Origin: Lachnospiraceae bacterium
GTDB lineage: Bacteria; Bacillota; Clostridia; Lachnospirales; Lachnospiraceae
Assembly: GCA_017889125.1 (NCBI GenBank)
Contig: JAGHER010000168.1
Coordinates: 1 to 34,296 of the forward strand
Length of the DNA: 34,296 bases
Reading direction: 5' to 3'
The notes beneath the pieces are model-generated. The model did no database searches and had not been told where the DNA came from. It saw only the letters and a list, made by a program, of their open reading frames with translations. This document shows positions 1 through 34,296 of the stretch, one piece after another; the first letter of the stretch is position 1; each line of letters starts with the position of its first letter. A program made the position numbers and the translations under genes.

Positions 1-38
1 CACGAATTTCCCATCCCCATTCATATTCTTTCTCAAGT

Positions 39-54
39 TAACATATATATGTTA
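39..54. promoter_or_regulatory. 16-bp perfect palindrome upstream of the MerR-type gene
   Basis: TAACATAT is followed directly by its reverse complement ATATGTTA, ending 36 bases before the start of the MerR-type gene. The position suits an operator or promoter-proximal dyad. MerR-family proteins often bind dyads in their own promoters, so autoregulation is a reasonable guess. An AT-rich palindrome can also arise by chance, and no clear -35/-10 pair was identified here. Confidence 0.4.
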
Positions 55-90
55 CTAAGGTCAAGAAATACATGGACAAGGAGAGAGAGA

Positions 91-1740
91 ATGGATGAGA
101 TACGTTATTTAATATCGGATGCCTCCAAGAAGGTTGATGTAGAAACTCATGTCCTGCGGTATTGGGAGGAGGAGCTGGGCATTTCCATACCTCGGAATGA
201 GATGGGCCATAGATATTATACAGAGTTTCACATACAGTTATTCTGCCAGGTGAAGAAGCTGAAGGACAAGGGGTATCAGCTGAAGGCAATTAAGAATGCT
301 CTTCAGCAGGTGATGGCCCATAATCAGGGGCTGGCAGAGACTGGGATTTTTCTGGAAGAGGATATGTCCAGAACATTGGTGAGAGGAGGACTGCGCCGGG
401 ATGGGGAAAAGCGTCAGGAAACTGATGCGGGAAATGCAGTGGCAAATGCAAATACGGCAAATGGGCTTTCCCTATTGGAGATGGTGGAAACGGGTGCTGG
501 AGAGCTGACGGCACAGAATGGGGATTTACCTCTGGTGAACACGGACATGCTGGAGTTGGAGGGTGATATGTATCCCGATGGAGAGGAGGGGGTAAGTGAG
601 GCAGAGAATTTGCAGGCGGAAGAGGTTTGGGATGAAGAGGAATCCGAGGATGAGGAGAGTTTGAACGATACAGACAGCCTAAGCCAGGATGAGTATCGGT
701 ACGAGATGAATCATGCAGATGATGCTGATTGGGAATTGGATTTAGGGTCAGGAGGATATCTGGATGGGGAAGCAGCTGATGACAGGGAGGTTTTGGACGA
801 AGAAAAATTACATAATGATGAGGAATTAAATCTGGAAAGGATGGAAGATGCTGCGCATTGCGGCCCGGTGAATTCTGCAGGAATCATGCGGCTGGCGGAT
901 TACAGCCGGCTGGAACCGGCGGCAGTTCAGCGGGTAAAGTCAGTGCTTTGGAGTCGGAGAAAGATTCAAGGAGAGGAGTTAAAGAGCACACAGGAGAAGG
1001 TGCAGGAGAAGGAAGTGACTGTTCGTTCTGAACGTGATCAGCAGGAAGAGGCTTCTGCTGCGGAGGGGAAGGATAATGTTCTGAAATCTGGAGAAATAAT
1101 GAAAGAGGATGGGCAGTCAGACATGAAAAATCGGGTGAAAAATGGGAAAAAGCCTTCCGCCTGGGAGCGGAGGAAGGGGATGCTTGCAGGAGAGAAAGGA
1201 GACCGGCAGGAAATACTGGATAATGTGGCGGAGTCTTCACTGGGAACAGGACAGGAATCAGCCAATCTGGAATTGGAGACAGGAGAAAATGACGGAAAAC
1301 CAGCAGAAAAAAATTTGGGCAGGGCAAGAGGCGGAGCACTCCGGCCGGAAGAATTGGCAAGTCAGCAGGAAATGGAAGAGGCAGCATTAGCAGGGGAAGA
1401 CATGCAGGATGATTCGACATGTTTTGCCGTAGTGAGCCGAGACGAAAAAATGCAGCAGTTTCAGGAGATCATGAACCATATTATTGGGCGGGCTTTGGAG
1501 GTCAACAATGAAAAGCTCAGTAATGAAATCAGCGGCATTGTAAATCAGAGACTGACGGAGGAGCTGGAAGATTTGATGCGGATTCGGGACGAGCGTGAAG
1601 AGGAGCGGTACCGCCAATTGGATGAAGTTATCCGAAGCTTCCAACGGGAAAGTCAGGGAAAAGCAGAGGCGGCAGCCACCAGGATTCCTTTTTTTCGCAA
1701 AAAACGTTTTGGCAGAAATGGAAAGCAAATAAAAAAATAA
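91..1740 (+). CDS. MerR-type helix-turn-helix protein with long acidic tail
   Basis: The 549-residue protein starts at ATG 91, which follows AAGGAGAG at a good distance; the in-frame ATG at 49 lacks a ribosome site. Residues about 5-75 resemble a MerR winged-helix domain (DVETHVLRYWEEELG, then GHRYYTEFHIQLF), as in MerR and RacA-like proteins. The middle (about 120-430) is low-complexity, rich in Glu and Asp, and probably disordered. The C-terminus (about 465-535) is a charged, coiled-coil-like helix with a basic tail (FFRKKRFGRNGKQIKK). MerR regulators are usually 100-300 residues, so this one is exceptional. A DNA-binding head, acidic linker, coiled coil and basic tail would suit a RacA-like chromosome-anchoring or structural role as well as transcription control. 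I cannot choose between these. A terminator hairpin follows. Confidence 0.75.
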   Translation: MDEIRYLISDASKKVDVETHVLRYWEEELGISIPRNEMGHRYYTEFHIQLFCQVKKLKDKGYQLKAIKNALQQVMAHNQGLAETGIFLEEDMSRTLVRGGLRRDGEKRQETDAGNAVANANTANGLSLLEMVETGAGELTAQNGDLPLVNTDMLELEGDMYPDGEEGVSEAENLQAEEVWDEEESEDEESLNDTDSLSQDEYRYEMNHADDADWELDLGSGGYLDGEAADDREVLDEEKLHNDEELNLERMEDAAHCGPVNSAGIMRLADYSRLEPAAVQRVKSVLWSRRKIQGEELKSTQEKVQEKEVTVRSERDQQEEASAAEGKDNVLKSGEIMKEDGQSDMKNRVKNGKKPSAWERRKGMLAGEKGDRQEILDNVAESSLGTGQESANLELETGENDGKPAEKNLGRARGGALRPEELASQQEMEEAALAGEDMQDDSTCFAVVSRDEKMQQFQEIMNHIIGRALEVNNEKLSNEISGIVNQRLTEELEDLMRIRDEREEERYRQLDEVIRSFQRESQGKAEAAATRIPFFRKKRFGRNGKQIKK

Positions 1741-1760
1741 ATCAGAAGGCAAGAATGATA

Positions 1761-1800
1761 GCACCCCATTGCGAAGAGAATAAAGCTTCCAATGGGGTGC
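1761..1800. terminator. Terminator-like hairpin between convergent genes
   Basis: GCACCCCATTG (1761-1771) pairs perfectly with CAATGGGGTGC (1790-1800), and GAAG/CTTC inside extends the stem. The T-rich tract after it is weak on both strands. It lies between two convergent genes, so it probably serves both. Confidence 0.7.
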
Positions 1801-1842
1801 TGCAGTTTAATTCGGTTATATTTTCATGGAGCAGTCATTGGA

Positions 1843-2580
1843 TTACTGCCCATCCAATGACTGGCAGGCCTGAACAAACGCGCGGAAAAGCTTTGCAGAG
1901 GCCTCATCGTTTTCCCAGAGGTATTCTGGGTGCCACTGCACACCGATGAGGAATGGATAATCTGCCATTTCGATTTCCTCGATAATGCCGTCCGGGGCGA
2001 CGGCGCCGGCCATCAGCCCAGGGGCCAGTCTGCGGACTGCCTGATGATGACAGCTGTTAACCGCCAGCTGCCGGCTGCTGCCGCAGATTTGTGATAAACG
2101 GCTTCCATCGGCTACAGTAACGTGATGGGTGGGGACAGAGTAGGCCGCAGGCTGGGTATGGGCAATAGGAAAACTGCAGGTGTGCTGGCTTTTTATGTCC
2201 TGGTAAATATCCCCGCCCAGTCCGATATTCAGCATCTGGGCGCCGCGGCAGATCCCGAGAATCGGCTTTTTTTGCTGCATTGCCTCGGAGAGTAAATCAA
2301 GCTCCAGCTGATCCCGGCGGACGGAGATGGTGCCGCAGTGTTCATGAACCTCCTCGCCCCACAGGAATGGGTGTGGGTCGGGGCCGCCGGTAAAAAGGAA
2401 GCCATGGCATAAGGCGGCCAGCTGGCGGATCTCGTCTCTGGAGATTTCCAGCGGAAAGATAAAGGGCAGGGCCCCGGCGGCGCGCAGTGCCCGGATGTAA
2501 GTGGGACGGATGGAAAGATCGTCATTCTCGATATTGTGGGAGGGGGTCAGGCCGATGAGAGGTCTGGATGAATTGGTCAT
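1843..2580 (-). CDS. Class I glutamine amidotransferase, gamma-Glu-GABA hydrolase-like (peptidase C26)
   Basis: The 245-residue protein belongs to the PuuD-like class I glutamine amidotransferases, which hydrolyse gamma-glutamyl amide bonds such as that of gamma-glutamyl-GABA. Visible landmarks are the N-terminal RPLIGLTPSHN, the oxyanion region FTGGPDPHP, the nucleophile elbow GICRGAQMLN with its catalytic Cys, and GVQWHPEY with the catalytic His. Start choice: ATG 2580 lies 8 bases after AGAGGT. A longer open frame reaches back to 2715, but its extra residues cover a hairpin and have no ribosome site. No polyamine genes are nearby, so the substrate is unknown. The gene stands alone, convergent with the MerR-type gene. 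Confidence 0.85.
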   Translation of the reverse strand: MTNSSRPLIGLTPSHNIENDDLSIRPTYIRALRAAGALPFIFPLEISRDEIRQLAALCHGFLFTGGPDPHPFLWGEEVHEHCGTISVRRDQLELDLLSEAMQQKKPILGICRGAQMLNIGLGGDIYQDIKSQHTCSFPIAHTQPAAYSVPTHHVTVADGSRLSQICGSSRQLAVNSCHHQAVRRLAPGLMAGAVAPDGIIEEIEMADYPFLIGVQWHPEYLWENDEASAKLFRAFVQACQSLDGQ

Positions 2581-2642
2581 GAGCATTACCTCTTTTTTGA
2601 TGGTTATTGCTTGCTTTGATGATATTTGCCTGTGACAAATTC

Positions 2643-2662
2643 GCTCCGCCAGGCTGCGGAGC
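2643..2662 (-). promoter_or_regulatory. Hairpin in the 5' region of the amidotransferase gene
   Basis: GCTCCGC (2643-2649) and GCGGAGC (2656-2662) form a perfect 7-bp dyad about 60 bases upstream of the amidotransferase start. No T-tract follows on the minus strand, so it is not a clear terminator. It may be a leader hairpin or an operator. A TTGACA-like element lies further upstream (complement of 2692-2697), but no good -10 sits at the right distance. Confidence 0.35.
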
Positions 2663-2736
2663 AAAGAGAAAAAGAGAAAAATGAAAATAAATGTCAACAG
2701 CGGCTGCTTCTCCAACCGGAATGGTTGTCTGCAATA

Positions 2737-2767
2737 AAAATGCCCCTTCCCACGGAAGAGGCATTTA
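2737..2767 (-). terminator. Rho-independent terminator of the ferredoxin gene
   Basis: Read on the minus strand, an ATGCC-CTTCC type stem with a short CGTGG-like loop and one mismatch is followed by TTTTTATT. It begins 12 bases after the ferredoxin stop codon. Confidence 0.75.
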
Positions 2768-2778
2768 TGTAAGAGAAA

Positions 2779-2949
2779 TCAACCTTCCTCAATAGCGCCG
2801 GTAGGACATACACCAGCACAGGTGCCGCAGCTGATGCAGCTATCTGCATCGATAACGTACTTTCCATCTCCCTCAGCGATAGCGCTTACCGGACATTCGC
2901 CAGCGCAGGTGCCGCAGCTAACACAAGAATCATTAATTACATATGCCAT
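2779..2949 (-). CDS. 2[4Fe-4S] ferredoxin
   Basis: This 56-residue protein is a clostridial-type ferredoxin, a small soluble electron carrier for anaerobic metabolism (pyruvate:ferredoxin oxidoreductase, hydrogenases, Rnf). It holds two cysteine clusters, CVSCGTCAGECP near residue 9 and CISCGTCAGVCP near residue 38. Each contributes CxxCxxC plus a remote Cys-Pro, the binding set for two [4Fe-4S] clusters. Start ATG 2949 follows a textbook AAAGGAGGT. It has its own promoter (TTGAAT, 17 bp, TAAAAT on the minus strand) and its own terminator, so it is a single-gene transcript. Length and spacing match the family exactly. Confidence 0.95.
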   Translation of the reverse strand: MAYVINDSCVSCGTCAGECPVSAIAEGDGKYVIDADSCISCGTCAGVCPTGAIEEG

Positions 2950-2984
2950 GATATTACCTCCTTTTATTCTTTGAATTTGTCTAT

Positions 2985-3013
2985 ATTTTATACTAAAAGA
3001 TAAAAATATTCAA
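2985..3013 (-). promoter_or_regulatory. Promoter of the ferredoxin gene
   Basis: On the minus strand TTGAAT (complement of 3008-3013) is followed after 17 bp by TAAAAT (complement of 2985-2990), about 36 bases before the ferredoxin start. Both hexamers are close to the sigma-A consensus. Confidence 0.6.
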
Positions 3014-3178
3014 GAGGAAAATAGTGGTCCCTGTGTATTAATATCAGAACAGATTGAAAAAAATCAAGAAAAATACGGGTAAAAAGTTAACGGGCGAAAA
3101 AAACAAAAGTTTAAGTAAAACAAGAAAAAAAATACAGTAAAAACAGAAAAATATGCGTCGGAAGCAAAGTTTTCCTCC

Positions 3179-3220
3179 TTGTCAAAAAGGTGGATTAGTA
3201 TTATAGTGATAGTAATCATT
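3179..3220 (+). promoter_or_regulatory. Promoter with overlapping Crp/Fnr-like dyad upstream of the DUF1858 gene
   Basis: TTGTCA (3179-3184), a 17-bp spacer and TATAGT (3202-3207) make a sigma-A promoter. TGAT-AGTA-ATCA (3207-3218) overlaps the -10 end and predicted start site. It resembles the Crp/Fnr-type half-site pair (TTGAT, N4, ATCAA), a position that suits repression. The rest of 2950-3178 is AT-rich and holds only the divergent ferredoxin promoter. Confidence 0.5.
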
Positions 3221-3240
3221 ATTCTAAGGAGGTAATTCAG

Positions 3241-3441
3241 ATGCAGATCAGTAAAGATATGATAATCGGTGATTTAATTCAGATGCACGAGACAATTGCT
3301 CCCATGCTGATGCGTGCAGGCATGCACTGCCTGGGCTGCCCGGCTTCTCAGGCGGAATCGCTGGAAGAGGCGTGCATGGTTCATGGAATTGACTGTGACA
3401 CCCTGGTTGCAAATATGAATGAGGTTCTGGCTGCATTATAA
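3241..3441 (+). CDS. DUF1858 domain protein (hybrid-cluster-associated redox disulfide type)
   Basis: The 66-residue protein fits the DUF1858 family, often found beside or fused to hybrid cluster proteins and other anaerobic redox enzymes. The core is [12 protein letters not shown], then [18 protein letters not shown], where Cys-x2-Cys sits at about residues 30-33. The paired cysteines suggest a redox disulfide or metal site; the exact activity of the family is not settled. Start ATG 3241 follows TAAGGAGGT. It forms a single-gene transcript, with a promoter just upstream and a structured terminator downstream, and is divergent from the ferredoxin gene. Confidence 0.88.
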
Positions 3442-3478
3442 TTTGCCGTATTTTGCGGAAGCAGCAAAAGGAGAAAGA

Positions 3479-3552
3479 ACCGGCACATCTGTCTGGAAGC
3501 AGCTGTCTCTTTGGGACAGCTCTCCGGGGCTGATGGGCCGGTCTTTTGTTTT
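3479..3552 (+). terminator. Nested hairpin terminator after the DUF1858 gene
   Basis: An outer stem ACCGGC (3479-3484)/GCCGGT (3537-3542) encloses an inner perfect stem AGCTGTC (3501-3507)/GACAGCT (3515-3521). CTTTTGTTTT follows. It lies between the convergent DUF1858 gene and mecA. Confidence 0.65.
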
Positions 3553-3561
3553 GCATGTTAA

Positions 3562-4326
3562 TTACAGCTGAGCCAGCGCCTTAAGGGCATCCTTGCGGAT
3601 AAGCATTTCATAATGCTCCTCATAATATGCCTCTGTAGCGTAATCATGCCGGATCTTTGTGCCGTATTCAGCCAGAATATTGCAGATCCTGCTGAAATCC
3701 AGAGAATCGGAATTACGTTTTACCAGCAGATAGTAACGGCCGGTGGCCGGATTTTTATAGAGGCAGCTTCTGCCGTCAAAGGAAGGCTCGACCACCTTTG
3801 CGGCATCGCAGATCTGATCGAAAGAGGAAAACATGAAAATGCGGACATTGTCGGTGGATGAAGGCTGAAGAGCATTTTCTTTTGCATCGGCAGCGGGAGC
3901 ATCCGCTTCCTGGGAATCCTGGGTGATGGCAGCGCTGTCCTTTTCCTGGGCAGCATCTTTCAGGTACTGCATCAGTCCCTCCGCACCTTCCAAAAGCTCG
4001 CTGGTAAGGTCATTGAGCAGGCTGTCCTCGTCTTCTGACATAGGTGAAAATTTGGCAAAACGAGTGTCCAGCTCCTCCGGGTCCTCCATCTTGGTGATGA
4101 CCAGCATGACGCTCTCATTGGACAACGGGATGGCCTCCACCATCAGGGGAATATCATCCGCCTCAAATCCGACCTCATTGGATGCCTTTTGAATCATTTC
4201 ACGAAACAGATTCTTTGCTTTCTCGCTGCCGTAGGCCAGTTCGCTTAAATTCAGATTGCGGGCGCTCAGATCGAAATTATTTAGGGTACAGCGAATCTGA
4301 TTTTCACTTATGCGTTCTATCTTCAT
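3562..4326 (-). CDS. mecA: Adaptor protein MecA
   Basis: MecA (254 residues) is the adaptor that delivers unfolded or regulatory proteins, such as ComK in Bacillus, to the ClpC-ClpP protease. The N-terminal domain MKIERISENQIRCTLNNFDL is diagnostic for substrate binding. An acidic linker follows (about 95-160, rich in Asp, Glu, Ala and Ser), then a C-terminal domain (about 160-254: VRIFMFSSFDQICDAAKVV, ending with YEEHYEMLIRKDALKALAQL) that contacts ClpC. Length matches the family. Start ATG 4326 follows GGAAGTG; an overlapping out-of-frame ATG at 4330 is ignored. No competence genes are present, so its substrate here is unknown. Confidence 0.9.
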   Translation of the reverse strand: MKIERISENQIRCTLNNFDLSARNLNLSELAYGSEKAKNLFREMIQKASNEVGFEADDIPLMVEAIPLSNESVMLVITKMEDPEELDTRFAKFSPMSEDEDSLLNDLTSELLEGAEGLMQYLKDAAQEKDSAAITQDSQEADAPAADAKENALQPSSTDNVRIFMFSSFDQICDAAKVVEPSFDGRSCLYKNPATGRYYLLVKRNSDSLDFSRICNILAEYGTKIRHDYATEAYYEEHYEMLIRKDALKALAQL

Positions 4327-4537
4327 TCATAATCACTTCCTATCCTGTCGGTTTCCAGATTGGTAAATTTGCAATGGAAGAATGATAAACTTCTTCAATA
4401 ATAATATACTATACTATATCACAAAATAGCAATTACTATGAAAAATTTTTTTGAAAAAGTTAAGAGATTTGAAATTAGGTATTGTAAAATTATGTAAAAT
4501 ATAGTAAAATATTTCCAGAGATGATTTTGGGGAGGTG
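4327..4537. promoter_or_regulatory. AT-rich divergent promoter region between mecA and the kinase gene
   Basis: This spacer is strongly AT-rich. On the minus strand a TATATT-like element in 4395-4425 with TTGCTA upstream could serve mecA. Towards the kinase, three head-to-tail 10-bp units ending in GTAAAAT (4481-4510) repeat a possible -10 hexamer (TAAAAT) once per helical turn. No -35 sits at a clean distance, so the exact promoters are uncertain. Confidence 0.4.
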
Positions 4538-4652
4538 ATGGTTTGGGGACTGGATTTTAGCTGGAAAATATGAGGTTTGCCGGGAGATTGGCAGCGGGAG
4601 GACAGGGACTGTATATCTGGTCAGACACCGGGAGCTGGGAGAATACCGGGCG
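4521..4652 (+). other. Displaced N-lobe coding sequence of the kinase: no usable in-frame start
   Basis: Read in the kinase frame, 4560-4658 encodes AGKYEVCREIGSGRTGTV and then YLVRHRELGEYRAVK, a textbook kinase glycine loop and the AVK lysine strand. This frame is closed by TGA at 4536-4538 and has no ATG, GTG, TTG or CTG between that stop and GTG 4653. A strong site, GGGGAGGTG (4529-4537), sits in front, with ATG 4538 and TTG 4543 in the other two frames and ATG 4521 in frame but cut by the TGA. A one-base change in the G run (4545-4548) or T run (4555-4558) would join a start to the kinase. Confidence 0.8.
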
Positions 4653-6062
4653 GTGAAGACGGTGAGAAAGGACAGCGTCCGCTATGAGACCTTCCGCAGG
4701 GAGGCGCTTCTTCTTAAAGGCCTGCGCCATCCGGGGATTCCGGTGATTTATGACCTTGAGGAGGACGAAAATTTCGGTTATCTGATTGAAGAGTATCTTC
4801 AGGGGGATTCGCTGGAGACCATAGCCGGAGAGCGCTCGCCGCTGCCCATCCGCAGCATACTGCAGTACGCCATACAGATCTGCAGCGTGGTAAGCTATCT
4901 GCATTCAGCAGGTCCGGAGCCCATCCTTCACCTGGATCTGCAGCCGAAGAATCTTCTGATCTGCGGCCATGCAGTGAAGCTGATTGATTTTGACCAGGCA
5001 TCTACCCGCGCACAGGCGAATCAGATCAGGCGGAGGTTCGGTACCGTGGGCTTTGCGGCTCCGGAGCAGTATGATTTTACAAGAGAACTGGATGAACGCA
5101 CAGATATTTATGCCATTGGCTGTCTCCTTTTCTATCTGACCACAGGAAGCTGCCCGGACAGGAAGATCACCCCTGCTGTATTGGGGCAGAAAATGTGGAG
5201 CCGCGAGGCTGGCCGGATTGTAGCCGCCTGTCTGGAGCCGGACGGGGATAGGCGGTATGGATCAGCAGCTTTGCTGCAAGGAGATCTGGAAGCGCTTTTG
5301 CGGGATATCCCCTCATCTCTGGTGATTGCGGTGTATGGCAATGAGCCGTGCACCGGTGCGACTCACCTAAGCCTTGCGCTTTGCGCCAGTCTGTGGCGGA
5401 AGGGAATCACAAACCGCTATGAGGAGTGCCATCCCTTTGGAAATATCCGCAGGCTTCAGGAGAAGGGCAGCCGGATTGATGAAAATGGCTGCTTTCGGGC
5501 CTGGGGCTGTATGCTGAAGCCCTATTATGGCCGGCAGGCTTCATTTTTGCCGGGAGCCGGGCCGGTAGTGATTCAGGACAGAGGGGCGCTGGAACGTGCG
5601 GATGGACTGTATATTTCGGAGGAGGAACCAGCCGCCGTTATATTAACAGCTGGAGGCAAGTGGTGGAACCGGCCGACGGATGAGGAATTTATCCGGATTT
5701 ATGAAAAACGCCTTATTCTGCTGTACGATTTTTCTCCTGGAAGCATCGGACTTTCCAGGCCCCGGGTGAAGCTTCCCGGCAGGATACTGCGGATGCCTCT
5801 CTTTGCCAATCCATTTGTTCCGGACCGCCGGGCAGAGCAGTGGATGGATATGCTGTGGAGCTGCCTGGTGAAGATTTTTGAGGAGCAGGAGCTGGACTTA
5901 CAGGCTGTGGAGAAAGAGTGCATGCCGGGAGCGCGCTTTCGGCGGGAAACGCTGAGCCGCAGACTCCAAAGTAAGGAAAGCTGGACCAGGAGGCTTTCCC
6001 AGCAGGCAGCAGGACTGATGACATCGATGAAAGCGGGAAGGCGTAAAAGGCGGCAGCAGTAA
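4653..6062 (+). CDS. Ser/Thr protein kinase fused to a Lys-less MinD/CpaE-like domain (5' end frame-disrupted)
   Basis: The open frame from GTG 4653 gives 469 residues, but that GTG is the valine of the AVK strand, so the true protein should begin about 40 residues earlier. Kinase landmarks are the lysine right after that valine, HLDLQPKN (about residues 90-97, catalytic Asp and Asn), LIDFDQAS (DFG variant), the APEQYD loop and DERTDIYAIGCLLF. The C-terminal half (about 220-430) starts IAVYGNEPCTGATHLSLAL, like a Walker A strand whose lysine is replaced. It continues with VVIQDRG and RILRMPLFANPF, matching the order of strands in the next gene product. No membrane segment is seen, so it is probably cytoplasmic. 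The kinase call is firm; the second domain is an inference from pattern. Confidence 0.85.
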   Translation: MKTVRKDSVRYETFRREALLLKGLRHPGIPVIYDLEEDENFGYLIEEYLQGDSLETIAGERSPLPIRSILQYAIQICSVVSYLHSAGPEPILHLDLQPKNLLICGHAVKLIDFDQASTRAQANQIRRRFGTVGFAAPEQYDFTRELDERTDIYAIGCLLFYLTTGSCPDRKITPAVLGQKMWSREAGRIVAACLEPDGDRRYGSAALLQGDLEALLRDIPSSLVIAVYGNEPCTGATHLSLALCASLWRKGITNRYEECHPFGNIRRLQEKGSRIDENGCFRAWGCMLKPYYGRQASFLPGAGPVVIQDRGALERADGLYISEEEPAAVILTAGGKWWNRPTDEEFIRIYEKRLILLYDFSPGSIGLSRPRVKLPGRILRMPLFANPFVPDRRAEQWMDMLWSCLVKIFEEQELDLQAVEKECMPGARFRRETLSRRLQSKESWTRRLSQQAAGLMTSMKAGRRKRRQQ

Positions 6063-6182
6063 ATGGCGGAAGAAGCAAATGATGGAATCTGCAGCTGGGA
6101 GGAAGCGCAAATGCTGGAATCTGCAGCTGGGAGGAAGCGCAGATGCTGGAAACTGCAGATGAGGGAGACACAAGCATGGTGA
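6063..6182 (+). other. Short alternative reading frame across the 32-bp repeats
   Basis: ATG 6063 overlaps the kinase stop region (TAAATG) and opens a 39-codon frame, MAEEANDGICSWEEAQMLES and onward, ending at TGA 6180-6182. It is out of frame with the MinD-like gene. Removing one 32-bp repeat would put it in frame and give an N-terminus MAEEANDGICSWEEAQMLE running straight into the annotated protein. It may be the older start of the downstream gene; translation now is unknown. Confidence 0.35.
6079..6158 (+). repeat. 32-bp tandem direct repeat, two full copies and a partial third
   Basis: Copies start at 6079, 6111 and 6143. The first two agree in 30 of 32 bases; the third diverges after about 15. 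Each begins with ATG (ATGATGG or ATGCTGG) and ends with GGGAGGAAGCGC, so each repeat carries a ribosome site for the ATG of the next. Because 32 is not a multiple of 3, the three ATGs lie in three different frames. Confidence 0.9.
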
Positions 6183-6790
6183 GATTAGATACAGAAAGGC
6201 GAGATGCTGCAGATGCGGTTACCATCGGCGTTGCATCTGCGGGGGAAGGCTGCGGAGCCACACATTTTGCATTGCTTTTTGCCAATTATCTGGCGGCGGT
6301 AGAGCGGAAGCGGACAGCTGTTCTGGAGTGGAAAGAGCAGACGGCATTTGGACAGCTGGGAAAGATCTGTGCGGGAGAGAATGGCCTGGATCCCTTTTCT
6401 GTGCTTGGTGTGGACTATTATCCTCAGAGCGGCGCCAGAGAGTTAGGCCGATGCCTTAAGGAGTACCAGGTTCTTCTTCTGGATTTTGGAAGTCTGGAGG
6501 AGGCGGATGCACCGCTGTTTTTCCAGTGCGGGATCTGCTGTTTCCTGGCCTCTTTGAATGAATGGAAAATCGGCGGGCTGCTTTGCCGCCGACAGTGGAT
6601 TCTGCAGGGAAGAAAGCAGTGGAATTATTTAATGGTCTTTGGAAGCGAGGAGGCACGCCGGGAAGTGGAAAGAAGATACCATCTTGCCTTCCAGCGGATC
6701 CCGTTTGCGCCGGATGCATTTTCCATTGGCAGAGAGATGGCGGCATTCCTGTCTAAGATCTGGGAACGGAGCAGACCGGGGGACCAGTAA
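6143..6790 (+). CDS. MinD/CpaE-like P-loop-fold protein with degenerate Walker A
   Basis: The 215-residue protein has the strand order of the ParA/MinD/CpaE family: VTIGVASAGEGCGATHFAL (about 31-50), where a Walker A would sit but GAT replaces GKT; RTAVLEW; VLLLDFGSLEEAD (Walker B-like, Asp kept); YLMVFGSEE; and FQRIPFAPDAFS. Loss of the lysine makes ATP hydrolysis doubtful. It resembles the C-terminal half of the kinase just upstream, so the two are probably paralogous domains working together. Start ATG 6143 has GGGAGG 8 bases before it. The gap to the kinase (80 bp) is filled with the tandem repeat. CpaE-type proteins position secretion or pilus machinery, but no tad/pilus genes are here, so the role is open. 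Confidence 0.65.
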   Translation: MLETADEGDTSMVRLDTERRDAADAVTIGVASAGEGCGATHFALLFANYLAAVERKRTAVLEWKEQTAFGQLGKICAGENGLDPFSVLGVDYYPQSGARELGRCLKEYQVLLLDFGSLEEADAPLFFQCGICCFLASLNEWKIGGLLCRRQWILQGRKQWNYLMVFGSEEARREVERRYHLAFQRIPFAPDAFSIGREMAAFLSKIWERSRPGDQ

Positions 6791-6991
6791 AATTGACCGA
6801 GAAGGGTTTACAGGAAACGCTTACAGGAAACGCCTGCGGGAAATCGGCGGAGAATCTGAGCGCAGATGCAGATCCAGCAGGGAGGCCGCGTCGAGGGGAA
6901 GTTAATATGTCACGGTATAAACCTCCATTGGATACGGCGCGGACTGACTGTTGTCAGAACCACAGAGCAGGGCAAAACGGAGGATAAGGAT
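6791..6991 (+). other. Spacer with short direct repeat and a possible tiny ORF
   Basis: TTACAGGAAACGC occurs twice, about 14 bases apart (near 6807-6833). ATG 6907, behind GAGGGGAAG, opens a 26-codon frame (MSRYKPPLDTARTDCCQNH...) ending at TAA 6985-6987, 4 bases before the next gene. It might couple translation of that gene. I have no family match and treat it as doubtful. Confidence 0.25.
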
Positions 6992-7342
6992 ATGGGTGAG
7001 GATCGCAGAAGAAAGAAAAATCACAAAGAACAATACGCATACATGGAGCAGCTGAAGAATTATCAAAATCAGGGCGTGCCGATCTATATTGACGGGCGGA
7101 TCACACAGCAGGAGAAGGAATGGTTCAAGATCTTTGAAATCCGGGAGGACGGCGCCGTATATATGGCGGATTATGTAAATACAGATGACGGACAGCTGAC
7201 CGAGATCCATTTTGACCTGGTGTATCTGGATCTTGACGCCCATCAGGCCTGGGAGAATCAGAAGCGCCTGGATGAGATGGTGCGGAAAGCGCAGCTGGAG
7301 CACTATAAAGCGCTTTTAAAAGGCTGCAGAAGGCCGCGGTAA
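6992..7342 (+). CDS. Small hydrophilic protein of unknown function
   Basis: I do not recognise a named family. The 116-residue protein starts at ATG 6992, with GGAGG 7 bases upstream; a longer open frame to 6866 has no ribosome site. It begins with a basic stretch (MGEDRRRKKNHKEQYAYMEQ) and has a compact middle with a beta-strand pattern (VPIYIDGRITQQEKEWFKIF, then DGAVYMADYVNTDDGQLTEI and HFDLVYLDLD). It ends in a charged helix (about 85-116). No membrane segment or cysteine pair is seen. It follows the kinase and MinD-like genes on the same strand with about 200 bp between, so co-transcription is possible. Confidence 0.65.
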   Translation: MGEDRRRKKNHKEQYAYMEQLKNYQNQGVPIYIDGRITQQEKEWFKIFEIREDGAVYMADYVNTDDGQLTEIHFDLVYLDLDAHQAWENQKRLDEMVRKAQLEHYKALLKGCRRPR

Positions 7343-7690
7343 TCTTTCTATAGTCATGCATATGCGGGGAAAGGAGGCGGATGCAGGGTGGCTTGACGGT
7401 ATTTGCACAGCCGGATGTAATGAAAAATAACAGCCATTTCAGCCTGTAAAAGTCCGGCAGTCAAAAGAAGCAGCCGTTCAGGAAATGTTCAAAAAAATTT
7501 AAAAACATACCGGAGGCTTTATGGTATAATGACTGCAAAGCTATGCGATAATGGCTGAAAAGCAGTCATTATACCTGCGCCGGTTCGGGCGAAGCGAAGC
7601 AGACCAAATAGAACCGTGCGCATCCCCAGGAGGGGGAATAAATACTTTTCCGTATTGTGCTGCGGATATTTTTGATGGAAGGATGTGCAA
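7343..7690 (+). promoter_or_regulatory. 348-bp non-coding region: promoters and structured leader of the GH18 gene
   Basis: An extended -10 (TGGTATAAT, 7522-7530) would start transcription near 7537. A weaker pair (TTGACG, 17 bp, TGTAAT) lies near 7392-7420. Downstream, TATAATGACTGC (7525-7536) is repeated inverted at 7562-7573. TGCGC-CGGTTC (7576-7586) pairs with GAACCG-T-GCGCA (7611-7622). TCCCC/GGGGA (7623-7637) and AATAC/GTATT (7641-7656) form two more hairpins before the ribosome site GGAAGGA. I do not recognise a known riboswitch class, but the density of helices suggests a folded 5' leader. Confidence 0.5.
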
Positions 7691-9346
7691 ATGATGAAAA
7701 AAATTGTCCCGGTGCTGATTGCCATCGGCTTGGCGCTCTGTGCGTTTATCGGGTATCTGGGATACAGGGCGGTGCAGAAATACTGGCCCACCAAAGAACC
7801 AGCGGATCTGGAGGCCTACTACAAGGTATCGGGGCAGGAGACTGCAGTCTTCCTGAACAATGAGCTGCAGGAGGAGACCGCCCTTTTCCAGAATAATCAG
7901 GTATACCTGCCAGTGACATGGATTAATGCGTTGATCAACGAACGGTTTTACTGGGATGAGAATGAGCAGCTGCTGGTCTACGCCCTGCCGGATTCGATTG
8001 TCTATGCTGATGCGGAGACGAAAAGCAGCGGGGGAACGCCGTATCTTCAGGTTGTAGGCCAGGAGGCGTACCTGTCAGCGGATCTTGTGGCGTCCTATAC
8101 GGATATTCGGGTGGCATCTTATACGGGAGATGCGGTTAAACGGATTTTCATTGATACCACATGGGATGCCGAGGAGTGGAATGATTTAAAGCGCGGCGGA
8201 GCCATCCGGGAGCGGGGAGGCGTGAAGAGCCCTGTGGTTGTTCAGGAGGAAAAGGGCGCTGCTGTGCTGGTTCTGGAGGAGATGGACCGCTGGTGCCGGG
8301 TGAGGACCGAGGACGGGCATATTGGTTATGTGGAGAAACACCGTCTGGGAGAAGGCGATACCATCACCTACGTAAGCACATTTGAGGAGCCGGTTTACGA
8401 GAATATTTCCATGGATGAGAAGGTCTGCCTGGCCTGGCATCAGGTGACATCGGCGGCGGCCAATGGAAGCATTGAGGCATACCTGGAGAATACGAAGGGG
8501 ATTAATGTGATTTCGCCAACCTGGTTTTCACTGACGGACAATGAAGGGAATTTTACCTCCCTGGCCGATGCCTCCTATGTGGAATATCTTCATGAACGAG
8601 GGATTCAGGTCTGGGCGCTGCTTGATAATTTCAGCGGGGATGTGCAGTCGGAAATCCTTCTGTCCAGGACATCGGTGCGCCGTAAGCTGATTGACGGGCT
8701 TATGGAGGAGGTGCAGACCTATGATCTGGATGGACTGAATCTGGATTTTGAGGGGCTGAAAGAAAGCGCCGGTCCACATTATATTCAATTCATCCGTGAG
8801 CTTTCTGTTGCCTGCAGACAGGCGGGTATTGTGCTTTCTGTCGATAATTATGTGCCTGCAGCCTACAATTCCTTCTATAATCGAAAGGAGCAGGGAATTG
8901 TAGCGGATTACGTAATTGTTATGGGGTATGATGAGCACTATGCCGGCGGAGAGCCAGGGCCGGTGGCTTCCTATGATTATGTAAAGCAGGGAATTGAGAA
9001 TACATTGGAACTGGTGCCCAGGGAAAAGGTCATCAATGCGGTTCCCTTCTATACCAGAGTGTGGAAGGAGAGCGAGGAGGGAAGAAGCTCCGACGCTCTG
9101 GGGATTGCCGATGCGAAGGACTGGGCCCAGCGGAAGAATGTGGAGCTGGTCTGGCAGGATGACCTGGGGCTTTACTATGGAGAGATTGATGATGAAGGTG
9201 TCAGGAAGCAGGTCTGGATGGAAGAAGAGCGCTCCCTGGGACTTAAGATGGAGCTGATCCGTGAGCAGGATCTGGCCGGTGTGGCCTGCTGGAAGCTGGG
9301 GTTTGAACCGGCTTCGGTCTGGGATGTGGTAAAGGTAAATGAGTGA
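7691..9346 (+). CDS. Membrane-anchored glycoside hydrolase family 18 protein with SH3b domain
   Basis: The 551-residue protein begins at ATG 7691 behind GGAAGGA (a GTG at 7685 is in frame but too close). An N-terminal transmembrane anchor (about 3-24, IVPVLIAIGLALCAFIGYL) puts the rest outside the cell. Residues about 40-150 resemble the copper-amine-oxidase N-like fold common in clostridial wall enzymes (FLNNELQEE...VYLPVTWINALI). An SH3b domain follows (about 175-220, DRWCRVRTEDGHIGYVEKHR), then a GH18 barrel with the catalytic motif DLDGLNLDFEG near 345-354 and YVIVMGYDEHY and VACWKLGFE. GH18 proteins of this layout, like SleL/YaaH, cut the glycan of peptidoglycan. It leads a run with the lipoprotein phosphoesterase and cwlD, so a role in wall or spore cortex remodelling is likely. 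Confidence 0.85.
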   Translation: MMKKIVPVLIAIGLALCAFIGYLGYRAVQKYWPTKEPADLEAYYKVSGQETAVFLNNELQEETALFQNNQVYLPVTWINALINERFYWDENEQLLVYALPDSIVYADAETKSSGGTPYLQVVGQEAYLSADLVASYTDIRVASYTGDAVKRIFIDTTWDAEEWNDLKRGGAIRERGGVKSPVVVQEEKGAAVLVLEEMDRWCRVRTEDGHIGYVEKHRLGEGDTITYVSTFEEPVYENISMDEKVCLAWHQVTSAAANGSIEAYLENTKGINVISPTWFSLTDNEGNFTSLADASYVEYLHERGIQVWALLDNFSGDVQSEILLSRTSVRRKLIDGLMEEVQTYDLDGLNLDFEGLKESAGPHYIQFIRELSVACRQAGIVLSVDNYVPAAYNSFYNRKEQGIVADYVIVMGYDEHYAGGEPGPVASYDYVKQGIENTLELVPREKVINAVPFYTRVWKESEEGRSSDALGIADAKDWAQRKNVELVWQDDLGLYYGEIDDEGVRKQVWMEEERSLGLKMELIREQDLAGVACWKLGFEPASVWDVVKVNE

Positions 9347-9407
9347 TGCATGCAGGAAAGCGGTTGTCAGAACGCGGTAACCGGAAAACCGGAGAAAGGA
9401 GCTGCAG

Positions 9408-10862
9408 ATGAATACAAATAAGAAAAGGATTTTTCGGCTGCCGTTCCAGGCTGCGGTTTTCATGGTGCTGCTGACGGCACTTGTTCTGTCTGGCTGTACC
9501 AGAAAGGAAGAGACGGCACAGACTCTCCCCCCGGAATCAACTGTGCAGGTTCCCACGGAGCCTCAGATGGAGAAGCCCACAGAGCCTATAGAAGAAATTA
9601 TCGAGCCATTTCCGGAGGAGCCGGAGGAAGAGCCGCCGGGGCTGAAAATCCTGATTGCTACAGATATTCATTATCTGGCCGGTGAGCTTACGGATATGGG
9701 AAGCGGTTTCCTGGATATGGTTGAGCATGGAGACGGCAAGGTAACCAATTATATCTGGCAGATTACGGAAGCCTTTGTGGAGACGGTGATTCAGGAGCAG
9801 CCGGATCTGCTGATTCTGGCTGGAGATCTGAGTCTGGACGGAGAGCTGAAAAGCCATACGGAATTTGCTGAATATCTGGAGCAGATTGAGATGGAAGGAA
9901 TCCCTGTGGCGGTAATTCCGGGAAATCATGATATTAATAATGCAGGTGCTGCACGGTTTTATGATGGAAAGAGGGTTCCGGCAGAGAACACTTCACCGGA
10001 GCAGTTTTCTGTGATATACCAGGAGTTTGGATATGGAGAGGCCATCAGCCGGGATTCAGAAAGCCTCAGCTACGTATACCCCATCAGCGATAAGGTGTGG
10101 GGGCTTATGCTGGACTCCTGTCAGTACAGAGATGGACGGAAGACTGGCGGCATGATCGACACAGAAACCTATGACTGGATTGAGCGGCAGCTGGATGCAG
10201 CCTATGAGGAGGGTGTGATGGTACTTCCGGTGAGTCACCATAATCTGCTGGATCAGAGCCAGATTTATCAGGATGACTGCACCATAGAGCACAGTGAGCA
10301 GCTTACGGAGCTTTTTGTGGGCTGGGGTGTGCCGCTGCATTTAAGCGGGCACCTTCATGTACAGCATTATACCAACAGCGATCCGGAATGGGGAGGGGAG
10401 ACGGGGATTTATGAGATTGTTACCAGCTCTCTTGCTACCCCGCCCTGTCAGTACGGCGTTCTCTATTACCAGGATGACGGGCATTTTTCTTACCGGACGA
10501 AGATTGTGGATGTGGATTCCTGGGCCCGGGAGACAGGGCAGACGGATGAGAACCTTCTGCAGTTTTCTGCGTACCGGACACCTTTCTTAGAGCAGGTATT
10601 TTACAATCAGGCTTATGATAAGCTGATTCAGCTGAAGGATACGGATCTGACGCAGGAAGAGATGGAACAGATGGCAAAGATGTATGCCAAGGCAAACTGT
10701 TATTACTACTGGGGAAGGGCCGTTGAGATTGCCGGAGAGCTTCACAGCAGCCAGGAGTACCGGCTGTGGATGGAGCATGCAGGAACCAGCCTGCCGTCGG
10801 AATATCTGGATTATATTTTGGATGAAGCCAGGACGGACTACAATCAGCTTGTCTGGCCCTGA
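9408..10862 (+). CDS. Lipoprotein metallophosphoesterase (calcineurin-like)
   Basis: The 484-residue protein has a lipoprotein signal peptide with lipobox LVLSGC (Cys 30), then a Pro/Glu-rich linker (about 35-80). The calcineurin-like phosphoesterase domain shows its five metal motifs in order: ATDIHYL, LAGDLSLDGE, PGNHDIN, VSHHNL and SGHLHVQHY. These bind two metal ions for phosphoester hydrolysis. It is exported and tethered to the outer face of the membrane; the substrate (nucleotides, lipid or wall phosphate esters) cannot be told. The C-terminal 100 residues are helical and family-specific. Start ATG 9408 is preceded by AAAGGAG. The gap to the GH18 gene is 61 bp, with the same direction, so they probably share a transcript. 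Confidence 0.9.
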   Translation: MNTNKKRIFRLPFQAAVFMVLLTALVLSGCTRKEETAQTLPPESTVQVPTEPQMEKPTEPIEEIIEPFPEEPEEEPPGLKILIATDIHYLAGELTDMGSGFLDMVEHGDGKVTNYIWQITEAFVETVIQEQPDLLILAGDLSLDGELKSHTEFAEYLEQIEMEGIPVAVIPGNHDINNAGAARFYDGKRVPAENTSPEQFSVIYQEFGYGEAISRDSESLSYVYPISDKVWGLMLDSCQYRDGRKTGGMIDTETYDWIERQLDAAYEEGVMVLPVSHHNLLDQSQIYQDDCTIEHSEQLTELFVGWGVPLHLSGHLHVQHYTNSDPEWGGETGIYEIVTSSLATPPCQYGVLYYQDDGHFSYRTKIVDVDSWARETGQTDENLLQFSAYRTPFLEQVFYNQAYDKLIQLKDTDLTQEEMEQMAKMYAKANCYYYWGRAVEIAGELHSSQEYRLWMEHAGTSLPSEYLDYILDEARTDYNQLVWP

Positions 10863-10946
10863 CCAGTTTAAGCTGCCGCTTTATGGATATGGGACAGCCA
10901 GAAGGAATATAATATTCTGAAAGGCAGAGCATAAGGCGGAGGCAAG

Positions 10947-11648
10947 GTGAAGCGGAGACAATTGCGGTACATAGCAGGACTGCTGCTTCTGATTTTGGCC
11001 GGGATATTCTTCAGCCGCAGCGACAGGCTGACGTCAGCACCAGATGCCAGAGCGCGGACGCCAAAGGGCGTTGTGGTACTGGATGCCGGACACGGCGGGA
11101 AGGATCCTGGGAAGGTGGGCGTAGGAGGACAGCTGGAAAAGGACATTAACCTTCAGATCGTACTGCGCCTGAAGATGTACCTGGAGATGAATGATATACA
11201 GGTGGTTTTGACCAGGGAGGATGACGATGGCCTTTACCGGCTGAGCGATTCCAATAAAAAGTCGGCGGATATGCGTCGGCGCATTGAGATTATTAATGAA
11301 ACCATGCCTGATGTGATGGTCAGTATCCATCAGAACAGTTATCATCAGCCGGAGATCAGAGGAGCGCAGGTTTTTTACTATCAGCATTCAGAAAAGGGAA
11401 AGCTTTTTGCCCAGATCATGCAGAAGCGGTTTGATACGGTGCTGGAAGAGGAGAACCGGAGGCAGGCTAAGGCTAACGCCAGTTATTATCTTCTGACCCA
11501 TTCCAAGCCGGTGTCCATCATAGTGGAAGCGGGCTTTTTGTCCAACCCTCAGGAGGCAGAGCGGCTGGAGTCAGAGGAATACCAGGATCGGATCGCCTGG
11601 ACGGTGGCTATGGGAATTCTTCAGTATCTTTCTGCGGAGACGGATTGA
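10947..11648 (+). CDS. cwlD: N-acetylmuramoyl-L-alanine amidase, CwlD-like
   Basis: The 233-residue protein has a basic N-terminus and a signal anchor (about 8-22, AGLLLLILAGIFF), then an Amidase_3 domain. Zinc and catalytic positions are visible: LDAGHGGKDPG (His), KDINLQ (Glu region), VSIHQNSYH (His) and VEAGFLSNPQEAE (catalytic Glu). The size is that of CwlD (about 237 residues), which with PdaA makes muramic-delta-lactam in spore cortex; vegetative amidases are normally larger and carry wall-binding repeats. The start is GTG 10947, 4 bases after GGAGG; no ATG fits. It closes the GH18-phosphoesterase-amidase run and is followed by a strong hairpin. The amidase call is secure; the CwlD assignment rests on size and context. 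Confidence 0.82.
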   Translation: MKRRQLRYIAGLLLLILAGIFFSRSDRLTSAPDARARTPKGVVVLDAGHGGKDPGKVGVGGQLEKDINLQIVLRLKMYLEMNDIQVVLTREDDDGLYRLSDSNKKSADMRRRIEIINETMPDVMVSIHQNSYHQPEIRGAQVFYYQHSEKGKLFAQIMQKRFDTVLEEENRRQAKANASYYLLTHSKPVSIIVEAGFLSNPQEAERLESEEYQDRIAWTVAMGILQYLSAETD

Positions 11649-11672
11649 GGAATCATCAGAAGATACAGCAAA

Positions 11673-11692
11673 GGCCCCTGCAGGCAGGGGCC
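11673..11692. terminator. GC-rich hairpin between cwlD and the TSCPD gene
   Basis: GGCCCCTG pairs with CAGGGGCC around a CAGG loop. T-tracts are poor on the plus strand and short (TTTG) on the minus strand. It sits between convergent genes and probably serves both. Confidence 0.6.
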
Positions 11693-11734
11693 GAAAAGGC
11701 TGAAGTGATGTGGATATGCGAATCATGTGATAAA

Positions 11735-11980
11735 TTAATTCTGGCTCTTATACTGCTTTAAGGCTCTGGCCAGCTGATCCGGGCAGGATGTGGGCCGGGG
11801 GCCGCACTGAATGCCTTCGAGACGGCTGATGGCATCATCAATATCCATTCCCTCTACAAGACGGGCCACGCCCTGGGTATTGCCGGAGCAGCCGCCGACA
11901 AAGGATACATTAGTTACTTTATTATCTTTTACTTCAAAATGAATGGCTCTGGAACAGACGCCCTGAGTTTTAAATTCCAT
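11735..11980 (-). CDS. TSCPD domain protein (TIGR03905 type)
   Basis: This 81-residue protein carries the signature GPRPTSCPDQLARAL near its end. The domain is also found at the C-terminus of some class II ribonucleotide reductases. Other landmarks are the N-terminal FKTQGVCSRAIHFEV and the central VGGCSGNTQGVARLVEG. Four cysteines suggest metal binding. The stand-alone form is common in Clostridia and its function is not established. Start ATG 11980 has AGAGGAGG upstream. Its promoter on the minus strand is strong (TTGACA, 16 bp, TATACT) and lies back to back with the mtnN promoter. Confidence 0.9.
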   Translation of the reverse strand: MEFKTQGVCSRAIHFEVKDNKVTNVSFVGGCSGNTQGVARLVEGMDIDDAISRLEGIQCGPRPTSCPDQLARALKQYKSQN

Positions 11981-12018
11981 ATATGGTAGCCTCCTCTTTT
12001 TAACTCCTAATCGAACAC

Positions 12019-12071
12019 TTATACTTTATTCAGTATAATGGATTGAAAAAGATTGTCAAGACCTTTATAAT
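12019..12071. promoter_or_regulatory. Overlapping divergent promoters of the TSCPD gene and mtnN
   Basis: On the minus strand TTGACA (complement of 12054-12059), 16 bp, TATACT (complement of 12032-12037) serves the TSCPD gene. On the plus strand TTGAAA (12043-12048), 17 bp, TATAAT (12066-12071) serves mtnN. A perfect dyad TTATACT/AGTATAA (12019-12025/12032-12038) overlaps the minus-strand -10, so a bound protein or polymerase could affect both directions. Confidence 0.65.
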
Positions 12072-12117
12072 AAAAGGACAGACAAGAGGGTTATACCATT
12101 GAAACAGGAGGATATTC

Positions 12118-12825
12118 ATGTTAGGAATTATTGGAGCGATGGATCAGGAAGTGGCAAGGATTAAGGACTGCCTGGAGGACGTTTCTGTGGAGAGACGGGC
12201 CGGGATGGATTTTTATTCCGGGAAGCTTAAGGGAAAGCCGGTAGTGGTAGTCCGGTCTGGAATCGGCAAGGTAAATGCCGCCATGTGTACCCAGATCCTG
12301 GCAGACTGCTATCAGGTGGATGGTGTGATCAATACGGGAATTGCCGGATCTTTGCGGGCGGAGATTAATATTGGGGATATTGTGCTTTCTACAGATTCTG
12401 TTCAGCATGATATGGATGCTGCTGGCTTTGGTTACCCGGTGGGACAGGTTCCGCAGATGGACATTTTTGCATTTCCTGCTGATCAGGAGCTTCTTGCTCT
12501 GGCAAAGGAGTGCTGCAGCCAGGTGAATCCGGATATTCAGACCTTTGAGGGACGGATTGTCAGCGGTGATCAGTTTATTTCCGATAAGGCGAAGAAGCAG
12601 TGGCTGGTTGAGACCTTCCAGGGAAGCTGTACAGAGATGGAGGGGGCGGCCATCGCCCAGGCGGCATGGAGGAACGGTATTCCGGCTCTGATCGTGCGGG
12701 CCATCTCAGACAAGGCCGATGACAGTGCCAATATGGACTATGAAACCTTTGAGGCTCAGGCGATTGAACACTCCGTGAATCTTCTGCTGGCCATGGCAGA
12801 GCGGTATGAAGGCCGGCGAGGCTAA
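12118..12825 (+). CDS. mtnN: 5'-methylthioadenosine/S-adenosylhomocysteine nucleosidase
   Basis: The 235-residue enzyme cleaves adenine from methylthioadenosine and S-adenosylhomocysteine. This clears by-products of SAM reactions and feeds methionine salvage and autoinducer-2 synthesis. Landmarks are MLGIIGAMDQEV (catalytic Glu), VVVRSGIGKVNAA, INTGIAGSL, SGDQFI, TEMEGAAIAQ (ribose-binding Glu) and AISDKAD (catalytic Asp). Length equals the family norm. Start ATG 12118 follows CAGGAGG. It has its own promoter (TTGAAA, 17 bp, TATAAT) and appears monocistronic; the next gene is 216 bp away and probably has its own promoter. Confidence 0.95.
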   Translation: MLGIIGAMDQEVARIKDCLEDVSVERRAGMDFYSGKLKGKPVVVVRSGIGKVNAAMCTQILADCYQVDGVINTGIAGSLRAEINIGDIVLSTDSVQHDMDAAGFGYPVGQVPQMDIFAFPADQELLALAKECCSQVNPDIQTFEGRIVSGDQFISDKAKKQWLVETFQGSCTEMEGAAIAQAAWRNGIPALIVRAISDKADDSANMDYETFEAQAIEHSVNLLLAMAERYEGRRG

Positions 12826-12960
12826 GGATTCCGGAAGGTGTTTTCGGTATTCCGCCGCAAAGGCTGAAGGTTCTCCAGATTCTGCAGGAATTCGCTGTTT
12901 TTAAACCCTTCAGGTGCGGATAGAGGCACAATTTGACGAACGATTCTAAGCTCTCTCATC

Positions 12961-12989
12961 TTCCCAAATGGAAATTCGGTGATTATAAT
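12961..12989 (+). promoter_or_regulatory. Probable promoter of the membrane-protein gene
   Basis: TTCCCA (12961-12966), 17 bp, TATAAT (12984-12989) precedes the start at 13042 by about 50 bases. The -10 is perfect and the -35 matches 4 of 6. I see nothing else in 12826-12960. Confidence 0.45.
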
Positions 12990-13041
12990 GGACTCCATCA
13001 GGCGCGGACACAAGCGCCGGGAAGAAAGGGGAGCTATTATT

Positions 13042-14010
13042 ATGCTGGAATTTTTACAGACAGGGAAAGGAATTTACATTCTGGCAGCCATTTGCCTCGT
13101 CAGTCTGGCGGGCAAGCTGGCAGCAGGCAGCTTCTACAAACGATTGATTAAAGAAACCGGAAACATGATGCTCACGAAGAATAAGTGGCTTCGGGAGTTA
13201 AGACAGAGGGCGGAGGACACTTTCCGCTTGAACCAGGGAGTAGCCAATACCCGGGTGTTTGTGGAACGGCAGGTGTGCGATGCCCGGATAGGATTTCTGA
13301 CACCGGGCGGATGGAATGCCTTTTCCGGAGAGATGACTGCGCTGTGTTTTCTGGCAGGAGGCATAGCCGCCTTTCTTTCCTATTGGTACCGGTGTGATTC
13401 CTACTATATTATCTTATACAGTTCCGTGGGGGCGCTGACGGGAATCTTTAATATTATGGTTGATCTGGGCTGCGGCCTGGAGGACAAGCGTCAGCGTCTC
13501 TGCGTAAGTATACAGGATTATCTGGAAAATTCCCTCTGGAAGCGTCTCGGAAGAGACCGCCTTCCGGACCTGGAGGAGGAAAAGAGCGGGCTGGATGCCG
13601 CCCAGGCCGCAGTATCCAGGGAACCGGCCCGTCTGTTTCGCGGGCGGAAGCGGGAGCAGGCGGCGTATTCCGGAAAGACGGGAGGTGTGACCGGGCAGAA
13701 CGGAGGAAATGAGGCGAAAAACGGCTCTGGTTCCTCTAGTGTCCGGAGTATACGGGAAAGCTCCGGCGGCCGGGGGCGGATGCAGAGCCGGGAGGAGGAT
13801 ACGGACAAGATCGTAAGTGATGAGGCGCTGAATCAGCTGCGTAAGAGCCTGGAGCAGGCGGCAGCAGGGCGTACGCCGGTTTCCGCCCGCAGCCAGGAGA
13901 AGGCGGAAGGGGGCGGAAACGGTACCTCCGCGGGAGAAAACTGGATGAAGGATTTGAAGCCGGAGGAAATCCGGGTATTGGGTGAGATTATTCGGGAATA
14001 TTTAGGATAA
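13042..14010 (+). CDS. Membrane protein of unknown function with charged cytoplasmic tail
   Basis: The 322-residue protein starts at ATG 13042, 8 bases after AAAGGGGAG; an in-frame ATG at 12979 lacks a site. I see an N-terminal hydrophobic helix (about 11-30, IYILAAICLVSLAGKLAAG), a soluble stretch of about 65 residues, then two more (about 98-116, MTALCFLAGGIAAFLSYWY; about 121-143, YYIILYSSVGALTGIFNIMV). The second half (about 175-300) is polar, low-complexity and rich in Gly, Arg, Ser and Glu. The last 20 residues form an acidic helix (KDLKPEEIRVLGEIIREYLG). I recognise no domain. It is not obviously linked to mtnN or pgi. Confidence 0.7.
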   Translation: MLEFLQTGKGIYILAAICLVSLAGKLAAGSFYKRLIKETGNMMLTKNKWLRELRQRAEDTFRLNQGVANTRVFVERQVCDARIGFLTPGGWNAFSGEMTALCFLAGGIAAFLSYWYRCDSYYIILYSSVGALTGIFNIMVDLGCGLEDKRQRLCVSIQDYLENSLWKRLGRDRLPDLEEEKSGLDAAQAAVSREPARLFRGRKREQAAYSGKTGGVTGQNGGNEAKNGSGSSSVRSIRESSGGRGRMQSREEDTDKIVSDEALNQLRKSLEQAAAGRTPVSARSQEKAEGGGNGTSAGENWMKDLKPEEIRVLGEIIREYLG

Positions 14011-14037
14011 AATATACGTAAATGATTGGCGAAATCA

Positions 14038-14066
14038 TGGACGTTAAAATTTGTTTGTGCTATACT
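14038..14066 (+). promoter_or_regulatory. Promoter of pgi
   Basis: The extended -10 TGCTATACT (14058-14066) with TGGACG 17 bp upstream (14038-14043) lies about 100 bases before the pgi start. This fits a constitutive sigma-A promoter with a medium leader. Confidence 0.55.
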
Positions 14067-14164
14067 AAAGGGTGAAAAATTGCGTTTTTGTTCCTTTGCA
14101 GTTTGGCCGGGCGCAGAGCGCACAAAGATCATTGGAGAGAATCCAGAAGAGGAGAGGATAAGCC

Positions 14165-15514
14165 ATGGGAAAGAATGTAACATTTGATTATGGAAAGGCT
14201 TCCTGCTTTATTTCAGAAGACGAGCTGAAAAATATGAAGGCGGCAGCTGAGTGCGCCAAGGAAGTGCTGACAAGCCGGTCCGGCGCGGGAAATGATTTCT
14301 GCGGATGGATTGATCTGCCGGTAGATTATGACAAAGAAGAGTTTGCAAGAATTAAAGAAGCTGCAAAGAAGATCCAGTCGGATTCCGACGTACTGCTGGT
14401 TATCGGCATCGGCGGTTCTTACCTGGGTGCCCGGGCGGCTATCGAATTCCTGTCCCACAGCTTTTACAATGTGCTTTCCAAGGACGCCAGAAAGACTCCG
14501 GAAATCTACTTTGTTGGCAACAGCATCAGCAGCAAGTATGTGAAGGATCTGGAGGATGTGCTGGAGGGCAAGGACTTCTCCATCAATATTATTTCCAAGT
14601 CCGGTACCACCACGGAGCCGGCCATCGCATTCCGCGTATTTAAGGATCTTCTGATTAAGAAGTACGGAAGAGAAGAGGCCAATAAGCGAATCTACGCCAC
14701 CACCGATAAGGCCAGAGGCGCGTTAAAGAGCCTTGCCAATGAAGAGGGCTACGAGTCCTTCGTGGTTCCGGATGATGTAGGCGGACGCTTCTCCGTGCTC
14801 ACTGCAGTAGGACTGCTGCCCATTGCCGTAAGCGGAGCCGACATTGACAAGCTGATGGAAGGTGCTGCTTCCATGAGAAAGATTGCTTTAGAGACGCCCT
14901 ATGAGTCCAATCCCTCTGTATTATATGCAGCGATCCGCAATATCCTGCTGAGAAAAGGCAAAAACGTAGAGGTAGTGGCCAACTATGAGCCAAGCCTTCA
15001 CTACGTATCTGAGTGGTGGAAGCAGCTGTATGGTGAGAGCGAGGGCAAGGATCAGAAGGGTATCTTCCCGGCAGCCGTGGATCTGACCACGGACCTGCAC
15101 TCCATGGGACAGTTTATCCAGGACGGCGCCCGGATCATGTTTGAGACGGTAATTAATGTGGAAGAATCTCCGGCTGAGATTGTGCTGGGGAAGGAAGAGG
15201 TAGATACGGACGGCATGAATTATCTGGCCGGCCAGACCGTAGATTTTGTCAATAAGAGCGCCATGAACGGAACGATTCTGGCTCACACCGATGGCCAGGT
15301 TCCCAACTTGATGGTGACGATTCCGGAGCAGAATGAATACTATCTGGGACAGCTGTTCTACTTCTTTGAGTTTGCCTGCGGCGTCAGCGGCTATCTGCTG
15401 GGTGTAAATCCCTTCAATCAGCCTGGCGTGGAGAGCTACAAGAAGAACATGTTTGCCCTCTTAGGAAAGCCCGGTTATGAGGAAGCCAGAGAGGCCCTGT
15501 TAAAGAGATTATAA
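14165..15514 (+). CDS. pgi: Glucose-6-phosphate isomerase
   Basis: The 449-residue enzyme interconverts glucose-6-phosphate and fructose-6-phosphate in glycolysis. Landmarks are [16 protein letters not shown] (phosphate binding), [15 protein letters not shown] (sugar-phosphate loop), [19 protein letters not shown] (PGI signature with the catalytic Arg), [15 protein letters not shown] and the C-terminal [15 protein letters not shown] (catalytic Lys region). It is the short bacterial type (about 450 residues) typical of Firmicutes. Start ATG 14165 follows GAGGAGAGG. It has its own promoter and a strong terminator. It complements glgC/glgD elsewhere in the window in sugar-phosphate supply. Confidence 0.97.
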
Positions 15515-15543
15515 AGCCAGAATAAAAGCAGATTAATGAAAAG

Positions 15544-15600
15544 AAAGGGAGACAGAAAAGGATCGGCCGCATGCCGGTCCTCTGTCTCCTTTTCCTTTCC
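15544..15600 (+). terminator. Rho-independent terminator of pgi
   Basis: GGAGACAGA (15548-15556) pairs with TCTGTCTCC (15581-15589), and an inner GGC/GCC pairing extends the stem. TTTTCCTTT follows. Located 30 bases after the pgi stop. Confidence 0.85.
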
Positions 15601-15604
15601 CTGA

Positions 15605-15871
15605 TTATTCCTCAATCACCTGAAGCTCCAGGTAATCGAAATCAATCTCCTCCACAAAGCTGTCCTGGGAAAAGCGGGTCTTGTCATGCCGCTGAAACTC
15701 GCGGATATTGGCATCCAGCCAGATGGGCTGGCCCAGATCAAACTGATAGCAGATTTCTTCCAGAGATTGAAAGACCATCTGGGTGCGGGAGAGAGAGTAG
15801 TCCGAAATACAGATAACGGTGTCCTTTAAAAGGTGATTGTCCTTCCAGAGCTTACCCCACATGCGAAACAT
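15605..15871 (-). CDS. Small conserved Clostridia protein of unknown function
   Basis: The 88-residue protein starts at ATG 15871 behind AAAGGAGGT; an upstream in-frame start would add 10 residues without a site. It opens MFRMWGKLWKDNHLLKDTV and has a core CYQFDLGQPIWLDANIREFQ and FVEEIDFDYLELQVIEE. I recall similar small uncharacterised proteins in Lachnospiraceae, but no named domain. The acidic C-terminus and lack of membrane segments suggest a cytoplasmic protein. Its promoter (TGGACA, 17 bp, TATAAT) and a perfect leader palindrome lie upstream. It is convergent with pgi. Confidence 0.72.
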   Translation of the reverse strand: MFRMWGKLWKDNHLLKDTVICISDYSLSRTQMVFQSLEEICYQFDLGQPIWLDANIREFQRHDKTRFSQDSFVEEIDFDYLELQVIEE

Positions 15872-15902
15872 CGCCGATACCTCCTTTCGCGGTTTGCGCA
15901 CA

Positions 15903-15923
15903 CTGGGATTTTAAAAATCCCAG
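15903..15923 (-). promoter_or_regulatory. Perfect 10-bp inverted repeat in the leader of the small conserved gene
   Basis: CTGGGATTTT, one base, then AAAATCCCAG. It starts about 6 bases downstream of the predicted minus-strand transcription start, so it could be an operator or a leader hairpin. An 11-base gap separates the end of the palindrome from the ribosome-site region. Confidence 0.55.
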
Positions 15924-15935
15924 GTTCTGTCTCAC

Positions 15936-15964
15936 ATTATACGATGAAGGAAGAGGTCTGTCCA
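15936..15964 (-). promoter_or_regulatory. Promoter of the small conserved gene
   Basis: On the minus strand TGGACA (complement of 15959-15964), 17 bp, TATAAT (complement of 15936-15941). Confidence 0.6.
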
Positions 15965-15982
15965 GCTGGATTTCTTTGGGCT

Positions 15983-16042
15983 GGAAAATGCGGCGATGGA
16001 AAGTGCAGCGATGGAAAGTGCAGCGATGAAAAATGCGGCGCA
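15983..16042. repeat. 15-bp tandem repeat, four copies
   Basis: Units start at 15983, 15998, 16013 and 16028 with consensus GGAAAGTGCAGCGAT. The middle two are identical; the outer two differ at 2-4 bases. They lie in the spacer upstream of the coiled-coil membrane protein. A related motif occurs at 21149-21214. Confidence 0.85.
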
Positions 16043-16156
16043 GGAAATCTGCTTGTCTCCCGGCACATTTTGTAGTAAGCTTATAAGTAGCGAGTTGACT
16101 TAAGACGAAAATGACCGTACAGAAGGAATGGGAAAAGTACGGTGAAGGAGAACAAT

Positions 16157-17269
16157 ATGACACAGCCTGCTACAGATCAGAGCGCGCTGCTTTCAGAGGC
16201 CAGGCAGGCGGTGGAGAATCTGAACCGGATGAAGACGGAGCGCGGCCAGCTGGATCTGGAAGAAAAGCAGCTGCGCAGGCAGCTGGATGCAGAGCGGAAG
16301 GCGGCAGAGGATTCCATCGCACTGACGGTAAAGAAGCGGCGGGAAGAGATTAATTCAAGCTATGATAAAGAGATTGCCAAGGGGCAGGACCGGCTGCGGA
16401 GAGCCAGGCAGAAGCGGGAGAAGGCCAAGAATCAGGGAATGCGGGAGCGGATTGCTGAGGAAACCTCTGCCCTTCACGCCCATAATCGGGAGCTCAGGCT
16501 GAAGCTGCGCAGCCTCCTTCAGAAGGAGCGGCTTCCGCGCTTTTGCGGAAGCACCTGGTATTATGCCCTTTATATGCCGCGGACGCTTAAGGAGATCGGG
16601 ATGCTGATTTTGTTCATCCTCTTTTTCTTTGCGGCCCTCCCCTGGGGGATTTACCTGTTAATCGGAGAGACGGTGCGGAAAAGCTGGATGCTGATTGTGA
16701 TTTATCTTCTGGATATTCTGGGAACGGGCGGGCTTTATCTGGCGGTGGCCAATCACACCAAAGTGGGGCACCTGGAGGCGGTGCGGCAGGGACGGCTGAT
16801 TCGCGACACCATTTACGCCAATCAGAAAAAGATCCGCCTGATTACGAATACCATCCGCCGGGACAGGAATGAAGCCATCTATGATCTGGAAAAGTATGAC
16901 GATGAGATTGCCCGGACAGAGCAGGAGCTGGCGGAGATCACCCGGAAGAAGCAGGAGGCCTTATCGACCTTTGACTCCGTGACCCGGAACATTATCTCCG
17001 ATGAGATCTGGAACAACAGCAAGGATAAGATTGACTACCTTCAGGAAGAGCAGGCGAAGAGGGAACAGCGGCTGGAGGCAGCTGACCAGCAGATTAAGAG
17101 CCTGTCCCTGGAGATCACTGACCGGTATGAGAGCTATATTGGAAAAGAGTTTATGCAGCCGGAACGACTGGAGGAGCTTTCACGGCTGATCCGCTCCGGC
17201 CAGGCGGCCAATTTAAGCGATGCCGTCAGCCAGTACAAGGCCGGCAGAAATGCGCCCCGGGAGGAGTAA
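16157..17269 (+). CDS. Coiled-coil membrane protein of unknown function
   Basis: The 370-residue protein starts at ATG 16157 with AAGGAG 6 bases upstream; a GTG at 16142 is in frame but overlaps that site. The layout is symmetric: a long charged helix (about 10-125, rich in Arg, Lys, Glu, Gln), two transmembrane helices (about 150-172, IGMLILFILFFFAALPWGIYLL; about 180-202, MLIVIYLLDILGTGGLYLAV) and another long coiled coil (about 215-340). Both coiled coils would face the same side of the membrane. I recognise no enzymatic motif; a scaffold or membrane-tethering role is a guess. A bidirectional terminator follows. Confidence 0.72.
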   Translation: MTQPATDQSALLSEARQAVENLNRMKTERGQLDLEEKQLRRQLDAERKAAEDSIALTVKKRREEINSSYDKEIAKGQDRLRRARQKREKAKNQGMRERIAEETSALHAHNRELRLKLRSLLQKERLPRFCGSTWYYALYMPRTLKEIGMLILFILFFFAALPWGIYLLIGETVRKSWMLIVIYLLDILGTGGLYLAVANHTKVGHLEAVRQGRLIRDTIYANQKKIRLITNTIRRDRNEAIYDLEKYDDEIARTEQELAEITRKKQEALSTFDSVTRNIISDEIWNNSKDKIDYLQEEQAKREQRLEAADQQIKSLSLEITDRYESYIGKEFMQPERLEELSRLIRSGQAANLSDAVSQYKAGRNAPREE

Positions 17270-17335
17270 AGAAGCTGCAGTAAAAGCGAAGGCAGCCATA
17301 GAAATGAGCAGACGGCTGAAAACAAAGACAATCCT

Positions 17336-17376
17336 AAAAATGTGGCCATTTCCATCAGGAAATGACCACATTTTTT
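17336..17376. terminator. Bidirectional terminator overlapping the 3' end of the YjjW gene
   Basis: TGTGG and CATTTCC (17341-17353) pair with GGAAATG and CCACA (17358-17370), with one C/A mismatch. A runs before and T runs after give a U-tract on both strands (TTTTTT on plus, TTTTT on minus). The stop codon of the minus-strand gene (17355-17357) lies in the 4-base loop. Confidence 0.88.
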
Positions 17377-18206
17377 ACGCCCATATCCCAGGCAATCTGG
17401 CGCAGGGATTCCATGGTTTTATCATCCGGAACAGGAATATTGGCATATTCCCTGCGGACGCCGAAGGGGCGGAACTTAATCAGCTTGTAGCGGACATTGG
17501 GCCAGGAGGCGATCAGGCTGCTTCCCAGGCGCACGGTTTTTTCATTATCCACCACTCCGGGAACCACTACTGTCCGGATCTCGTAAAGCTTATCTAAGGA
17601 GGCGGCCAGCTGGATATTTTCCACCACCTGGTTTACGCCAAGGCCGGTAAGGCGAAGATGATCCTCCTGGTCACCGGCTTTTAGGTCGATCATGGTCTTG
17701 TCGGTAACCTGCAGGAGAGACGGGTAAGCCTTCAGGGGAACCTGACCGTTTGTATCGATAAAGGTGGTTTTCCCCGTCTCCTTAACCAGGGAAAACAGCG
17801 CGGTGAGGAAATCAGGATGAAGCATGCACTCGCCGCCGGAGGTGGTGATGCCGCTGATAAAGGGAAGATTCGGCAGCACCTCCTGGAACACCTGCTCCGG
17901 CGTCAGGTTACGGATCCGGGGCGAGGCGCTGTGGGGGCAGGTGCGGATGCAGGTATCGCAGCCGCAGCATTTGGTGTGGTCAAAGGCTACCCGCCCATCC
18001 TGAAGGGAAAGGGCGCCCACGGGGCAGGCCGCAGCGCATTTGCCGCAGGCCCTGCACATGGAGATGGTCTCCGGATTGTGGCAGTAGAGACAGTTCTGGT
18101 TGCAGCCCTGAAGGAATACAGCCGTCCGGTTTCCGTAGCCGTCCACACTGCTGAAGGGAATGATTTTGTTGACTGGCGCGGTAATCGGGCCATTAAGCTT
18201 TGCCAT
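17355..18206 (-). CDS. yjjW: YjjW-family glycyl-radical enzyme activase
   Basis: The 283-residue radical SAM enzyme would use SAM and a [4Fe-4S] cluster to put a glycyl radical on a partner enzyme. Landmarks are the radical SAM cysteines in CNQNCLYCHNPE (CxxxCxxC, about 35-42); two ferredoxin-like clusters CRACGKCAAACP and CCGCDTCIRTCP (about 51-92), the mark of the activase group with extra clusters; and TTSGGECMLHPDF (SAM binding). Length and order match YjjW. No glycyl-radical enzyme lies in this window, so the partner is elsewhere. Start ATG 18206 has a weak site (GAGG). It follows the yhaN-like gene by only 25 bp on the same strand, suggesting co-transcription. Confidence 0.87.
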   Translation of the reverse strand: MAKLNGPITAPVNKIIPFSSVDGYGNRTAVFLQGCNQNCLYCHNPETISMCRACGKCAAACPVGALSLQDGRVAFDHTKCCGCDTCIRTCPHSASPRIRNLTPEQVFQEVLPNLPFISGITTSGGECMLHPDFLTALFSLVKETGKTTFIDTNGQVPLKAYPSLLQVTDKTMIDLKAGDQEDHLRLTGLGVNQVVENIQLAASLDKLYEIRTVVVPGVVDNEKTVRLGSSLIASWPNVRYKLIKFRPFGVRREYANIPVPDDKTMESLRQIAWDMGVKNVVIS

Positions 18207-18231
18207 TTGTTTATCCTCATTATCTATTTTT

Positions 18232-20064
18232 CTAAATCGTAATCAAGTTAAACCCAATCTGATTCGCCCTAAGCATCTGCGCTTCCCGCTGATGGCAGGT
18301 AAACATAATAATCTGTCCATCGGCGGCAGAAGCCAGCCACTTCAGGGCGGAGCGGAGCCGCTCGTCATCGTAGAGGACAAAGCTGTCATCAAAGATCAGA
18401 GGCATCTTTTCCGGGCCGGACTGAATCAGCCGGGCGGCGGCCAGGCGAAGGGCCAGATAGATCTGATCCATGGTGCCGGAGCTGACCTGCTCCATAGGCA
18501 CCAGCTTGGTTTTGGTGTTCATAAAGACGTTCAGGTTCTCGTCTACGCTCATGCTGTTGTAGATGCCGCCGGTGATGCCGGTAATCAGATCTGAGGCCTC
18601 CTTATTGAGATAAAGGCCGAAGGAATCCCGGATGGAGGTGGAAAGCTCCGTCATGGTCTCCTGAGCCAGGTCGATGGCGGCCAGCTCCTGGGAGATCCGG
18701 TCATTCTCCCGGATGATTTCCTTTAAGCCCTCCGCCTGGGTCTTTAAGGCGGCCAGATGCTCCAGCTTCTTTTCTAACTCCCACTGGCTCTTCATCTGCT
18801 TTTCAATCTCCGTGCCGAAATCCGACTGGCGGAGGGAAAGCTCCTCCATCTGCTTTTCCAGACTTGCGGCGGTCTCCTGGGAGGAGAGGACAGCCCGGCT
18901 GAGACGGCGAAATTCTGCCATCCGCTGGGAAAATGCTTCCATGGCTTCCGGGCTTACGGTCTCATCGCCTAAGTGGCGGGAGAGGATCTCCTGGAGAAGC
19001 TTCTGGCTGTAATCCATGTCCTTGCGGTTCCCATTGTTCCTGGCCAGGAAGTAAATGCCGCCGCCCACAGACAGGAGGGCTGCCACAAACAGCAGCAGAG
19101 AGGGAAGGCGGAAGCCCGCGTGAGAGGAAAACATCAGTACAGCACCGCCCACGGCCAAAAGGACGCCCAGAATCAGGAAGATAGGCGGAGCCGCCTTGCG
19201 GGAGGATTTCTCGCAGAGGGCCTTTGCCCGGGCGTAATCCTCGTAGACTTCCTTTCCATGGGCCTCGTAGGCTTGGATGGAGGCTTCGTCGGTAAACTGG
19301 CTGCTTTCCAGCACCTGGCGGCCCCGGGCGATCTTCTGAAGAAGCTCCTCCCGCTCCTTCCGCAGGGTCTCTAGCTGGGCCTTTGCCTGGGCCTTTTTCT
19401 CCTGGTATTCCGTCAGATGGTTTTCATACTCCGGAGCCGCGGCCTCCTTCTCCAGATTCCGGATATCGCCCAGGACGGTGGTGTAGGTCCTGGCGGCCTC
19501 TGGGGCCTGCTGGCGCTCCAATTCCTTGCGCTGGGCTTTTAAGAAGGCGGAGGCTTTGGTAATATTGAGGGCCATGCTGCCCGTGGTGTTCATATTGGCA
19601 ATGTAATTTTTCAGCTCCGTCACCATGCCGCTGTCAGTGGCGCTTTTCAGCTGGCCGATGCTGATGGTATTGATATAGGAGGTTTCATTGAGGCCGCAGA
19701 GAAGCCGGTCCATAAAGGCCCGGGTGGGCTCCACCTGCTTTCCCTCCGTCTCGTCAACGATGGTAAAATCCCGTGGATTCTGAAAATCCCGCTGGATCCG
19801 GTAGATATGGCCGCCGGATTCTAAGCGGAGACGCCCCCCGTAGCCGCCTTTGGAATCCCAGGGCTTGTACCGGCTGAACTGGTCGGTGCGGGCCGCCCGC
19901 CCCCGCTGACGCTCCATGCCAAAGAGCATGGCGCGGATGAAGGTGTGAAGGGTAGATTTGCCCGCTTCATTTTTTCCATAAATCACGTTAAGCCCCTCTT
20001 CAAAGGAGATGGAGCAGTCGTGAAATTTTCCGAATCCGTCAATGTGCAAGTCGAGAAGCTTCAT
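18232..20064 (-). CDS. SbcC/YhaN-like AAA ATPase with coiled coil and internal membrane segment
   Basis: The 610-residue protein is an SMC/Rad50-type ATPase. Walker A is GKNEAGKST (about 30-38). The C-terminal part has the ABC-type signature VSSGTMDQIYLALRLAAARL and Walker B PLIFDDSFVLYDDERL. Coiled-coil arms lie between, interrupted by a hydrophobic hairpin (about 300-350, FLILGVLLAVGGAVLMF and LLLFVAALLSVGGGIYFLA) that looks membrane-embedded, a feature of YhaN-like proteins. It is much shorter than Bacillus YhaN (about 960 residues), with reduced arms. It overlaps the phosphoesterase gene by 4 bases (ATGA), so the two are translationally coupled and likely form an Mre11/Rad50-like nuclease complex. 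Start ATG 20064 has GAAAGGAG. Confidence 0.85.
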   Translation of the reverse strand: MKLLDLHIDGFGKFHDCSISFEEGLNVIYGKNEAGKSTLHTFIRAMLFGMERQRGRAARTDQFSRYKPWDSKGGYGGRLRLESGGHIYRIQRDFQNPRDFTIVDETEGKQVEPTRAFMDRLLCGLNETSYINTISIGQLKSATDSGMVTELKNYIANMNTTGSMALNITKASAFLKAQRKELERQQAPEAARTYTTVLGDIRNLEKEAAAPEYENHLTEYQEKKAQAKAQLETLRKEREELLQKIARGRQVLESSQFTDEASIQAYEAHGKEVYEDYARAKALCEKSSRKAAPPIFLILGVLLAVGGAVLMFSSHAGFRLPSLLLFVAALLSVGGGIYFLARNNGNRKDMDYSQKLLQEILSRHLGDETVSPEAMEAFSQRMAEFRRLSRAVLSSQETAASLEKQMEELSLRQSDFGTEIEKQMKSQWELEKKLEHLAALKTQAEGLKEIIRENDRISQELAAIDLAQETMTELSTSIRDSFGLYLNKEASDLITGITGGIYNSMSVDENLNVFMNTKTKLVPMEQVSSGTMDQIYLALRLAAARLIQSGPEKMPLIFDDSFVLYDDERLRSALKWLASAADGQIIMFTCHQREAQMLRANQIGFNLITI

Positions 20065-21137
20065 GGCTGGCTCCTTTCATCCGTGGTTTTCAAGAGGGCG
20101 TTGATGCCGTAGTACAGGGCCTTTTTCTCCACCGGGCTCATATTTTCCTTCTGCAGGGCCCGGATGAAAAAGCCGATCATATCCCCGGGATGCTCGGCAA
20201 AAAGCTGGGCAAAATCGTACTGGGGCTCGGTGCTGTCCACCATCTCAATGATGCGGAACCGGGATTCCAGCACATCCAGGTCAAAATGGATATCCGGATC
20301 GCGCATGCCCCGGATAATGAAGCGGTAAATATGCTGAAGGCCCCGGGACTGGATCTCCTGGGAAATCCGCGCAGCCAACTCGCCGTTTGTGGTCTTGGGC
20401 GTGACGCTTACGGCCAGGGAGATGTACTGGGCCTGGCTCATGGGAATAAATTCCAGAGCCGTCACCTGTCTGGACACAGGGCTGATCTCCCCGAAAAAGA
20501 TGCCGTGAGGGCCGGTCTCCGTCTTGTCTAAGGGCTCCGGGGAGCCGCAGAAGGCCGCTCGCCGGTCTAAGAGCACCTGGGGCTTGTGAATATGTCCCAG
20601 GGCAATGTAGGAAAACGGCGACTGGGCCAGGCGGCTCCGCTCAATGGGCAGATGGCGGCTGTCGCCTCCGTGGGCCAGAAGGATCTGAATCCGGCCGTTG
20701 TCCTTCACATCCAGTGTGTTGAGACGGGGCTCCGTGATCTCCGCCGTGTGGTAGCTGAAGCCGTAAATCTGGGCATTGCAGTCCTCAAAAACCACGGAGT
20801 CCATCTCCTCTTTCATCAGAAACGTCACATTGGGGCACCAGGTAAAGCTCATGAGGGCGGAATTGGGGCGCACCCGGTCATGATTTCCGGCGATGATGAC
20901 CACCCGGACAGATGGTATGGTGGAGAAAAGGTAATTCACCTCTTTTAAATCCCGGGCAAGGGGCTGACGGTGGAAGAGATCACCGGTGATGAAGAGAAAA
21001 TCCACATCCCGCTCTCTGGCCTGTCGGATGATCTCTTCAAAGGTGTCCCGGATTGCCTGGGCACGTTCTCTGGACCAGGGATGGTCGCAGTCAGGACTCA
21101 TCCCCAGATGGATATCCCCTGTATGAATAAATTTCAT
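20061..21137 (-). CDS. SbcD/YhaO-like DNA repair metallophosphoesterase
   Basis: The 358-residue protein carries the Mre11/SbcD phosphoesterase motifs in order: HTGDIHLG, FITGDLFHRQ, IAGNHDRVRP, LLAHGGDS and ALGHIHKPQ. These bind two metal ions (usually Mn) for nuclease activity on DNA ends. A C-terminal cap of about 120 residues follows. It is the partner of the SbcC/YhaN-like ATPase, whose start overlaps its stop by 4 bases. Start ATG 21137 follows AAGGAGAAGG. The spacer upstream holds three imperfect 22-23 bp repeats and no clear promoter. Confidence 0.9.
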   Translation of the reverse strand: MKFIHTGDIHLGMSPDCDHPWSRERAQAIRDTFEEIIRQARERDVDFLFITGDLFHRQPLARDLKEVNYLFSTIPSVRVVIIAGNHDRVRPNSALMSFTWCPNVTFLMKEEMDSVVFEDCNAQIYGFSYHTAEITEPRLNTLDVKDNGRIQILLAHGGDSRHLPIERSRLAQSPFSYIALGHIHKPQVLLDRRAAFCGSPEPLDKTETGPHGIFFGEISPVSRQVTALEFIPMSQAQYISLAVSVTPKTTNGELAARISQEIQSRGLQHIYRFIIRGMRDPDIHFDLDVLESRFRIIEMVDSTEPQYDFAQLFAEHPGDMIGFFIRALQKENMSPVEKKALYYGINALLKTTDERSQP

Positions 21138-21148
21138 TTCCTTCTCCT

Positions 21149-21214
21149 TAAAGTGCAGCGGTATGGAAAATAAAGTGCAGCATCATGAAAAAATAAAACG
21201 CAGCATCATAGAAA
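21149..21214. repeat. 22-23 bp tandem repeat, three imperfect copies
   Basis: Units begin TAAAGTGCAGC at 21149 and 21171 and TAAAACGCAGC at 21194, each ending in ATGGAAAA or a similar stretch. They lie just upstream of the yhaO-like gene. The shared core AAAGTGCAGC...ATGGAAA also appears in the 15-bp repeats at 15983-16042. I see nothing else convincing in the rest of 21215-21344. Confidence 0.75.
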
Positions 21215-21344
21215 AACAACGTGCGAAAAGCGTGGAAGAAATTACCGCGGCCGGCCTCCGGAAACCTGTGCTAAACTTTTGAAGATCGCGCAAGCACGGG
21301 AATGCCGGGGCTCATGCCGCGGTGCCCTTGTCAGAAAGCGGGCA

Positions 21345-22736
21345 TTACAGCTCGCAGTTGTTGACGGTTCTGGGGAAGGGGATCACGTCGCGGATATTGG
21401 ACATGCCGGTCAGGTACATCACGCACCGCTCAAATCCCAGTCCGAAGCCGGCGTGGCGTGCAGAACCGTACTTGCGCAGATCCAGATAGAAGCCGTAATC
21501 CTCCTGCTTCAGGCCAAGCTCGTCCATGCGGGCCACCAGCTTCTCGTAGCTGTCCTCTCTCTGGCTGCCGCCGATGATCTCGCCGATGCCCGGCACCAGG
21601 CAGTCCATAGCGGCTACGGTCTTTCCGTCGTCATTGAGCTTCATGTAGAAGGCCTTGATCTCCTTGGGGTAATCGGTGACGAAAAGCGGGCGTTTGAAGA
21701 TTTCCTCCGTCAGATACCGCTCATGCTCCGTCTGCAGATCGCAGCCCCAGAATACCTTGTATTCGAATTTGTCATTGTGCTCCTCCAGCAGGCGAATAGC
21801 CTCGGTGTAGGTCACATGGCCGAACTGGGAGTTTAACACGTGGTTTAAGCGCTCTAACAGGCCCTTGTCCACAAACTGATTGAAGAAATTCATCTCCTCC
21901 GGCGCTTCCTCCAGTACATAGCGGATCACGTATTTCAACATGCTCTCGGCCAGAGCCATATTGTCATTTAAGTCGGCAAAGGCCATCTCCGGCTCGATCA
22001 TCCAGAACTCTGCCGCGTGGCGGGTGGTATTGGAATTCTCCGCCCGGAAGGTGGGGCCGAAGGTGTAAATATTGCGGAAGGCCATAGCATAGGTCTCACC
22101 ATTTAACTGGCCGCTTACGGTCAGATTGGTGGGCTTTCCGAAGAAATCCTGGGTATAATCAATGGCGCCCTCCTCAGTCTTGGGGATATTGTTTAAATCC
22201 ATGGTGGTCACCTGGAACATCTCTCCGGCGCCCTCGCAGTCGCTGCCGGTGATTAAGGGCGTGTGCACGTACACAAAGCCCTGCTCCTGGAAATACTTGT
22301 GGATTGCGTAGGCGATCAGGGAGCGAACCCGGAATACGGCCTGGAAGGTATTGGTCCGGGGACGCAGATGGGAGATGGTTCGCAGATACTCGAAGGAATG
22401 ACGCTTCTTCTGCAGGGGGTAATCCGGAGCGGTGGCTCCCTCCAGGGTCACCTCTGTGGCCTGGATCTCAAAGGGCTGCTTCGCCTGGGGAGTGGGGGTG
22501 AGGATACCCTTTACCAGCACAGCGCTGCCTACGCCAAGCTTTGCAGTCTGGGCGAAATTATCCATGGTATCATGGTAAACCACCTGAATAGGCTCAAAGA
22601 AGGTGCCGTCGCTGACCACCAGGAAGCCGAAGGCCTTGGAGTCGCGGTTGCTGCGCACCCAGCCGCCGATGGAAACTTCTTTATTAAAATAAGTCTCCGG
22701 ATTTTTGTGAAGCTCTTTAACGGTTATTAAATTCAT
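21345..22736 (-). CDS. asnS: Asparagine-tRNA ligase
   Basis: The 463-residue class II synthetase charges tRNA-Asn with asparagine using ATP. An OB-fold anticodon-binding domain (about 15-100, [19 protein letters not shown]) is followed by the catalytic core: motif 2 as [20 protein letters not shown] and motif 3 as [15 protein letters not shown] with DVIPFPRT at the end. The size equals the family norm. The start at 22736 has AAAGGAG upstream. Its promoter (TTGAAT, 17 bp, TATAAT, minus strand) leaves a leader of only about 50 bases, so no T-box fits. The next minus-strand gene is 207 bp away and separate. Confidence 0.97.
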
Positions 22737-22791
22737 GACAGTGTGTCTCCTTTAGTGAATATTCTGACTTAAGAAAAGGTCTTTGGCTTCG

Positions 22792-22820
22792 ATTATACTG
22801 TATTTTCATTGCTGATTCAA
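22792..22820 (-). promoter_or_regulatory. Promoter of asnS
   Basis: On the minus strand TTGAAT (complement of 22815-22820), 17 bp, TATAAT (complement of 22792-22797), about 55 bases before the start codon. Confidence 0.65.
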
Positions 22821-22989
22821 GGCCTGGAAGGACTTTTGCCGCCCTTTCCGGCGCGCCCTGGGAGGTCCGGCGCCCCGTATTGCGGCTGGAAGGGTACAGA
22901 GCATACAGTAAATGGGAAATTTAGGATAGACTGGAATAAAATGTAAGAAAAATGTCATAAAATGTAGAACAATGCACAAATTATGCTGT

Positions 22990-23036
22990 TTGACAAAAAA
23001 ATATTTGTTCACTATTTATGAATTGTATGCTATAAT
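22990..23036 (+). promoter_or_regulatory. Promoters of the glgC-glgD-spoVG region
   Basis: A perfect TTGACA (22990-22995) with TATTTA 17 bp downstream, and an extended -10 TGCTATAAT (23028-23036), lie 40-80 bases before glgC. The stretch 22821-22989 between the divergent promoters is non-coding; AAAATGT recurs three times near 22938-22968 with roughly helical spacing. Confidence 0.6.
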
Positions 23037-23074
23037 ACATGTACAACAAAAATACTACAGCAAGAGGTGATAAC

Positions 23075-24349
23075 GTGATTAAAAAAGAGATGATTGCCAT
23101 GCTTTTAGCAGGCGGGCAGGGAAGCCGTCTGGGTGTTCTTACCGCTAAGGTAGCTAAACCTGCGGTATCATTTGGGGGAAAATACCGCATTATCGACTTC
23201 CCGTTGAGCAACTGCATCAATTCGGGCGTGGATACCGTGGGCGTACTTACCCAGTACCAGCCTTTGCGTTTGAACGCGCATATTGGAATCGGCATTCCGT
23301 GGGATCTGGACAGAAACGTAGGCGGTGTTACCGTTCTTCCTCCTTATGAGAGGAGCAAGGGCAGCGACTGGTACACCGGCACAGCCAATGCCATCTACCA
23401 GAACATGGAGTATATGGAGACCTATAATCCCGATTACGTCCTGATTTTATCCGGAGATCATATCTATAAGATGGATTATGAGGTTATGCTGGACTACCAC
23501 AAGGCGAACAATGCTGACATTACCATTGCCGCCATGCCGGTACCCATTGAGGAAGCCAGCCGTTTCGGCGTGGTAATTACCGATGAGAACAACCGCATCA
23601 CGGAGTTTGAGGAGAAGCCGGCTCACCCCAGGAGCAACCTGGCATCCATGGGCATCTATATTTTCAGCTGGCCTGTACTGCGGGATGCGCTGCTTGCCAT
23701 GAAGGACGAGCCGGGCTGTGACTTCGGAAAGCATATCATCCCCTACTGCCACGGAAAGGGCGACCGGGTATTTGCCTATGAGTACAATGGATACTGGAAG
23801 GATGTAGGTACCCTGGGCTCCTACTGGGAGGCCAATATGGAGCTGATCGACATTATTCCGGAGTTCAACCTGTACGAGGAATACTGGCGGATCTACACCA
23901 AGAGTGATATTATCCCGCCTCAGTACGTAGCGCCGGAGGCAAAGATCGAGCGCTGCATCATCGGTGAGGGAAGCGAGATCTGGGGCGAGGTGACCAATTC
24001 GGTTATCGGCGCCGGTGTTACTATCGAGAAGGGCGCGGTTGTACACGATTCCATTATCATGCAGGGCGCGCATATCGGCGCCGGAGCCAAGGTGACCAAG
24101 GCGATCATTGCCGAGGATGTGAAGATCGGCGCCGGAGCGGAGCTTGGCGTTGGAGAATATGCCCCCAGCACCTACAATCCCAAGGTATACCAGTTTGACC
24201 TGGTGACCGTAGGCGAGCATTCCGTGATCCCGGACAATGTTAAGATTGGAAAGAATACAGCCATATCCGGCGTGACCACTGCAGAGGATTATCCCGACGG
24301 CGCGCTGGCAAGCGGAGACTACATAGTAAAGGCAGGTGGCGCAAAATGA
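23075..24349 (+). CDS. glgC: Glucose-1-phosphate adenylyltransferase (ADP-glucose pyrophosphorylase)
   Basis: The 424-residue enzyme makes ADP-glucose from glucose-1-phosphate and ATP, the committed step of glycogen synthesis. Landmarks are [15 protein letters not shown] (nucleotide binding), [40 protein letters not shown] (metal Asp), FEEKPAHP, and a left-handed beta-helix at the C-terminus (hexapeptides such as [13 protein letters not shown] and [12 protein letters not shown]). I chose GTG 23075 (reads [10 protein letters not shown]) because AAGAGGTG precedes it by 5 bases; an ATG upstream at 23039 has no site. The stop overlaps the glgD start by 4 bases, so the two subunits are co-translated. 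Confidence 0.96.
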
Positions 24350-25467
24350 GAGCAATCGGTATCGTTTTGGCAGGCGGCAACAGCAAGAGGATGAGAGAGC
24401 TTTCAAATAAGCGGGCCATCGCCGCCATGCCGGTAGCCGGAAGCTACCGGAGCATTGATTTTGCATTAAGCAATATGACCAATTCCCACATTCAGACAGT
24501 GGCAGTGTTTACCCAGTACAATTCCCGCTCTCTGAATCTGCACTTAAGCTCCTCCAAGTGGTGGGACTTCGGACGGAAGCAGGGCGGTCTGTATGTGTTC
24601 ACGCCCACCATCACGGCCCAGAGCAGTGACTGGTACCGGGGCACGGCAGATGCGTTGTATCAGAACCTGAATTTCTTAAAGACCAGCCATGAGCCCTATG
24701 TGGTAATTGCCGCCGGCGACGGCGTATATAAGCTGGATTACAATAAGGTTCTGGAGTATCACATTGAGAAGAAGGCGGATATTACCGTGGTCTGCAAGCG
24801 GATGCGGGAAGGGGAGGATGTTACCCGCTTTGGCTGCGTAAAGATCAATGATGACGGCCGGATCGTGGACTTTGAGGAGAAGCCCATGGTTTCCGATGCC
24901 AATACCATCTCCTGCGGTATCTACGTGATCCGCCGCCGCCAGCTGATCGAGCTCATCGAGCGGTGTGCGGCAGAGGACCGGTATGATTTCGTTAAGGATA
25001 TCCTGGTTCGGTATAAGAACCTTAAGCGGATCTACGCATACAAGATGGATACCTACTGGAGCAATATCGCATCTGTTGAGTCTTATTATGAGACCAACAT
25101 GGACTTCCTGAAGCCGGAGGTGCGGGATTATTTCTTTAAGCAGTATCCAGATGTGTATTCGAAGATTGATGATCTTCCCCCGGCCAAGTACAATCCGGGA
25201 GCACAGGTCCGCAACAGCCTGATTTCCAGCGGATCCATCATCAATGGCACGGTGGAGAATTCTGTATTATTTAAGAAGGTTTATATTGGAAACAACTGTG
25301 TGATCAAAAATTCCATTATCCTCAATGATGTTTACATCGGCGACAACACGGTGATTGAGAACTGCATCGTGGAGAGCAGAGATACCATCCGGGCGAATAC
25401 TACCCATATCGGTACGCCGGAGAACATCAAGATCGTAGTGGAGAAGAACGAGAGATATACGGTATAG
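24346..25467 (+). CDS. glgD: GlgD, regulatory/non-catalytic subunit of ADP-glucose pyrophosphorylase
   Basis: The 373-residue protein is the Firmicutes-specific partner of GlgC. It keeps the fold ([61 protein letters not shown]) and a shorter beta-helix end ([24 protein letters not shown]). The catalytic region is altered relative to GlgC: GDGVY replaces GDHIY. In other Firmicutes the GlgC/GlgD pair is far more active than GlgC alone. Its start overlaps the glgC stop (ATGA). Confidence 0.95.
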
Positions 25468-25501
25468 GGGCCGAAATTACAAGACGGAGGGGTTTATAAA
25501 C

Positions 25502-25783
25502 ATGCAGATAACAGATGTAAGAGTTAGACGGATCGAAAAAGAAGGAAAGATGAAGGCCATCGTTTCCATTACGCTGGATAATGAATTTGTTATTCATGAT
25601 ATTAAGGTTATTGAGGGTGAAAAGGGACTGTTTATTGCCATGCCCAGCCGGAAGGCAGCAGACGGCGAGTACAGGGATATTGCACATCCCATTAATTCCA
25701 ACACCAGGGATATGATCCAGGGTGTGATTCTGGACAAGTATGAATCCACTTTGCTGGAGGCAGCAGAGGAGACCTATGCTTAA
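25502..25783 (+). CDS. spoVG: SpoVG family regulator
   Basis: The 93-residue protein opens [20 protein letters not shown] and carries the family core [20 protein letters not shown] and [18 protein letters not shown]. SpoVG proteins bind DNA or RNA and affect septation, sporulation and virulence in Firmicutes. Length is typical (84-97 residues). Start ATG 25502 follows GGAGGGG. It sits 34 bp after glgD on the same strand with no promoter between, so it is probably the last gene of the glgC-glgD transcript. A strong terminator follows. The pairing with glycogen genes is a point of interest, since glycogen storage often accompanies sporulation. Confidence 0.95.
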
Positions 25784-25814
25784 GCCCCGGAGGGCACAGA
25801 ACGGGAGATGAGAA

Positions 25815-25863
25815 GGAGCAGTTGGAAAGCCGCAAAAAGGCAGTTTTCTGACTGCTCTTTTTT
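25815..25863 (+). terminator. Rho-independent terminator after spoVG
   Basis: GAGCAGT (25816-25822) pairs with ACTGCTC (25851-25857), with smaller pairings inside, followed by TTTTTT. Confidence 0.8.
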
Positions 25864-25894
25864 CAGTACATGCTTTATTTATCGTCCCACTCCA

Positions 25895-25923
25895 TTGGCA
25901 AAATCAGGATTTTACTATATAAT
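25895..25923 (+). promoter_or_regulatory. Promoter of the LytTR regulator gene
   Basis: TTGGCA (25895-25900), 17 bp, TATAAT (25918-25923). Transcription would start near 25930. Confidence 0.65.
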
Positions 25924-25941
25924 TTAGTTGTTCAGGACGAA

Positions 25942-26007
25942 AGATAGGCGGTGCAGACAGGGGAGATTGTGCCAGCTGATGGCATGTTTTTGCACTTGCA
26001 CCTATCT
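25942..26007 (+). promoter_or_regulatory. Structured leader of the LytTR regulator gene
   Basis: AGATA (25942-25946) pairs with TATCT (26003-26007), and GGTGCA (25950-25955) with TGCACC (25997-26002), leaving a 3-base bulge. A smaller TGCC/GGCA hairpin lies inside. The fold ends just before the ribosome site region, so it could control translation. No known riboswitch was recognised. Confidence 0.45.
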
Positions 26008-26030
26008 CGGAGGAACAAAGGAGTGTATAT

Positions 26031-26795
26031 ATGAGGGTAGCGGTTTGTGACCCGGAGCAGCAGGTTTTAGAGCAGCTGGCAGCCTGGGTCCGAAATATGG
26101 ACTTTGTGAGCCGGTGCGATACCTTTTCCATGCTTTCCAAGGTCATCAGAGCGGTGGAGCTGGGCGGGGATTACGATATTATCCTGATGGCGGTAGGCTG
26201 GGGCCAGGAGTATGACGGAGTGGATGCGGCCAGACGGATTGGCCAGCTGGATGCCAGGGCGAAGATTATTTATATGGGCGATGGGGCCCAGACGGATGTG
26301 CAGGAGCTTTTCTTAAGTCCGGCCAATCTAAGCGGCTTTCTCATCAAACCGGTGAAGCTTTCCATGCTGGAGCGGAATTTCCGTAAGGCTCTGGCCACCA
26401 GCCAGAAGCCCAGGGACCGGCGTCTGGAGATTAAGTACAAGAATGAGACAGCGGCAGTGCTGTATGAGGATATTACTTATCTGGAGAGCATGGGGCATCT
26501 GGTGGTGATCCACACCAGGCAGCGGGATTACCATTCTTATGACCGGCTGGAGCGGATGCTTAAGGTTTTGCCCAGCTATTTCCTTCACTGCCATAAGAGC
26601 TACGCGGTGAATATGAATTATGTCCGGAATATGGATAAGAAGCGGGTTATCCTGCTCAGCGGGAAAGAGATTCCCATAAGCCGGGCCCGGTATAATGAGA
26701 GCCGGGAGCGGTATCTGGTTTATATGGATGAGCTTCTTTTGGCGGTGAAGAACCGGAATACAGGGGAGCTGGAGGCCGGCGCAGAGAATGGATGA
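26031..26795 (+). CDS. LytTR-type response regulator with degenerate receiver
   Basis: The 254-residue protein has a CheY-like N-terminal domain (about 1-120) and a LytTR DNA-binding domain (about 135-235: LEIKYKNETAAVLYEDITYL, HCHKSYAVNMNYV, EIPISRARYNE). In the receiver, the phosphoacceptor strand reads DIILMAVGWG, with Ala where Asp is expected. The acidic pocket is reduced to CDPEQ; the conserved lysine remains (FLIKPVK). It therefore probably acts without phosphorylation, or through dimerisation or a ligand. No histidine kinase is nearby, which fits. Start ATG 26031 follows AAAGGAG. LytTR proteins usually control exported or wall functions; targets here are unknown. Confidence 0.87.
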   Translation: MRVAVCDPEQQVLEQLAAWVRNMDFVSRCDTFSMLSKVIRAVELGGDYDIILMAVGWGQEYDGVDAARRIGQLDARAKIIYMGDGAQTDVQELFLSPANLSGFLIKPVKLSMLERNFRKALATSQKPRDRRLEIKYKNETAAVLYEDITYLESMGHLVVIHTRQRDYHSYDRLERMLKVLPSYFLHCHKSYAVNMNYVRNMDKKRVILLSGKEIPISRARYNESRERYLVYMDELLLAVKNRNTGELEAGAENG

Positions 26796-26839
26796 GTTGA
26801 GCCAAAAGGGCCGCCTGCCAAAAGAACCAAAAGTTCTAT

Positions 26840-26868
26840 TTGCTTTTTTTCTTCATCTTTCGTATAAT
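26840..26868 (+). promoter_or_regulatory. Promoter of pth-mfd
   Basis: TTGCTT (26840-26845), 17 bp, TATAAT (26863-26868), placing the start near 26875. Confidence 0.6.
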
Positions 26869-26886
26869 AGACGCAAGCATAAGATA

Positions 26887-26907
26887 CCCGGCATCGCAGA
26901 TGCCGGG
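26887..26907 (+). terminator. Strong hairpin in the pth leader, possible attenuator
   Basis: CCCGGCATC (26887-26895) pairs perfectly with GATGCCGGG (26899-26907) around GCA, followed by CCTTTCTGC. It begins about 12 bases after the predicted transcription start. The T-tract is short, so it may act as a 5' stabilising hairpin or as a partial terminator of read-through from the LytTR gene. Confidence 0.5.
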
Positions 26908-26958
26908 CCTTTCTGCGTGAGCAGACATGTCTACTTGGAAAGGAATGGGAAAACAGAT

Positions 26959-27543
26959 ATGTATATAATCGCAGGATTGGGGAATCCCACTAAGGAATAC
27001 GAAAAGACCCGGCACAACGCAGGCTTTGATACCATGGATATCCTGGCGGATAAGCTGGGGGTGAGCATTCAGGAGAGAAAGCATAAGGCGCTGTGCGCCA
27101 AAGGGATCATTGGCGGAGAAAAGGTCCTTCTGATGAAGCCCCAGACCTTTATGAACTTAAGCGGGGAGAGCATCCGGGATGCGGCGGATTTCTATAAGGT
27201 GGATCCGGAGCATATTATTATTCTGTATGACGATATCAGCCTGGAGGTGGGGCAGCTGCGGATCCGTGGGAAGGGCAGTGCCGGCGGACACAATGGAATC
27301 AAAAGCATCATCGCTCACCTGGGAACCCAGGAATTTCCCCGGGTGAAGATCGGCGTGGGGGCAAAGCCCGACCGGATGGATCTGGCTGATTACGTGCTCA
27401 GCCGTTTTTCCCAGACGGACCGGAGCGTGATGGAGGATGCCTTCCATGAGGCTGCAGACGCGGCGCAGATGATTATTCTGGAGGGATGCGCCGCCGCCAT
27501 GAACCGCTACAACGGTGGGAGGAAACAATGCAGAACGCTTTGA
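26959..27543 (+). CDS. pth: Peptidyl-tRNA hydrolase
   Basis: The 194-residue enzyme releases peptides from stalled peptidyl-tRNA and recycles tRNA; it is normally essential. Landmarks are MYIIAGLGNPTKEYEKTRHN (catalytic His and Asn), LLMKPQTFMNLSGESI, ILYDDISLEVGQLRIRGKGS (catalytic Asp) and GSAGGHNGIKSII. Length equals the family norm. I chose ATG 26959 over the open frame reaching back to 26788, whose first 57 codons cross the promoter and hairpin. Its stop lies inside the mfd start region (16-base overlap), an arrangement (pth-mfd) common in Firmicutes. Confidence 0.96.
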   Translation: MYIIAGLGNPTKEYEKTRHNAGFDTMDILADKLGVSIQERKHKALCAKGIIGGEKVLLMKPQTFMNLSGESIRDAADFYKVDPEHIIILYDDISLEVGQLRIRGKGSAGGHNGIKSIIAHLGTQEFPRVKIGVGAKPDRMDLADYVLSRFSQTDRSVMEDAFHEAADAAQMIILEGCAAAMNRYNGGRKQCRTL

Positions 27544-30500
27544 TGGAGCTGAAGGAGTATGAGGACCTGCAGCAGGCCATCCTTAAAGGAAAGGGGCCTG
27601 TGCAGGCCACCGGCACACTGGATTCTCAGAAGGTTCATCTGATGTACCGGCTGGGCCAGAGTTTTCGCTGGAAGCTGGTGGTAACTTATGACGAGACCAG
27701 GGCCAGAGAGATTTATGAGGATTATCGGAATTTTACCAGGCAGGTTTGGCTTTATCCGGCAAAGGACCTGCTTTTTTATGCTGCCGATATTCACGGAAAT
27801 CTTATGACCAAGCAGCGGATGCAGGTGTTAAAAGCCATCATGGAGGAGAAGGAAGGGGTGGTGGTCACCACCCTGGACGGCCTGATGGATCACCTTCTGC
27901 CCCTCTCCCATATGGAGGAGCAGACCATCTGGGTGGAGGCGGGACAGCAGCTGGACCTGGCCTGGATGAAGGAGCAGCTGGTGCGGCTGGGCTACGAGCG
28001 CACCGGCCAGGTGGACGGCATGGGCCAGTTCTCCGTCCGCGGCGGCATCGTGGACATCTTCCCCCTGACGGAGGAATTTCCCGTGCGCATCGAGCTGTGG
28101 GACGATGAGGTGGATTCCATCCGCAGCTTTGACCTGGAAAGCCAGCGCTCCATCGAGCAGCTGGAGTACGTGCGCCTTTACCCGGCTCAGGAGGCGGTGC
28201 TGACCCGCAGCCAGATTGAGGACGGTATTGAACGGCTGCGGAAGGAAAGCGAGGAGAGCCGGAAGGTTTTCCGGAAAAATGGAAAGCTGGAGGAAGGACA
28301 TCGGATTTTCAGCCTTATTGAGGAATTTACGGAGAATCTGAAGGATGGATGCTTTCCGGGAAGTCTGGACGGCTATATTAATTATTTCTGCCCCGACACC
28401 GTTTCCTTCCTGCGGTATTTCCCGGAGAAGGATACCTTGCTTTTCCTGGATGAGCCGGTGCGCCTTCAGGAAAAGGGCAATGCGGTGGAGACGGAATTTC
28501 GGGAGAGCATGAGCCAGCGTCTGGAGAAGGGCTATCTTTTAGGCGGCCAGACGGGGCTTTTGTATGGGGCAAAGGAGATTTTGGCCGGGCTTCAGCGGGA
28601 AACCACGGTGTACCTCACCGGTCTGGATCAGCGCCTGCCCGGATTTGCGGTAAAGGATAAATTTGCCTTTACGGTGAAAAATGTCAATTCTTATCAGAAC
28701 GGCTTTGACTTTCTGATTAAAGACCTGACTGCATGGAAGCGGGAGGGCTACCGGGTGATCCTTCTCACGGCCTCCCGCACCAGAGCCGGACGTCTGGCCA
28801 GGGATCTGCGGGATTATGAATTGAATGCTTTTTCCGTGGAGCCGGAGAGTGGGAGCGGGTTTGGGCCGGGAACCAGGGTTGGTACAGGGTTCGGGCCGGG
28901 GCCGGAAACTGGAAGCAGTGCTGGATTCGGGCTGACAGCTGGTGCTGGCGCTGGGCTAGATGCGGAAGCGAGGGCCAAGTCTGGCGCCGATGCCAGCAGG
29001 CAGTCTGGTATCGGCCAGGACGCCGATAGCCAGATCCGGCAATATGAGAACTCCCAGGATGAATCCCAGGACGCTTTCTCTCCCGGCATGGACATGGCGG
29101 AGGCCAAGGTACAGCCGGGTCAAATCCTGGTAACCTACGGAAACCTCCACCGGGGCTTCGAGTACCCTCTCTTAAAGCTGGTGATTATCACCGAGGGCGA
29201 TCTCTTCGGCGTGGAGAAGAAGCGGCGGAAGCGGAAAAAGGCTGCCTATGAGGGGACAAAGATTGCCAGCTTTTCCGACCTGGCTGTGGGCGACTACGTG
29301 GTGCACGAGGATCACGGCCTTGGCATCTACCTGGGCATCGAGAAGATCCAGCGGGACCGGGTGACGAAGGATTACCTGAAAATCGAGTACGGCGACGGCG
29401 GAAAGCTTTATATTCCTGCTACCCGTCTGGACAGGATTCAGAAGTATGCCGGTTCCCAGGCCAAGGCGCCGAAGCTGAACAAACTGGGCTCCCCGGAGTG
29501 GAAAAAGACCAAGACAAAGGTAAAAAAAGAGGTTCAGCAGATTGCCAGGGACTTAGTGGAGCTTTACGCGGCCAGACAGGCCACTGACGGCTACCAGTAC
29601 GGGCCGGACACGGTGTGGCAGAGGGAATTTGAGGAGCTGTTCCCCTACGAGGAGACGGAGGATCAGCTGGATGCCATCCAGTCGGCCAAGAAGGATATGG
29701 AGAGCCGCAAGATTATGGACCGGCTCATCTGCGGCGACGTGGGCTACGGAAAGACCGAGGTGGCTCTGCGGGTAGCCTTCAAGGCCGTACAGGAAAGCCG
29801 CCAGGTGGTATACCTGGTGCCCACCACTATCCTTGCCCAGCAGCATTACAATACCTTCGTCCAGCGGATGAAGGATTTCCCCGTGCGGGTGGATATGCTT
29901 TCCCGCTTCCGCACCCAGGCCCAGCAGAAGAAGACCCTGGAGGATCTGCGGAAAGGTATGGTGGACATCGTCATCGGCACCCACCGGGTACTGTCCAAAG
30001 ACGTGCAGTTTAAGAACCTGGGCCTGCTGATTATCGACGAGGAGCAGCGCTTCGGCGTTACTCACAAGGAAAAGATCAAAAAATTAAAGGAAAATGTGGA
30101 CGTCCTCACCCTGACGGCCACGCCCATTCCCCGGACGCTGCATATGAGCCTGGTGGGCATCCGGGATATGAGCGTCTTAGAGGAGCCGCCGGTGGACCGC
30201 CTTCCCATCCAGACCTACGTGATGGAATATAATGAAGAGATGGTGCGGGAGGCCATCCAGCGTGAGCTTTCCCGGAACGGACAGGTGTATTACGTCTACA
30301 ACCGGGTCAATGACATTGAGGAGCTGGCTGGACGCATCCAGAAGCTGGTGCCGGAGGCCAATGTGGTCTATGCCCACGGCCAGATGAGCGAGCGGCAGCT
30401 GGAGCGGATTATGTCTGATTTTGTCAACGGGGAGATCGATGTGCTGGTGTCCACCACCATCATTGAGACGGGGCTGGATATCCCCAATGCCAATACCATG

Positions 30501-31304
30501 ATTATCCACGATGCCGACCGGATGGGTCTTTCCCAGCTTTACCAGCTGCGGGGCCGTGTGGGCCGCTCCAGCCGCACCTCCTACGCCTTCCTCATGTACC
30601 GGCGGGACAAGATTCTGCGGGAGGAGGCGGAGAAGCGCCTTCAGGCCATCCGGGAATTTACGGAGCTGGGCTCCGGCATCAAGATAGCTATGCGGGATCT
30701 GGAGATCCGCGGTGCGGGAAATGTCCTGGGGGCGGAGCAGCACGGCCACATGGACGCCGTGGGCTATGATCTTTACTGCAAGCTCCTGAACCAGGCGGTG
30801 CTGGCCCTGAAGGGACAGAAGGACCGGGATGAGGAAGATTTTGAGACGGCGGTGGAATGTGATATTGACGCCTACATTCCGGCAGATTATATTAAGAATG
30901 AATATCAGAAGCTGGATATCTACAAGCGCATCTCGGCCATTGAGAATGAGGAAGAGGAGTTTGATATGCGGGATGAGCTCATCGACCGGTTCGGCGATAT
31001 CCCTAAGTCCGTGGAAAACCTTCTTACCATTGCGGCCATGAAGGCCATGGCCCATCAGGTCTATGTGACGGAAGCGGCCATCGGCAGAAATGAATTTAAG
31101 CTGAGCTTTTATCCCAAGGCCAAATTAAACCCGGAGGCCATTACCCGGGTGGTGACGGATTATCAGGGAAGATTAACCATGTCCTTCCAGGATGCGCCGG
31201 TGCTTCTGTGGAAGTCACGGGAGAAAAATGTGACGGTGGCCGATATGGTTGGACAGGTGAAGGAAGTACTGAAGAAGCTTATGGAGTATGGAAAGGAGCA
31301 GTAA
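27528..31304 (+). CDS. mfd: Transcription-repair coupling factor Mfd
   Basis: The 1258-residue protein frees RNA polymerase stalled at DNA damage and recruits UvrA. Domains in order: UvrB-like N-terminal module (about 1-430); a CarD-like polymerase-interaction domain (about 583-645, [20 protein letters not shown]); superfamily 2 translocase with Walker [10 protein letters not shown] (about 735), DEEQRFG box, SATIPRT-like TATPIPRT and QLRGRVGRS; and the TRCF C-terminal domain. It is longer than the usual 1150-1180 because of a Gly/Ala-rich insert (about 438-523). Start ATG 27528 follows GGGAGGA and overlaps pth. The next gene begins 2 bases after the stop. Confidence 0.96.
28845..29093 (+). 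repeat. Low-complexity Gly/Ala/Ser-rich insert coding region within mfd
   Basis: About 83 codons encode a stretch with repeated GFGPG and GAG-type motifs ([16 protein letters not shown], then [17 protein letters not shown]), turning acidic and polar towards its end. GGGTTTGGGCCGGG and GGGTTCGGGCCGGG recur about 36 bases apart in the DNA, consistent with tandem duplication. It lies between the UvrB-like module and the CarD-like domain, a linker position where extra length can be tolerated. Confidence 0.75.
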
Positions 31305-31306
31305 TT

Positions 31307-33334
31307 ATGAGTGTGGGGGAAAGGAAGGAGTATTATTTAGTTCCGGGGACGATATTACAGAATGAATATGTAGTAGAGGATGTATTGCAGGAAAGCAGTG
31401 TAATTGTATATGCCGGACATCGAAAGAGTACTAAGGTAAAAGTCCTTATTGAAGAGGATTTTTATCCTGAATTAAATATCAGAGAAGCTGGGAATAAACA
31501 GGTGGCTGTTCGCTCTGAGGCGGCAAGGGAACGCTATTTGTATCTTTTAAGGCAAAGGGAAGAAATTCTGGATCATATGGTTATGCTGTATAATTGGTGT
31601 GGTGTGGGATATTACCGGGAGTATTTTCGGGAGAATGGAACGCAGTATGCCATCCGGGAGTATGTAACCGGAGAGACGCTGGATAATTATTTAGCCCGCA
31701 GGGGTACAATGTCGTTATCAGCTGCTGTATCTGTTGCTTCCAATATTGCCATGCGGCTCGAAAAGCTGCATGAGTTTAGCCAGTATCATGGCTGTCTCGC
31801 GCCGCAAAATATATTCATGCAGACAGATGGGGGGATTGGCATTTTAAATACCAGTTTGTGTTCTTTTTGCGGACTAGGAAAGAGAAGACCGTTGACCTGC
31901 TATTCTGCTCCTGAGCAGTATGAGGGGATAAATGAAAGCGAGGCGGATGTGTATGGCCTTGCCGGTATTTTTTATACTATGCTTACCCGGAATCCAATAC
32001 CCAGTGCAGCAGAGCGAATGCGGGGGAAGGCAGTGAAGCGGCCGTCGGAAATGGGAATCAGCTTACCCCGAGGGATTGAGATTGCGCTGATACAGGCACT
32101 GCAGCTTGACCGGCATGAAAGAATGACGCTGAAGGATTTTCGTCAGGCTTTGCTGCTTCCTCAGCATAACGGTGGACAGAAGACGTTCAATGCGAAAGCT
32201 AATTTGATATTGTGTATGGGATGTATGCAGTATTATAGCAAAAACAGTGACAACTGTCCGCATTGCGGGCGGCGCTCTAGTTCGCGGCGGCGTCATGCAG
32301 ACGATATTGAGCTGGGAACAGTAATTGCCAAACGCTATGTGCTGGGAACACGGATTGGACGGGGAGCTTTTGGCATTACATATATTGGGTATGATTTAGA
32401 AACCGGAACCCGATTGGCAGTTAAGGAATATATGCCTAAAGATGAGGCAGAGCGAAAACCTGATCAGATGGTAACTACCTTAAACCTTGGAGACGTAGAG
32501 GACATACGTCTATTGTGGAAATTTGACGAAGGGCGTCAGCGTGTATTAGATGAGGCCAGGTTAATGAAGCAATTTGCGAGGCGTCAGGAAATTGTAAAGG
32601 TGTTTGATTGTGTAAGGGAAAATAATACGGTTTATATTGTAATGGAGTATCTGGAAGGGGAAACGCTGAAGGAGTGCCTAAAAAGACGGAAGCAATTGCC
32701 GGAGGAGGAGGCGATTGAAAAGACCGTTCAGATTTTAAAGGGCGTGCAAAGGATGCATTTTCAAAATGTGATTCATCGGGATATTGCGCCGGATAATATT
32801 TTTATTTTGAAGAACGGCCAGATTAAGATACTCGATTTTGGTGCGGCAAGATACGTGACCGCACAATCTACTACCCATCCGGTTATCCTAAAGCGAGGCT
32901 ATGCGCCGCCGGAGCAGTACAAATCTAACGGCAGGATTGGCCCCTGGACAGATGTTTATGCCGTTGCGGCGACCCTTTACCAGATGCTTACCGGCCTTAT
33001 ACCGCCGGAGCCTATGTATAGAGCACAGGACGGTGAATTGATGCTGTCGCAATTGGGCGTGAAAGTTTCAAAAAAGACAGAACGTGTGCTGAAAGAGGCG
33101 CTGGCATTGGATTATACAGAGCGTGTGTCTTCGGCAGAGGAGTTTGAAGCAAGACTTTTAGAAGCAGCAAGAAAATCCCCATCTGGACGATTGAAAGATT
33201 TTTTTAGGGGAAAATCTGCTGGGAATATGCGAAGAGAAAATCTTCGGTATGACGATATTCCGCCTACGGTGTGGGAGCCTGGAACTGAGCCGGAGGGTTG
33301 CCGGGACACTGTATATGAGGAGGATGATTTTTGA
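31307..33334 (+). CDS. Tandem pseudokinase / zinc ribbon / Ser-Thr kinase fusion
   Basis: The 675-residue protein starts at ATG 31307 with AAGGAG 8 bases upstream, inside the mfd end. Residues about 10-285 follow the kinase fold (GETLDNYLARRG, YSAPEQYEGINESEADVYGL) but read HGCLAPQNIF where HRD is expected and LNTSLCSF where DFG is expected, so this part is a pseudokinase. A zinc ribbon follows (about 303-325: CMGC ... CPHC). The second kinase (about 340-625) is complete: IGRGAFGITY, LAVKEYMP, HRDIAPDNIF, ILDFGAARY and YAPPEQYKS. No transmembrane segment is seen. Its DNA is visibly more AT-rich than mfd, hinting at separate origin. A terminator and adhE follow. Confidence 0.9.
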   Translation: MSVGERKEYYLVPGTILQNEYVVEDVLQESSVIVYAGHRKSTKVKVLIEEDFYPELNIREAGNKQVAVRSEAARERYLYLLRQREEILDHMVMLYNWCGVGYYREYFRENGTQYAIREYVTGETLDNYLARRGTMSLSAAVSVASNIAMRLEKLHEFSQYHGCLAPQNIFMQTDGGIGILNTSLCSFCGLGKRRPLTCYSAPEQYEGINESEADVYGLAGIFYTMLTRNPIPSAAERMRGKAVKRPSEMGISLPRGIEIALIQALQLDRHERMTLKDFRQALLLPQHNGGQKTFNAKANLILCMGCMQYYSKNSDNCPHCGRRSSSRRRHADDIELGTVIAKRYVLGTRIGRGAFGITYIGYDLETGTRLAVKEYMPKDEAERKPDQMVTTLNLGDVEDIRLLWKFDEGRQRVLDEARLMKQFARRQEIVKVFDCVRENNTVYIVMEYLEGETLKECLKRRKQLPEEEAIEKTVQILKGVQRMHFQNVIHRDIAPDNIFILKNGQIKILDFGAARYVTAQSTTHPVILKRGYAPPEQYKSNGRIGPWTDVYAVAATLYQMLTGLIPPEPMYRAQDGELMLSQLGVKVSKKTERVLKEALALDYTERVSSAEEFEARLLEAARKSPSGRLKDFFRGKSAGNMRRENLRYDDIPPTVWEPGTEPEGCRDTVYEEDDF

Positions 33335-33404
33335 CGGTACATTCCCTCAAAATTCCACAAAAACTATACAATCTGATTAAGGATTTCCGCAAAAAAAGAA
33401 AAGA

Positions 33405-33459
33405 AGCAGGTGCTTTGTAAAGTTTGTATAAAACTGCGTACAAAGCACTTGCTTTTTTC
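33405..33459 (+). terminator. Strong rho-independent terminator after the tandem kinase gene
   Basis: AGCAGGTGCTTTGTA (33405-33419) pairs with TACAAAGCACTTGCT (33439-33453), all Watson-Crick except one G-U, followed by TTTTTCT. An A-rich run on the 5' side gives it some activity on the other strand. It separates the pth-mfd-kinase transcript from adhE. Confidence 0.9.
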
Positions 33460-33494
33460 TATGGTTTTAGTATCATAAAAACAGAGGAATTCGT

Positions 33495-33523
33495 TTGACT
33501 TTCCCGGACTGCGGGAGTATAAT
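33495..33523 (+). promoter_or_regulatory. Promoter of adhE
   Basis: TTGACT (33495-33500), 17 bp, TATAAT (33518-33523), a near-consensus sigma-A promoter about 60 bases upstream of the adhE start. Confidence 0.75.
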
Positions 33524-33527
33524 GACA

Positions 33528-33559
33528 TTGTTAAATAAATAACGTTAATTTAATAACGA
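33528..33559 (+). promoter_or_regulatory. Two adjacent Rex-like operators upstream of adhE
   Basis: The Rex consensus is TTGTTAA-N4-TTAACAA. Site one (33528-33545) has a perfect left half TTGTTAA and a weaker right half (11 of 14). Site two (33542-33559) is centred on the dyad CGTTA/TAACG (10 of 14). Both lie over or just past the predicted transcription start, a repressor position. Rex releases DNA when NADH is high, which would induce this NADH-consuming enzyme. The assignment is by pattern only. Confidence 0.55.
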
Positions 33560-33583
33560 ATTTTAACAGGAGGATGATAAGAG

Positions 33584-34296
33584 ATGGCAACGAAGACCAA
33601 TGCACCGGAGCCCACAATCATTGACAACGTAGAAGCACTCCAGGCACGCATGAAAGAAATGCGTAAGGCACAGGAAATTTTTGCTACCTACACACAGGAG
33701 CAGGTGGACAAAATCTTTTTTGCCGCTGCCATGGCAGCAAACAAGGCAAGAATTCCTCTGGCCAAGATGGCTGTAGAGGAGACCGGTATGGGCGTAGTTG
33801 AGGACAAGGTAATCAAGAACCACTACGCTTCCGAGTATATTTACAATGCGTACAAGAACACGAAGACCTGCGGAGTCATTGAGGAGGACACGGCTTACGG
33901 CATCAAGAAGATTGCTGAGCCCATCGGTCTGGTTGCTGCAGTTATCCCGACCACCAATCCGACCTCTACCGCAATCTTTAAGACCCTGATCTGCTTAAAG
34001 ACCAGAAACGCAATCATCATCAGCCCCCATCCGAGAGCAAAGGGCTGTACCATCGCAGCAGCTAAGGTTGTTTATGACGCAGCAGTTGCAGCTGGCGCTC
34101 CGGAGAACATCATCAGCTGGATCGACGTTCCCAGCCTGGAGCTGACCAACGAGGTAATGAGAGAGTCCGACACCATCCTGGCCACCGGCGGCCCCGGCAT
34201 GGTAAAGGCAGCCTACTCCTCCGGCAAGCCGGCATTAGGCGTAGGTGCGGGAAATACCCCTGTTATTATTGACGATACAGCAGACATCAAGCTGGC
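33584..34296 (+). CDS. adhE: Bifunctional aldehyde-alcohol dehydrogenase AdhE (5' part, runs off the window)
   Basis: The visible 237 residues belong to the N-terminal acetaldehyde dehydrogenase half of AdhE, which reduces acetyl-CoA to acetaldehyde and then ethanol with NADH. Landmarks are AQEIFATYTQEQVDKIFFAA, IAEPIGLVAAVIPTTNPTST, SPHPRAKGC, ILATGGPGMVKAAYSSGKPA and LGVGAGNTPVIID. The frame is open to the last base. Full AdhE has about 870 residues, with an iron-dependent alcohol dehydrogenase half beyond the window. A single-domain aldehyde dehydrogenase cannot be fully excluded. Start ATG 33584 has AGGAGG 10 bases upstream. It has its own promoter and Rex-like sites. Confidence 0.9.
   Translation, partial: MATKTNAPEPTIIDNVEALQARMKEMRKAQEIFATYTQEQVDKIFFAAAMAANKARIPLAKMAVEETGMGVVEDKVIKNHYASEYIYNAYKNTKTCGVIEEDTAYGIKKIAEPIGLVAAVIPTTNPTSTAIFKTLICLKTRNAIIISPHPRAKGCTIAAAKVVYDAAVAAGAPENIISWIDVPSLELTNEVMRESDTILATGGPGMVKAAYSSGKPALGVGAGNTPVIIDDTADIKL

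Follow-up and report, generated by a model that had tools for sequence, protein, structure and literature searches.

The initiation of translation at codons other than ATG, GTG or TTG is a rare route by which bacteria hold a protein at low abundance or under tight control, and all 64 codons were reportedly covered by Hecht in 2017. The account given for Streptomyces sigR describes few bacterial genes with non-standard starts as experimentally characterised, and assigns to sigR itself a GTC start, replaced by GTT in 2 of 34 species, which follows the Shine-Dalgarno sequence (SD) AGGAGGTG and is repressed by IF3 (PMC5472188). In Staphylococcus aureus, cvfC1 (AUU), ccpN (AUA) and infC (AUA) are described with extended SDs, where the weak codons yielded about 10% of the AUG reporter level, rising to as much as 30% for ccpN in rich medium (PMC13009471). 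Engineered AUU starts are reported to function in clostridia (PMC11040787), IF3 is described as tolerating only Watson-Crick pairs at the first two bases of the codon (PMC10158994), and one survey gives a single switch to AUU among 61,358 reconstructed AUG starts (PMC5622118). An earlier report of a Lachnospiraceae kinase with a non-standard start was not found in the open-licence papers that were searched.

The kinase gene described here lies on contig 228 of a 3.99 Mb Lachnospiraceae draft genome (266 contigs), and the whole 34,296-nucleotide stretch that was analysed is referred to as the window. As it is described, sigR resembles the kinase in being a regulatory gene with an extended SD (AGGAGGTG) and a conserved start that is apparently not ATG, GTG or TTG, with GTT in some species, whereas the reported sigR codon is almost fixed (GTC in 32 of 34 species) within one genus and the kinase codon varies across many genera. 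The described ccpN and cvfC1 likewise pair a weak codon with an extended SD, an arrangement that is conserved across species; however, they encode a repressor and a small protein rather than a Hanks-type kinase, and the codon of the kinase is not fixed. The infC gene shares with the kinase family an ATT following GGAGG, although infC is autoregulated by its own product and the kinase would be a downstream target. The PASTA kinases PknB, Stk1 and PrkC comprise the closest solved folds and the best NCBIfam match of the kinase, which nevertheless scores far under the cut-off of that family and matches it with the kinase part alone.

The three forward frames of the window were read around the start of the gene. 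The kinase frame is closed by a TGA at 4536, and its next ATG, GTG or TTG is GTG 4653, in agreement with the original prediction, which had placed no start codon of the kinase frame between these two coordinates. ATG 4538 and TTG 4543 both lie outside the kinase frame, one in each of the remaining frames. Downstream of the TGA the frame reads W-F-G-D-W-I-L-A-G-K-Y...IGSGRTGTVY...EYRAVK, and GTG 4653, at which the automatic list of open reading frames opens the gene, is the V of AVK, within the AVK strand. A -35/-10 layout comparable to that of the window was observed by eye, at matching distance, in many orthologues, and the GAGATGATATTG block was matched at 9 or more of its 12 positions in 40 of the 84 loci tabulated below, against about 3.9 expected from simple shuffles. 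Judged by its distance from the -10 element, this block would mark the 5' end of the kinase mRNA. The block also looks like a second SD (GAGGTGAT). The coordinates of these features are given in Table 1.

Table 1. Features of the kinase locus in the window, with strand and basis of assignment.
Feature	Position	Strand	Basis
Likely kinase promoter (TTGTAA, 17 nt, TAAAAT)	4482..4510	+	consensus scan
Conserved block GAGATGATTTTG (family consensus GAGATGATATTG)	4518..4529	+	
Extended SD GGGGAGGTG	4529..4537	+	sequence; SD scoring in 45-locus set
TGA closing the kinase frame, created by the SD itself	4536..4538	+	sequence, genus alignment
Putative start codon position, TTT, 6 nt past GGAGG	4542..4544	+	genus comparison
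Out-of-frame TTG, start in the alternative with a -1 slip (GGGG at 4545-4548)	4543..4545	+	
Hanks-type Ser/Thr protein kinase (predicted) with C-terminal P-loop-like motif, 506 aa from 4542	4542..6062	+	
Downstream P-loop-like gene, syntenic with the kinase	6143..6790	+	

The protein exhibited the sequence features of a Hanks-type Ser/Thr protein kinase, with a Pfam Pkinase match (PF00069, 5.4e-39) that begins at residue 11 of window:4539-6059 and with the motifs GSGRTG, AVK, HLDLQPKN and DFD. The motif at about 4984-4995 is DFD in the window and in its nearest relative G002, and DFG in the other nine members of the genus. Read from 4542, the predicted structure contains a complete N-lobe (mean pLDDT 86) with strands beta1 at residues 10-18, beta2 at 23-29 and beta3 at 35-42. 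As GTG 4653 is residue 38, a start there would leave the protein without beta1, beta2 and the first part of beta3. The earlier warning against calling the gene from this codon is upheld. The best solved fold matches were S. aureus PknB/Stk1 (4eqm, 9ymt), and the best NCBIfam match was the PASTA kinase model NF033483, with 135 bits against a curated cut-off of 450 and over residues 6-206 only, so that the protein does not score as a PASTA kinase and matches the model with its kinase part alone. The C-terminal region harbors the P-loop-like sequence GNEPCTGATHLSLAL, and the next gene also contains one, the P-loop label being our own in both cases and supported by no family model. Folded as a single sequence, the C-terminal region reached a mean pLDDT of 34, and this model was left unused.

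The orthologue of the kinase was detected in all 11 genomes of the genus of the window, with matching upstream DNA, and the ten other proteins share 52-72% identity with that of the window. The start regions were compared in a strand-corrected DNA alignment, which exhibited one layout in 11/11 members, consisting of the promoter region, the GAGATGAT block, the SD, a spacer of about 6 nt (7 in L007) and a non-canonical codon, followed in every case by G/S-D/E/N-x and then by ATT TTA and the kinase. The ribosome site at 4529-4537, which the original prediction had placed directly in front of the kinase, indeed belongs to this gene. At the start position the window has TTT, five members have ATT, three have GTT, and ATA and AAT occur once each; in the nearest relative, G002, ATT takes the place of the TTT. 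An in-frame ATG, GTG or TTG was observed in none of the 11 orthologues 4-12 nt past the SD, and in none within 30 nt before it; L004 contains an in-frame TTG 15 nt past the SD, and L007 and L009 contain one farther upstream, above the presumed mRNA start. With codons numbered from the conserved Ile of ATT TTA, the coding signature (second base invariant, third base variable) was present in the genus at codons -3 and -2 but absent from -4 and -5, and upstream of the Ile it was weak outside the genus. Since the feature is common to 11 genomes from different projects, neither a sequencing error nor a fresh indel accounts for it, and the kinase gene is, on this comparison, intact and neither misassembled nor dead. 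Coupling through a short leader reading frame ending at the TGA of the SD was dropped as a candidate, such a frame occurring within the genus only in L002, L003 and L004. RNA folding of the start region at four loci gave no structure shared by all (z of -0.05 and 1.11 for the window, 0.88 for L003, -0.67 for L009 and -1.81 for L010). In L005-L012, that is in 8/11 members, a CCGGA located 5' of the SD was seen by eye that may pair with TCCGG in the coding start and enclose the SD and the start; two of these loci were among those folded (z -0.67 and -1.81), and the pairing is absent from the window and its two nearest relatives.

With a profile built from the proteins of the genus, relatives were detected in 67 of 397 sampled genomes of the family (31 of 150 in an earlier sample), and a scan of named genomes added loci from C. 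symbiosum, C. citroniae and C. fessum, among others. In total, 84 distinct loci were tabulated, of which those with an HMM profile score of at least 330 form a 45-locus set that comprises 11 from the genus of the window, 24 from a further 20 coded genera and 10 from named records, for which genus and code could not be matched, and thus at least 21 genera. Rows were dropped as duplicates (L044/L045, equal to L007/L002, and L074-L083, equal to loci of the genus), for start regions identical to those of L093, L123 and L095 (L124, L089 and L138), for a missing N-terminus (L060), or as distant or partial matches (L096-L109, with L102 retained for one comparison). An in-frame canonical codon lies 4-12 nt past the SD in 3/45 loci (L110, L116, L119), while in 13/45 the only such codons lie within 30 nt upstream of the SD, in 6/45 only farther upstream, in 3/45 only as a GTG inside the SD and in 1/45 (L004) only as the TTG 15 nt past it; the remaining 19/45, eight of them in the genus and including the window, lack any canonical codon ahead of the conserved Ile. 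Some 6 nt past the SD the family often has ATT, ATC or ATA, and otherwise GTT, GTA, ACG or others. At a spacing of 5-8 nt, ATT, ATC or ATA was observed in the kinase frame in 21/45 loci, compared with 3 loci in each of the remaining frames, with 24/45 loci lacking them at this spacing; within the genus they occupy the start position in 6/11 members, the window itself having TTT. The SD exhibited a mean score of 12.6 of 13.5 over the 45 loci; scored in the same way, that of mecA averaged 10.7.

Among the 39 lower-scoring relatives, ATG or TTG occurs exactly at the aligned position -4 in seven (L066, L070, L072, L126, L143, L153, L157), and the start can therefore be placed at this position by homology. 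The homology to an ATG start would involve few loci, since only 13 of these 39 less closely analysed relatives carry a canonical codon anywhere from -7 to -3 relative to the Ile; L066 and L070 have their ATG after a short spacer, and L047 has a TTG at -13. On a 52-row tree the start codon changed at least 27 times, and between canonical and non-canonical 4 times, as counted by a quick method with codons typed by hand. Selection against ATG is not claimed, since with at least 27 changes few canonical codons are expected by mutation alone.

Canonical starts prevail in mecA and in the paralogous kinases, which served as controls. In 45/45 loci with a match, the divergent neighbour mecA has a canonical codon at its homologous start, ATG in 42 and GTG in 3, and 38 of these loci are shared with the 45-locus kinase set. 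All 19 paralogous kinases of the genus contain an in-frame canonical codon upstream, located within 6 codons of the aligned position in 17 of them and 23 codons upstream in the other two. The infC gene exhibited ATT AGC downstream of GGAGG in 11/11 genomes of the genus, with an in-frame ATG four codons later, and the analogy with E. coli infC suggests that it starts at this ATT. In these infC loci (L127-L137), ATT AGC is preceded by GGAGGTGTACGACT in ten genomes and by GGAGGTGTACGGCT in one, and the kinase start of L010 shares the string ATTAGCGAG with infC. The order mecA (divergent), kinase, P-loop gene, small gene and GH18 (3562-9346 in the window) recurs in many genera, which marks an old conserved locus. 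The gene downstream of the kinase gave a weak NCBIfam match to a CpaE-like model (E 0.0023, 17.1 bits, cut-off 154.45), and a second, distant kinase-like stretch was observed in the same window at 32483-33055, within an open frame of 744 codons.

The comparison favours a possibility that the original prediction had overlooked, namely a start codon other than ATG, GTG or TTG. We consider it probable, by a clear degree short of certainty, that the SD places the ribosome on a non-standard codon about 6 nt downstream and that expression is low. The kinase mRNA would begin near 4518 with a leader of about 25 nt carrying the extended SD at 4529-4537, which would set the ribosome on codon 4542-4544, in the family usually not ATG, GTG or TTG; the initiator tRNA would begin at this weak codon, and the protein would begin just before G-D-x-I-L-x-G-K-Y with its N-lobe complete. 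Because IF3 discriminates against such codons, the output of the kinase would be low and probably IF3-sensitive, rising when IF3 discrimination drops. We infer the initiation at 4542-4544, the low expression and the IF3 dependence alike from comparative sequence data. The codons TTT (window) and AAT, GCT, GCA, ACA, TTC and TTA (relatives) are a poor or very poor match to the initiator anticodon, and the pairing described for IF3 (PMC10158994) likewise speaks against them; the non-canonical start is less certain for the TTT of the window than for its relatives bearing ATT.

An alternative that applies to the genus yields the same protein from a start one base later, at TTG or ATG (TTG 4543 in the window, SD spacing 7), followed by a -1 slip on the GGGG at 4545-4548, at the second codon; we regard it as unlikely, though deserving of consideration. 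Slippage or programmed frameshifting had been among the causes proposed in the original prediction, and in its favour an out-of-frame TTG or ATG with an SD spacing of 5-8 nt adjoins the site in 9/11 genus members, while GGGG occurs in 8/11 when the G-run is compared across these related genomes. It is also in line with this alternative that the first base of codon -4 is variable in the genus while the next two are nearly fixed, and that all five members lacking ATT and ATA at -4 possess the offset codon. The proposal fails, however, in L010 and L011, which have no offset start, and in L007, which has no GGGG, and outside the genus a canonical codon stands in this phase in only 1/34 loci. Moreover, an NTT followed by a Gly codon yields TTG automatically, and the use of GGG at -3 in 8/9 Gly-bearing members is unexceptional, 6/43 invariant fourfold columns being equally uniform.

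Instead of starting past the SD, the ribosome might use a canonical codon of the leader, such as the ATG, GTG or TTG of the GAGATGATATTG block, on an almost leaderless message read in frame through the SD. The 13/45 loci with an in-frame codon within 30 nt upstream of the SD, no stop intervening, and the 6 more with one only farther up agree with this, and the 13 may start there instead, so that this mode could apply to some genera. For the window and its genus it runs against the alignment, where 0/11 members have such a codon within 30 nt, where the TTG of L007 and L009 lies above the presumed mRNA start and where the ATG of the block is out of frame or ahead of an in-frame stop, and the 19/45 loci without any canonical codon before the conserved Ile argue against it more widely; as the general explanation it appears quite improbable.

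An assembly error or an inactivated gene in this one genome is a very improbable explanation. The draft consists of 266 contigs, and TTT may reflect a miscalled base or a recent mutation of the ATT present in G002; however, the frame and the missing start are common to 10 other genomes from different projects, 507 codons are open, and the promoter and the SD are conserved. The sequencing error and the inactivating indel that the original prediction had listed as possible causes are ruled out as general causes by the same lack of an in-frame start in these 10 genomes. AUU initiation at the conserved ATT TTA (4554), 18 nt past the SD, draws on the identity of both codons in 11/11 members, a single codon being kept by all 11 in only 14/155 invariant degenerate columns and these two being adjacent, but it is hardly credible given that codons -3 and -2 bear the coding signature, that GTT or another codon mostly stands at this place in the other genera and that 18 nt greatly exceeds a workable SD spacing.

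Initiation directed by the SD to a non-standard codon about 6 nt downstream is thus retained, and the kinase is most likely, from the comparison of its start regions, an unusually codon-variable case of the known SD-directed non-canonical start. More tentatively, and with the balance of our judgement still against it, these loci may form a Lachnospiraceae-type kinase family held at very low, IF3-tuned expression, in which the SD fixes the start and the codon drifts (ATT, ATC, ATA, GTT, GTA, ACG, GCA, TTT and others). Gene callers limited to ATG, GTG and TTG would remove the ATP-binding loop of the kinase or misplace its start. Spanning at least 21 genera, most of them without a standard start past the SD, such a family would lend itself to tests of the extent to which the SD by itself fixes the start, and of whether IF3 sets kinase levels.
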